Source of the DNA: Ophiosphaerella korrae
Taxonomy: Eukaryota; Ascomycota; Dothideomycetes; Pleosporales; Phaeosphaeriaceae
Direction: 5' to 3'
Assembly (NCBI GenBank): GCA_028456385.1
Contig: JALNQF010000005.1
Location: forward strand, 248,001-312,000
Length of the DNA stretch: 64,000 nt
Shown here: one piece after another, positions 1 through 64,000 of the stretch
Numbering within the stretch: position 1 is the first letter of the stretch
Layout: the number at the start of each line of letters is the position of its first letter
Program-made: the position numbers and the translations under genes
Notes under the pieces: generated by a model
The model's database searches: none
What the model saw: the letters and a program-made list of their open reading frames with translations, nothing else
What the model was told of the DNA's origin: nothing

Positions 1-860
1 TCGCGTCCTCTTTCTAATTCTTCGCTACGCTGCTGCAGCAATAAACGCCTATCCGAAACTTGAGTGATATCTTCAAAGAGTCGCTCCATCTGCAACTGTT
101 TGCCAATTTTATCTATGCCGTTGAGCACCGTCAGCTCTTGTTCGTTGCTGAGACCTAAAAGCACGCGCCGTATTGAGACTTCCTGAAAGTATAGGTATTG
201 CAATGCTACACCAAGCGACTCTACCGGTATGGTATCTGGAAGTTTCCATGTTGTTGTCGATGGCGTTGCTGCTAGCTTCTGCGCAAAGTATGGGGATCGT
301 GCGGCTAACAAAAACTTGTGTAGGTTGAAGGTCCGGCTGTATGTGGTGATGGTGATATCGGTAGTCTTGGGTGAGAGTCGAGTCAAGAGGGAGGTGATGT
401 GAGCAGCAAGGGGCTGAAGTGGGTTGGTTGATTTTGCGTAGTCGTAGGATAGGAGCAGGTTTCGTATTCGGTCGTTGAGGGCGTTGTAGAGACACCGTTC
501 GCCTTGAAAAGTGTCTCGCTCGCACAATGCGCCGTTCTCGAGGAGAAGCCTAATGACTTCGTAGTGTCCGCAAAGACTAGCCTTTATGCACAACGGTCAG
601 CATCTCCACGCTTTACGGAGAGGAGAAAGACATACTAGAATGAGAGGGGTGTAGTCAAACTTGTCTCGTGCGTTGATATTGATGCCCTCTGAAATCTTCT
701 CTTGGCACACCTTGAGGTCTCCTCGACGACAAGCTTCGCAAAACGCCCTGAACTGTTCTGAGAGGTCCAATGGGTTTTCCTCTTTTAGATGGCCTGCGGA
801 GATGGCCTGCGCTTCCAAAGCCAGAGCGGCTTCGATTTCGTGCTTCTTCTTGACATCCAT
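1..860 (-). CDS. Ankyrin-repeat and BTB/POZ domain protein (3' end outside window)
   Basis: Two exons read leftward: 860-636 and 581-1, open at the window edge; the intron 582-635 has a GTATGT donor and AAAG acceptor. The start chosen is the ATG at 860; the frame is open a little further upstream but only with non-ATG codons. The first exon holds an ankyrin-type stretch (GININARDKFDYTPLILASLCGHYEVIRLLLENGA read in two parts across the intron). The second exon continues into a BTB-like segment (ITITTYSRTFNLHKFLLAARSPYF), the usual entry motif of a BTB fold. Family members are adaptors, often for cullin-3 ubiquitin ligases; that role is inferred, not visible. It is divergent from the NIMA kinase with 295 bp between the two start codons. 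The missing C-terminus prevents a finer call. Confidence 0.85.
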
Positions 861-1155
861 AATGACTGCATGCAGACAATTCACGGTTGGTATTCATGAC
901 GGTGGCCGCGACAATCGGAGTTTAGCAACCGATAACGCAGACCCTGGGCTTGGCACGCATGCTTCAGGGCCTCTTGGTGGTTGCTGGACCAACGCGGGCC
1001 GGAAAACAAGCACGCAAACATGGCGGAGGGCGCTCGGCCTTCTATCCCGCCCACCCAAACTCAACCATCGCATTGCACACCCACTAACATAGCAGCATCT
1101 CTCACCTAAGCATACCTTTATTGTATGTTTCCTGCACAATAATAATACCTTCAAC
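861..1155. promoter_or_regulatory. Divergent promoter region between ankyrin-BTB gene and nimA
   Basis: This 295 bp holds the upstream regions of two genes transcribed away from each other. No TATA box or specific operator could be named with confidence. Both genes' regulatory sequence must lie here or inside neighbouring genes. Confidence 0.5.
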
Positions 1156-3538
1156 ATGCCTGAGGACGAAAAGTACGACGTCCTGGAGAAGATTGGTACG
1201 TACTGCACCGTGCAGCTGGCGCATCTTGGTTCCTATACTGACAGCGTATATGCAGGCCATGGCTCCTTTGGAATCATCCGTAAGGTCAAGCGCAAGTCAG
1301 ATGGCTATGTATGTCTGCATCTGCAAGCTGCACGTGGTGTTTGCTGATCGCCGCCCAGATTCTCTGCCGCAAGGAAATCAGCTACCAGAAGATGTCTCCG
1401 AAGGAACGCGAACAACTGCAATCCGAACTCTCTATCCTCAAAGAACTTCGGCATCCTAACATCGTAGCCTACTTCGAGCGTGACCACATCAAGCAGTCGC
1501 AAGACCTTCACCTGTACATGGAGTATTGTGGAAACGGCGATCTAGGGCGTGTCATTCGTGACCTCAAGAACAAGAACCAAATGTGCGAAGAGGAGTTTGT
1601 GTGGAGCATCTTCAGCCAGATTGTTAGCGCTTTGTACCGTTGTCACTTTGGCGAAGATCCGCCAGCCGCAGGTCGCAATGTCATGGGGCTGGGTGCCAAT
1701 GCGAAGCCAGTGCGTGATCATCGGAGACCCATGATCCTGCACAGAGATCTGAAGCCCGAAAACAGTGCGTACCCTCGAATATTCCTCATGCTTTGATAAT
1801 ATTGACACAAACAGTCTTCCTTGGCGACGACAACTCGGTCAAGCTGGGTGACTTCGGGTTGTCTAAGATCCTACAATCGCACGACTTCGCATCTACATAC
1901 GTCGGAACCCCATTTTACATGTCTCCCGAGATATGCAAAGCAGAACAGTACGGCCCCCACTCGGACATCTGGGCCCTTGGATGCATAATATACGAGATGT
2001 GTGCAAAGACACCGCCGTTCAACGCAAAGACACACTTTGATCTGATCCAAAAAATCAAGTCTGGTCGTTATCCCGACATACCTTCTTGTTACTCAGCGGA
2101 GCTACGAAAGGTCATTGCAAGCTGTCTGCAAACGGTCCCAGACCACCGACCAGACACTGCTGCACTGTTGAACCTCCCGATTGTGAAGCTGATGCGCAAG
2201 GAGCAGGAGGTCGTTCAGCTTGCACAGGACCTTCGACAGCAGAAATCACTTGCCGCACAACGCGAGAAAGAAGCGACCGAAGCCATTACACGTATACGAA
2301 AGGAGTTGGAAGATCAATTGAGACGTGAATGGGAAGTGAAGGCGCAACTGGAGATTGAGCGTCAGGTGAAGTTGCAGACTGAACAACGTATCCAAAGGGA
2401 ACTTGCCATCCTTCATGCGCGATTTGAAGATGAGGTTAATACCCGGGTGGAGAAGGCGATAAAAAAGCATCCAGCCCGTTTGAGCACATCCCCCAAGCTT
2501 GCCCCTCGTTCAAATACACCATTAATGCCAGCAACGGAGCAAGGTGTTCTGTTCCCCACGGACACAGAGCCTACAATGATGAGCGCCTCTACCAGCACGC
2601 TCGGTACCAACTCCGATTTCACTGCTGGCACTGACATGTCCTCTCTGTCTCTTGACGATTCCGTCGAAGATACCATCACAGCCACAAAGCCAGCCAAAAC
2701 AACTAAGGGGACCAGACGTCCTCGCGCTTCTCTAGCCCGCGCCCAAACAATGTTCTCTCAGCCTGTTGCCGCCCCAGTACCTGCTTCACCAATGGATATA
2801 CAAATGGCCGAACCATCTCCAGCACCAGCCTCTCTTGCCGGTCTCTCTCTTTCTCCTCGCCGACAAACCAAACCGCGACAGAACATATTTGCCGCAGCCA
2901 AAGAAAACGCGAAGAAGTGGGAAGCAGAGGCTCCACCGTCACCAACTGAGGCAGAGTGGAATGGAGACTTGGACGACGATGATGATGATCTCCCCGTCCT
3001 TCCATCACCAACGCGCGCCCGAAGTGCTTCAGGAAGCCGAGCAGTCTTGGACGATCCATTCAAGGTCCTAGCCAACGCTCAGCGTCCCCTCATTAAGCCC
3101 AACCAGCGTCTAGGCAGTGCGCCAACGCTATCCAAGCCCCGCCCAGCATCAGCAGTACCCATTGTCGCTACATCGCCAACCCGACCAAAGTCACGATCAG
3201 CCGAGACACTATCTACGTCGCCGCGCAAGACGGGCCTACCGTCTAAATCCGCGCCCCAGGGAGGTTTGCCGAGTAAGCGAGGCAATGAGGCGATCCGCAT
3301 CCAGGCCATGCGTAACAACGGTGGCATCCAAGGCCGCACCCTCGTCGAGCTCCAACAAGCACGAGGCATTCCCATCCAAGCTATGAGCGAAGATGAAGGA
3401 AAGAAGGGCTTCGGGTTCGGTCGAAGGTCACCCATCAAAGGCCGCAGCGCAGGTGCCCCTCCACCAGCCGTCTGGGATCCCAACACAGACGACATGCCCT
3501 CTCCGTTTATTGTACGAAGCAAGCGCATGATCCGATGA
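1156..3538 (+). CDS. nimA: NIMA-family mitotic serine/threonine protein kinase
   Basis: Four exons: 1156-1195, 1256-1308, 1359-1764, 1815-3538; 740 aa. The first three exons rebuild a full kinase start: MPEDEKYDVLEKIG joins GHGSFGIIRKV (glycine loop), then the lysine motif CRKEI. HRDLKPEN lies near residue 158, DFGLSK near 179, GTPFYMSPE follows. As in other fungal NimA kinases, there is an insert (residues about 130-155) just before the HRD motif. A charged coiled coil follows the kinase domain (about 290-375). The rest is a disordered Ser/Pro-rich tail with many SP/TP sites, as in A. nidulans NimA, where the tail controls turnover. NimA-type kinases drive mitotic entry and act in nucleus and cytoplasm. 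The domain order and close match to the family make the call firm; substrate and regulation are from family knowledge. Confidence 0.95.
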
Positions 3539-4209
3539 ACCCATCCCACCCCAAACCACCCGGGATAACATAATTACGAACAAAAACAAGACACGATCAG
3601 GCTGCGTGACGGAGCGTACTGCTTGGATACGATACGTGTTGACGACCAGCCAGACTCGCTGCAATGTGCCATTGGATACATGACGAAGCACGAAGCAGGT
3701 CGGTCTAGGGTTGAGGCGTTGTCGATTGAGCATTGTTGGGCATTGGCAAGGCGTTTTATATTTTTTTTGTTAAAACGGAATATTGTATATTGTACGGTTT
3801 GATCTCTAGTTGCGGGTATTTGGTGGGGGTTCTGCGACTTGGGTGGTGCATCACTACGTGGAGTAGGGCAATACATTTTCTGATTTATATTTGTGTCTTC
3901 TTGTTTGCAATGTTGTTGATGACAACTTTGGTGGCTAGCTTTTACATTTAATCGACACGAATAGGCCTATTCGGGGCCGCACTATGTCCGGGGGGGGGGG
4001 GGGGGGGTTTGTATTGATGACGCTAGGAATGGAAGAACAAGAACAACAGGTCCCCACTGATAGCGAGCTACTATTTGAGGTACCTGGGATCTGATCTCGA
4101 ACCTATCGTCCGTAATTTCTCCTGTTAGATCTAGTAGCTATACCTACGATGGTCTAGTATGGAAATTGATCTACCTAGGTAAGTCAAGAATCTAGCAAGA
4201 TACAGTCAT
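3539..4209. other. Gene-free stretch downstream of nimA
   Basis: Contains the nimA 3' region and the 18-G run. A 72-codon hydrophobic frame at 3733-3951 lacks recognisable homology and sits where the 3' UTR is expected. The last 200 bp are rich in CTAG/CTAC words. No gene is supported. Confidence 0.5.
3990..4007 (+). repeat. Homopolymer run of 18 G
   Basis: Eighteen consecutive G residues on the + strand (C on the other). Long G runs are unstable in replication, can form quadruplex structures and are hard to sequence, so the exact length is uncertain. Confidence 0.9.
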
Positions 4210-4275
4210 ATGCCTATTTCAGTGCTAATGCATAGCGACTGGTACATTAGGATTGACATGAGGTATAATGTTCTT

Positions 4276-4296
4276 CCTCCTCCTCCTCCTCCTCCC
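4276..4296 (+). repeat. (CTC)n trinucleotide repeat
   Basis: About seven near-perfect CTC units at the end of the kinase pseudogene. It is a simple-sequence repeat with no visible function. Confidence 0.8.
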
Positions 4297-5230
4297 ACAA
4301 CCACTACCGATGCGCCAAAACCTAATCAATCATCAACCTGCAAAACAAGTCCATCGCCGCAGAGCCAATATCCTTACCCCAAACCCGAAAATCTCGTTAC
4401 AGGTCTGTCCTTGACAATCTCTTGCGCCTGGTCCGATACCTCTTTCAACCCCCTAGACCAAACCTCGCAATCAACTTGCTTCAGCAGGCCTTTATTGACC
4501 GAGCCAAAGTGCGCAAAGTGGCGAGTAAGAATCCCCTGCTCGGGTGTTACACCGCGCCTTGCTAGTTCTGAGTACCAGTTGATCACTAGCGCCAAGAGTG
4601 AAGAGGCACTGGATAAAAACGTTAATTTGGATTCTGGAAGTGAGTGCAGTTTATTTACTACGAGGCCGAAGGAGAAAATATCTGATGCTTTTGTCACGCC
4701 GCGTGCGGTTTGTCCTTCTGGGCTTCGCCACATGACCATTTCCTATCGGGTAAGGCGTGTTGCAAGGCTCTCTATTTTGCGATCTAAATGCGATGTCGAA
4801 ATCGCCAAGAGCAACATCGATGACTGTTTCTTTGCCTTCGTTATCGCGAGTCCAATTAACTAGAATATTATCAGGCTTAATATCTGTTAAGATAGATTTG
4901 TTAGTCGGTGGCTTTTCCGAGATGGTATTTGAGGCTATGGAAAACATACCGATATGGATCCAGTCTTTGCTATGCAGTTCTTGTATGGCCTCTGCGACAC
5001 CTCGTAAGATTTTCCCTCGCTCTGGTATAGAGAAGTCGGGATATTCCTGTATCAGCGTGAGCAAAGTAGTTCTAAAGTAGGGATAGATTAGGATCTTTTG
5101 CTCGTCATTGCAATCGACGTGCATTTGAAGCTTGCGGGACCCAGCAAAAACGTCGGCGAGGTATATGGATAGGCCGTACGTGTGTACTCATGCACGCATT
5201 TGACGACGAAAGACTCATTGCTAGGTCTTG
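4276..5230 (-). pseudogene. Decayed fungal protein-kinase-like gene
   Basis: Read leftward, this stretch carries kinase-like text in several frames. Between about 5230 and 5100: FVVKCVHEY, then a frame change, then DVFAGSRKLQMHVDC. Then the catalytic region HSKDWIHI joins DIKPDNILVNW across a normal intron (4884-4949). DFDIAF (an altered DFG) follows, then TPYPIGN. A one-base frame change at about 4733-4740 leads into MWRSPEGQTARGVTKASDIF. A second frame change at about 4377-4385 leads to GKDIGSAAMDLF. In-frame TAG stops at 4322-4324 and 4304-4306 interrupt the last part (LMID*VLAHR*W). From my memory of the family, the stops replace a Gln and a Trp codon, both C-to-T/G-to-A changes. The gene belongs to a fungal kinase-like family of unknown role. 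It looks dead; sequencing error could explain one shift but not all lesions. Confidence 0.8.
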
Positions 5231-5985
5231 ATGGCATTAGCCAGTAGCGTGCCCAGTAGCGTGCCTGTGTTGTGAGTAGGGTACAATGTTTGCAACGTAC
5301 TCAGCTATTATAATTTTGAACTTAGAGCTCTCACTGAAGCACTTCGCCTAGGGCGTACACGCAACCATATTTGCCCAAAACGGTGGGTGCCATTTCGCTG
5401 CTCGTAGGAGTAGCAAACCATCTAAGGGGTGGGTAGCGGGTAAGATGCTTGAGAAACATTGAAGAATGAACAAGTCTTTTGTACTTTGTGTGCAGAGTTT
5501 CAAGGGCAATTGCTCTGCCTAACCCACAACTTTACCAAATAAGACTGCGACTAACTTAGGTAGCTGCATCTCACGCGGTCAACATCCTAAATTTCTGCTT
5601 GCCCGAGAGCCAAGTATCTTACCAAAGGCGTTTGTGCTTATGTCTCTAGCCATATTTGTACCTATACGCTTGAGTCTATTTGTCATTATGCTTTGAGCTG
5701 CGTTTATGCTTGTGTCCCTAGCTGGTATACTTGCGCTTTTGATTATTGTACTAACACTTTTGACCACAATAGCATCTGTACCATTGACTGTGTTTTTCCA
5801 TAATTTGCCCCTAAAATTGTATCAAGCTGCCTATATGCAAATCAGCGAGCGGGAGCTTCAGATGAGCGTTTCTGCCATACATATAAGGCCATAAGCTACT
5901 TCTATCGTGTCAGCGATGAAGTGCTACCGAGGCGTTCTCAGGCGACGTTCTCTCGATGTAGAAACTAATACAATTAATTGCAAGC
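5231..5985. other. Repeat-scarred gene-free stretch
   Basis: No gene is supported. It holds a degenerate direct repeat (about 5627-5648 and 5702-5723). A 62-codon frame on the minus strand (5579-5767) shows an internal amino-acid repeat (ARDTSINA / ARDISTNA). This may be a decayed mobile element, but I could not name a family. Confidence 0.45.
5627..5723. repeat. Degenerate direct repeat, possible relic of a mobile element
   Basis: The words CGTTTGTGCTTATGTCTCTAGC and, about 75 bp on, CGTTTATGCTTGTGTCCCTAGC differ mainly by transitions. The lines between them are also loosely similar. It sits next to the kinase pseudogene. Confidence 0.5.
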
Positions 5986-6969
5986 TCAACACCCCCTCAA
6001 CACCCCCTCTACCTCCCTCCATCTCTCCACTGCCCTCTCAACCAACTCCTTCATCGCCCCCCTCCCCACAACCCCCCCACCACTCTTCTCCACCCGCCGA
6101 ACAACCACCTCGTCACTCGCATCCACAACAACACAGACACTCTCTCTGCACACCCCTTCCTCAAACGCATCCGGGTCGGCCAGCACACACTCGACCCCAT
6201 CCTCACCTAGCGCCTCAAGAACTGCAAACGACGCCGGAACAGGGAGTCCGTGTAATTTTAACCTCGTCGCCCTCGCCACCTCATCCGAGCACAAAACGCC
6301 CTCATACTCCTCATCATACCACGCAGCGGGAAGCCTCGTGTCGCGCAGCGCAGCCAACATGCCAATCCACGCAGCATCAAACGCACACCCGTCAATACTG
6401 ACGAAGAAAATATCCACATATAGCACCCAATACGCCTTGACCTGCGGCTCCGGCTCCTCAAGCGGGTCCTCGGCATTCATCTTAGGCGTGTACATGATGC
6501 GCAGGTCGTCGGCACAAATGAGCCGTGAGGACAGGGCGAGGGCGCGAATGCGGGTCACGAGCGCCTGGGCATACGGCGAGGGCGCGGTGCCGGGGATGTG
6601 TGAGGGTGTGCTCCCCGTGCTGAGCTCAATGTTTGGAACAAGCAAGCGAAGCGCGTCGACCTCTGCGTCGGCCTCTATGCTGCTTTCGTGCCCGCTGGGG
6701 ATGTCTTGTTCGGCAAGGATTTCGGCGCGCACGCCGCAGACGATGCTTGTATTGCCGAGGCGCACGACGGCGCTGCCATTGGCGTGGGTGAGGCTGCCGG
6801 TGTTGATGCCTGGTTTGCGGAATTGGTGGGGTGCGCGGCCGTTTGCGCGGGTTGGGGCTGCTTTGTTGGCGGCGAGGTGGGCTTGGAGGAAGGGGTGGGG
6901 GGAGACGGCGGCGAAGATTGGGCGCGGGAAGGTTAGGGCTGGGGGTTGCGATTGGGTTGCTGTTGCCAT
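5986..6969 (-). CDS. RRP43: Exosome core subunit Rrp43 (RNase PH-like)
   Basis: A single exon of 327 aa. The N-terminus has the pattern seen in Rrp43/EXOSC8: FPRPIFAAVSPHPFLQAHL, then NTGSLTHANGSAVVRLGNTS (residues about 55-75) and VCGVRAEI. Later come LVPNIELS, the segment VLYVDIFFVSIDGCAFDAAW and DTRLP. These are landmarks of the RNase PH fold in the Rrp43/Rrp42/Rrp45 group. Eukaryotic members form the catalytically inactive six-subunit ring of the nuclear and cytoplasmic RNA exosome, which feeds RNA to Rrp44 and Rrp6. The gene is GC-rich and intronless. An internal Pro-rich segment (STGSTPSHIPGTAPSPY) is a lineage insert. Rrp42 and Rrp45 are alternatives, but the spacing and the PHPFLQ start fit Rrp43 best. 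Confidence 0.88.
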   Translation of the reverse strand: MATATQSQPPALTFPRPIFAAVSPHPFLQAHLAANKAAPTRANGRAPHQFRKPGINTGSLTHANGSAVVRLGNTSIVCGVRAEILAEQDIPSGHESSIEADAEVDALRLLVPNIELSTGSTPSHIPGTAPSPYAQALVTRIRALALSSRLICADDLRIMYTPKMNAEDPLEEPEPQVKAYWVLYVDIFFVSIDGCAFDAAWIGMLAALRDTRLPAAWYDEEYEGVLCSDEVARATRLKLHGLPVPASFAVLEALGEDGVECVLADPDAFEEGVCRESVCVVVDASDEVVVRRVEKSGGGVVGRGAMKELVERAVERWREVEGVLRGC

Positions 6970-7287
6970 GGTGGGCGGTAGCAGGAGAGTGGATTTGGTT
7001 CGAGGGCGGTAGGTTGATTTGGGATTGCTAGTTTAGAAATTTGGAGCTTGAACTTGCGACTATGACGCGCTAAGATTTAAGCTTAAACTTTTACGGGGCA
7101 TATTAGAGAAACGTACGACGAATAGCGACGAATGTGGGACAGGAAAAAAAAAATCTTGCCAGGATGAAGCAATGAATATTAGAAATGGAAGATACCTTCT
7201 CAGTGACCTTCAACCACTACCCAATTAAATATGCCCCTCCAAAGAAACAAATCCCAGTCCCCACCACACTTTTACCATCCATCTCAT
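6970..7287. other. Short intergenic stretch
   Basis: Upstream region of RRP43 and 3' region of the next minus-strand gene. Contains an A-rich run near 7146. Nothing else is recognisable. Confidence 0.5.
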
Positions 7288-8550
7288 CTACGCTGAACTC
7301 TTCGCCACCGGCTGCCATTTGCCCTCCTTCTTAAACTGACCGCCATTCAACGTCGCGGCCGCCATCTGCCCGACCATGTAATCCCTCCCCTTAATCGCCC
7401 ACACCATCTGACTCGGCAATTTATTCCCATTGAACGCCCCAACTCCCTTCTGTGTCCCAATCGGCACAAGCTGCGACTCCTTTGTGGCCGCCGTGTAATG
7501 TCTGTCGCCGCCGGCCGCACCTCCGCTGAGATGCGCGATCAAGTCGGTGCGCAGATTCGTCATGGCAACGGGGATGTGCGAGACCATGTCCAGGCCGCCA
7601 CCGCGCACGGCAGACGCCACGTCGCCGACGACATAGACGCGTGGGCCTGCAGACGCTGTTTCGACGCGGAGCGTTTGAGCATTGCAAGTGACTCTGCCGC
7701 GGGTGTCGAGCCAGTCCTTTGGGAGGAAACCAGTATTAGGGCGAGTGCCCGTTGCGTCGATGTAGATATCTGCCTCGATAGACTCGCCGGTCGATAGCTC
7801 GATCTTCGTTTTCGAGCCGCCTTCCGCGTCGACCTTGGTTGTGGAGACGACTTTGGTGTTATACACGACGTTGCAGCCCACGCGCTTCAGCAGCTTTTGC
7901 GCGCTTTGGCTAATCTCTTCGCGCAGGACGGGGAGCAGCTTTTTATCGCCGCAGATAATTGTGACTTTGGCTTTGGGGTTCTTGGGTGCTGAGGCGAGGA
8001 AGCTTGGTTTACCGTTCAAGATCTCGGCTACTTCGCCCGCTGTCTCAACACCAACGGGGCCACCGCCGCCAATAACGACCGTCTTTGCGGTCTTCAAGCT
8101 TGCTTGGAAATCATCGTAGACCTGCTCGAGCGCGGCAGCGTCTGTGACCTGTGTGAAGAGCGGGCTTGGTGTGCTGAACCCAGTGGCAATGACAAGCGCC
8201 ACATATGGTATCGATTGTTGTTCGCCTTCAACTGTTGTCACCGACACGGTTTGGCCTGCTGGGTCAACATGTGTGGCTGTTCCCTGTACCAGTTTGAATT
8301 TGGGGAATGCGTAGGTAAAGCCCGGCTCAATTGGATAGAACATCTTCTTTGGTGGCATCATCTCTTTGGAGACACAGGCCCTGGGCGCACCATATCGCCA
8401 GAAGAGATCCTTGGACGGATTCACTATCGTCAAGTTGTATGTAACACCATCTTTCTTTGGTAGCTGTGGGATAACATGCTTAAAGCAGAAGTGCGCAGCA
8501 CCGAGGCCAGCGAACGATCCGCCGAGAACGAGAATGGTTTCGGTGCTCAT
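7288..8550 (-). CDS. AIF/FSP1-like FAD-dependent NAD(P)H oxidoreductase
   Basis: A single exon of 420 aa. I took the ATG at 8550 because the FAD-binding strand begins right after it (TILVLGGSFAGLGAAH, a GxGxxG-like Rossmann loop); the longer frame to 8676 has no such support. The second dinucleotide-binding site, VVIGGGGPVGVETAGEV, lies near residues 160-176. The conserved FAD motif DIYIDATGTRPNTGFL is near 280, and VYVVGDVA follows near 330. This is the layout of the AIF/AMID/FSP1 family and of type II NADH dehydrogenases. Family members pass electrons from NAD(P)H to quinones or act in apoptosis-like death. There is no mitochondrial presequence or C-terminal membrane anchor, so a soluble or peripherally bound enzyme is likely. 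The exact substrate is unknown. Confidence 0.88.
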   Translation of the reverse strand: MSTETILVLGGSFAGLGAAHFCFKHVIPQLPKKDGVTYNLTIVNPSKDLFWRYGAPRACVSKEMMPPKKMFYPIEPGFTYAFPKFKLVQGTATHVDPAGQTVSVTTVEGEQQSIPYVALVIATGFSTPSPLFTQVTDAAALEQVYDDFQASLKTAKTVVIGGGGPVGVETAGEVAEILNGKPSFLASAPKNPKAKVTIICGDKKLLPVLREEISQSAQKLLKRVGCNVVYNTKVVSTTKVDAEGGSKTKIELSTGESIEADIYIDATGTRPNTGFLPKDWLDTRGRVTCNAQTLRVETASAGPRVYVVGDVASAVRGGGLDMVSHIPVAMTNLRTDLIAHLSGGAAGGDRHYTAATKESQLVPIGTQKGVGAFNGNKLPSQMVWAIKGRDYMVGQMAAATLNGGQFKKEGKWQPVAKSSA

Positions 8551-9319
8551 GGTGATGTTGTGAGGGGTCAGCTGATGACTCTTGAAAATATTATAATTGC
8601 TGCAACTTCTTTCAAACGAGTTGTCGCAAAAACAAACACTGTATTGAATCCGGTTGTTCCGATTGATGCACTGCAAGGCTGGAAGATTGGAAAGCGCAAG
8701 GGGGTATCAAACGAAAAAGGAAAAAATGTTGACGGGATTAGGTGATAAATAAACTTGTCTCAATGGGCGAGGCGCGTTGCATTTAAAGTTGTGACGCGAC
8801 TCAGTGCTCACGCCTTAGGTCTTCCGGCCGGGGAACCGAGATGTCGAACGATGGATTGCGCTTGAAACATCCGACTTGATCAGACGAGAGGAACCTGTAT
8901 TTATAATCTGTTGCTTAGGGTAGTGCAAAATACAGTCAGGTTTTGTGACAAGAGGTGTGCTTACTGTGCGCGCGCATAAAGTTGTGGTTTGAGCAACCAT
9001 TTTCATAACATGGCTGTATTTCATTTGTGCGGAAGACCGGCACGTGCAGCACCACAATTTACACAGCATAATGTTGGTAATGGCAAAAGTGTATGCTTGG
9101 GTGCATGCTTGGACGTTTTTGATTCCTATCTTCTGGAGCCCCAACGCCAGTCCGGTGTCCCCATGCAAGACCCATCATGGCCGCCCTGTGCAAACAGAAG
9201 ATTCATCGCGCCTAAGCGTAAAGATCCACCACATCAGACTGGCTTTGATTGACCATGATTGCACATGTACCGTGATTGGTTGGGCACATGTTGTCCCTGG
9301 CTACATACTGGGCAGCCTT
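8551..9319. other. Intergenic stretch
   Basis: Upstream of the oxidoreductase gene and downstream of NAC-beta. Short overlapping frames here (for example 8815-9168) show no family features and no codon pattern like the neighbours. No gene is supported. Confidence 0.5.
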
Positions 9320-10065
9320 TTACTCGACCTCGGTCTTGGACTCGAAGTTATCCCCAGCAACTAGTTCTGGAATGTCGTCGTCATCGTCGTCGTCATCATC
9401 CTTCTTGTCACCGTCCTCGCCCTTTTCCTTTTGCATGTTCTGGTAGCTCTCGGCAAGTTTGCGAAGCGACGCAAGCGAGTCTGGGCCGAGCTGGTTGAGG
9501 ATGCCGGGCACGAGCTCTGTGAGCTCCTTATCCTCGCCGTGGCCGTAGATGGCGAAGGTGTTTGATGGTACTGAGGCGTGGACTGCGTATATCAAGTCAG
9601 CAATATCTGCTGATCACCGATAAGGGAACATACCCTTTGGTGCCGAGAAGTGGATGACGTTTCCGTCGCTCTTGAACATGTTGACCTCTTCAATAGCCTG
9701 GATGGGCTGGACATTGAGCTTCTTGAGCGCTGTCTGTAGCTTCTTGTCGTCGGTGCCTGAGCTTTTGTGGACCTTCTTCACCTTCCTGCGTGGGGTGCCT
9801 TTGCCTCTATGCCGTCTAGTTAGCCCAGTTTCAATAAATGTTCCCCGCTCCCACTCCGTTCGCAGTATTCGCAAATTTCATCCATGTGAATGCGGGGTCG
9901 TGGGCGCTGAGGGAGGATTGCTTACCCTATTCACATGTCTGTTAGCCAATTGATCAATTCTAATCGCCAGAAAGAGCCTATTTACGGCGCAAAGAAGGTC
10001 TCCTTCGTGGAAAACGTACCAATGCGCACCGACGCCTGCATGCGCGCCAACTTGGCCTGATCCAT
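9320..10065 (-). CDS. EGD1: Nascent polypeptide-associated complex subunit beta (BTF3/EGD1)
   Basis: Four coding exons read leftward: 10065-10020, the single base 9926, 9806-9634, 9582-9320; 160 aa. Introns are 9927-10019 (93 nt), 9807-9925 (119 nt) and 9583-9633 (51 nt). Exon 1 gives [15 protein letters not shown] plus a first G. The one-base exon and the next exon complete the almost invariant GGKGTPRRK ribosome-binding motif. The NAC domain follows ([53 protein letters not shown]). The tail carries a run of Asp. NAC-beta pairs with NAC-alpha at the ribosome exit tunnel to shield nascent chains and control targeting. Both introns around the one-base exon have CTAAC branch sites. A single-intron reading (acceptor at 9805) is possible but would lose one conserved Gly. 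Confidence 0.95.
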
Positions 10066-10569
10066 AATTGCGGTGGAGAGAGGATGGGTGACTAGGTAGA
10101 AGAAGCTGTGTCGGGGTATATGTTAGCCGACGGGTTCCCAAAATTTCGCCTGTAGTGGGTTCGAGCTTCAGAACAGCGGCAAGACGGCGAACTCACCTGA
10201 ATAGCGGACCGTGGGCGGATGTCAAAGGTGATAGATGGTGAGGTTGCGGGTGACGGGCGTCGGAGAAACTCAGTCGGAAGTGCCGATTGTGTGCCTCGCT
10301 TGTTGTGCTGGAGCTCCCTGTCCAACATTAGGAGGGGTACCACAAAACTCGATTTGTGTGCATCAAATCAAGTTTCTTCAGACTCGAACGCGCATAGCAT
10401 AAATCTAACTACAGCTCCGTGGGCAATGGATCCTCATTGATATCCCAAGTCTATCAAGAACCGCAACGCCCAAACGCCTCGCTATGCAAAAAGTCGAGCA
10501 CAATTGGTTGCATGACCAGTACGCACTATCCAATCAACAAAACAAAACTACGCTGCGCTCCATGATTCT
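10066..10569. other. 5' region of NAC-beta
   Basis: Between NAC-beta and the poly-cysteine protein. The 5' UTR and promoter of NAC-beta should lie here, and splice-like words near 10105-10200 suggest a possible 5' UTR intron. No gene is seen. Confidence 0.4.
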
Positions 10570-11868
10570 CTAAATGTCTCTGTACGATCCGTCAACCGCC
10601 TTCCTTGTCACTCCCGATGAGTGCGGCCCTGTCTGTCCTGGATTGAAGGCTTGATATGTCGTCTGCCCCGGGTAGGATGCTTGCGGCGTGTATGATCTTT
10701 GGCCCGGGTAAGCGCTGACTGGCTCCGCCGGGTCAGGCACGCTTGGCACTTGCTGTGTGTATCCTGGAGTCAATGACCGTGGCTGTACGGGGGCCGCCCC
10801 ATAGTTATCGTAAGGTGTGTTGCTTGTGTTGCTGTAGTTGTTATAGGTAATTTGTGTAGGAGGTGAGTTGGTGCGGTAGCTTGGTGGGGCTTGTGAATAT
10901 GTGTCTTGGTGGCCGTACACGTCTCGCTGATCGTATGCATCTCGGTGGTCGTATCGGTCATATACGTCCGGTTGAGATTGTGCCGGTGACTGACGATCGT
11001 AATGTTGACCTTGTCCGTAGCCTTCCCCAGCACCATACGCTGGCGACAGATTTTGTGCCGGCGATCCCCTCCTATAATCATCTTGCTGTGCATAGGGTCG
11101 TCCGTATGGCGCTGGGCTGCTATGTGGGCTGCGGTGCGGTCCTGCGCCCACGAGAGGTTCCTTTTCGAAGCCTTGGTCATAGCCGTATCCGTCTATCGGT
11201 GATACAGGAGATCTGGTCGGTCCAGGGCTCCTTCTTTGACCTCCAACTGCGGCCATAGCTGTCCCAGAACCGCCTGTCATGCTGCCGTTAGGGTCTAGCC
11301 GGTCGAGCTCCATGTCTCCCTTATTTTGAGGCACAGCCTGCTCCTCCACTTCGACATGCCTATCCCGCGCGTCCCCCCAACTCGGCATCGCTGGTAGGGC
11401 ATCCTCATTGACCGGCTTGCTTGGGCTCTCAAAAGTTGCGAATTGTGGTCGCTCAGGCGCAGGTGCAGGCGCAGGCGCAAAGGCTGGTGTGGCATGAGAA
11501 CGATACTGCTGGTTGACAGGCCGGGTGTCGAGCGGCGGCGGAGGAGCAGCAGCAGCAGCATGTGCTTGCGCATACGGATTGGCAGCATGTGGATTGGCGC
11601 CATATGGTGGGTAGGCTGGTGTAGGATCGCTCTTCATACGCTTGTGTCCTGATTTACTGCTACCGCCGCAGCAGCAAGTGCAGCATTTACAACAGCAGAT
11701 AGTGCATTCTGCAGCGCAGCATATGCATCGTGCTATACAGAACACGACTGAGAACAGGATGAGAGACCCAACAATAATCCCGACTATGACTGGCCACCTG
11801 TTCAGCGTGAGTTATGTTCCCCGAGACGCAAGGCTGGGAATTACACACTTGCAGTAGCTCTTGGCCAT
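10570..11868 (-). CDS. Single-pass membrane protein with poly-cysteine juxtamembrane region (unknown function)
   Basis: Two exons: 11868-11849 and 11797-10570; 415 aa. The 51-nt intron 11798-11848 splits a Lys codon (AA/G), giving MAKSYCKWPVIVGIIVGSL. One strong transmembrane helix spans residues about 8-31. It is followed directly by a cysteine-dense segment with some 16 Cys in 27 residues (CICCAAECTICCCKCC and onward), likely palmitoylated or metal-binding. The rest is low-complexity, rich in Pro, Tyr, Gln and Ser, with tandem YDRYDHRDAYDQRD-type motifs near residue 270. Fungal genomes hold related proteins under labels such as fibroin-like. Likely a plasma-membrane or Golgi protein with a long cytosolic tail; no enzymatic motif is visible. 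Confidence 0.8.
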
Positions 11869-12952
11869 GCAATTGTCCCATGACGAGAGCGTATTTTTCG
11901 CATCGTCGAGCGGATTCTGCCGCGAATAAAGGTAAGGCATCTTTGACAAAAGTAGAACGTCGCTGCTGAAGGGAGTTTATTTTGGAGTCTTCAGCGATAG
12001 CGAGGTTTAAAGTTCGGGGGCCAATCGCTATTTCCAGCCAACGGTGTTTCGTGTTTCCAACGTGAAGCGCGCAAGTCAGGGGTTGGAAAGTCACACAAAA
12101 AGTGGCGTTGTGATTCGGTGACTGCGCGTGGCCATCTGGTGTGCAATGTAGGTAAGTGGGTGTAGGAAGGTAGGAACTGGGAACGCTCGATGACGCTGCC
12201 GCCCTTGAGCAGCAGGTTTGGCATTGATGAAGATCACGTCCAGGGTGCCGCACAACGGCAACGCACGGCTAGGATTGGCAGAGAAGCCAAGAATAGTTGC
12301 GTGTTTGTGGCTGAGTTCCGCCCCTGGTGCCTGCTGACGATGATTGGCGTGTGACAAGCATACTACGCCGAGCTGTGGTCTCTCGAGATCTGCGTTGGGG
12401 TCATAATGCGCCATGGACGTGTTGGATCCTAAGAAGCTTGATCCTGCCACGCGTTCCCCAATATCGACTTTGTGTTGTTGACGCACGACTGCCGGCTGGA
12501 ATGTGGAGGAGCAGCTCGGGCTACCCCCTTCCCAAGGGGGAACACAAGCGCTGCTTGAAAACTTTGCCAATGTGGCTTCGTTGCACTGAGTTTAATAGAA
12601 GACAAGGTTCACAGCATGGAGTGTTGTAGGTGCATGGGGTATCGATGTGAATTTTTGAGATCCTCTACTATAATTAGGGTCTAGCATCTAGTACTTGCCT
12701 CGATTGGATGCAAAGTGTTGCGGACTCCAATGCCGATTTCATACAAGTTCAGCATTCTTAAGAATGGCCATACGTAGTTTCACGAGTAGAACTGTAAATA
12801 GTATTATGGTCGCTATTAATAAACGACAAGGTGTCATAACGATCGTTACTGCTTCGTAAGAAATAAGAGTCCACGCTGATGCTCAGCGCCATCTCCGCCA
12901 GCATCAGCACTTGATGATAACGCTTGATAAAAGTTATACTCGCTGTAAATCG
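11869..12952. other. Intergenic stretch
   Basis: Upstream of the poly-cysteine protein gene and downstream of the bHLH gene. Overlapping frames at 11991-12629 lack start context, introns or family motifs. No gene is supported. Confidence 0.45.
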
Positions 12953-13828
12953 CTAGGGGTCCATCAAAAATTCGTCCAGTGGATCATGTCCTCTCATCCA
13001 ATTCATAGGCTGGCCTTCGGTGTGCTTCAGCCTCTCAACCTCCTCTTTCAACGCATCTCTTTCTTTCTCGATGCTTTTGATGTACTCAATCGCACTAGAC
13101 AATACCATGGCTTTGCTCGGTTTTGGCTGGCCCATGGCATTTCCATCATCGCTTTGAGGTAGCGTTGGTACAGCTTTGCGAAGTCGTTCCAGTTCCGAGT
13201 TGAGGCCTTCTCGGTATTTGCGTTCCACTTGGTTATGTGGTAGCCGGCTAGTTCGAGCGCACTTGTTTGACGAGGAGCCAGTGGAATCGGGATCATAGCG
13301 GTCAAGGCGTGGGCGGCCCCTCTTCCTCAGTGGTCGTTGTGCTGTTGTCTGTTCTTCTAGAGGGTCTGGCGGGAAGGGAGACTCGCGTTTGATGATGCGA
13401 GGTGACAGAGAAGGCGAGAACGCCGGCTGTTGGGCGTCACCGCAAAGTGAGGGCGTTCTTGAGGATGTTTGTGTTGTTGGAGAGAATGCTACTGGATCTA
13501 TCGAGTTGATATATGCCGGATCGAGTGAGTATCCAGTAGCTTGTTGATCGAATTGTCCGAATGGTGTTTGGTAGAAAGCTTGTCTGAAAGCTGGTTGATC
13601 ATTTGTAGATGAGACACCAGTCGCAGGCAAAGTCAGGTCGAAGGGTAAACGCTTAGAGGGAAAGCTAGAAGGCATCATTTCGACTGATGTGAGAGGGGCC
13701 TCGAATAGAGAATCAGTGTCGAGGTTAGTCGATAATGGGTAGTTGGGAGAGGTAGTATAAGCGTCGGTAAGGTAATTCTTCTCGTAGGGATCTCGGTAGG
13801 CTACTTTCGGGTAGTTCCTATAAGGCAT
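12953..13828 (-). CDS. bHLH transcription factor
   Basis: A single exon of 291 aa from the ATG at 13828; the frame extends four codons upstream only with a TTG. The first 170 residues are disordered, rich in Ser, Pro, Thr and Gln, as in activation domains. A basic stretch (RKRGRPRLDRY) precedes the bHLH domain at about 195-262: basic region RLPHNQVERKYREGLN, helix 1, a loop containing a Gly/Gln-rich insert, and helix 2 (KAMVLSSAIEYIKSIEKERDAL) that runs on as a leucine-zipper-like helix. The H-x-x-x-E-x-K/R-Y-R pattern places it in the E-box binding class. The Tyr (ERKYR) resembles SREBP-type basic regions, but there is no membrane domain. It is most like fungal bHLH regulators of unknown target; the zipper suggests homodimers. 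Confidence 0.88.
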   Translation of the reverse strand: MPYRNYPKVAYRDPYEKNYLTDAYTTSPNYPLSTNLDTDSLFEAPLTSVEMMPSSFPSKRLPFDLTLPATGVSSTNDQPAFRQAFYQTPFGQFDQQATGYSLDPAYINSIDPVAFSPTTQTSSRTPSLCGDAQQPAFSPSLSPRIIKRESPFPPDPLEEQTTAQRPLRKRGRPRLDRYDPDSTGSSSNKCARTSRLPHNQVERKYREGLNSELERLRKAVPTLPQSDDGNAMGQPKPSKAMVLSSAIEYIKSIEKERDALKEEVERLKHTEGQPMNWMRGHDPLDEFLMDP

Positions 13829-15613
13829 GGCGAACTCCAAACGATGATGCTTGGGGGTGTTTATATAATTGATGAAGTGATGATGGAAGCGGTGGCGAGT
13901 CGGTGGCTTACAAGAAGCGTGGTCTTTATGGACTTGATTTGTGGCCTAGGCGGAGGGCCTGTCCCAAGGTAGTGGGTATCTGTATCGACGATTCCAGAGT
14001 CAAGCAGAATCAAATCCAGGTCCCAAATGGTAATATTAGGCTCGGTTCTGCGGCGGGTGCTCGGGTACTTCGCCCTGGAGTCCAATTGTGTTTCGCTTGT
14101 GATTTGCTAAGGAAGGGTGCTTGCAGTAGTCATGCAGTTACAACTCAATACTGCAACTCAAAGGATGATCTATTCGTATCTTATACAGAAGTCTGCCGCC
14201 GCAACCCTTCCGCTCACCGCGAATTGACTAGAGAATCAAAGCTTAGAGCCAGCATTCAAAAAATCTTGAGCAATGTACGTGTCGAACGATTGACAGCTCA
14301 TCGGGCGCGTCCGATGGAGGGGCATTCGTCTGCCTTCTGGGGCAGGGATGCAAACTGCTCCCTCGTGTTCCCAATTGCGAGCGCCGAAATTGAGTTGCCG
14401 ACCCGCCGTAATCCACGGCTCCGGCACCAGGGTCCTGCTGCGGTCGATTCTCGGTGTAAAATTGCTCACCATAGAATTGTTCTGTTGGGTAAATATTATT
14501 GCATATGTATATAGAGGTGTGTTGTCTGCTTCATCGAGATCGGTCGTTTGACCCATGACTTGCACAGAAAGGCCTTCTTGATGTTTCTCCTTGGATGGCA
14601 ACATAGGCCTGGCTCTCCTTGATAGATATGTGATTACAGCATTCAGAAAATACCCGCTTGTGTATTTGTGCCGAGAACGGAAGGGGTACTTGGTGGCTCA
14701 CTGCAATAATAATGAACTTGGTAAGATACTGTTTGTCCCTGAGAGACCCGCGACACAAAACCAAGGCCTCCAGAGTCTTGACGAATGGCCTAGATTGGTG
14801 ATAGTTAGAAATCCAACAGCCATCGTTTACATATTCAACTAGTCCCATGATTCGCAATTTTTCTAATGCTTCGGTAGCTCATGCTTGTTGGTTGCTTGGT
14901 GCTAGATGCTGTCCGGTCTATTCCATGCTGGCGGTGCAAAACTCGGTTGAGCGGCCGAATTTTGTAATGGAAGAGCATTCATCCACCTGAGCTGCCCATG
15001 ATGGGGTGATGCGCAGGTATGCAAGATATGTTTTTTTTTTGGCAGCAGACCCGCAGCGGGCAAGCCCGCCAACGTCCCACAGGGCTGAAGAACAAATCTC
15101 GGATCCGATCATAGGACGCAGTCGTTCTGTAAAACTTTTGGTCTGCACGTGTGGAGACGTGGTTTGCACTTAGCTGAGGCTATGGGTGTTGCTTATAGTG
15201 GCGTGATACTGGTTCGACATGTCCCAAACGGGTAAGTGGAATAGCCCAGAGAAATGTAAGTAGGCATGCAGACATTGTGTCTCCAATTCTTCCACCGCGC
15301 ACTCAGAGCTTCTAGGATGGCACATATTATGCAGGCCTGTCGTCTTCGCTGCCCATTACTCAGCTTCAATTGCCGTTCCAATGAATCCAGGAGCCAGCTG
15401 CCCGCCAGACTAGATGTAAAGTTTACCGGCTTGGATAGAATGCGCGGCACGTGAATTGGTGGCAGATGTGTTGAAGCATGGTGGGTGAATAGATATCGTC
15501 ATAGGACTCACTTTAGGCAACGGTCCATACGGCGAAGCTGCAACGGCGCGCTCGCAACTGCTTATGCCCCTCTTCGGCACCTCAGCTACGACAACCACAT
15601 CAACCCCAACAAC
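13829..15613. other. Long gene-poor stretch upstream of the bHLH gene
   Basis: About 1.8 kb without a gene I can support. The longest frame (13903-14514, +) begins in the expected 5' UTR of the bHLH gene and has no recognisable domain. A T-run lies near 15030-15040. A long regulatory region is common upstream of fungal transcription factor genes, but that is inference. Confidence 0.4.
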
Positions 15614-16640
15614 ATGACGACAATCAAAACTCGCTTCCTCATCATCTCCGACACACATTCAGCATTGCCTGAGCAGAATATGGCCAACAATAATGTTGCC
15701 TTCCGCCCGCCGCTGCCAAAGGCTGATGTCTTGCTGCACTGTGGTGACTTGACAATGCTTGGGCATTTGTATGAATATACGAGGACGTTGGATATGCTGC
15801 AACAGATCGATGCAGATCTGAAACTAGTGATAGCTGGCAACCACGACATCAGCTTGGACGAGGAATATTATGCTAGAAATGGGTCGTATATGCATCGAAG
15901 AGATGAATATGACAAGGGTTTGCCGGCAAGGGCAAGAGACCTATGGCTGGGTGAAGGAGCGCGACAAGCTGGAGTCACATATCTTGAAGAGGGTACTCAC
16001 ACTTTTACGCTCAAGAATGGGGCCAAGTTGCGTGTAAGTCTATGCGGAACAACAAAATGCCCTGGAGACGCAGGTAATGATGATTCAGGTCTACGCATCG
16101 CCCTATCAGCCTGAATTCTGCGATTGGGCATTCCCGTACTTCCGCAATCAAGATCGATACAACCCACCTCACCAGCGCAAACCCAATATTGTGACCAAAG
16201 CTGAGAACCCTATCCCAGACTTCCCAGGGGTGGATGTGATGATGACCCACGGTCCGCCCATGGGCATACTGGACGCTACAGTGACTGGGGAGCATGTTGG
16301 CTGCGAACACCTGCTTCGAGCCGCAAGGCGATGCAAGCCACGCTTGCATTGCTTTGGACACATACATGAGGGTTGGGGTGCTCGAAAAGTACAGTGGAAG
16401 GAGGGGCAAGACCTGGATGTGAGCATCGAGGAACATGTAAAGGAGAGTAGTGCGGTGCAAGTGGACAAGGGGAAGATGGTGAATGAGAAGGCAGCAAGAG
16501 TGGATTCAAGCAGAGGGGGTGACGCTACTATAGAATATGGGAGGGAGACGTTGATGGTCAATGCGAGCATCATGACTTTAGAGTACAAGCCGTGGAATAG
16601 CCCGTGGTTGGTGGATGTGGACCTGGAGCGGGCAGAGTGA
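15614..16640 (+). CDS. Calcineurin-like metallophosphoesterase
   Basis: Two exons: 15614-16033 and 16089-16640; 323 aa. The 55-nt intron 16034-16088 joins AKLR to VYASPYQPEF. The ATG at 15614 is right before the first metal motif. All metallophosphoesterase motifs are in order: SDTH (about residue 13), CGDLT (about 48), GNHD (about 76), THGPP (about 205) and FGHIHEG (about 240). The architecture is that of the compact MPPED1/MPPED2-like class acting on phosphodiesters. There is no signal peptide or membrane segment, so it is likely cytosolic. A charged variable segment (about 250-290) sits between the GHxH motif and the last beta strand, ending in NASIM as in relatives. The substrate is unknown. 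Confidence 0.9.
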
Positions 16641-17854
16641 AGTAGACTAAAGGTTACACCGGAATGACATGGTTAGCAGCGGTCAGCGCAGCATGCGGTG
16701 CTTCTCTGTGATCAACGCCTCTTCATCGCTTTAGGGCCCTTATCGCACGAGTGATAGGACGGTGGTCTCCGGAATCTAATTCTGGCTAGCGGCCTGGAGG
16801 ACTGTAACGAGGGAAAGATCATGCGAGTGTTTCTCTTGCCACCTAAGGCCGAGCTTGCTCGACCCAGGCGCAGCAGCCAAATGGAGACACAAGGCGGAAT
16901 AGCGGAACGACGACAATGCGATGACTCACTGGCGATGGGAATTTGCATGCTAACGACCAGAGCGGTTGACATGAAATGCCAAGAGACGGATCAACGAAAA
17001 CAATGTCGGTTTCAGCCGTACTTGGCACGTTGAACACAAGAGCTTTCTTCCCGACCACCATTTCCTTCCAAATGCCCTTTGTCTAGCGCTCGACCTGCGC
17101 GGCCTGATGCAGCGGAGCTCGGCGCGGGCTGCACAGTTTCATGGCGACAAAGTGCTATACTTGGTGTTCATCTTGTGCGTCTGAGACTCGAGAAAGAGCG
17201 GCTCGCTGCGCAGCTGGCGGGAGGGGCCGTCGCACTGAGCTAGGTATCTAGGTAGATACTTATGTGCCTAGTGCGGTAGCAGATTTGCAGACGTGCACTG
17301 AGCCACGACTCTTCACTTCATCTGGACATGGCAGCAGCGGACACACTCGGCGGACTGCAACCTGCGCCAGCATCATCGACTTGGCGTCGTTGTCAGCGCA
17401 GGCACGGCGACTGCAGCGCCAGGGCATGCAGCGGAACATTGACGGTCGCTCAGCGTTGCTCAGCATGGCCAAGAAACAACAAACTCGTGAAAGTCACGGC
17501 CCAGCAGCTCAAACTTCCTCATGCTGCCGCGCATCCCGTCTTGTCGGCCTCAACAGCTCCTGGTAACGCACAGGGCTGGGCCATTTGACACAGGCCGTGA
17601 TTGGCTCCACTTGGTGTCTCCATCCTCCTCCAAGCCGATGCCGAGCCTTGGCTCACTGTAGAGGCCAAGCCCAAGACCTCTCCCAAGTCCTTGAGGGCGC
17701 AATTCCTATGTAACAAGAGTCTTGCCTCTCCTGAGGCAAACTTTGGCCCTTTGCTATAATATGCTCCCGGCCTCATCGACTGAGCAAGTCCTCACGGCGA
17801 GCATCCTGCCGCGAATGAACGTTAAAACGTAGCCTAAGCACTGATTCGCTGGCA
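16641..17854. other. Intergenic stretch
   Basis: About 1.2 kb between two + strand genes. Frames at 17264-17588 look like chance GC-rich frames. The last few hundred bases should contain the promoter of the following membrane protein gene. Nothing specific is recognised. Confidence 0.4.
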
Positions 17855-18798
17855 ATGGAACCCCAGCACCCGCCGGTGCCACTTCCGGCCGCACACGCAC
17901 ACACACACCACAGCCAACCGCCCCAGCAGCACGAGTACAGCGAGAAGGACAATGTCTACCCGCAGCAACAAAACACTCGCGCACAACGCGGCAGCAAGAC
18001 ATCTAGCAACAGCCGCGCCCATGATTCTGTCATCTCCCAACCTTTCTCTCCCAAGCAGTCCTACCCCTCGAGTCCTACCAGTAGCATCTCCTCCAAGGGC
18101 GGCCAGAGAGAGCACGCGGTACCAGAAATCCAGTGCACTCCAACGGTGAACCAAGGTCGACATGTCCGACCACCCCCACAAGCCCATCTGGACCCAGAGA
18201 AGCATGGCTATGCACCGTCGCAAGGACATCAATCGTCCCATCACTCAGCCACTGTCCCAGGAGCGCACGATGTTGTCTACGACCAGACCAAGTATCACGA
18301 GAAGGAACCTGAAGAGAAGGCATGGCAGCTACTCGTAAGCAAACCTACGGCCAATGTCTCTTCATCCTCCGGCTAACATGCGCCCAGTTCTTCCTCTCTG
18401 GCCCCTGTGCGCTGCTCTCCATCGTCATCACACTCTGGACTATCGTTGCACTCCTCATCTCGCTTTTCCTCGCGCCCCTCAGACTTTGCACGGCACGGCC
18501 ATCACTCTCGACTCAACTCACCACATTCCTCGCACCAGCCCTGAACCTTCAACTACACCTCGTCTACTCACACAACTCATCCCAGGACTACAGCGCACCG
18601 ATGCTAGTAGTCATTCACCTATTCTCCCCTCTCATCGCGCTAGGTGTTGCGATAGCGGCATGGACCGCTGCCGCATTCTGGTTCTTTTCGTCGATACTTG
18701 GAGACCCAGGAGGTCACGACGGCCACAACGACGGCAAGGAAAGCATTCTAGGTGTTCGCAACTGGTGGGAGCGATGGCTCTCAAGGGGGCTGCGATGA
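17855..18798 (+). CDS. Orphan membrane protein with disordered N-terminal half
   Basis: Two exons: 17855-18334 and 18388-18798; 296 aa. The 53-nt intron has a GTAAGC donor, a CTAAC branch site and a CAG acceptor, which supports a real gene. Residues 1-155 are disordered and rich in His, Pro, Gln and Ser (PPVPLPAAHAHTHH at the start). Residues about 160-196 form a long hydrophobic segment (LSIVITLWTIVALLISLFLAPL). A second lies at about 247-273 (VIHLFSPLIALGVAIAAWTAAAFWFF). A short, Asp/His/Gly-rich loop and an amphipathic tail (NWWERWLSRGLR) follow. The hairpin-like pair of hydrophobic segments plus amphipathic ends could suit an ER or lipid-droplet protein, which is only a guess. I do not recognise a family. 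Confidence 0.75.
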
Positions 18799-20532
18799 AC
18801 ATGCAATTAACGTAATCGGGACAGTGTTTTCATAGGGCTACGACTTTGATTGATTTTTGGCTAGCTCCTTCGCCACGGCGGGAGCACCTTTACAGCGGCA
18901 TTTCGCACGGCGTTCTTTTGGGCCCAGCTACGACTGGTATTTGCTGCTCTGGAAACGACAGCACGGCGTTTTCGATCTACGTAGGAGGACGGATTCGGAC
19001 ATTGGCATGCGCTATGATATACCCCATTTCACTCGAATATCTACAAATTCTACCACCCAACTGCGTCGCACCTTGTGATATCCGCCCTAATCCGCACATA
19101 CGTATTCTTACTCCCAAGTCATCTACTCGCATACTCTCCAAACCTAACCCCCCCTGCACATGACCGTGCCTCTTCCCCAATAAACTTTCTCCCAACACGG
19201 CTCCGCCAATCTTCTGCCAAATGAGCGCCAGCGACCCAAGACGCGGCGGTCAATAAGTACATACGTGACGTAAGCGAAGGTGTCAGTCTGATTGACCAAG
19301 CGCCGCCAATCCCCGCCCAGTTCCGCTGAGCTGCGCGCCCCCCTGCTCTAGGCACAGAGATTGTCCATCAGGCTTGGGGACGGAAGTTTTTTTTTTTTTT
19401 CCTTTGCGTGGGTAGAGGGGAGTGTGTGTGATTAGGTGGCATGTGCGCGTGTGTGTGTTGTGGAGGAATGGAATTTGCTTGGTGGAGAGGATGGATGATA
19501 TATGCTATCAGTGTACCACGGCGTGGTGGATGATGGCGTGTTGGGAACCGGGATGTGGTGTTGAGCCTGATTCCTCCTATACTTGGTTCTCTACTTGGGT
19601 ATCGTAGTATGAAGTTACCCTTTTCACGCACACCTGATTCACATACCGGATCCACGAACCAGCCATGATCACGATCTGGCATATCACTCGAGTCCCGCGT
19701 ACTACTTACCAAGCCTAATTATCGCGTGCTGCGTATCTTGCATAGAGACAAGACGGTTTGAGCGGCAGGCTTGGATTATCACCGGCGGCTGAGGCTAGCG
19801 ATATGATGTGTCGGCTGCATTTCAGGTACCAGCGCGCTGGGAGCTCAAGACGGCCAAGTCGGCGAGGAACATCGGAGCCCGGCGATCATAGCGACGAGGG
19901 CATGTGATTGCTGAGGGGGAACATATCTGCTTCGGCGCCTAACGGTGAACTTCATAACCTGTGGAGAAAAGGTACGTGGTGGTGTTTGACGATTTGAGTG
20001 CTGTTGTCCCGATGAAGTTGTGATGTGCTACATTGGGCGTGGATATGACGTGGGAATGGGGTGGTGTTTGACTCGGAGGAATTGCCAGAGTCGATGATTC
20101 TTTCTTGTGGGACACAAGGTTGTGAGTAAGGCACAAGTGGTTGAGTTGTGTGGTCATTATCAGTCATGCGTGACCGTTGGGATGGATATGCGCGTTAATT
20201 TAGTTCAAAAGAAAGCTGACGCAGTAATACATGCATGGGGTTGAAAAACATACGGCTGACAAACAGAAATCTAATCATGACGCTTCAAGGACGTAAAGGA
20301 AAATGTGCTGCTTCAGAAACACAATAATATGAAATAACAGGTTGCCATCCCAAACGAAATAATACTAAGAAAAATCATATAGACAGCCATGAATTGTGTC
20401 AATACTCTTCATATAGCTATTGCTTTGTCGTAAATCTCTTATCCACCGAGCACTGCGACGATATGTGATACCACCCCGGTGGTGGACATTGGTATATTAG
20501 AACTATGCTTTGGAACAAGATGCTGAGAAGTG
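18799..20532. other. Gene-free stretch between convergent genes
   Basis: About 1.7 kb between a + strand and a - strand gene. It holds a 14-T run (19387-19400) flanked by GT-rich sequence. No frame shows family features or plausible introns. Confidence 0.45.
19387..19400 (+). repeat. Homopolymer run of 14 T
   Basis: Fourteen consecutive T residues in an intergenic region, followed by GT-rich low-complexity DNA to about 19465. No function is apparent. Confidence 0.85.
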
Positions 20533-21573
20533 TCATAAACTGCATAAGCTCGGATGCAGTCCTTCCTCCACGATGCGAATTGTGCTCTTCAGTTTCTTTT
20601 GCGTCCGTACTCGTGTGAGTTCCCTCAACAAGCAATTCTTGAGGCATTGCTCCACGAGGGAGGGGTCACTTTCCATAAACTCTTCGTAGAGCGTGAGACG
20701 CGAACTCGCTGTTCGCATGCAGCTACGAGTGGTTCCAATCTGCTTTTGGAAGACATGGTCAAGGAAGGCGTATGAATCGTTGAAAGTCTTGTAACAGCTA
20801 TTGCAAGCGAAAGTAGCCTTGTCATCAGTGGCGTTGAAGTCCCGTGCAACATGTGATGTAAACAGTATGCAGCGGTAATCAGGCAGTCCAGAGTGTGCAG
20901 TGACGGAAATGCACGCATCGCAGTGAGGGCATAGCTCTCGGTCGTCATGGCGATTGTTCGGCCGTGCCTTTTTTGTGCGAAGATTACTAGATCTCGATGT
21001 TTTGAGGTCACTCCTCAATTCGTTGGCAAAAGGACAGTACTCCACTTTAAATCGTGGAGGTGGAAGCATGGGCACAAACTCTCGGGTCTCAAAACGCGCC
21101 ATTTGGTCCCGCAGCGCGGTCAGGCAAGTCCGTCGTATGCTTTTAGCAGTCGTAATAATTTCGTCATAAGGTATTGATGCTCGTCCTGAATGGAGCACAC
21201 TGTCGTAAAGTGGTTGTCTGACTTCATATTGCAGGCGAAGGAGTTGTGAAGATAGAGTAGTATGACAAGTTGCTGTTTACTATTAGAATCTCTCTTTTTG
21301 GTTCGTTTCTCTACACTTACTGTCACCCTGCTCAAATCGTGTGCCGAACCGTTCCTTGCCAGTTTCCATGACTCGTTGCACCTGGCGTCCCAAGCTCAAC
21401 ACTTTTCCAAGAGCGTCATCCTGATGTTTCGTGCTTAGACAGGTCCACGTAGTACGCTTGCGTCGATTTCGTGCTTGCCATTGCTCATAGGCGTCGCTGG
21501 CATTTTGAAATTCGCGGTCAATGTCCCACAGTGTGAGGAAGGCGTGTTGTGTTTTTTCCCATGTCACAGCCAT
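20533..21573 (-). CDS. Uncharacterised Cys/His-rich (zinc-finger-like) protein
   Basis: Two exons: 21573-21321 and 21272-20533; 330 aa. The 48-nt intron (21273-21320, GTAAGT donor, CAG acceptor) removes a frame break and links FEQGD to TTCHTTLSSQLLRLQYEV in frame, so the two halves are one gene. The N-terminal half looks alpha-helical and charged (WDIDREFQNASDAYEQWQAR). The middle has two Cys/His clusters: CPHCDACISV with a later His, and FACNSCYKTFNDSYAFLDHV, a C-x2-C...H arrangement like a degenerate C2H2 finger. The C-terminus is basic and helical. Similar orphan proteins are common in plant-associated ascomycetes. DNA or protein binding is possible; I do not recognise the family. Confidence 0.72.
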
Positions 21574-22520
21574 GATTGTATAATAATAAATAGTAAATAG
21601 AGGTAGTCCCTGGAGTATAAGTATGAAGATGGGTGGAAAGGGAAAATTATTAAACGAGTGATGAAGGGGTAGAAGTGTTTGTTTTGAAGCTCAGTACGGC
21701 AACATGACAATGCTAAATTAAGGTAGCTATTCCCAATTAGTGGCTACGCATATGCCAGAAGTTGGTGAAGCTGCAGAAAGTTGGACGCAATGGTGCCGGA
21801 CTCGGGTGTCAAACAGCGAGAGGTGCGTTGGCTTTACATATCGCGTCATGCTCCTGCAGGAACGGCGGCTGAGGAGCTGAAGCAGGCGAAATGAGCGGAA
21901 AAATAAACAATCGTGTTTGTGGCGCGCTGGTTTGTATTGGTGGAGGAGCGTGCAAGGGTTGCATAACATGAGCGGCCTTGTGCATACTCCTTCTGAAGAG
22001 CCTTGATAGCTGCTCGTAGCAGAATGGAAGGAAGATGCCAGTAAGCTGCTATGCTATAAGTGTCTATAATTCAAATCTTATGATACGAAATGAGGTTGCG
22101 ACTTTGCGACGAAATTACAGGAGACGGAGAATGAGGTAGTCCCGAGGCTGGGCGATCGGTCCCAAAGAAGAGTGACTCGTGCACAGACGTTGCCCTTTCC
22201 GGTCGTTCGGTAGGCCCTGAATGATTCGTGGCACGATACGACTCCAGCAGACGCGTTCGCATTGACATTTGCCTTGCGAACTTCTTGCTGATCATTCATG
22301 CAATAATTCCAACGCCTCGGTATTGTCGGATATCTGTCGTGTTGACACCTTTCTACCAGGATGACGGGTGCCTAGGCGTGCTGGGTAGTCCCCACGTTGA
22401 GGGGGAGGGGAACGCATGGTCGTTGCCCCGCCATTGAGCTTCGAGCTTTGCTCATGCGAGCCGAATCTTTGCATCCACGTCAACCCAGACTGAAACTCAA
22501 TTTCGTTCTATTTTATAAAC
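21574..22520. promoter_or_regulatory. Divergent intergenic region before ureG
   Basis: About 950 bp between the divergent zinc-finger-like gene and ureG. Promoters for both must lie here. Short frames (for example 22071-22299) have no support. No specific site is named. Confidence 0.4.
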
Positions 22521-23518
22521 ATGTCTCACAGCCACTCTCATGACGGCGCGTCACATGTGCATTCAGGCGCTGCTGCGGACCATGGACATACCCATGAGAT
22601 CCTAGACGGTCCGGGTAGCTTCCTTGGGCGCGAGATGCCAATCATAGAAGGCAGAGACTGGAAAGATAGAGCGTTTACTATAGGTATTGGAGGGTAAGCG
22701 GCACTTTCTCATTCATTCTGCCCCCTGTTCGTGTGAATGCATGATAGAAGTCGCCAGCATTGTCAAATCGAGCACAGCAGAGTGCTGACTATTCCAGACC
22801 TGTCGGCTCCGGGAAGACAGCCCTCATGCTTGCGCTCTGTAAACGCCTCCGAACTCGCTACTCGATAGCGGCTGTCACAAATGATATCTTCACGCGAGAA
22901 GACTGCGAGTTCCTCACCAAAAACAATGCTTTGCCTGCGTGAGCCTCATCCTCACCCATAGCCATATGCTCACACAGAAGAAACTTACATATCGGTGACA
23001 GTGAACGCATCGTGGCTGTCGAGACTGGAGGTTGCCCACACGCGGCCGTCCGCGAAGATATCTCCGTGAACCTGCTGACGCTTACGAAACTACACCACAA
23101 GTTCAACACCGACCTCCTCCTCATCGAATCTGGTGGCGACAACCTCGCTGCAAATTACTCCCGCGAACTTGCCGACTTCATCATCTATGTCATTGATGTG
23201 TCTGGTGGAGACAAGATTCCCAGAAAGGGTGGGCCAGGCATCACACAGTCCGACTTGCTGATTGTGAACAAGATTGACTTGGCCGAGGCTGTGGGTGCAG
23301 ACTTGAATGTCATGGACAGGGATAGTCGGAGGATGCGTGAAGGCGGACCGACAATCTTTGCAGTCGTCAAGAGAGACCAGGGGCTAGACGCCATTGTAGA
23401 TTTAATTCTATCGGCATGGAAAGCTTCAGGGGCGTCGCAGGCGAGGAAAGGAAAGTTCGAGCCGACATTGATGGAGGAAAACGAGGAGGGAAAGGAGAGG
23501 AGTTATAGTATGTCTTGA
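22521..23518 (+). CDS. ureG: Urease accessory GTPase UreG
   Basis: Three exons: 22521-22693, 22798-22938, 23002-23518; 276 aa. The splice joins rebuild [15 protein letters not shown] (P-loop, about residue 56) and [27 protein letters not shown] (metal-site CPH motif), both diagnostic of UreG. Further G motifs are [19 protein letters not shown] and [10 protein letters not shown]. The N-terminus is a His-rich stretch ([14 protein letters not shown], residues 3-25), typical of fungal and plant UreG, which likely binds nickel. UreG uses GTP to deliver Ni2+ to apo-urease with UreD and UreF, in the cytosol. The C-terminal tail is longer and more acidic than in bacteria. Urease itself and the partners are not in this window, as is normal for fungi. 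Confidence 0.97.
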
Positions 23519-23862
23519 GAGAGAATACGCACCGAACTCTAAGGCTGCGCTGATTGGACAACTGGAGCGCGATGCTTGACCCAAAAACCAAGTCTGCATT
23601 CCATGAGCTCAATACACTCCCAAAATAGCATTTTCATCTGTAATGACACGCACTATTACCTCTCATATACAGATCAAAATATACAAGTTTGACTGCGTGC
23701 GTCCTCCCTCTCATAGTCGCCCACTTATTCCCCAAAAGAAAATTAGTATAATACCCATGAGGTTCTGTATGGCGAGAGGCGAGGCTGTCATAATCTAGAC
23801 TTGAAGTCATAACAAGCCACTGGGTTGCATTACTGAGCAACAATAGCGCTGACAGACTCGTT

Positions 23863-23880
23863 CACACACACACACACACA
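23863..23880 (+). repeat. (CA)9 microsatellite
   Basis: Nine perfect CA units in the region downstream of ureG. A candidate polymorphic marker with no other visible role. Confidence 0.9.
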
Positions 23881-25360
23881 CCGAATCACATAGCATCGCA
23901 ACAATTTACTATACTCTAATTAGATTACATTTCATGCCTTCTCAGGTTTGCAGTTCCATATAAAGTCGCTACAACTCGAGGTGTGGTGTTGTGCATGACG
24001 GTTCACTGGGCTGCATTTCACTCGCCGTTTGCCTTCCATCTGGCTTTATTAACGCTCAGAGAGACTTAGCACCTTTCTAATTAAGTATGTGAGTATTTAC
24101 ATATATTGTACCAGCTATTGGTAGTGAATTACATGATGAGGGGTAGTGGTGATGAATATGTGGGACGCTCCTAAAACGTAGAGGTAATAAACGAGTGCAG
24201 AATAGTTGGGATGGGAAGGACTTGTAGTTGGAGAAATATATAGATGAAAGTACTTTTCATATCGAAGGCTCTTGTCTTGGTGGTAACAACTGTTGCCATC
24301 CTACACACCACTGTAGGTACCGTGATTACCTAGTTGGAATTGATGTGTTATGGACTGTGTGTGCGGACACGTACCGTGCGTATTATACGTAACCAATATA
24401 CACGTAGAACGTTATAGCTGAAATAATCTGATGGTTGTACTTGACATTCGTCGTCAGCGCTAGCTGGGTACAATCACCACCACCCAGCAGATGACCGCAT
24501 ACCTGAGGCGCAATGTAGACACTCGGCTGCGGAGAGTCTGATGGATTCGCCTTTCTACTCACTACCTTATAAAATCTCAAGGATTTCTGGAACTCTTCGG
24601 AGTACCTTCAAAAAGTTTGCCTGAGGCCTCCTGCATTTGTATACCCATTGTACCCAAGCTGGATGAGGTGAATGTGTCTAGCCAAGACGCTAACGGTAGG
24701 TACTACCAATTTCCACAACCAGCCTCCCTCATGATGACGAAGACGAAATCTAAAACAAATCCGATGGCTTTGGGCACGTGAATCGAGGGGAAAATGGTGC
24801 TATGTCTCGCATGTATTTAACATGCTGCATACATTAGTCTTCGTCACCTCACTTTCGCCAATCTGGAACAAACGTCCACTTGCCCACCACAATGCACCTT
24901 CTCACATAGCTCTGCGGCGCCCTGCGGCAACACCGAGACCCAAATATCTTGCAAAAGTAGCGACGATGACTGCAAGTCCATGCATATCGCGGTAACTTCC
25001 GATATCATGTCGCACAAACCCGATCGCGCGGCCAACCCGCATAGAAAATGCACACACACGTAAATTCAGATTGTTGTCCTGCTGTGTCCGTTTCTTTCTT
25101 AAATTTTGCTAGGATCTTGGTGAGCCCGATGAACGGATGATTATGATTGGGAGCTAAAGAGTGGTAGGTTAGTGTTTCTTCTATACATGACCTACACGTA
25201 TAGTGTCATAGGTTGGACATGGGGTATTCCTAATTGCTGGGGTATCAGAGGAGAAAAAGCTTGAAAATTAGTATATGGCTACTTATAGCAGTGTACGCAA
25301 GCGTTTGACTCTGGTCGAAACTGCACAGCTGCCAAGCTAGTCATGTACAGTTGAAGGCGT

Positions 25361-25378
25361 CATGGTCATGGTCATGGT
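25361..25378 (+). repeat. CATGGT tandem triplicate
   Basis: Three perfect copies of the hexamer CATGGT, about 590 bp upstream of the start of the serine-rich orphan gene. Each unit holds the half-palindrome CATG; function unknown. Confidence 0.8.
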
Positions 25379-25964
25379 CGACACAACAAACCTTCGCGTA
25401 ACTTAGCTGCCACAAACCTAGTGTCCGACTTCTCTGAGCGTTGTTTGACCGCCATTATCGCGAACTGGCGTTAACCTTACGTACCTTTCCACGCGGCTCT
25501 CAGAAGGCTGTGGAACACCAACAAATACTATGGTCCTAAGTCCGCAATCCGACCCGATGCGGAGTGTATGGAAGGATGCCGTACAACCTTCAGCTTCGTC
25601 CCGGATGACCGCTAACGTACACTATCGTATTGTATCGGGAAACTGCAGCACGTTCATAATCAAGGGTCCTCTTGACCCGACCGAACGTGTTTTGGAATCA
25701 CCCCTTTACTTTTTACTCCATCCGTGGTACTGGATAGGTCTCAGTGCACTGGTAAACGCCAACTATCTGCGCTTTTGGGTGGACGATACGGTGGGCTTTA
25801 TTGTTTCACTACTCTTGCTACATTGGAGAAGGGCGCAGCCGCAGTGGGCCGAGCCGGAATATCGACCCCTACTTGAAGGGAGAATTCATCTGAAAATCTG
25901 TGTACTTGTCTGAGAGCTTGAGCGAAGAGCAAAGATTGCTTGACAAGGTCGAGACTGGCCCAAG

Positions 25965-27491
25965 ATGCCTTCTCAGTCACCTCTCCTGGATTCTCAGACT
26001 GCTAAACACCGGCAATTGCAAGAGCGACGACGGACACTACAGACAATTAGTGAGCTTTCAACGACCGACACTATGCCGTCAGACTTCAGGGCTGCGATTG
26101 CAGTTGCACCAATGACCGTTACGGGTCGAGCGAGTATTCCATCTCATGGAAGAAAGACACCCAATTTCAGCAAGAGACGAAGTTTGCCAAAATACAGCAT
26201 AAACCCTGACTGTACCCAGACACAATCGCAGCTGAGAATGTCTTCAAAATACTTGCAAGTTCCACAACACACATCTTCTCGGCACGGAGTTCAACTAAAT
26301 GCTTCATCAGAACATGGAGCAGGTTGGAACGCGAGGAGAGAACGCGCCAGAATGCAAGCCGAACAAGCACTCTCAGGAACCGACATACGAAGAGAGTCCT
26401 CAAACTCAGCCCTACGAGCAGGAAGGTCTTCGACATTACCGCTCGTTTCGGCATTCCCCGTGAACAAGTCAAGCCACCCCCATCTCAGACCTTACTATAG
26501 CCAGCCGCATCTGCTACGCAACAGCCAATCTATACTCACTATATCATCCCACTCTGAGCCGCGTTCCAGTTCGTCAGGCTCTCTGAGATCTCCTAGGCCG
26601 TCCGATTTCGATGTCAATTCCTCAGAGCGCACAAGCACAGATTCCAACTCCTTTCACTCGAGTTTCGAAAGTGCGATTCGGGGACCGAGGTCGAGCGCTT
26701 CGAGCCAGTCCTTTACGCTATTGGGTGTGCCTCGGCTTCCGGCGGATGGTGCGCAATCTATGCAGCCATACTACGCGGCCCTCGCTTCGCATTATCATAA
26801 TGGGTATCCGTATCAGCGGCCGGGCCCAATGTACACGATGGCACCGGCCGAAATGGCGACATCATCCACGCCGTTTCTACGTCTTGAACATGCGGGTAGG
26901 CGGGAGTCGGGTCAGGTAGGTGCTTTTAGGCCCCCTAATTATAATTATAGCCAGGGCCGGGGAGTACGTCCGCTGTCTGCGTCAGCGCGTTCGACGTCGG
27001 AACTCGAAAGACAATTGTCAAGATCGTCACTTCGTTCTCAGTCATCGCGGCACCCGACTCAAAGTCCACCGCCGCTATGTCCTTCTCGTACTCCGTCTAA
27101 TAGCCGCCGCTCACGATCTCACTCGCACTCGCGCTCCAGTCTTAAAAGTCACCACCAAGCTAGTCGAAATGCGCACTCTGTGACATTCGACCGAGCACCG
27201 TCACCCAATGCTCTGATACCTCCCTTGAAGTGCACTCTTCCCGACCGTGAAAGCTTGACAAAATGGAAGGTAGAGCGTGAAGAAGCAAAGCTGGAAAATG
27301 ATGCGTTGCATCAGGTAATAATGGCAGAAAGAGTGCGACGCGCGAATGAGATGGAGTGCGAGAAAGAAAAAGAATTGCAGGTGATAGGGAAGGGAGCAGA
27401 GAAGGGGGCGAGAGTGCTTGGGAAGGGCTCGAAGAAAAAAGAGAGCAGGGGGTGTATTGGGGTGTTGTTTGGATGGGGGAGGGGGAGATGA
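25965..27491 (+). CDS. Serine/arginine-rich orphan protein
   Basis: A single open frame of 508 aa from the ATG at 25965; a second possible start lies at 26073 (MPSDFRAAIAV). The whole frame is free of stops over 1.5 kb and has a strong Ser/Arg/Pro/His bias (for example SRRSRSHSHSRSSLKSHH near residue 385). Most of it is predicted disordered. Near the C-terminus is a charged helix (KWKVEREEAKLENDALHQVIMAERVRRANEMECEK). It ends with a basic-hydrophobic segment (KKKESRGCIGVLFGWGRGR). The terminal basic, Trp/Phe/Cys-containing tail may attach it to membrane. I do not recognise a family. Length and uniform composition argue for a real gene; an unseen intron at the 5' end is possible. Confidence 0.65.
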   Translation: MPSQSPLLDSQTAKHRQLQERRRTLQTISELSTTDTMPSDFRAAIAVAPMTVTGRASIPSHGRKTPNFSKRRSLPKYSINPDCTQTQSQLRMSSKYLQVPQHTSSRHGVQLNASSEHGAGWNARRERARMQAEQALSGTDIRRESSNSALRAGRSSTLPLVSAFPVNKSSHPHLRPYYSQPHLLRNSQSILTISSHSEPRSSSSGSLRSPRPSDFDVNSSERTSTDSNSFHSSFESAIRGPRSSASSQSFTLLGVPRLPADGAQSMQPYYAALASHYHNGYPYQRPGPMYTMAPAEMATSSTPFLRLEHAGRRESGQVGAFRPPNYNYSQGRGVRPLSASARSTSELERQLSRSSLRSQSSRHPTQSPPPLCPSRTPSNSRRSRSHSHSRSSLKSHHQASRNAHSVTFDRAPSPNALIPPLKCTLPDRESLTKWKVEREEAKLENDALHQVIMAERVRRANEMECEKEKELQVIGKGAEKGARVLGKGSKKKESRGCIGVLFGWGRGR

Positions 27492-29158
27492 GAGTAATAA
27501 ATAATGTCGATCAAAATGGGCTAACGGGATGTGATAGACTGATGAGACGAATGTAGAGCATTGTTGATATACGTGAATATGAGATAGGCGCTTGGAAGAT
27601 GTGTGTGTTTTTGTTAGTGGAGAAGAAGTGTTGACTCAAACTAGTATATAATGAATGGTGATGAAACTAATCTCTCTTAATTTCGTGGCTTTTGCTTTTC
27701 GTATGCTGGACTGTCAACTTGAGAGACGGACCGATATCATCTCTGATCATAGGAGCAATACTTATCGGAAGAGACTTTAGGTAGGTCACAGGAGGCATAG
27801 TTCTCGTCGATATTTGAATGATGGATCCGTGGCCGTAAAAGGAAATGCTTTTTTTTTTCAATTTTGGTATGGGGAGCAGGCGTTTCAGGACAAGTGAATT
27901 TGTCCGAGTACAAGATAGGCACGGCACTACGAGCGTGGCGGCCAATCGGAAATGCAGTGCTGCATCTTCCAGGTATCATCAGCCTGTCTGGTTTGAGGGG
28001 AGATGCTGTGCAATAGAAATCAGCATGTGAAGCAGGTTAGATACTTGTTGCTTGACGATCATTGTCGGTATAGGCAGGACCTGGAAGACGCCCACATCAT
28101 GGCACGCGAAGATATTGGCGCTGGTGAAGCGGTCTCAAGGTTTGCTCATTTTCGTCACATCGCTGGGATGTTGGGGATTTGTGGGTGCACTACATGCTCA
28201 TTGGTTGCAGGTAGGAGGGATGGGAAAGAAGCAAAGAAATATGCTTTTAGCAAACTGCATTATCTTGAGACGAAGACGAGCGCATGGCACCTGGCAGCAC
28301 ATAGAGTTTATCATGGCGGAGAGCAGTTTGGGTTGAAATGCCAGCAGCCGGAGATGGTTGACCGAGAGTTGCCCCAGGCTGGACGGAACAAGGTCCAGGC
28401 TAAGGCAGGTCTGCGAGGAGATGCACCGCAGGCAAGGCCGATGGGCAGGTGGCTGACGCAGCGTCAGCGCAGGCGATGGTCAATTGTGTCGAGCAGAGAG
28501 AAGATGAAACATGCATGCCAGCTGGAATAGTTGTTCGCATCATGGCTCGCTCCTGCCTGCGCAGTGAGAGATGACGGGCGGCCGTGTGAGACAAAGCGGG
28601 CGCCGCAGTAGGACTAGCGGTTGGTTCCCGCCTGCATGTGGGAGCGGCCCTGGGCGGGATACGACGAGATGAGACGACGTCAACATGTGATATCAGACAT
28701 CTCGCGCAGATAGGGCTGGCGGTCGACATGTGCACTGTCACTGCGCGCGGCAATAAGAGAGCGAAAGTGGGCAGGCCGGAGCCGGGACGATGTTTTTTGT
28801 GGAGAAGGCATGCCAGGTCGAGCCGCCAGGCCGCAAGGGGCCTAGCGCAACCCTGGGCCTCGATGGATCAATTGATGTTGGTCTGGTCCCCACGAATAAC
28901 CACGCGGTGGCCGCGCGAGATAGACGGGCTGTTCTCCTTCTTCTCAGCCTCCTCCCTCAACCCGCTCGCTCATGCCCGCGCACTCGCTGCTTGACTGATC
29001 CCCCACCGCACACCGCGCCTTTGGTCTTCTCCCCCTTCCCCTCCTTGTGTCGACCTTCCCCAATGCCTGATAGAGCCCCGCCTACTTCGCCGCTTGAGGG
29101 TGCCGTCACACGCCCGCTTGTCACGTTGCACACACTATTGTCCTAGACCAAGACAGCC
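27492..29158. other. Gene-free stretch upstream of the RasGEF gene
   Basis: About 1.7 kb. A frame at 28003-28530 (175 codons) has no family features. The last 200 bp before 29159 are pyrimidine-rich (CTCCCCC/CTTCCCC), a common core-promoter style in filamentous ascomycetes. Nothing else is recognised. Confidence 0.45.
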
Positions 29159-32100
29159 ATGCCGGCGACAGGAGGAGGGCGTGCCGTGCATGCTCCCGTC
29201 TCGAAGCGCAACGAAAAAGCCAAAAGCGTCGAGTCGATGCTGGCGCCCCTACGTCGCGAGTCGGCCCATGCCGCCTCGAGTGCCACCCAGCAGCGCCCAG
29301 GACTCAAGGGACGCGCCTACTCGACTCCAATCGTTCCAAAAAACCAGGCCAGCGGGTCTGCCGAAGACAATGCCTCGCTTTACTCCCAGGATGGCGAGGA
29401 GATCGCCAACGACGCCTTCTTCCAGCGCTACCACTTCCCTGATACACAGGGCGCCCCTCCTGAAGACGCCTCAGGCAGCTCTCTCGATTCTTCTTCAGAC
29501 ACCGAGGGGCCACTCTCGCCAACCCATATCAAGAACCGCCAACCTGCTAGCGAGCTGCCCTTAGAGCAGTCTTCAGGTGTATGTTTCTGCTACCCCTTTC
29601 TCAATTTCCCGCCCGCTGAGCGCTGACGTACACAACTCCAGTCTAGCAATAACGACGCTGATGCAACGCCCACCATGCTGGACATGAACATTCTTGTCAT
29701 TGGCGCCCCTGGCTCCGGAAAATCAGCCTTTGTGAGAAAGGCTTTGGGGCTGCCAGAAAATACCCTGCCAGTTAACTGCCTCAGGAAATGGACCATTGAC
29801 GGATGCCCATATGTTGTGCGCTTGCTAGAACTGAACATTGACCAAGTACATGTTAAGCCCGGTAACACTATCGAGTGGCCCAAGACTGTGCAAGGTGTGG
29901 CAGTACCACGCGTCGACGGTGCAATTACCCTATATGACGTTACAGTCAAAGAGAGCTTAACTGGTGTCCCAGAGATGATGAGTAAGTACACAAGTACACA
30001 AGCGCTAGAAGTAGCCTGACGTGATCGTGTGTAGATACCCTATCCAAGGCGCACGTTCCATTCATTTTGGTCGCTTGTAAATGCGACCAACATCCTGCCC
30101 ATCGCGAAGTTGATCCTTCAGTGGTTGAGCAGAAAGCAAAATCATTCTTAGGAGACGTGCGAGTATTTCAGAGCTCTGCATCGTCACCCGACACACAGCG
30201 AGACTGTCTGACATATATGACACGGGCTGTCGTTGCGGGAAAACGACGTGAGTAGGCCCGATTCCGTTTCTCTCCATTGCACCAAGTTTCAGTTTGCTTC
30301 GCTCAACACCCTGTGCTGTCTGCTCGTCTCCCATATAATTTTGGTTATTGACTCCAACCTCTAGCTCGATCACAAGCATCCACGGCTCGACGAAGAGCCA
30401 ACTCTTCGGCAGTCAGATCAGTTCACAAAGATATGTGGCCAAAACATGGTCGTGCGAGTTCTGAGATTTCGGTTCGCTTCCGACGCGGATCGAGTGATGG
30501 GAAAGGCCATCGTTACAAACCTAGCGATGCAAATAAAACATTTTTCAATGCCGAGGAATCGCCAGGCTATGACTCGCAAGACTCGGATGGCCAAGATTCG
30601 GATGCCGGCCAGAGTATCATATCTGTCAAACCCTCGGATGAGAATGGCTACACTTTCGACCAGCTAGTAGATCGCCTGCTGGCACAGCCCATGTCAAAGA
30701 ATGACACTAAATTCGTTGCCATATTCCTGTCATTGTATCGGAGATTCGGAACTCCCGGACAGTTGCTGGAAGCAATTCTGAAGCGATTCGAGTCCTTTAA
30801 CAAAGAGAGAGACTTACCAATAATCCGAACCATCGCACAGCTACGCTATCTTGCTGTCCTTCAGCAGTGGGTATCCTATTACCCAGGCGACTTCGCGTAC
30901 CCGACAACTCGCAGGCTCATCCGGAAATTCGCATCATCCTTAGCGATAGTTCCTGAATATTCGGTTGCGGCGAGTGAGATAATTCGTGATCTCGAATGGG
31001 TAGTCGAGGATGATGACACAGATTGGGCCTGTAGTGATCGACAGCGCGCCCAAAACGATCAGATACCAACGTTCCACCACAATGTTCTCGAAGAGGACTC
31101 AGATGAGGGAGAATTCTCTCGGGCGTTCAGCAACATTTCTATGTTAGGCGATCGACTGTCGATTGCCCGAAGTAGTGTCTTAACCGGCGGATCAAGAGCT
31201 ACAAATTCTACAAGTGGCTCTATGGGTTCAACCCAAACACTGCTTTCACAGGTCGAGAAGAACGAACGACTGGCCCGGCAGTTGGAGCCTAATCCTATCA
31301 AGCCAATAACGAAGATCCAGTGGCATCAGCTTGTCACTGAAAGTGAGGAAGCTATCGCCAAAGAGCTGACACGAATTGATTGGATAATGTTTTCCTCTGT
31401 TCGACCACGGGACTTGGTACGCCACGTTAGCCTGAATGCGGAGGAAAAGAAAAAGTGCAAAAACCTTGAGAATGTCACTCGCATGACGGAACACTTCAAC
31501 CATGTTGCCTATCTGGTGACGAATTACATCCTGATGCGTGATAAGCCGAAGCACAGAGCCATGATGCTTGAGAAGTGGATGAAGATTGCGCGCCAACTGC
31601 GCAAGCTAAATAACTACAATGCTCTTGGGGCCGTCATTGCAGGTATCAAGGGATCGGCGGTGCACCGTTTACTGGGAACTCGAGACTTGGTTCCACAGAC
31701 AGTGACCCACGACTTCATGAAGCTTGACATTCTTATGGGGCCTCAGAAGTCTCATTTTGCTTACCGGTTGGCTTGGGAGAACAGTTCGGGAGAACGCATT
31801 CCGTATATTCCTCTACATCGGCGCGACCTCGTTTCTGCCTCGGAGGGAAATTCAACATTTGTCGGCGATAAGAAGAAAACCGACTCGACTCTGGCACCGC
31901 ACCCAGGTGTCAGCGTATTCCAAGGGGCCGCAGGAAGTAGAGACAGTAAGGAAGCGCCGCCTGGTGGCGTCACAGGGAAAGAGAGGATCAACTGGAGGAA
32001 GTTTGAGATCATGGGTGAGGTTATTGTGGGCGTCCAACGTGCCCAAGGCACACCGTACCCAACGTGGCAGAAATGCGAAGAAGTGAGGAACCTGATCTTG

Positions 32101-32266
32101 GATGTGAAGATTTCCAAGGATGAAGACGTAAGCTTGCTGAACCGACGAGACGGTGAAGAAATGCTAACTCGTGCGCCTGCAGGAACTCTACGAGCGCAGT
32201 ACTCATCTTGAGGCGCCCAACGCCGGCGAGAAGGGAAGGTTTGCCAAATGGTTCCGAGAGCGTTAG
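29159..32266 (+). CDS. Degenerate Ras-like GTPase domain fused to a CDC25-type RasGEF
   Basis: Five exons: 29159-29578, 29642-29981, 30035-30247, 30365-32127, 32183-32266; 939 aa, all joins in frame. The N-terminus is disordered. A small GTPase-like fold follows: P-loop GAPGSGKSAF (about residue 160) and LVACKCDQ (about 262), where Ras has NKxD. I see no DxxG switch-II motif; ITLYDVT occupies the usual core strand. A Ser-rich linker leads to a RasGEF N-terminal module (GYTFDQLVDRLLAQ, about 418) and the catalytic CDC25 domain from about 656 (DWIMFSSVRPRDLVRHV, LGAVIAGIKGSAVHRL, NWRKFEIMGEVI). The CDC25 domain exchanges GDP for GTP on Ras-type GTPases, so a role in growth or cAMP signalling is likely. 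The GTPase half may be regulatory. Similar fusions may exist in other filamentous fungi. Confidence 0.9.
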
Positions 32267-33103
32267 TGCTTCTCTTCTTTATACTGATACCCCGACGACT
32301 CTTCTTGTCTTCATTCTTGCGAGAGATTAGATAAGCTAAGTGTAGCTTTGCAGCCCGACTCTCCCTACCTCACCTGCCACCATCACAAAACTACCAGGCT
32401 GCCGACAGCCCAAACCACTATGTGCGCATTTGAGCACATAGCCAGCAATGACACACATTCCCAGCCATATACCCACAGCACATATTTACATACCTACTTT
32501 TATCTTCCAGCCGGCGTTCACGTCCTCTGTAACGGTTACTGGCTCACACCTCACTTGCCTAGCTTTACTGCGCGATACCACTTCTGGCTTTCCTTTGTAC
32601 TTGTCCATGCCGGGAAGTGGACTGAAACTTGGTCTTTTGAATATGGGTGTGTTGGGGAAAGCACGGTTGGATGGAATTACTGTCTTTAGCGATCATAGTT
32701 AGCTTGAAGCCATTAATCAAAACTAGAGCTTTATTAAGCTTCATGGAATTGGGCGCTCATGGACTTTCGGTGATGTGTAGACTTGGTTCGGGTGACAGTG
32801 GACGTTTGATCGGATGGGGACCGAAGCTAGAGGCAGTGTGGGGCTTAGCGCGTGGGGGTAAGCCTAATAAGGTATAGCGGCATCAGTAGTGGCCGGGTAG
32901 GCTGTCTTGCGAGGACCGAGGAGCGCCGGCAATTCATCACCTGGGCTGGCGTCGCAGATGGATGCGCTGCAATTTATTAGAAGCGTGGCAGCTGTTGAAG
33001 GATGCTAACACTTCCTCGCTGTATTCTTTAGCTCTTCCTTCGTCCCTCTTTCTCTGTATCTCTATTAGCGTATCTGTATAGTAAGAGAGAGTAGGATTTA
33101 GTC
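32267..33103. other. Intergenic stretch before FAT1
   Basis: About 840 bp. Sequence near 33003-33032 (CTAAC then TTCTTTAG) and a GTAAGA at 33081 look like parts of introns in a 5' leader, but no coding exon is supported. Confidence 0.45.
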
Positions 33104-35215
33104 ATGGCGTTTGGTTCGTTGCTCCTGGCCGAGTTCGCATATCCCTGGGTACCTGAGCTGACGAAGCACAACAGTTCCTGTCGCAGGAGCAATTGCAGGC
33201 GTGGGTGCCACTGCCGCCTACATTGATGCGAAGTATCATATCAGTAAAGACATTAGTGGCATTCGAGGACAGGCAGCCAGCCAACGCGCCCTTGAGCAAA
33301 CTGGTACGCACACAATTGTCTCCGAGGCCTTATCGGCGCAGTGACTGATGATAAACAGCACAAGGCAGAGGACAGTCCCTCTGGTATCAATTCGAAGCCC
33401 AAGTTCGCCGTCTCCCCGCACACGAAGAAGCTATCTGGTCTCGTAATGGATCATACACCTGGGCTGAGACATATGCCCAGTCTTGTCGCTATGGCCAGTT
33501 TATGCTCCAGAATGGCGTGCAGTCTGGCGACCTTGTTGGCATGTACATGATGAACCGACCTGAGTTTTTGTTTGTACACCTTGGTACTTGGTCAATTGGT
33601 GCGGCACCTGCGTGGATAAACTACAATCTGGCGGGCGATGCACTGGTGCATTGCTTGAAGGTTGCTGGATCCAAGATGATACTAGTTGATGAGGATTCCG
33701 AGTGCAGGAAGAGAATTGAAGATGTTCGGGAACGACTCGAGGGCGAACTTGGCATGACAATTAAGATACTGGAGCAATCTCTCAAGGGCGAGATCTCACG
33801 GATGGAGCCTAAAAGACCAGGAGATGAAATGAGAGCTAGTGCGAAGGGAAAATTCCCACTTTTCCTCTTCTACACCAGGTAAGGAATACTCGATATGGCA
33901 GCCACATTTGGCTAACCTATACAGCGGCACCACCGGTCATCCAAAGGCATGCCCCTTCGAAACACAAAGAGGGGGAGCATTATCAGGTCGTGTTGGCGCA
34001 ATGGGACTGAAGCCAGGACCCAATGGTGATAGATGGTACGTTTGCATGCCTCTCTACCATGGGACTGGAGGCACAACAGCTCTCGTATGCATGATCGTTG
34101 GTGTCACCTGCTGTATCGGCACCAAGTTCTCTACATCTCGCTTCTGGAAGGATGCCCGTGACTCCAACTCGACCGCCATCGTTTATGTAGGGGAGACGGC
34201 TCGATATCTCATCAATAGCCCACCGAGCGACCTCGATCGTAAACATAAGGTCCGAGCTATGTTCGGAAATGGTCTCCGTCCAGATGTATGGCAGCGCTTC
34301 GTCGATCGTTTTGGCATCGAAATTGTCGGCGAGTTCTTTAATAGTACCGAAGGTGTCATGGCGCTCTTCAATGCATCTCGTGGTCCCTTCACAGCAACCT
34401 CAGTCGGACACCAAGGCCTCATCGACCGGTGGCGAACACACAACCTCTATGTTCCCGTCGAATGCGATCTCGTAACCGGCGACCTCCTCCGGGACCCCAA
34501 AACCGGCTTCTGCAAACGCAAATCCTACGAAGAAGGCAGCGAGATCCTTGTGCGGATGCCCAGCGAAGATGCCTTCGTCGGCTACTGGAACAACCCCGAA
34601 GCCACCCAAAAGCGATTCGAACGCAACGTTTTCGCCAAAGGCGACCTCTGGTACCGCACCGGTGACGCTCTCCGCCGTGACAAAGACGGCCGCTGGTTCT
34701 TCATGGACCGCCTCGGTGACACATTCCGATGGAAGAGCGAGAATGTATCGACCGCCGAAGTCGCCGAAGCCCTCGGCTCCTTCCCAACCATTCAAGAAGC
34801 AAACGTATACGGCGTCGAAGTCCCTGGTCACGACGGCCGGGCTGGTTGCGCTGCACTTTACATCGACCCCTCACACCGCGCCTCCTTCGACTTCAACGGT
34901 CTCCTTGCACACGCTTCGGCTAAGTTGCCCAAATACGCTGTCCCCGTTTTCCTCCGTATCCAACAGTCCCAGACAACCATGCACAACAACAAACAGAATA
35001 AAGTGCCGCTGAGGAATGATGGAATTGATCTGAGGAAATTGAGGGAGCGCGCGGACAAGGAGGCCGCGGAGGCGGGCGTGGAACCGGTTTATGACACGTT
35101 GTATTGGAATCCGGGCGCCCTTGGAACGGGTAAGGGAGGTGAGGGTAGTGGGTATGTTGTATTCAGGATAGAGGATTGGGATGCGCTGAAAGCCAAGAGT
35201 GGGGCGAAGTTGTAG
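33104..35215 (+). CDS. FAT1: Very long-chain acyl-CoA synthetase / fatty acid transporter
   Basis: Four exons: 33104-33113 (only 10 nt), 33175-33303, 33359-33878, 33925-35215; 649 aa. Joining gives MAFVPVAGAIAGVGATAAYIDAK, the usual hydrophobic N-terminus of fungal Fat1. The first intron (33114-33174) uses a GTTCGT donor, a CTGAC branch site and CAG acceptor. The AMP-binding P-loop FLFYTSGTTGHPK is rebuilt across the third intron (about residue 218). The FATP/VLACS motif follows near 465: YRTGDALRRDKDGRWFFMDRLGDTFRWKSENVST in sections. The end has NNKQNKVPLRNDG as in relatives. The enzyme activates very long-chain fatty acids with CoA and aids their import, at peroxisome, ER or plasma membrane. 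GHPKACPF replaces the more common GLPKGCPF. Confidence 0.93.
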
Positions 35216-35788
35216 GGTGAAACTAATGTTTGGAGATATGTCGTGAAGAGCGGGCTTTGTAATTGAGTAGATATTTCGAGCGAAGTTATTTTCTATTTAT
35301 TTGAGAGGGCGATTTATTTACGCTCTACTATTTAATTCGGACGTTTTCGCTGCGAGAATCTTGGTTCTAATGTTGTCTAGAAGAATTTGATTATGTTCGA
35401 TTATCAATCAACATCATTCACTCGTGTGTGCGTTCATGTCTCACATTCTCCTTAGAAGTTCGAAGTACGCACAGTACTCCATAGGCTCTAAATATACAGT
35501 GGCTAAAGAGGGAAAGAGTATGCTATTCCAGCCCAGTAGCAGAAGGGCCTCAGAGTCGGCATATCTAAAAAAATTCACGAATCGCACTTACTTCTTGGAT
35601 AACCAATCGTAGAAGGCAGGTTGACTCTGCTCATTTGTAGACCTCTTTGGGTGCTCGTGCCTCCTTCCTTTACTACCCAAGTACTCTACCTGCCTCATTA
35701 CATCTCTCACAACCACGCACTTAACACCTCCCACCCTGATACAAACAGTTCGGCCTCCTACGATACCGAAGGTTTGAGAGTACTCAAA
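35216..35788. other. Intergenic stretch
   Basis: Between FAT1 and the dynamin-like gene; AT-rich in the first half (35250-35420). An open frame reaches back to 35621 but is unlikely to be coding. Nothing else is recognised. Confidence 0.45.
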
Positions 35789-38216
35789 ATGGCTCACGCC
35801 CTGTATATACCTCGCAAGAACTACCAGGCCCGGGGGCCGATTTCCGTCAATCAAATCGGGGCAATGTCCAAACGATTACAGGCTTTACAGTCTTTTAGCG
35901 AGCGCCGAATTATGGAAGTCATTGATAAACTCGAAAGCACAGGTCTCAACGACATTGCTAAAATTCCTCGGGTAGTACTGTGTGGGGATCAATCATCGGG
36001 GAAATCCTCTGTTTTGGAGGCCATTACTGGATTTCCGCTGCCCAACCAGAAGCCTTTGAGTCCAAGGTTTGGCACCGAAGTGCGTTGGAGTGCTTTGGTT
36101 ATGCCAAAAAAGAAAGCACATTGACTGATTCTAGCTCATTCTTCGACGCTCACAGACATCGACCTGCATTATTAAAATCTTCACATACGAGCTTCCATCA
36201 AATGGAGAACAAAATCCGATCCAAATTTACCAACAGTCTATTACCGATTTGGATAAACTGCGACATGCGTTGCACCGAGCAATGAAGATGGTAGTTTTGG
36301 ACATTATTGGGCGTATCAACTTAACGGTTTTTTCGCACAATGTTTTGTCTATTGAGATTACTAGTCCAGACCTCCCTCACTTGTAGGTTTCGATTTTGAG
36401 AACCTGATTCAAGCTAACATATACTAGGACTTTTGTCGACCTTCCTGGCCTTATCAACACCCCAAGCGAATCCTCCACCGAAGCCGACAAAGCGCTGGTT
36501 TTTGATCTCACCAAGCGTTATATAGCGGATCCTGGTGTGATCATAATTGCTGTTATCTCTGCTGAATACGATTATAAGGATCAAAGCGTTCTTGATCTTT
36601 GTCATGAGGCTGATGAGATGGGCTTGCGCACACTTGGCGTCATCACTAAATTCGATCTCTTACCTGATGGCGCTGAGTCAAGATGGATGGATTTAACTCA
36701 AGACAGAGGCAGGTACTTAAAACAAAGTTGGCATATGCTCAAGATCCATCGCGACCCTCCAAAGGACATCTCATGGATACGGCGCAACATGACCAGAACT
36801 GAGTTCATGATTAAAGGTAAATATGACGGTTTATGCCTTCAGTGTACCGGCATTGAATCACTTCAAGCGCAGCTGGGCGGAACTCTGATCAATCGTTTGT
36901 TTGGCGAGGTTCCATCACTGAAGCTTCGGTTGGTTGATGAATTTTATGATGTTTACATCAATTGGATGCACCTGAACGATAGGCGAATTCCCATCAACGA
37001 TAGACGCCTGGTTCTTATAGAAATCAGCACGCAGTTTAGCGACATTCTGAAGTCCGCTTTAAAGGGCTCCTATGAGCTACCTTTCTTTAGTTCCGTCGAC
37101 ATCGAAGGTGCAGTCGACGCAACAGAGAACAGTCGTCATTTTAGAGCTGTTATTCAACATATGAATATCGGTTTCGCGAATGATATGCGGCTTTTTGGTC
37201 ATAAGTTTTCTTTTGGAACCGGATCTGGAGACGGTCAGAGACTCGCCGATCAGGACCTTCAAGCTCCAAATGACCAAAACCAGCTTATGGACAATGACGG
37301 ATTAATTTTGCTGCCGACCCCGATAACAAAAACTCGCAAGGAAGCCATCCGATGGGTTAAAAAAACCCTTGGGCGTTTCCGAGGTCATGAACTTCCTGGG
37401 ACCGTCCAGCCTCTGTTAATCTCATATCTTTTCTGGGAGCAATCTAAGCCATGGGAACAACTTGCAGTACGACATGTCCAGAAAGTTTCCAGCGCGTGTA
37501 AAAAGTTTATTCAACTAGTTGTTGAGAGTACAGTACCACGAGAGTATCAGGCTAAGGTCAACTCAATCAGAGTTGATGCAGTGCTTACATCGCTCCAAAA
37601 TAACGCCAAAGAAGAGCTACGTAAGATACTAGAGGATAAGAAGCACCAACCCTACACCCACAGTCACCATTTCACCACAGCAGCCCAGTTATCTCGAAAA
37701 AACAAGTATCGGAAGTTAAACCGAGATGTGTTTAACAAGGCCATGAAAACGACTGGTCCAACCCAGGATCAAAGCAGCGATGAAAGTGAGAACGCCCGAG
37801 TTTTGATTGACCCCGGCCTTATAGAAAAAGCTTTAGAAAGTGCAGTCGACCAAGACATGGATGACTGCCCCAGTGAAGAAGCCCTCGATACCATGCGTGC
37901 GTATTACGAGGTGAGTCATCCTACCACATACACATTAGTTTTAGTTCACAAAATCTTGTAGGAAGAGATGAAATACTTCGTGAGCGTTGTGGCGAAAATG
38001 GTGATCGAACGGCACCTAATCGAGCCTCTTCCTGGAGATATTCTGTCGCCTGTTATCATCGGCAAAATGACGGGTCAAGATATTGAATCTATTGTTGAGG
38101 ATCCACCGGAACTCAGGCAGGAATTACTGTCCGTTGATACGAAGAGAAAAGCGATTGAAAAATGCTTAGGAATTCTCGATGAGATCCTGCGTAACCCTTT
38201 CCCTGAGGTGACTTGA
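35789..38216 (+). CDS. Dynamin-family large GTPase (fungal Mx/dynamin-like)
   Basis: Four exons: 35789-36079, 36135-36382, 36428-37910, 37962-38216; 758 aa. The rebuilt protein reads through all joins, for example RFGTE to LILRRSQTS and SPDLPHL to TFVDLPGL. GTPase motifs: G1 GDQSSGKSS (about 62-70), G3 DLPG (about 184), G4 TKFD (about 252). The long helical middle (stalk) follows, and a GED-like end begins near 675 (EEMKYFVSVVAKMVIERHLIEPLPG). There is no PH or Pro-rich domain, so it is closer to the Mx/fungal 'dynamin family protein' group than to vesicle-scission Vps1 or Dnm1. Members of this group are variable and multicopy in filamentous fungi and their roles are mostly unknown. Compared with typical members the RFATE segment reads RFGTE. 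Confidence 0.88.
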
Positions 38217-38532
38217 TGTTTATAGATAGTCGCTTTTACAGAGAAACAGGAACACGTAAAGGTGGATTACCAGCAGCTTAGCAGTCACAACAGGTGTACT
38301 ATTCGAAATTCCTAGTTGCCTTACGGCATGTATAGATAGATGATGGGGCCAGGTGTGGCCCCGCCTGCATGCTTTGAGTTCCGCTCTATTGGATAGTCGA
38401 CAATTCATTCTGTCGCTCTAGGAGCGTGCTAAGGCATTTTTGTTCATCAGATTTATTAATGATGACTAATTTAACTTCGTGAGTAATGCAAGGTAAAAGA
38501 GGCCGCTTTCGTAAATCCCATCCCCTATGCAA
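38217..38532. other. Short convergent intergenic stretch
   Basis: 3' regions of the dynamin-like gene and the D-amino-acid enzyme gene meet here. AT-rich; no gene seen. Confidence 0.5.
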
Positions 38533-39834
38533 TTATTGCACCTTTCCTCTAGCATCTACCTCCCAAATCTCCTCCACGACCCCTTGCCTATACGCATAAT
38601 AAAAGTCATGTAAATTGACCGTTGGGTCAATATGGCTCGGAACCATCTCTACTCTATCACCTACATGTAATTTTCGGCCCTCATCGCCTTCCTCCCACTC
38701 TAAACTTCCATGCTCATCTCCCAAAACCCCATATCGATACCCCGGGGTTTTGCATTCTGCTAGCCCGCTATCTGTTGTCAAGCTCTTAAGCCCAGCGTCG
38801 ATAGTTATGATTCTCGGCCCTTGAACGGACAGCACAGTCGAAAGAATAGTCAAGCTGTTCGAGTACGTTGTTCCAATCGCGGCGCGATAATCTGTATCCA
38901 TGAACAGAAAGGAACCAGGCTGAACTTCCGTGACGCCTGGAACACTAGCACAAAACTCCGCCGTACCAGTTCCACCCGTAGTTACGACATCGATCTGATG
39001 TCCGTCTTTCCGAAGTGCGTTGGCAGTCTCTGTGAGTATGCGCATCGACTCGAGACATTTACTCTTGCGTTCCTCGAAGCTATGCACATGCTGGAGATGG
39101 CCTTCATACCCCTGCACACCGACCAATCGCAGATGCTTAAGATCTACGATGCAACGCGCAAGCTTGAGCGCAGGCTCACCAGGCTGAACGCCCGTCCGAT
39201 GTAATCCGACATCGAGATCAATCAAGACTGCAATCTGCTCTCCAACACCGACCCCGCTCTCTCCTATCGCCTTGTCAACCGCCTTTGCGCCGGCCTCACT
39301 ATCAACCACGATCCTAATGCCCTTGTATTTTGAAAACAAAGTTGCTAATCGCCACACCTTGGGGGCACCGATGATTTCGCACGTGATGAGCAGATCGTCG
39401 AAGCCTTTGCTACACATGACTTCTGCTTCACTGAGTTTTGCGACACATCCACCTTTTGCGCCGGCGGCTACTAGGCGTTTGGCTAGCGCGGCGGATTTGG
39501 TGGTTTTAAGATGTGGGCGGATGGACACGCCGGTTGGAAGGAGGCGATCCATGAGTTTCTTGATGTTTGCTTCCATCAAGTCGAGGTCGACGATCATGGA
39601 CGGCGTGTCTAGAGAGTCAAGACGATCACCGATTTTGGGTTCGTAGGACATTTTGATGGCGTGGGATGATGTTATTTTGCTAGTTGAGTAGAATGCAAGG
39701 TTGTATATCGGACGTGGGGGACGTTGATGGGGGAAGTCAAATGTGACTGAGAGTTGAGAGCTTTTCGAAAGAAGCGAGGGTATACTAGCGGGGCTTCGAA
39801 GTCTACTCTTTCGAAGTCTAAAGGCACAGGCCAT
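38533..39834 (-). CDS. PLP fold-type III enzyme: D-threonine aldolase / D-serine dehydratase-like
   Basis: A single exon of 433 aa. The N-terminal 60 residues (MACAFRLRKSRLRSPASIPSL, rich in Arg and Ser, no acid) look like a mitochondrial presequence; an internal Met at about residue 62 (MSYEPKIGDRLDSLDTP) would give a cytosolic form. The PLP lysine lies in RPHLKTTKS (about 106). TTGGTGTAEF (about 297) fits the phosphate-binding region. The C-terminal metal site reads VPSHIDPTVNLHD (about 400). In D-threonine aldolases the metal ligands are His-x-Asp, while D-serine dehydratases have His-x-Cys, so this one fits the aldolase type. It would split D-threonine or other D-3-hydroxy amino acids to glycine and an aldehyde. 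The call between the two rests on this one motif. Confidence 0.85.
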   Translation of the reverse strand: MACAFRLRKSRLRSPASIPSLLSKSSQLSVTFDFPHQRPPRPIYNLAFYSTSKITSSHAIKMSYEPKIGDRLDSLDTPSMIVDLDLMEANIKKLMDRLLPTGVSIRPHLKTTKSAALAKRLVAAGAKGGCVAKLSEAEVMCSKGFDDLLITCEIIGAPKVWRLATLFSKYKGIRIVVDSEAGAKAVDKAIGESGVGVGEQIAVLIDLDVGLHRTGVQPGEPALKLARCIVDLKHLRLVGVQGYEGHLQHVHSFEERKSKCLESMRILTETANALRKDGHQIDVVTTGGTGTAEFCASVPGVTEVQPGSFLFMDTDYRAAIGTTYSNSLTILSTVLSVQGPRIITIDAGLKSLTTDSGLAECKTPGYRYGVLGDEHGSLEWEEGDEGRKLHVGDRVEMVPSHIDPTVNLHDFYYAYRQGVVEEIWEVDARGKVQ

Positions 39835-40107
39835 GGGGGTTTAATAGAAGTCGTGGTGATAGACATTGACAAGTGGGATTGCCGATCTTACGGAACCGGC
39901 CCAATAAGGCAAGCCGAATCTACAACCATTTATGTTCCCTGCTCTGCACTGCAAAAAGGCAGGATCTTGAAACTTATAAGCTGAGAGGAGTGAAGGCTGT
40001 TATGGTAGCCACATGTGTACTAATTATATTATTACTATTATATAGATGTATGTATGGATACCATACGCCCCCTAATCGGCCATCAAACAACGCAACAATT
40101 CCCGCAT
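39835..40107. other. Short intergenic stretch
   Basis: Upstream of the D-amino-acid enzyme gene and downstream of the GT2 gene (both minus strand). Contains an AT-rich patch at 40018-40050. Nothing else seen. Confidence 0.5.
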
Positions 40108-43040
40108 CTAGAATGTGAACGTCATTAATGCAGGATTCAACACAATCGGAAGAAGAATATGACTCGTCCAGACAATGCTCATCGGGAAGATAGCAACAAA
40201 ATCCGTGATCCGCCACCCATACGGGATAAAGTTGCCTAGACTCAGAACAATCATCGCAGCCACGCCCAGAGCACTAATTGCAAAGCTGAACTTGAATCGC
40301 TTCAACACCCTCGGGACTTCGATGAAGAAGTTACTGAACTCTGCTTCCTTGGCCGTCGCGCCCCATTGCATGTTATACTCGAACATATGCGCAAGTAATG
40401 CAGCTGAGACGTGCAGCGAGAGGCCGCCCAAGAAAATGGCAAGCATGAGAATCCATTTGAGGTTTTCGAACAGAGAGGAGAAGAAGGTATGCGTTCCAAG
40501 CCTGTAGCGTAGGATAGCAAGAGAAATGTTGCCGAGACCTGTGAATACAACCACTAGAGCGAACCTGTTAAATGATTAGTAGATAATTCTGGTAAAGACC
40601 CATGTGATGTGAACATACCAAACTTTCCAGCTGTCAATGTAGTACTTGTCCAGATATCCGTTATACCAACCGATCGCAAAGTAGTTCGCCGTTGTCATAA
40701 TCCAAGCCGAGCCAATGGCGTAGTAAGTTCCAATATACGACAGAATCGTAATCTTGCTTGTCAAGCGAATATTGGAGAACAAGAACTTGCGGAAAAGTGG
40801 CGTAAACGGGCCTTTGACGAACCAAAACCTGATGGGATGGAAGAGCAACTCATTGCAGCCATATGCATACTTCTCCCAGCGGGCGAGCTCGTCGTACACG
40901 GTGAGAGAAACGCCTTCTTTGAAGCCCTCACCTGCCCAAGTTGCGAGACGAATAGTGTATCCATTTACCTGGAGGCGAAGGGACATGTCGAAATCCTCAG
41001 AGACATGGGATTCAGACCAGAACTTCTCGTAGCCGTCCTCATCAAAATAGGAAATCTGTTGAATGGCAGACCAGCGAAGAATGGCGTTGTGGCCGACAAA
41101 GGGCGCAACATCTCCGTTTGAGACCGTATATGAGATGGCCGTGTAGATGAGGTTGGTAAAGAACGTAATACTACAGCATGTCAGTTTAGATGCTCAAAAT
41201 ATGAATGCTCAGAACTTACCCATTTTCAAAGTATGTATGCACCACCTGCATCACACCGGAGGAGAATTGCATGATGCCTACTTCCGGGCTTTGTACCATC
41301 TCACTCGCAGCGTCAAGGAGGCAGTCAGCTGGGACTCGCGTGTCAGAGTCGATCAGGAGAATGTAATCGCCAACGCGAATATTTCCATCCGCCCATGCTC
41401 GTCCATTTTCCTCAAGTACTTCTTTTAGGCACCTATCGTACTCTCTGGCTTCGTCATTTGAGCTCCAATTTTCATCTCGCTCGACCAGAGCTAGCCTGTC
41501 TTCAACATTGTTACTCAGCATTAGTCCGTAGTTCATGTTGCTCGCTTTCTTAAACTTTCCCCTTCGCAGGAAACCATCTTCCCCATGTTTTGGCCGTGCT
41601 GTCCAGCCTATGCCATGATCATGGTAGAAATCAATGCGGGCTTGTCGCTCCTCTTCAGCTATAAGCTGCATGCCGTCATCGTTGATAAATATGTTTGCCG
41701 ATCCACCTTGAAGCTCATATGTCGAGATGGCTTGTTTGATAGACCTTACTGTGGGCGCTATCACAGACGAGAGACCTTCCTTGTAGACTGGACACTGGAC
41801 CGTGATATGAGGAAGAGTTCCATTGATTCGTCGAGGAAGGATGGCAGAGTAATATTTTGAGTTGATCTGCATTTGTCGTATTGGACCAAAACATTGCGCT
41901 AAGTTGGTTACGATGACCTGGCAGAAGAACTAATCATTTGTTAGTTAAAGCGACTTGGCGTGATGGATAGGGCTTACCAAGGAAAAGAATATCAAGACTG
42001 GGGTCATGGCGAGAAATGCTAGTCTCACCCAACCTTTATCCACTAGCAGCTGAAATGCGAGTTGCTTGTATCCTAGAGCCAGCATTGTCATGATCAACAT
42101 TATCGTGAAGGCGACCTGTACAGAGTTGAAAATATGAGTCGGTCGGTGCTCAGGCTTCACTTCTCCCGTCTCTATATCGATCCCGCTTGTAATGACAGCA
42201 GCTGTTTTCTCCATATCTGATGTTGGTTCTGTATTTGCAGATTCACCTGCCTTCCACACCAAATTCATCAGCTCATTTTCGATAGCGGTAGCTCGCTCCA
42301 CGACTTTGGTCGGATCGTCATCCCATACGACCAGGAGCGATTCGGCGGCTAGAAAGGCGGCACATTGATTTTTGCGAGCTTTTGGAAGATCATCGACGCA
42401 TGGCAGGACTTGTACGCGGAGGCCATGCCCTAAAGGAACATCTGTTGCTCCCGGCGACCATTCAATAAATGTCCGAATGACACGAGAGTTGACCGTCAAG
42501 GCAACCTGAAGTGATTAGAGTGACACAAGTAAGATTTTGAGTCGAAAATATATACCTGAAGATTCAGCCGTGAACAGCAATCTGCAAGTGAGGACTCTGC
42601 CAATGCTGGTGGGCAGGTTGTATAGATTCCGCGAGATTTTCGTAATAGAACACCTTCAATATTTCCGCTCGCATCGTTGAGCCATAGTCTTCCTGTGATT
42701 TCTGTGTGAGTTTCGAATAAACATTATATTTGGGCTGGAATTACTCACTGCACTGCTGCTGAAATAAGTGGTTTACCATTGCCTCATACTTCAGTTCACT
42801 CAAAACAGAAGAACGTAACGATGTGAGTGAGTTTCTTCTCGAGGTTCTGACAGACGTTATGTTGCTTGCCTGGGGAGAAGAACTCTCAGCAGCCCATGGA
42901 GACTGTGGGAGAGGCAATTGCTCCTCAGCTTGGGAAGCTTTATTACGCCCAAACCCGAACCGCCTCATTCCGTCGTTTGTGCTTTGTTCCTCGCCAGGTG
43001 CTTCGAATTTCTCGCTCTGTTTCCTTTTGAACAGACCCAT
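40108..43040 (-). CDS. Family 2 processive glycosyltransferase, polytopic membrane protein
   Basis: Six exons: 43040-42749, 42692-42556, 42505-41978, 41929-41220, 41170-40619, 40564-40108; 891 aa, all joins in frame. The N-terminal 100 residues are disordered and charged. Hydrophobic segments lie near 267-290 (VQVAFTIMLIMTMLAL) and 303-327. The GT2 catalytic core follows: HITVQCPVYKEG, INDDG (about 403), LIDSDTRV (about 511), SEDFDMSL (about 612, acid catalyst) and ELARWEKYAYG, a weak version of the QxxRW site. Four or more helices close the protein. This is the design of cellulose/hyaluronan/chitin-synthase-like enzymes; it resembles the conserved fungal GT2 needed for hyphal growth on surfaces in Zymoseptoria (ZtGT2). 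Product polysaccharide is unknown. It lacks the chitin-synthase signatures. A GH16 enzyme lies upstream in the same orientation. Confidence 0.9.
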
Positions 43041-45384
43041 GATGGGTATCCCTGATTGTAAACCTACCAGAACATATGCAAAGACAATATATAAGATATA
43101 TTAGACTAGAAAATGTAGTTAATGTTGCGCCTTTGAAGAGACAGGAGCAGGGTGACGAGATTCAAAGGTTTAGTACATGAAGGAGACAGTGCTCTATTTG
43201 CGGACCGGGCATTCCCTAGCCGCTCGGATGGTATGCATGCAGAATTCCACGCGAGAGAGTATCGGTTATCAGTACCGATGCGAGGAGTGGTATATCCACT
43301 TGAATATGCCGCCAGGCTGAGACCCACTGGCCATGCTTGTAGATAGTTCGACAACACACAGACAGGACAGTACCTAGAACCGGGTTCAAGCTTATCTCAA
43401 AGTCCGAGACACGCCAGCTCCCATCATTAGAAGTGTTTGTAGAAAGGCGGAGCCTTACTTGGGGTAGGATTGCCAAGATGTGAAGTCTTTTTATGACTAC
43501 AGCTACATGGCATCCATGGAGAGATCCAAGGGAAGCCCAGGCCGTCTCAACCCCATTTGAACGGGGCTGATACCCGATCTAGACGTATGACCTGTGCACT
43601 CTGTATCTCACGATATGGCTAGACGTGTTTGGGCGAGAGCCTCGCAATCAGGCCCATGACTTTGTAAATACGAGATCCAGCAGGAACAAACTACCAGAGT
43701 CTTGCGCATATACGCGTACTCAACAGCTTTGATGGGCTCCAGGTTGATAGTTTCGGCTCGCAGCAGGCCAAGCATTGCCAATGTATAGGACCAACTGATC
43801 GGATATCGCATGTCATTTGGCGCAGAAAACAGTAACCTTGCAGGATAGAAGTATTGGCTAAGCGGCTCTGATTTACTGTGTACGAAAAGGAGACCGAGCA
43901 CTACGAAACATGTCGCTGGGCAGTAATCATAGGCCGAAGAAGGATCGAAAAAGTGCCGCTTCCTAAAGAATGTGTGTTGATAGTGATCCTCGGAGCCTCC
44001 GACATATAATATGCCCACTATGGACATAGTGAATGCACCTAGGGCTTATCTATTGCTGAAGATACGAACGCCCTGTACGTGCGTGGGATGAAAACTCTAG
44101 TGCTCTAGAAAGATTATGGTCCTATGCGCCAGCTCAATGTACAGCGTAACCTTGCAAAGAAAAAACCTGCCGATGACAGCCAGAGAAGACACGGTTGGCG
44201 AATAAAGTGCTAGCTCCACTTCCTACGTGTGGCAGAGACAAGGTTTCAAGAGACCCAGTCGTATCTGTACCTTGTCATTGCAGTCACGGCTCGCCAAGCT
44301 AAGCAACATGCATACCAACACTAGTGTGTTCCCGTTGGGAAGGTTATTGTACCACCTTCGCTGCACCAGATACTCTGCTGTTGTCTTCTACCCTTATCAA
44401 AGTTACAAAGTTTGGGCCGTGTTGACTTGTGGCCTGATGTTCGTTACACGAGTCTCTGCCACATTGCAATATAGGTAACTTTGGTGTGCACTGTCGAATT
44501 TGCATAACGCTGTACATAGCACTCCAACCAGTATTGTGGAATTACCAACACCACAAAAATATAGCAGTACATGGATGCCTTGTCGGACCCCAGGACGGGG
44601 AGTGGTGCACATGTCGGCAGTATGGCACCTTGGGAGCGTTACTGTGCGGCTGTTGTACAAAGCATAGACCAATTTTACGAGCAAGAATATACAGGGATGG
44701 TTGTGATATGGCGATGAATGTCAAGGGGCTGCGGCCCGGCAAACGTGTGGTGCCGAGGTTCTCGAACCACAAGATCCTCTTTTACCATATTGCGTGCATT
44801 GATACGAACCGATGGCCAACTATTAAGTAAGACTATCCCTGCGGGCTAGGACGGACGGGGGCTATTTGCTGGCATAGGATGTGGCGGTCGGGACGAAGCG
44901 CGCCCAAACGGCCGTGCAACGGCTCTCGGCGATAAGGGGTGCGAAGAGCAGGGTCCCTAAGGAGGCGCGTACGTCTGTAGTCCCTGGAGTGTGCGTGCTG
45001 CAACCGGTGATTGCATCCAGCGTCCTGGTGACAACCCCCAGTATTGTTTTTTTTTTAGCCTGTGATAAACATCCTTGTGCAATACTACACTGGGGATAAG
45101 GGAGAAAAAGCGATGGAGAATGCGAATGCTACGTAGATGGGGATGATGAACGATCCCAGCATGTTGGTGAACCCCCACAACCCCCACGGTCGATCCAGAA
45201 GTGCTAGCGGCGTAACAAGCTGCAAGTAAACAGGCAGTGGTATCACCATTGTCTTTGAGCTGTTCATACTATCGAAGATCATGCTTACATTGTGCGTCCA
45301 TTAAGATTAGGCCTAACCTACAGCAATACTATGCAATCAAATTCTGAACACCAACATGCAGCTTTGACTAAGAACGGCCTCTGA
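43041..45384. other. Gene-poor 2.3 kb between the GT2 and GH16 genes
   Basis: The GT2 promoter must lie at its left end. Minus-strand frames at 43608-44027 (139 codons, some hydrophobic stretches) and 45085-45282 (a hydrophobic segment ending VAFAFSIAFSPLSPV) hint at remnants of a membrane protein gene. I could not join them with splice sites or name a family. A T/A-run lies near 45046-45055. Treat as non-coding or decayed. Confidence 0.4.
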
Positions 45385-46909
45385 TTATGCAGTGCACCCT
45401 TTATGGCCACTTTGTTGCCACATCTTAACACTCTTTACCTGCAGCTCTCCGCCCCCTTGCCAAGTCGGATACCACTGGTCCTTTGCATTCCAAAAGTCTT
45501 TCTTCGCAGAAGGACTGCCATCAATCCACGGTTTGCCAGACTTGCCATCCTGGAACCAGCCATTTTCAGACCCCACAGCTAGATTGATCACAAGATAGAA
45601 ATCTTGATCAAAGGGGGTTGCATTGCTATCGGATTGCGCCCAGGGGTTTTGAATCCGTGTGCCGTTGGCGTCGGCGAGGGGGAAACGGCCATAGTTCCAG
45701 AAAGGTTCATCGAAGTGGGTGTACATGACTTGCATCAGACGTGAATTTATGTACGTAAAAATGTACTTCTCGCTCCACTGCGCATCCATTAGCAATTGTA
45801 AAGTCCAGCCATAAGAATACACCAACCTCGACACCGAACACGTTGAAGCCATTGGCGTATGTAGTGTGTAGAGCCTTTCGTTTCACATTGTTGAGCCACC
45901 AGCCATCGTTCGCTGTATTGGGTCCAAAATGTAGTGTACTGGATACGATGTTGTTGCCACCTTGTTTGTAAGTGTAGTTGTTTCCACGCGACTCCATGAT
46001 ATCGATTTCACCAGAGCGAGGCCATTCTCCATACACGTTGTCTTTTGGGAGCATCCAAATCGCAGGCCATAGCCAATCCCCAGCCGGAAGCTTAGCCACG
46101 ACTTCAACGCGACCGAACTTGATTGAAGCTCCGAGTTTTGTATTAATGCGTCCTGACTTGACTGGGTCGATAATCGTGCCATTGGTTGTGTTGGTGACTG
46201 CAACGCAGTCATACCATTTGCTTCCAGTGCAGCCTTTATTTCGAAGGTCTAGGACGTTGTTGGTTTCTATAAGGTTTCGGTCTTGTAAAGTAGGTTTGAT
46301 AGTGAGAATTCCATTTTTGACGAAGACATTCTCTTCCGAGTCGGTGGTCATATCAAATTGTTTGTTGCTGCATTCGGTATCAGTCATTGGCAGCGTATAG
46401 TTTGACATTGTCACTTACCCAAAACCACCAACTTGAACTTCTTTCGTCCATACGTTACTATTCCACGTCGAGAAGTCATCATTCAGTACCTCGCAGTATT
46501 TGTGCACTGCAACACTACGAATGCCATCCCACACCAAGACACCGGTAATACAAAGGCCAAGAAAAATCCCGATGACAGGTATGATGGTAACCCATTTCTC
46601 CCTGGGGTCCTTCTTGCCGAGCCATGGTCGCTCAATTTCCCCCTTCTTAACACGTCGAGATCGAAAATATTCGCCACGGGGATAGTGTTGATATCCAGAA
46701 CTAGAACCACCTGACCCATTCACACTCGCCGGTATTGAGTTTGGAGAGGCGAATCCTGAAGCATGAATATTAGGCGTCTGTGTACCTGGGGTTGCGAAAG
46801 GATTGTCCAGAGGTTGAATGGCATCTGCGTGGTTCATATCGCCTGGAGTCTGTCTTGAAGACATGGGCTCTTGTGTATTGAGCTCGACAGAGCGTTTCTC
46901 TAAATCCAT
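45385..46909 (-). CDS. Membrane-anchored GH16 family glycosidase/transglycosidase
   Basis: Three exons: 46909-46419, 46367-45827, 45777-45385; 474 aa from the ATG at 46909 (the frame continues six codons upstream only from a TTG). Residues 1-105 are cytosolic and disordered. One transmembrane helix lies at about 107-128 (VTIIPVIGIFLGLCITGVLVW), a type II anchor. The lumenal domain begins DDFSTWNSNVWTKEVQVGGFG. It carries the GH16 nucleophile/acid motif GEIDIMES at about 282-289, then SSTLHFG and the C-terminal DFYLVINLAVGSENGWF. There are several N-glycosylation sites. GH16 enzymes of this layout act on beta-1,3-glucans, hydrolysing or re-ligating them at the cell wall or in secretory compartments. 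The upstream GT2 gene makes a joint role in a wall or extracellular glucan plausible, by inference. Confidence 0.9.
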
Positions 46910-48048
46910 ATGGTCGACCTTGAGCAATTATTGATTAAAGTGCGGAGGCTATGTTTCGATTGGTGCCAAGAAATTAGAAAAACAGATGTAACAATAATGG
47001 CGACAAGCGGCCGCCTCAATTTTGTTTAGGTCAAAAGGGAGACACAGAAGTAGGACGTAGAGCCATGCATGTACTACCAACTTTGTGGATGATGCGAGAT
47101 AGGCGAACACTTGGTCAACCTTGAAAAATCCTAGAAGCAAACTATGTTTAGCGTGAACTAAAATGTCCAATAATTTGAAAAGTGAGACGATAAGTCACAC
47201 AGCGTGTACTCGTGTCGAGAGCAGGGTTGTGCTATTGCCAGCAACTTTTCATGTAGGACGCAGAATACCACCAGGGGGTCTGCATCAACCAAAAGCTCTT
47301 CAACCCACCCAAGTCTGATTCAGCGCCTCAATGATCCCACAATCCTACCAGCATGGTGAACGCCGAGCAGATCTATGGGTTGGCGAGAATTTAAGATTTG
47401 TTGACCACGCGGCAAAGCCGTGGTTGGCCATAACACTCTACGCCAATGATCGTTCCCACTCTAAGGCTTCTTGACTTAGCCTACACTTTACTACCTATCA
47501 TAGCTCGTTAAGTGCGGCGCCGCCCGCATCGCTCGATGGAATGGCAGGATGCAGGACAGGGTTCCTTTCTCTACCCTGTCTGTATGCACGGCTCCTTATC
47601 ACCAATAAAACGTGCGCGAGTCTGTGCGGAACAGGGTCTGCATTTGGTCTAGCGACAAAGGTCCGATCGGTATCTTGCAGCCGTGCCTCAATATCGCATA
47701 GGTGCAAAGCGCCGTGGGGACAGTTTGAATAAAGTAACTTGTCTTGTATTGTTCTCGACTCATATCCACGCTGCTAGTAGTACCCAGAGCACACATCTGG
47801 GGATTAACTCGAGGAAACAGCATTTTTAGAAACGCAGCCCTCGGCCTTATTGAATCATGAGCACATGCTTCGTTGAGCTGCCTACGGCACGGGCTGCCGT
47901 GTAACATCGTGTTCATGATGTACAAGACAGCACAGTAGCGTTACCATATCGAAGCGATCTTGTTCAAAAATCTTGGAGATAGCTCAGATGGGCCCAGCGA
48001 GCTGGAGGTCTGTTACCGTTGGTGCATTTCAACCATCCTGTGCAGTTT
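46910..48048. other. Intergenic stretch
   Basis: Upstream of GH16 and downstream of the Mpv17-like gene. Frames at 46949-47170 and 47498-47925 have no family features. No gene is supported. Confidence 0.45.
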
Positions 48049-48681
48049 CTATCCTTCCACCAACAGACTGAGGTAGATACCCCAAATTACGCCCGCGGCA
48101 CACCCGAACACGACCCTCTTGTGGACCGGGATCCATAGGAAGCTTACCAGGCTTACCGCCGGCCAGAACTTGTACCCATCTTTCATCATTGGCCACGTCT
48201 TGGCTTTGCACTCCTGGATTATTGCGTCCCATGTGCTCTGTTTGCCCTGCTGCGACTTATTTAAATACGCCATGTAGGCCACGAACATGATTGTGTTGAA
48301 AACAGCGCCGACCGATTGGTCAAGCAGGAATTTCATCAGAATGTTCCTCTTGCTCGTTTTAGTACCAGGAGCTGTGGTGGGTTTCTTTTCCGCGTTTTTG
48401 GAGGCCGGAGTGCGGACTTCATTTGGGAAAGCATCTTCGATTAATGTTTGCCATACGATATTCGGTGGATTGCTGAGTATGCTGAAAATGGCAAACTTGA
48501 AGACTGGCGCAGGATTGATAGAGTATGGTGTCTGTATGCACATTGCGTGAGTTTCGACAATTGAATAAAAGGACTTTCCTTTACGTACGCTCTCCTTGTA
48601 AGATGTGATAGCTTGCGCAATTATATTTGATGTTACGCTGAGCACTGTGCCTTGCAGCGTTTGCGATATCATTGCCGACAT
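48049..48681 (-). CDS. Mpv17/PMP22 family membrane protein
   Basis: Two exons: 48681-48589 and 48531-48049; 191 aa. The start is the ATG at 48681 (MSAMISQTLQGTVLSVTSN); further upstream the frame has only non-ATG starts. The 57-nt intron (GTACGT donor, ACAG acceptor) has no stop and a length divisible by three, so an unspliced form adds 19 residues in frame. Removing it joins ITSYKES to TPYSINPAPVFKF, as in relatives. The family end motif is clear: KFWPAVSLVSFLWIPVHKRVVFGCAAGVIWGIYLS. Four hydrophobic segments are expected. Relatives (Mpv17, Sym1, PMP22, Woronin sorting complex WSC) sit in the inner mitochondrial or peroxisomal membrane and may form channels. A long Lys/Thr-rich loop (about 85-105) is unusual. 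Location cannot be decided from sequence. Confidence 0.87.
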   Translation of the reverse strand: MSAMISQTLQGTVLSVTSNIIAQAITSYKESVRKGKSFYSIVETHAMCIQTPYSINPAPVFKFAIFSILSNPPNIVWQTLIEDAFPNEVRTPASKNAEKKPTTAPGTKTSKRNILMKFLLDQSVGAVFNTIMFVAYMAYLNKSQQGKQSTWDAIIQECKAKTWPMMKDGYKFWPAVSLVSFLWIPVHKRVVFGCAAGVIWGIYLSLLVEG

Positions 48682-49540
48682 GATGGTTATTTCGGAATGC
48701 GATAAGTTGGAATTAAAGAAGTGTGGGCGAGGAAGAGCAGTGCGATCAGAAGACGTATACGTGGCTCGCACACGAGTCGGCAAGGCGTGTCAGAATGCGT
48801 CTGAAGATCAAGCCTGTGTTTCGTGATTCGGTGTTTTGTTTCGCATCGGAACTACGGTAACGTTTTTCCTCATTTAATTCCGTAGCGTCATTGTACTTCC
48901 GGATTTATGATGCGTAAGCATTTCACTTCCGAAGTGGCTGGCAGCTTGTTTGCCCAGGCACAACTACGCCTGAGCATATTCATCTATCTCTATCCTGGTT
49001 TCAACTCAATATTAGCATGATCTTTTAACTAACCAGGTGTAAACTTTATAATGCTATTCTCCCAGGTACTTATTGCGAAGTCCGCTATGAAATCATTGTT
49101 TGGACCAGAGAATGGGTATCATTATTGAAAAGGAAATTACAATCCAAATAAAGACGCCAAAGTTGAACCCACCTTGAAATCCTTGCAAGGCCTAATGCAT
49201 GGCTCTGTGTCATGATCTAATGAGAGGTTTCGGTGTATTATTTCCTACATTGAGCAAATAACTCAAAAGTCTATCATTATATGACGCAAGAGAGTCAAGC
49301 TCTGAGACTTCATTTTTTATAGTTTCGCATGCATATAGTGTGATTATTTTCCCATGGGCTGACTGACCCTCATGCACTGAGTTCCTCGTGATAGTGATCC
49401 ATCTGATATAACATAAAGAAACTCCGTTTCCGATAAAACCGAGACCATATGCCCATATCCCACGTTGTAGATGTCATTGAATTAAATGCCTTCCATCCCG
49501 TAATAAAAACCAGAGGCCATAGTACATTCCTCAAGAACAC
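48682..49540. other. Intergenic stretch
   Basis: About 860 bp, AT-rich between 48900 and 49500. Upstream region of the Mpv17-like gene and 3' region of the cohesin gene. No gene is seen. Confidence 0.5.
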
Positions 49541-52229
49541 TTAATCATCGTAAAGGGAATCGCTTTCATCCTCATCCTGCACACTTTGTCCTACCACGAA
49601 CTGCTCTTCGAAATGCTGATCATGGCCATGAGCACCCACTTGTTCCTCAATCATCTTTTCACCCACGACCTCAACATCAGAATCAGAATCATCACTAGAA
49701 TCATCGGACTCGTCACTGTCGTTGATTTCGATAATCTTGCTAGCCTTCGCTTTCTCGCTGGGCTTCATATTGATGTCACCAAAGCCCTCTGGTTGCTGGA
49801 CATCAAGCATACCATTAGTCCCGAGAGCGAGGACCATTAGGAAGCCCTGGCAAGCGATCATGGCGTTGTTAATTTTTGGCGGAAGAAGTTCTTCGAAAGT
49901 GATTCCGTCGATCCCAGCAACGGCCTCCCGCAGACTATCGGTTATGATACCTAGGTTGAACTGTGCCCGATTGCGTTTCTCATCAATAGCCTCAATCACG
50001 AAGTCGAGAAAGTTGACGCCCTCTGCAGATAGCGCTTCGCGCACACGAGTTGAAGGCTGCTGGGGAGCTTCAACCACCGTACCCGGGGAGCTTGGCCCTG
50101 TGGGCTTAGCAAAGCCGTCTCTTCCAAAAACGTCGCCATCACTCTCCAGACTCTTGAGGGCTTCGAGACCCAGTGGTTGGCCACGTCCGTGTAGAGGAGA
50201 TGCGGACACGAAGCGGCTTCCAGGCCTACTTTGGTCGCCCGTACCTAGTCGGGCGCTGCGAGGAATAGCTGAAGAGCCATGCTTTGATGCGCTAATGTTC
50301 CATGGCATAGAGGAGAAGATCTGTTGGTCATCGAGAGCACTGGCGGCTTCACGAGGTAGCTCAACTTCGTCAATATTTGGCATGAAGAAGCCCTCATCAT
50401 CTGCACCGCGACCTATTTGATCCTCAGGCTCTCCAGTTTTCTGGCGCACGCGGCGAGATTCGTCTTGGATTGTATCATCAATGCCACTGTCACGGTCATG
50501 TTTCGCACTGGTGGTCTTGTGGCGGCTCACGCCAGTGATGAGCTCGAAGAAGTTGTCGCCAACAAACATGTTAAATGGGTCTGGGACAGTGAATCCAGCG
50601 AACTGCTGGGCGATTCCACCGATACCGCTTTCCCATACGAAATATTTGGCATCTTTTTTGGCTTGATGAGTAGCGCGGTTCTGTTTCTTGAGGCGACTGG
50701 CTTGATCCATATTTTCCAAGTAGTTTGCATTCCACTCGGAGAGGTCCTTGTTCCTAAGCTCCATTGTTGTATCTATTGCAAGAACACGCGCCGCTCGCGG
50801 TTTCTTCCGCATAAGCGCAGAAGCAGCAGATGAAGATTGCAATATATCAATTTCGCCATTTTTCTGGTTGTGGCTCCCAGTAGGAAATGCCTCGCCTTCT
50901 GGTAGGTCGTCTACAAGAAAAGGAAGATCAAGATCCATGGGATCGATAGGAAGCTGATAAATGTCAGTATTCGGCATGGCTCAGTAATTTAGAAATAGGA
51001 ATGAAGAATATGCATAGAAAGAGCGAGAGCAAAGTGCGTAAGTAGTAGTAGTGGCAGTAGTAGCAGTAGTAGCAGCAGTGGAGCCCTCAAAAACCACAGG
51101 TAATTCTATGAGCTTACATGCTCGAGCGGCCGAAAGGCCAGCTGCTCGCAATCGCAGGACAGGCAGGTGAGAGTAGGGTTCAAAGGTATATAAAAAAGGC
51201 AGCGAAACTCACCTGTACACCGCCTAGGCGTCCTTCTTTATGCTCTCTCCTTACCCTCTCACTTGCCCTAGCATCACTGTGCATCGTAGTACCACTCCGC
51301 CCAGCAGGCGTTCCAGCTATGATTTTCGCCTCCAAACCCTCAACAAGCTCGCCATTTTCGTCGAAGGTGAAGTCTGGTTCTTCTAATTGGATATCGTCTA
51401 GCAAATTAATTAAGTCGTTTGATCCACCATCTTCGTTGTCGCCCTCGAGTCTGAAGCTTCCTGGACGGCCAGGCGAAGACGAAGATGGCAGTACAAGACC
51501 ACCTAAGGCACTGACCGAAGACAAAGACTGCTGGCGTTGAGACCCGAATGGAGTCAAGGTCTGTGATTCGGTGAACCGAGGAATGGGAAAGTCGAGACCA
51601 CCGCTCAGCTCAGTGAGGAACTCAGGAGGAGAGGGTAAAAGATCAGGAAGGAAGGAAGGATCATCCTGCAGAATGAGTTGTTCAGGCCTAGGTATTTCAT
51701 GTGAGCAAGTGATGTCCAATTCATGTGGGAGGAAAGGTTAGGCTTACTGAGCTTTGCCAGCTTCAGGATCGAGTGCGAGATTCTGAACGGTTCGCAACAT
51801 TGCCCGCATGGCATTGCATACATTCTGAGCGTCTGAGAGAACATATCCGCACTGCTGCAAGTATACACGTGACACGCCGTATCTGCTCCTGTGTCAATGA
51901 GAGAGTGTGAGTGCCATGGTTACACTCACAACAAGTTGCCTTGAAGACGCAGGGCCATGGGCGCCACAGGATCGACAATGGTCTGGCACGCCTTGACTAC
52001 ATTGACATCGAGGATCTGCTTGCGATTGATGCGCTTCAAGCTGGATTTGGAACCGAGTGTTGCGACAAGCCTGGCCACACTGTTAACTGGGGAAGGGGCA
52101 ATAGAGCACCTTCTTCACCGACCAAACAGTTGCGACGCCATATTTGCGCGAGGTTAAAACTGTGACTGTGAGCTTGGTGTTTTTGATCTTGATAGGGCAG
52201 TGACGCTGACCTTCATGACTATAGAACAT
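49541..52229 (-). CDS. rec8: Rec8/Rad21-family cohesin kleisin
   Basis: Seven exons: 52229-52211, 52159-52123, 52070-51930, 51888-51748, 51687-51213, 51141-51118 (24 nt), 50953-49541; 749 aa, every join in frame. The N-terminus rebuilds the kleisin head: MFYSHEVLTSRKYGVATVW, LVATLGSKSSLKRINRKQIL, LQGNLLSRYGVSRVYLQQCGYV. The middle is disordered and acidic. DTTMELRNKDLSEWNANYLENM is a conserved fungal Rec8 block. The winged-helix C-domain that binds Smc1 starts near 593 (GVNFLDFVIEAIDEKRNRAQF, FEELLPPKINNAMIACQGFL). The last 60 residues are highly acidic. Kleisins close the cohesin ring. Absence of the usual Rad21 'RAKLTQNGPLA' start and the MFYSHEVLTSRKYG start favour the meiotic Rec8 type. 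The splice into the last exon is less certain than the others. Confidence 0.88.
51040..51085 (+). repeat. AGT/AGC trinucleotide repeat inside a rec8 intron
   Basis: About 15 imperfect AGT/AGC units (AGTAGTAGTAGTGGCAGTAG and onward) in the last, longest intron of the cohesin gene (50954-51117). Being intronic, length change should not alter the protein but might affect splicing. Confidence 0.75.
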
Positions 52230-52646
52230 GATGATGCATAAGATACGAGTGGGACGACGTAGATGCTAGACAGATGGGATTGTACAGTATAAAGGATATA
52301 GAGCGAAAATGCGACGAATAGGTGTTATGAGATGGCGATGCGAGAGCGACATGTAGAGGAGGGTGGTTGTCATGTGTCTTGGCGGCAGAATTGAACGCAC
52401 TCTAGGACGCGTCATGAAGTGAACGTGAACGTGAACGTGAACGTGTATACCTAAGCAAATACACGACACCATCTCTATAAATTTTCTAAAATTTTCGTAT
52501 CATCACAGTTGCTTCTAATCATCTCAATTCATGCCATTCCTAGCCTCTTATGCAACGCCAATGTTATGCATCCAAAATGCCCCGACCTAGGTGATGAGAT
52601 TGAGATGTGCATAGAGGTTCGTCGCTATGCGTAAGTATTCTACCTT
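52230..52646. other. rec8 upstream region and UBP6 3' region
   Basis: Contains four perfect GTGAAC units (52419-52442), about 190 bp upstream of the rec8-type start codon. No gene is seen. Confidence 0.5.
52419..52442 (+). repeat. GTGAAC hexamer tandem repeat (four units)
   Basis: Four perfect GTGAAC units, adjoining a related GTGTAT. It lies in the probable promoter of the cohesin gene, read as GTTCAC on its coding strand. It may be a cluster of regulator sites or a simple repeat. Confidence 0.85.
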
Positions 52647-54555
52647 TTAAGTCATGGTTACATCCTCGTCGACGACAGGCAGTCGGACTGCGCGGTACAA
52701 GAGAATGAGAGCGGAGTGGCTCTGACCTGTTGGAAATTAGTGGACGTGGGCAGTAGTGAGAGCACCAGTAAGGGCTTTGGGACAGCAGCACTTACCTCCG
52801 CCAGCCAAGGTCTGGATACGCTCAGCATCAACTTCAGATACCTTCTCATCGTTGAACCACCACCATTTTCCGTCTTCCGCTTTCTTCTTGCCTGTTGCGG
52901 GGTCCTTAGCTCCCTGCTTCTTGACGAACGATGTATAGTGACCACTGTCGGCGCTAGCACCCTGGTGCGTAATGACACCCCTCAACTCATACAGCCCAGT
53001 CTGATTAGCGCCTTCGTCTGCGGCCAACTTGGGATCCACAAGCGCGAGAATTTCCTTCTTCGCTGCCAGAATAGAAGCAGCACGCTCAGCTTCGATCTGA
53101 GCATCAGTCTTGTATTCGACTTCTGTCATCTCGGTGTCCTCCGCTGGCTTCTTTACGTCTTCTTTCCTCTTTTCAGCTTCCTTCTTTTTCTGTAGGGGCT
53201 CTGTGGCGTTGGGCCCCGCGTCGTTCTCCTCGCCAGCCTTCATGCGCTTTTGACGCTTACGAGCGCGTTCGACGTCCAGCTCTTCCTTACGAAGATCTCG
53301 GATCTTATCCCGGACAGGGATAAGCAATTTTCTCAACTCGTCTGTACAAAATTCTAGGGCGTCAAGTTCGTCGGGGAACGTAACTTTTCGCATGATCTTC
53401 GCTTTCTTGTTGGTGTCTTTCCGCCAATCGAAGCGCACGAAGTGTACGGGAAGATGTTCTGGTAGGCGGGCTATGCGTGAGGTCTTTGTATAGACGGCAT
53501 TGCGTCCGAGAACCTCGGATCGCTTTTCGATCTGCTCCTTCAAGCCGGCAGCTAGGCCATCGCGCAGATGGTTCGTCTCGACGTTGATGTGGCAGTTGAG
53601 TTTCAGGAACACATCTTCGCTGAATACGGGCTCCTCGCCGCCCTCCTTGGCCGCAGGCTCATCACACTCCATTATTGACTCGAATCTGCCTGACATGTAC
53701 TTGTCAATCCAAGAGAGGTCCTCGTTTGATCCGTCCGTCGTGACTTTCAACTTATTTCGGAGCTGCGAAACGATTTGTGACCAGGCTTCCTCGGCATCTT
53801 GCTGTGCGTATCCATGTCCGTCTTTTGCTTTCTGGGCAAACTGTGGAAAGGCCGTCCGTAGGGCGTTAAGGAACATCAGCGGCGGGAAGCCCTGTTGGGT
53901 CTCAGACATTTGCTTGAACAGGTCGCGAAGAGAGCCTGTGAGATCTGTAGAAGCGCCGAGGCCACCGAGACCAAGCTGGCTGAGGGCTTGCGCTGAGCTG
54001 GAGGACCCGCTAGCGCCACTGTCTTTGATCAGTCCTGTCCACTCTGCTACCGAATGTGGGCTTACCTAGAAGAGTAGCGCAGAAGCTCTTCCTGTAGCTC
54101 TGGAATCGACCTCAACGTCTGCAAGGTAGAGTTCATGTAGCAGGTGTTGCCCAAGTTCTGCAACCCCGCGGGTGTGGCTCCCTCCAGCTGTGCAGCTTCG
54201 GCTTCGTCCATATCCTCCAAAAACTTGATTTTCTCTTTGGGCTTCTCGATCACTTGGGCGTCTCCCGAGGGCGAGCCCATCATCATTAGGACCTGGTTAG
54301 GCTTGAGGCCTAGCTTGGACATATCGGCGTCATCCTTGAGCTGGCCGCCCTTGACGAGAATCTTCTGGCGCTCTGGCTCGACGCCGGTGATCGAGAAGAG
54401 CTGGTACTTGAACGTCTCGCCATTAGAGGTAGGGTCGACTTCGACTTCGTGCTTCTTGCCCTGGTGCTTTACAATAACTGTGGGCATTTAGAGTTAGCGG
54501 CGGTTCTAGCCTCTAGGACAGGATATAAGCTGTGTTTACCTGGTATAGACTCCAT
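52647..54555 (-). CDS. UBP6: Proteasome-associated deubiquitinase UBP6/USP14
   Basis: Four exons: 54555-54540 (16 nt), 54477-54066, 54018-52796, 52726-52647; 576 aa. The first intron (54478-54539) gives MESIPVIVKHQG, the usual fungal start; an ATG inside the next stretch (MPTVIVKHQG at 54487) is a weaker alternative. A ubiquitin-like domain covers about 4-78 (ERQKILVKGGQLKDDADMSKL). The catalytic Cys box is LQNLGNTCYMNST (about 112-124). The His box is SADSGHYTSFVKK (about 495) and WWWFNDEKVSEV (about 520) follows. The end ALILLYRAVRL is typical. UBP6 binds the proteasome base through its ubiquitin-like domain and recycles ubiquitin. A Lys/Glu-rich insert at about 395-445 is characteristic of fungal forms. 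It is divergent from ARPC4, 228 bp apart. Confidence 0.95.
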
Positions 54556-54783
54556 GGCGAGTGCTCAGACGCGCGTTTCTCTCGGTGAGAATATATTTGA
54601 ATGCTTACAGCAGACTCTCGCGGGGCAAAAGTATGGCAAACCGGCGAAGCATGCGGAAACACGCCCGCACGGACCCGCGCTCCGCCGCCGACCCCAGGCC
54701 TGAACATGACACCCCACCAGGCATCGTCGACCTGTTGATGCTCCAGAATACAAGTCCCGAGCTGACTCTGAGCTCTCCTCACC
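54556..54783. promoter_or_regulatory. Bidirectional promoter of UBP6 and ARPC4
   Basis: Only 228 bp separate the two start codons, so both promoters and 5' UTRs share this DNA. No specific site is named. Confidence 0.6.
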
Positions 54784-55423
54784 ATGGTACCTTCACCCTA
54801 ACCCTCTCGATATTCGATTATCCAATTGCGCCTGCACACCGGCTCTAACACGCATGCATAGTCTCAATCGCTGCGGCCCTACCTGCAATGCGTGCGCTCC
54901 TCCCTTACAGCCGCCCTCTCGCTCTCCAACTTCGCCTCTCAAGCCTCGGAGCGCCACAATGTCCCTGAAATCGAAGCCGCCAGCTCCCCAGAAGTAATCC
55001 TCAACCCGCTCACCGTCTCTCGCAACGAGAATGAGAGGGTCTACATCGAGCCTAGCATCAACAGCGTGCGCATAAGCATCAAGATCAAGCAAGCCGATGA
55101 GATTGAGCATATCTTGGTGCACAAGTTTACTAGGTTCCTGACCCAACGAGCAGAGAGTTTTTACATTCTGAGACGGAAACCGGTCAAGGGTTATGATATC
55201 AGCTTTTTGATTACGAACTTTCATACGGAGGAGATGCTGAAACATAAACTGGTGGACTTCATTATCCAATTCATGGAGGAGGTCGATAAGGAGATATCAG
55301 AGATGAAGCTGTTCTTGAACGCGAGGGCACGTTTCGTGGCTGAGTCGTTTCTCACTCCGGTATATTCCATGGTCCAAAGATTTTCATGCTGAGTCGTCAC
55401 TAACTACATCACAGTTTGATTGA
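54784..55423 (+). CDS. ARC19: Arp2/3 complex subunit 4 (ARPC4, p20)
   Basis: Three exons: 54784-54786 (the ATG only), 54862-55359, 55415-55423 (TTT GAT TGA); 169 aa, close to the 168 aa of animal ARPC4. The protein begins [16 protein letters not shown] and continues [73 protein letters not shown]. Each closely matches ARPC4 of animals and yeasts. The last splice gives the fungal ending FLTPFD instead of a read-through tail. The subunit forms the core heterodimer with ARPC2 in the Arp2/3 complex, which nucleates branched actin at endocytic sites. The first intron (54787-54861) separates the start codon from the rest. Confidence 0.96.
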
Positions 55424-55752
55424 TCAAGTGCACGTTGGAGCGTGTGTATAAAGGAATAAGAAAAATGGAAGTATAACACTTTTTCCCATAGCGATAAGAT
55501 TTGACAGTAGTGTGCTGTCAGCATGAAGCACCAACATTGAGATCGATTAGATCTAACAATGATTCTGATCCCAAGCCGACATTCAAATAAACATTAAAAA
55601 TCTTTCGATCATAGTCATATTCAAAAGTATGTCAAAGTGCTTGTGTCTGTATTTCATAGAGGCACTAAGTCCAGTCCCTTGCTATCAACTCTAGTAGCTA
55701 CCGAACGAGGGCTCGATCATGTTGAAAGATCTATGCTTGATCGCCAGCTAAT
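55424..55752. other. Convergent intergenic stretch
   Basis: 3' regions of ARPC4 and the peroxiredoxin gene. AT-rich, no gene seen. Confidence 0.5.
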
Positions 55753-56409
55753 TTACAGCTTAGCCAGAACCTCCTCAGCGCCTGAAACGGTAACCTCGCC
55801 AGGGCTCTTTTCATTCTCAGCATACGTGACCTTACCGTTCTCAAACACCATAGCCCAACGACCATTACGATCGCCAAACCCAGCAGGCCATCCATGCTCT
55901 TTGGAAAAGAATGACTTAGTGTCGCTCAAGAACAAGATGTCGTCGCCCTTGACCCCATTGACCTTGCCCCAAGCATTCATGACCCAGCTGTCGTTGGACG
56001 CAATCACGGCAACAATGTCGACACCCTTCTCTGTAAACTTTGAGCGGTTCTTGATGTAGGGAGGAAGATGGTGTGCCTGGCATCTGTTTTGTCATTACGG
56101 TCAGCGGATTCTGCCGGAATACCATTTCTCGGAACTGTACTTACCCGGGGGTGAAAGCGCCGGGGACGGAGAAGAGGACAACCTTCTTGTTCGCCCATTC
56201 CTTGCTGGCATCATATTCTTGGGGACGGCCACAGGCAGTTGGGTCAGCATCAGTAATGGGGGCCCATCTGTAGCGGTATTGTTAGATAAATGCGCTCTTG
56301 TAGTTACCGTGCGGAACTCTAGGTCGAGTCCAGCTCAGCGGGGTGTATAGTCGACGTACTCGAACTTGACGCCATCAGGCAGAGAATCGCCGACTTTGAG
56401 AGGTGCCAT
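55753..56409 (-). CDS. Prx5-type atypical peroxiredoxin (PMP20/Ahp1 family)
   Basis: Three exons: 56409-56360, 56267-56145, 56083-55753; 167 aa. The protein begins [23 protein letters not shown], and the catalytic loop is rebuilt across the second intron as [18 protein letters not shown]. The peroxidatic Cys (about residue 59) is present, but the usual Thr before it (TPTC) is Gly. The partner motifs [11 protein letters not shown] and [12 protein letters not shown] follow. There is no presequence and the C-terminus (EEVLAKL) is a possible peroxisomal PTS1-like end, AKL being a known variant. The enzyme reduces hydrogen and alkyl peroxides with thioredoxin or glutathione. Fungal members (Aspergillus Asp f 3) are known allergens. 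The Thr to Gly change at the active loop may lower activity. Confidence 0.93.
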
Positions 56410-57152
56410 TTTGGTCAATTGATTCTGAGTTTTGCTTATTGCTTAGATGTGACTGGAATAGAGGATTGTCTTGTGGTTTTGAAGTGCTCTTTACCTTTGG
56501 TGTTTGGTGGGGGGGAGCTCCGTACTAGTGGGGCACAATGACGCTATCCAGGTACCAGGCGTTTGCGTGCGGGCAAGCGCTGCAGGACGAGGGTACGTGA
56601 CAAATACTCATGATCTAGACTGTTTGGGTCTGCCTTGATGGTCATTCTCGTATAATTAGCCTAACTCTCTCATGATTTGGAAAGTCCGCATTCCGGGACC
56701 CGCGTACCCCGCCCTAGATTCACGCTCGCAAAAGATTGGTACTTGCGAAGCGTAGCGTTCAATCGGCAGATGCCGTCGTGGAAGTCTTATCGGTCATATG
56801 TTCGGTCAAGACGAGACCCTGTAGACACCCATGCTGCCCGGTGCTTATTCTGCTTCTGGGTGCGGTTTTGTGTTCCATTGGTGAACACTAAGCAAGCGTA
56901 GTCATCAAAGCATATAAGAGCTTTGCTTGATACTACAGTAAATACAGGGGTGAACGCAGGAGATAGGCAGATAAGTAATGACTTAGAATTACAGAGAACA
57001 CACACGGCATGACGATCCATGCCGTAGCTTGTCCACTTTTAGCGTGATATGGTTCACAGCTTAGATGTGCTAATATATAACAATGCCGTGTTGTTTTACT
57101 CTCTGAGAACCGCCTTTTACACTTTAGCATTTCGCACTGATACCTTGTGAGC
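56410..57152. promoter_or_regulatory. Divergent region between peroxiredoxin and DUF1348 genes
   Basis: About 740 bp holding both upstream regions. A small GC-rich block lies at 56570-56600. No specific motif is identified. Confidence 0.45.
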
Positions 57153-57699
57153 ATGTCGCTTGCTCCACCTTTTACTGAAGAAACCGCCCGCACCAAGGTC
57201 AAGAAGGCACAAGACCTTTGGAACACTCAAAACCCCAAAGTTATTGCCCAAGCGTATACGCCTGATAGCATCTGGCGTAACCGAATATCCTTTATAGCCG
57301 GCACATCCGCCATTGAGGAGCTCCTGACGAAGAAATGGGAAAAAGAGAAGAACTATTGTCTACGAAAGGAGCTTTTCGCCTTCACCGACAATAAAATAGC
57401 GGTCCAATTTTGGTATGAGTTCCAGGATGCTCATGATGAGATGAAATGGAAGCGTTGCTATGGCCTCGAAGACTGGACATTTGCCGAAGACGGGAAGATG
57501 CGCAAACGGCATATGAGCGGAAATGATTTTGAGATTAGTGAAGCAGGTATGTGGATTTCCCCATTCTAGGGATAATCTTGCGGTCGAGATGTATAAGTAC
57601 ATAGTCACCGACGCGCATGGTACTGATGCTCCCGTAGATCGCTGGTTCAGGGAGGGTGTCGATGTCGACAAGGTTGAGATTGATGAGGCGCATTGGTAA
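57153..57699 (+). CDS. DUF1348 family NTF2-like protein
   Basis: Two exons: 57153-57546 and 57638-57699; 151 aa. The intron 57547-57637 joins FEISEAG to DRWFREGVDVDK in frame (the join completes an Asp codon). The start is the ATG at 57153, since the frame upstream lacks an ATG. Landmarks fit the DUF1348/SnoaL-like family: KAQDLWNTQNPKVIAQAYTPDS, WRNR, AVQFWYEFQD, KRCYGLEDWTFAEDGKMRKRHMSGND, DEAHW at the end. The fold is a cone-shaped alpha/beta pocket. Relatives are small soluble proteins found in bacteria and fungi with no proven substrate. A horizontal origin is possible but cannot be tested here. Confidence 0.9.
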
Positions 57700-57803
57700 T
57701 GGCAATTTCCTTGAATCCTTGAATATCTAACGTGCAAAAAGTGTTCTAAGCCGGAGGGGTCTCGTGGATGGCAATGAGGATAAACTTAGGTTCTAGTTCT
57801 CAG

Positions 57804-58253
57804 TTAGCGAGGACGAGATTGTACTGTAGCCCATTGCTCCATACCGGGCATTATGATAAGCTCATTTTTCTTTGTACGTAGCCTCAACAACTTAACCTCA
57901 TCTTCCTTGTCCAGTTCATCGACCACACTGCCTGCCGCTTTTAGAAATGACCAGACTAGACTTGCAACATCTTCTGCGCTGTGTATGGCACTCTCTTTCC
58001 TGCCATTGCTATAGCTATCGGTGGGGGGTTCGTTCGATGCCGGGAGTGTGCTATTGGGATTCGCCGTAGATGCCTTCGATATAAGACCAGAAGTACGCAC
58101 GATGGCGCCAGTCTCACGAGACAGTATGAGCATGCTTTGGACACCCGGCTTTTGGCCGAGTCGAGTCAGCAGGGACAAAGTTTCATCGGACTACATGATC
58201 ATTAGTAGAGCGACAACATAGTATTTCTTGGTACTTACATTATTTTGAGCCAT
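57804..58253 (-). CDS. Roadblock/LC7 domain protein (dynein light chain-like)
   Basis: Two exons: 58253-58239 (15 nt) and 58190-57804; 133 aa. The short first exon gives MAQNN, joining SDETLSLLTRLGQKPGVQSMLILSRETGAIVRTSG. That segment has the roadblock pattern (helix, then VxSxLILSRETGxIVRT). The second half carries a Ser/Thr-rich insert (about 45-75), then ASLVWSFLKAAGSVVDELDKEDEVKLLRLRTKKNELIIMP, the second part of the fold. Roadblock proteins are dimers in cytoplasmic dynein and in Ragulator-like complexes. The insert is longer than in animal DYNLRB, but the fold is otherwise standard. It is divergent from IPI1. Confidence 0.9.
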
Positions 58254-58515
58254 AGTAGCGTAAAGTAAGGAAGTATTATTGTTTAAATCAAAGTAGATAC
58301 GCGTTGGCGTGGTTGTTGCAGCCCACTAAGCCACTTTTGTGTTAGCTTTCCATGCTGATCATCAATTTTTATCCAGCTCCATGTTGCACATCAGAACACG
58401 TCTGCGCTTTATCAATCTTCCATGTCTCTGATTAGATAGCATTCATGCTTTTGGCAACTCTAATTCCGCTAAATAGACATCGAAGTACGTATCTGGATTG
58501 TGGCTGAAGGACAAG
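58254..58515. promoter_or_regulatory. Bidirectional promoter of the roadblock gene and IPI1
   Basis: 262 bp separate the two start codons. Both promoters share it. No specific motif is named. Confidence 0.55.
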
Positions 58516-59621
58516 ATGACGACTAGCTCCAAGAAGAAAAGTGACAAGAAGAAGGACTTCCAGGTGAGGATAATTTCCATCCGGTCCCGAGCAAGCAATA
58601 GCTAATACTCTAGCAGAAACCGAAATTAAAGGTTGGGAAGGCCAGACCTAAGGCTGCGAATAGCACAAATACGAGTTTCAAATCGAAAGGTAAGTGATTC
58701 ACGTCTTCTGACATCGGAGCTTATCTCATTTCTATAGCAATTTCGTTGAAGCAGCAGTCGCTCTCCACTACTGCCCCAACATTGGAGGCACAATGCGCCC
58801 ATCATTTGGGTCTTTTGAATCACAAGTCGGATGCACAGCGTCGTGAATCTTTGGCCTATCTGACAAGTGCGATTGTAAATAACCCTCCCACACTTCCGTT
58901 GCCTCAACCATCGTCTGTAATTATCCCAGTGGCGCAACGGCTCATTTTGGACGGATCCAACAGTGTTAGACATCAGTTACTCAAGCTTTTGCAAAGCCTC
59001 CCACAAGCCGACGTCGCCAGCCACGCTGATCAGCTCTTGCTCCATACAAGAGCTGCTATGACCCATTTGGCCAACGAAATCCGAATTTTCGGGCTTGATG
59101 TACTGGAATGGCTACTCGGAGCTGCAGGAGACGAGGTTGTCAGTTGCGCTGGTGGCTGGGTAAAGATGTTAAAATGCTTTCTTAGTCTGCTTGGCTGGCA
59201 GAGCGAAGCAACGAGCAAATGGTCCACGTCAAAATCGTTTGGCAAAGCCGACTCAAAGATACAAACCCGGCAAATGAATGCGCTTACAGGATTTCTTCGC
59301 ACGGGCTTGACTCATGCCCAACCAGCGACATCGGTCACCGCTGGTGGAGCTAATTTTCCGCTTTGGCAAACTGAGCATCATGTTTTGTCAGAGCGTTCCA
59401 ATGCCTACGCATACTTAAGCCTGTTTGGTTCAACCAAAGATGAGGAGGCAGAAATGTATGAGGACCGAGAAGATAGGCAAAGAGTTTTCCACGAAAGAGC
59501 GGAGGCAGCAATCACTACAGGCATAGAGCAAGCGACAAAAGGCGGTGGTGACTTGGGCCGTGCAGCTGCACAACTTCGCCGCGTCGTGAAGGATGGCATG
59601 GCGGATTTCTATAGAGAGTGA
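58516..59621 (+). CDS. IPI1: Pre-rRNA-processing factor Ipi1 (TEX10/Rix1 complex)
   Basis: Three exons: 58516-58563, 58617-58689, 58738-59621; 334 aa. The start gives MTTSSKKKSDKKKDFQ, then KPKLKVGKARPKAANSTNTSFKSK, the lysine-rich N-terminus typical of Ipi1. AISLKQQSLS follows, then HHLGLLNHKSDAQRRESLAYL and ILDGSNSVRHQLLKLLQSLP, the helical repeat core. DIRIFGLDVLEWLL-type text appears near 160. Ipi1 acts with Rix1 and Ipi3 in the nucleolus to process ITS2 and mature the 60S subunit. The first acceptor is a tandem TAG/CAG (58613 and 58616), so one extra Gln is optional. The size fits fungal Ipi1. Confidence 0.93.
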
Positions 59622-60083
59622 TTTTGTCATGTAGTGAGGTGGCTCTGAGAATATAACAACTATGGCCCTTCCTTGTCGCTCTTGGTTTTATCGGGGACGA
59701 AGAACTCATGGGTATGAATGGTTTCATAAAAATGCTTTTCGGGAAGAGAGCAAGAGCCAACTAAACTGTTGGTCCAACTTATTACTGTCAACAGAGCATT
59801 CTAATTCGTTTACTCTGTTCCACATCAATCAGGCCAGTTTGTGGAGCTATAACATTCGGCCAAACCTGTACAATCAGGCCTATTATAATGCCTCTTACCT
59901 CCCCCCAAGGAATGATATTGCTTTCTATTTTACCTCATTGAAAGGTTTCAAGTCAATCCCTAGAGGTGAGAGGGTTCGACACGTGTCATCGACGCTAGGC
60001 AATACCTTGCCGATTCCGATAAGGCAACTCTCCGCATCCAGCCAACCACAGCCACCAGGGTGGAGCTATCTGCGTGCTTCGGT
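59622..60083. other. Intergenic stretch upstream of the DUF262 gene
   Basis: Between two + strand genes; AT-rich in the middle. It must hold the IPI1 3' region and the next promoter. Nothing else seen. Confidence 0.5.
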
Positions 60084-62113
60084 ATGAATCGCAGTGGAAC
60101 GCCCGCTCGGCTGTCCACTGACTTCGAGAACAACGATGAATATTATGTCGTGCAACCTATCGTTAAAGAGGAAGAAGATGACGAGGATCATCCAGTCAAC
60201 GACGATGCGTCGGATAGCTCAGAATCGTACAAGCCGCGACCGTCCCTTCCGAAACCATTTGTGGTCATGCGAAGTCTGGCACATCTAATCAAAGACCTTG
60301 ATTTAGGTCTGATTGATGTAGATCCCGAGTACCAACGAGAAGTTGTTTGGTCTGCGGATGGCATGACTGGCCTAATCAACTCTTTGATGGGTAAGTTCAC
60401 AAGTTGACTTAGATTGGCGTCTGATTGTTAAGTACATCACTAGAGAACTTTTACATACCGCCAATTATATTAAACAAGAAAACACCGGTTGCTCAATCTG
60501 ACGGTGAGCTGAAAAGCGTACACGTGTGTGTAGATGGGAAACAACGACTATCCTCAGTGAGAGCTTTTGTCAAGGGTATGATTCCATGCCATGATTATCG
60601 CGGAGAGAAGTGGTGGTTCGGTAACACACTTACAAGCCGACGTAAGAAGGTGTTCTCTGAGGATAACCAGAAGTTGTTCTTGAAAAAGGAGTTAGTATCT
60701 TTCGAATTCAAAGATCTAACGCCTGAGCAAGAAGAGGACCTTTTTGCTAGAGTACAGATGGGCGTTCGGCTAACACCCGCGGAGAAAATGCGAGCAACCA
60801 CAGGCCCATGGCAGGAGCTAGCAAAACTCTTTGTCGAAGATTTCCCAGTCGTCTATTCACTGATGAAAGACACTACCCGTGCACGAGACTTTCAACTCAC
60901 ATTATGTTGCTTCAGTCAGATCCTAGAGGTTATGCATCCTGTGGCTTCAAATGGGATACCGACATTAAGGACAAATCATATCATCCTACCTAAACTGCTA
61001 AACAACAAAGATGTATTGGATGACGCGGCCAAATCACATTTTGCTAGTGTTTGGAACACTTTCACAGCACTAATAGAACAAGATCCGGAGACGTTCACGA
61101 ACAGTAACAAATATCTACAAGGAGTACAGACGTTCGCACCTGTCGAGATGGTCGCTGTTACAGTCTTGATCTCAATGTATTCTGAGACGCGAAATAATCA
61201 GCTTCTTCTAGGAGACATCAAAACTTTTCGAAACAATTTCCGAGAGCATTATACGGATCTTCGCATGAATACATCAGCCTGGAAGTTCATCTGGGAATAC
61301 CTGGAGAATATGGAAGCTGTGCGGGGTGCTGTCGATGGCAGTACTGTAAGACGAGGGGATCAACTCCTGGCAGAACAAGCGCCACAGCCTCCAAAAACAA
61401 TCTCACCAACATCTTTGCCGAAAACAAAAACGACTGGGAAAAAGAGAGCAAGGCCTGTTGTAGGAAAAGAGAAGGCCTTCACGATTCGACAGTCTCAAAA
61501 ATCACTCGTTGTGAAGGAGGAAGAAAGCTCGCCGACAACAAGTGCACCACCGCGTCAACCAAAGCGCCAGCGCGTTGACCCTAGAGCAACAAAAACACAA
61601 AGTAAATCTAATAATGGGAGCATGAAAACAGTCCCGACTACTTTTACATATATGCTTTCAGAAGTACGACAAAATCTTGCTTCCAAGCCCGACAAATCTG
61701 AAGAAGCCACCGAATCTATAAAGCAGATAGCACCAATCGCCTCAATGCGGGATAAGGTTCCACGTTCACATTTGTCGTCGAACAATCTGAATGGTGCATC
61801 AAGCCCCAGCCCCGCTCAAAGAACGCCAATCAATAACGACACATCGACGTTGCTGAATGGTATTGATGCATTTGCATCGCCACCTACGGATCAGCAAGAG
61901 GCAGATGAAGTACAATCTAGCACACCATCTGCTGAGATAATACTTGCTACAAACTTGCTCAAAGCCCGAGTCGTACACGAGGCTCGCAAGAGAATCCCCA
62001 AAGCAACTCCTGTGCTTATGGATGATATCGACCTTACCAGTGATATAGAACAAGAACGAAAGGATCTATTAGCCTCTTTCAAGACATCGGCTGGAGGCAC
62101 GACTCGACGTTAG
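60084..62113 (+). CDS. DUF262 (GmrS/ParB-like) domain protein with basic disordered tail
   Basis: Two exons: 60084-60390 and 60444-62113; 658 aa. The intron is 53 nt with a GTAAGT donor. The N-terminal 60 residues are acidic. The DUF262 domain then runs from about 63 to 320. Key landmarks: IDVDPEYQREVVWS (about 80, the NPxYQR block), ENFYIPPIIL, VCVDGKQRLSSVRAF (about 130, the DGxQR block), FARVQMGVRLTPAEKMRA. The C-terminal half is disordered, Ser/Lys/Pro-rich, with basic clusters (KKRARP, RQPKRQRVD) that may be nuclear signals. In bacteria DUF262 is the nucleotide-binding half of GmrSD-type restriction proteins; the HNH DUF1524 partner is absent here. Its role in fungi is unknown; nuclear action is a guess. 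Confidence 0.9.
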
Positions 62114-62809
62114 GTTACCGATATTCAAACAAGTGCAGAGCCTTCTAACGCGAAACCACGTTTCATTCCTTGTCAACGCATGGGTGCGCGTAGTACCGTG
62201 AAAAGTAGAGCAAACTCTACAGGCAGCAAGAAATTGCGACAACGATGAGTCTTCCGAACATTATGAGGCTCATTATCCTCATGGAATTGTTAATTCCTGA
62301 CAATTATGCATATCCTTTTAGTGTACAGGTCTCTCTTTAGTGTACAAATAATCTAGTATTGTACATCTCATCAAAAGTCTTCATGCGCTATTTTCTCTGA
62401 GCACATCGATATATTGATTCAATATCTACTCCCATGTTGTTGTTGTTGTGTTAAAAAATGTTAAGACCGGTTTATTTGAACAGCTCCATCGAACATCAAA
62501 GAACGTTGATACGAGCAGAGGTAAGCAAGTGACAACTAATTCAATTGGTAGGCAGTTGAGTGGCTGATCCTCTCATGATACTAAGTACTAACTTAGACTA
62601 GTTGATAGTCTACTAGTATCAAAATCCTGTTTATTTCAACCGCCTCAGCTCAGGTCGACTCCTAGCGACTCACTTCCTGCCTATTGAAATGTTTCGGTAC
62701 TGACTTTCACATGATTCGAGACTAGGGTTAGTGGTCATAGCGCTCGGCCTCGGCTCATAGGTCGTCTGATGAAACGAGCATCGCGTGTAATTGCGATGTA
62801 GTTGCATTG
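62114..62809. other. Intergenic stretch
   Basis: About 700 bp, AT-rich, with no frame of note. It holds the 3' region of the DUF262 gene and the upstream region of the dehydrogenase. Confidence 0.5.
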
Positions 62810-64000
62810 ATGGACGGACTACAACAACGAAGAACAACAGGAAGCGACTTTACCGACGCATCGCAGAGTTCTACAGTCGATAGATCTCTAAAATCAGCTT
62901 CAGCAAGATCGATTGTAGAAACAATTCAATACATTCTGAACCAAATCCTCGAATTACCCACGACCGTATTCTTGCTAAGCTTTGGCTTTATACTACCTGA
63001 AGTGAAAGATACGATAAGAAGTATCGGTATGGGGCAGAAATTCGACCCAGCGAGAGATATTGGGAGTTTGGGAGGCAAGGTTATACTTGTCACAGGCGGT
63101 ATGTGCTCATCCTCCAACCCACGGATTTTTCCAACCCCCATACTGACAGCGCGCAACAGGAAACGCCGGCCTAGGCAAACAAACAGTAACCTACCTATCT
63201 TCACACTCTCCCCAAAAAATCTATCTCGGCGCACGCACCGCCTCCAAAGCCGAATCCGCCATCCGCGACATCAAATCCGCCGTTCCCAACGCCTGCGAAA
63301 TCGTCCACCTCCCTCTTGACCTAACCTCCTTCTCCTCCATCGCCTCCGCAGTTGCAATATTCAAAGCCGCCGAGTCCCGCCTCGACATACTCATCAACAA
63401 TGCAGGCATCATGGCCGTTCCTTACTCTACCACAAAAGACGGCTACGAAATCCAATTCGGCACAAACCACATGGGCCACGCCCTTCTCACAAAACTGCTT
63501 CTCCCCCTCATGTCCGAGACAGCGAAACAGCCTGGTGCAGACGTACGCATCGTCACGCTGACTAGCATGGGCCACCACTTCACCTCACCCAATGGCATCC
63601 TCTTCGACCAAGCCGCGCTCGAACAACAAAACACGTGGCGCCGCTACGGGGCATCGAAGCTCGCCAATATCTTGTACACGCGCTCGCTTGCTGAGCATCA
63701 CCCGGACATCACATGTGTGTCGCTCCATCCTGGCGTCATATCAACGGATCTGTTCAACGGGGTGCGCAGAAATCCGCTTTTGAAGTTGGGCATTTGGTTG
63801 TATACGTGTTTGTTTTGGGCGCTGCCGGGCCATTATAAAAGTGTGAAGGGCGGTGCGATGAATTCGACATGGGCGGCTACTACGAAGAAGGAGAATTTGA
63901 CTAGTGGGGCGTTCTATAAGCCGGTTGGGGTGCAGAATAGGGGAAGTAAGTGGTCGAGGGACGAGGGGCTTAAGAAGAAGCTTTGGGAATGGACTGAGGC
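62810..64000 (+). CDS. Membrane-anchored short-chain dehydrogenase/reductase (3' end outside window)
   Basis: Two exons seen: 62810-63098 and 63160 to the window edge; at least 376 aa. The N-terminal 50 residues are disordered, then a hydrophobic segment (ILELPTTVFLLSFGFILP, about 47-64) anchors it. The cofactor loop VTGGNAGLGKQT is rebuilt across the 61-nt intron. NNAGIMAVPY and the catalytic YGASKLANILY follow, then LHPGVISTDLF, the order of SDR enzymes. The nearest relatives are retinol-dehydrogenase/WW-domain-oxidoreductase-like SDRs that use NADP(H) on lipophilic alcohols. The end reads GSKWSRDEGLKKKLWEWTE, a usual SDR C-terminal block, so only a few residues are missing. The substrate is unknown. 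Confidence 0.9.

Follow-up and report, generated by a model that had tools for sequence, protein, structure and literature searches.

Coding exons of a single nucleotide are already known. Arabidopsis APC11 has one (PMC4674806) and VPS55 contains another as a microexon (PMC8831610); both are one-nucleotide coding exons between two introns, missed by annotation and old in their lineage (PMC4674806, PMC8831610). They are plant genes, the APC11 exon being an A within a stretch of 422 nt, and they were studied with reporter constructs and RT-PCR (PMC4674806, PMC8831610). A fungal case is the CYP621A gene of Fusarium, in which, according to the authors, 18 SRA reads prove a one-nucleotide exon and all but one of the transcript models are wrong at that place (PMC12940212). 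Pezizomycotina also have stwintrons, in which two U2 intron units share one interruption and are removed in two steps (PMC5639578, PMC8469720).

Here we present a further gene for this list, that of the beta subunit of the nascent polypeptide-associated complex (NAC-beta), found in a window of 64,000 nucleotides from the ascomycete Ophiosphaerella korrae. We regard it as highly probable that this gene contains a constitutive one-nucleotide coding exon, a G at position 9926, between two ordinary U2 GT-AG introns. The likeness to CYP621A is close: both genes are fungal, both have the arrangement AG|G|GT, in both the base is the middle one of a glycine codon within a conserved motif, and in both a phase-1 exon end faces a phase-2 exon start (PMC12940212). 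CYP621A, however, is a P450 gene reported from Fusarium with reads, whereas NAC-beta is a ribosome-associated chaperone whose exon apparently occurs in several classes of Pezizomycotina and is known here from genome and protein sequences. The locus resembles stwintrons in being ascomycetous and in having two intron units in one interruption, but a stwintron has an internal intron that breaks up an element of the external one (PMC5639578, PMC8469720), while in NAC-beta neither intron is broken and a single base from between the two is retained. Among the literature matches listed, no paper on a one-nucleotide exon in NAC-beta was found. If our reading is right, a basic chaperone gene of many filamentous fungi has the smallest possible exon, and genetically tractable fungi would offer a native substrate for studying how the spliceosome handles splice sites one base apart, in what order and with which factors.

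The NAC-beta gene and its probable one-base exon

The complete NAC-beta (EGD1/BTF3) gene lies on the minus strand, with its ATG at 10065 and its stop codon ending at 9320, and encodes 160 amino acids. The predicted protein carries the NAC domain PF01849 (86.1 bits against a cut-off of 21.3, Pfam) and finds one match only in its own 63-Mb assembly at E <= 0.001. Its top named protein match among the matches listed (best 120 of 4618) comes from Ophiobolus disseminans (Pleosporales, Phaeosphaeriaceae), at 97% identity. An N-terminal segment of the RRK(X)nKK type is present, and a 13-residue stretch aligns with IGGKGTARRKKKV of BTF3 (PDB); the motif and its role in ribosome binding by NAC-beta are described in an earlier paper (PMC5986199). 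With its NAC domain, N-terminal IGGKGT and RRK(X)nKK-type motif the protein is an ordinary member of the NAC-beta / BTF3 / EGD1 family (PF01849) as far as seen; the gene structure alone is unusual. Both glycines of IGGKG are invariant in an alignment of 14 hand-picked fungal proteins, none of them from the class with one glycine, and BTF3 of the solved structure likewise reads VRIGGKGT. Gly16, the first of the two, sits in the N-terminal tail, adjoining the ribosome-binding motif. The gene is laid out as follows.

10106..10196, minus strand: intron in the 5' UTR, 91 nt, GTGAGT...GCTAAC...ACAG; its removal aligns the UTR frame with the 5' part of P0002, a contig described below
10020..10065, minus strand: coding part of exon 1, 46 nt, ending CGC ATT G in phase 1 and giving the first base of the Gly16 codon
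9927..10019, minus strand: intron 1, 93 nt, donor GTACGT, CTAAC at 9945-9941, acceptor AATAG; 3' end GGCTAACAGACATGTGAATAG
9926..9926, minus strand: one-nucleotide exon G, middle base of the Gly16 codon
9807..9925, minus strand: intron 2, 119 nt, donor GTAAGC, CTAAC at 9823-9819, acceptor CATAG; 3' end GGGCTAACTAGACGGCATAG
9634..9806, minus strand: exon 3, starting A-GGC-AAA-GGC in phase 2 and encoding the 11-residue ribosome-binding segment
9805..9806, minus strand: AG dinucleotide inside exon 3, a tandem acceptor that could give IGKG if one single intron were used
9583..9633, minus strand: intron 3, 51 nt, GTATGT...GCAG, seen as a gap in tblastn with P0002
9320..9582, minus strand: exon 4, including the stop codon, as read in the sequence

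After splicing, the 5' UTR can be read without a stop in the ATG frame over some length, both in the window and in P0002. Downstream of the gene, at 7288-8676 on the minus strand, lies a 462-aa open reading frame that by eye resembles an FAD-dependent pyridine nucleotide-disulphide (AIF-like) oxidoreductase.

The two back-to-back introns that an earlier note on this DNA had described were recovered at the same positions, together with their donors, CTAAC sites and AG acceptors. The single G that it had proposed as an exon is exactly one base long, AATAG|G|GTAAGC at 9927-9925, and both flanking introns are canonical (GTACGT/CTAAC/TAG and GTAAGC/CTAAC/TAG). The three bases of the Gly16 codon thus lie in three different exons: G10020, G9926 and A9806. 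Because exon 1 ends in phase 1 (ATTG|GTNNGT) and exon 3 begins in phase 2 (N|GGC), a single intron between these two edges is never in frame. When all parses from exon 1 to exon 3 were enumerated with donors at 10050-9986 (GT or GC) and acceptors at about 9850-9791, none of the 22 in-frame, stop-free single-intron parses gave IGGKG. A middle exon of up to 12 nt allowed three two-intron parses, of which only the one with G9926 gave the motif; this bears out the earlier claim that the motif appears only with the extra base. Two of the single-intron parses look reasonable. One, which the earlier note had correctly named as keeping the frame at the cost of a glycine, uses the acceptor at 9805 and gives IGKG in a protein of 159 aa; the other, a third in-frame option absent from that note, joins a donor at 10015 (GTTTTC) to the acceptor at 9807 and gives IGTGKG, a form also found in the models of several relatives.

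The internal signals are seldom produced by chance. When the pattern CTAAC-N5..25-YAG-exon-GTRNG was applied to the 213-nt region between exons 1 and 3, a length of 1 was the sole fit among exon lengths 0-30. Such a length-1 fit occurred in one of 20,000 dinucleotide shuffles of the region's interior, and a fit of any of the lengths 1, 4, 7 and 10 in six of 20,000.

Junction forms in database models and a transcript-like contig

Three protein searches were made, and the best 120 matches of each (from 4618, 482 and 1012) gave 284 rows combined. One search used an IGTGKG query and another a short query that favours partial open reading frames, which biases the 284-row tally, so the unselected tally rests on the remaining search (best 120 of 4618). 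There, 66 rows carry an organism name and 46 of them are aberrant at the junction: the 66 comprise 20 GGKG, 21 I-G-x-G-K-G, 6 with a single glycine, 17 with other insertions or losses and 2 that lack exon 1. Among the 54 rows of the same search without an organism name, 53 are of the GGKG type and the 54th, P0059, has GGKG behind a different start. The named models come mostly from annotated genomes. Over all matches listed, the named Pezizomycotina (n=108) divide into 21 GGKG, 42 IGxGKG, 8 single-glycine, 31 other and 6 without exon 1; the named entries from outside Pezizomycotina are all GGKG (9/9); and the entries without an organism name (n=167) comprise 110 GGKG, 52 classed as without exon 1, among them P0151, which is misfiled there and reads IGGEG, and 5 other. 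The 21 named Pezizomycotina models that read IGGKG may have no mismatch or may simply be well annotated.

The commonest aberrant form would be expected if gene prediction moved the donor by +4 to the GT at +5, which would add GTNN to exon 1. The residue x would then be the codon formed by donor positions +3 and +4 and the first base of exon 3, so that x is predicted by the donor: Ile from GTATGT, Thr from GTACGT, Glu or Asp from GTGAGT, and Lys or Asn from GTAAGT. In the 42 IGxGKG models among the matches listed, x is I in 20, T in 12, D in 3, H in 2, E in 2, and N, A and K in one each; 40 of the 42 residues have codons whose first base is A or G, which a GTRN donor could yield, and the two His misfit. 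Applied to the window, the rule yields IGTGKG. A shifted donor would thus explain the form seen in databases without any difference in the protein itself; if so, in many database entries for NAC-beta a residue next to the ribosome-binding motif is spurious or has been dropped, and further one-nucleotide exons could be sought cheaply by looking for phase mismatches in which the donor dictates x. Off the +4 rule lie P0032 and P0077, which read IGHGKG, and the model of Plenodomus lindquistii (P0006), which reads IDGKG.

Splicing itself is addressed by P0002, a 944-bp jgi contig with 96% identity, whose translation runs from 5' UTR into protein with no intron sequence between. It crosses the junctions of the 5' UTR intron, the one-nucleotide exon and intron 3 contiguously, it reads VRIGGKG, and with the 91-nt intron 10196-10106 taken out of the window its UTR part matches there as well. 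Its translation suggests that P0002 is a spliced transcript of a close relative, and by analogy the same splicing would be expected in Ophiosphaerella korrae. P0002 makes a strong case, in contrast to the other IGGKG entries without an organism name, many of which may come from fungi that lack the intron and are therefore weak evidence on its splicing.

These data bear on the two single-intron parses. A single intron of 215 nt (10019-9805, acceptor ATAGAG), with the protein reading IGKG and having one glycine fewer, is very unlikely, even though it is in frame, has no stop and corresponds to the way in which 8 of the 108 named Pezizomycotina models among the matches listed are written. Its acceptor would have to be a GAG that follows a TAG by 2 nt, it removes one of two glycines that are invariant in the hand-picked alignment and present in BTF3, and it leaves the internal CTAAC/AATAG/G/GTAAGC unexplained (1/20,000 shuffles); moreover, the one-glycine class is absent from the 54 rows without an organism name (best 120 of 4618). 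A single intron of 209 nt (10015-9807), whose donor is the second GT of GTACGT and whose protein reads IGTGKG, we consider extremely improbable. It too is in frame, and IGxGKG stands in 42 of the 108 named Pezizomycotina models (matches listed, one query being biased towards it) and in 21 of the 66 unselected ones (best 120 of 4618). Its donor GTTTTC is poor, however, and IGxGKG occurs in none of the 115 entries without an organism name that start in exon 1 (110 GG and 5 read-throughs among the matches listed, of which many may lack the intron); P0151 has IGGEG, and the transcript-like P0002 of the close relative has IGGKG.

Genomic read-through translations and a probable history of the introns

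Several entries without an organism name are unspliced open reading frames on genomic contigs, which run into intron 3 or start inside an intron, so that intron sequence can be partly decoded from the translated residues. Of the 51 rows among the matches listed that have neither an exon-1 start nor an organism name, all but P0059, thus 50, have R or S in front of GKG, the residues expected from AG|N-GGC; this test fixes the acceptor and is equally compatible with a single phase-2 intron or with the twin layout. A CTAAC within about 32 nt upstream can be decoded in 17 of 35 testable rows (matches listed), against a mean of 6.2 and a maximum of 13 in 500 shuffles.

Five read-through frames among the matches listed start in exon 1 (P0130, P0141, P0154, P0181 and P0270). 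In four of them, P0141, P0154, P0181 and P0270, the translation admits a phase-1 donor, no phase-2 donor, and an acceptor AG|N-GGC, so one more base is needed. The pattern CTAAC...YAG|G|GTRNG, decoded from the degenerate codons, fits in frame in all four, at one place each, with decoded intron lengths of 68/115 nt (P0141), 53/73 (P0154), 58/68 (P0181) and 53/79 (P0270). Shuffled peptides fit in 21, 14, 21 and 16 of 3000 cases in the same order (0.5-0.7% each). Multiplied together these give 1.2e-9, a figure that holds for independent fits and a pattern chosen in advance; since the peptides had been read before the pattern was set, it can serve for orientation only. Further exon lengths are compatible in places (5, 9 and 12 in P0141; 0, 2, 5 and 7-11 in P0181; 7, twice, and 9 in P0270), and of these 7 and 10 are likewise in frame, but length 1 alone fits all four. 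By the nearest exon-3 part among 45 hand-picked named proteins, P0141 is closest to Polyplosphaeria (98%) and P0181 to Letharia (98%), with P0154 and P0270 undecided.

The fifth frame, P0130, fits a single phase-2 intron, ATTGG|GTAYGT, and has no twin-layout fit; 5 of 3000 shuffles fit, and since the region is only 87 nt long it is a weak control. P0130, P0025 (Tothia) and P0093 (Venturia) all read IGYV..., which agrees with a single phase-2 intron, the script having been run on P0130. Their ATTGG|GTAYGT is one base off the phase-1 donor seen in the other frames, which would make a natural difference of one nucleotide in intron position. P0140 has no intron at the junction and yet reads into intron 3. 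In P0073 (Lasallia pustulata) the retained LTQLLHLGQVS could hold a one-nucleotide exon followed by a GC-AG donor (GCAAGT). A pattern search of relatives' DNA confirmed none of 136 genome-contig matches and none of 11 viral-contig matches as NAC-beta.

The mismatch in relatives also weighs against an assembly error, in which one G would be missing at the edge of exon 1 or exon 3 and an ordinary intron of 213 nt would suffice; the sequences at stake are ATTGGTACGT and CATAGAGGC. One extra G at either edge would indeed let a single intron give IGGKG, and the protein has only one match in the assembly, but 42 named models (matches listed) and the four read-through frames point to this phase mismatch too, and the internal splice signals would have to be chance. 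Such an error is thus hardly credible, and we keep to the one-nucleotide exon.

This exon is probably not peculiar to one genome. Among the matches listed, IGxGKG models come from Aspergillus terreus (Eurotiomycetes), Lepraria (Lecanoromycetes), Drepanopeziza (Leotiomycetes) and Peziza (Pezizomycetes), and also from Pyrenophora and Bipolaris, which we take to be Dothideomycetes; a model of Aspergillus niger carries the telltale error as well. Sordariomycetes are nearly absent among the matches listed, the only entry recognised being P0214, presumably Sarocladium. The earlier note had hinted that the second intron arose within Pleosporales; we set this aside because the signature of the mismatch extends to models of Eurotiomycetes, Lecanoromycetes, Leotiomycetes and Pezizomycetes, and a recent event within that order is improbable. 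The simplest history suggested by the translations would have two adjacent ancestral introns, of which the first was lost in Venturia/Tothia-like lines and both were lost elsewhere (e.g. P0140). We think it likely that the one-nucleotide exon of NAC-beta was present in the common ancestor of most Pezizomycotina and was kept in much of Dothideomycetes, Eurotiomycetes, Lecanoromycetes, Leotiomycetes and Pezizomycetes, that some lineages of the Venturia/Tothia type lost one intron, that databases hide the exon behind IGxGKG, and that, since each partial splice ends translation early, splicing at this exon may also help to control the NAC level.

Proposed mode of intron removal and pattern matches in the assembly

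The spliceosome would remove the two introns one after another, by intron definition. Removal should be successive, since with a single base between the two sites U1 bound to the second donor would overlap with the 3'-site factors bound to the first acceptor. Whichever intron left first, a full site would remain for the second reaction (ATTGG|GTAAGC or AATAG|GAGGC), and G, G and A would be joined into Gly16 of IGGKG. Successive removal has likewise been argued for APC11 by Guo and Liu, who cite a 9-nt potato exon from whose flanks the second intron leaves first (PMC4674806). That the two units form a stwintron, with an internal intron that breaks up a splice element of the external intron and with no intervening base retained in the mRNA, is barely conceivable: two canonical introns do abut, in the very subphylum where stwintrons are described, and intron 1 splits the extended donor of intron 2 between positions -2 and -1, but donor, branch site and acceptor are complete in both introns, removal of intron 1 makes no new GT, and IGGKG requires that the mRNA retain the intervening G. 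With its splice elements intact and the G retained, the locus is not a stwintron, and the twin-intron mechanism that the earlier note had thought possible is, in that sense, not needed.

Omission of the G leads to a stop at codon 25 (after 24 codons), retention of intron 1 to a stop at codon 28, and retention of intron 2 to a stop at codon 17 (ATT GGG TAA). Since each of these products stops early, only the fully spliced mRNA would make NAC-beta, and the partial products, for the same reason, are likely targets of NMD; a regulatory use of them is a possible conjecture. The RNA of 9790-10065 folds unremarkably (z 0.50; 137 of 200 shuffles fold at least as well), so we claim no special hairpin and take no hint on mechanism from it.

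Across the assembly the arrangement is rare and without genome-wide enrichment: CTAACN{5,25}AGGGTAAG has 36 matches on both strands of the 63 Mb, against 38 for its reversed control, and CTAACN{5,25}ACGGTAAG has 6 against 41 for its own reversed control in the same assembly. Ten of the 36 were examined for further one-nucleotide exons, and none passed a crude filter of 50 open codons on both sides, a filter that lacks a positive control and could overlook genes whose first exon is short, as that of NAC-beta is. Several of the 36 are near-identical copies of repeats, with CTAACGCGCGTAGGGCTACTAGAGGGTAAG-like stretches on several contigs.
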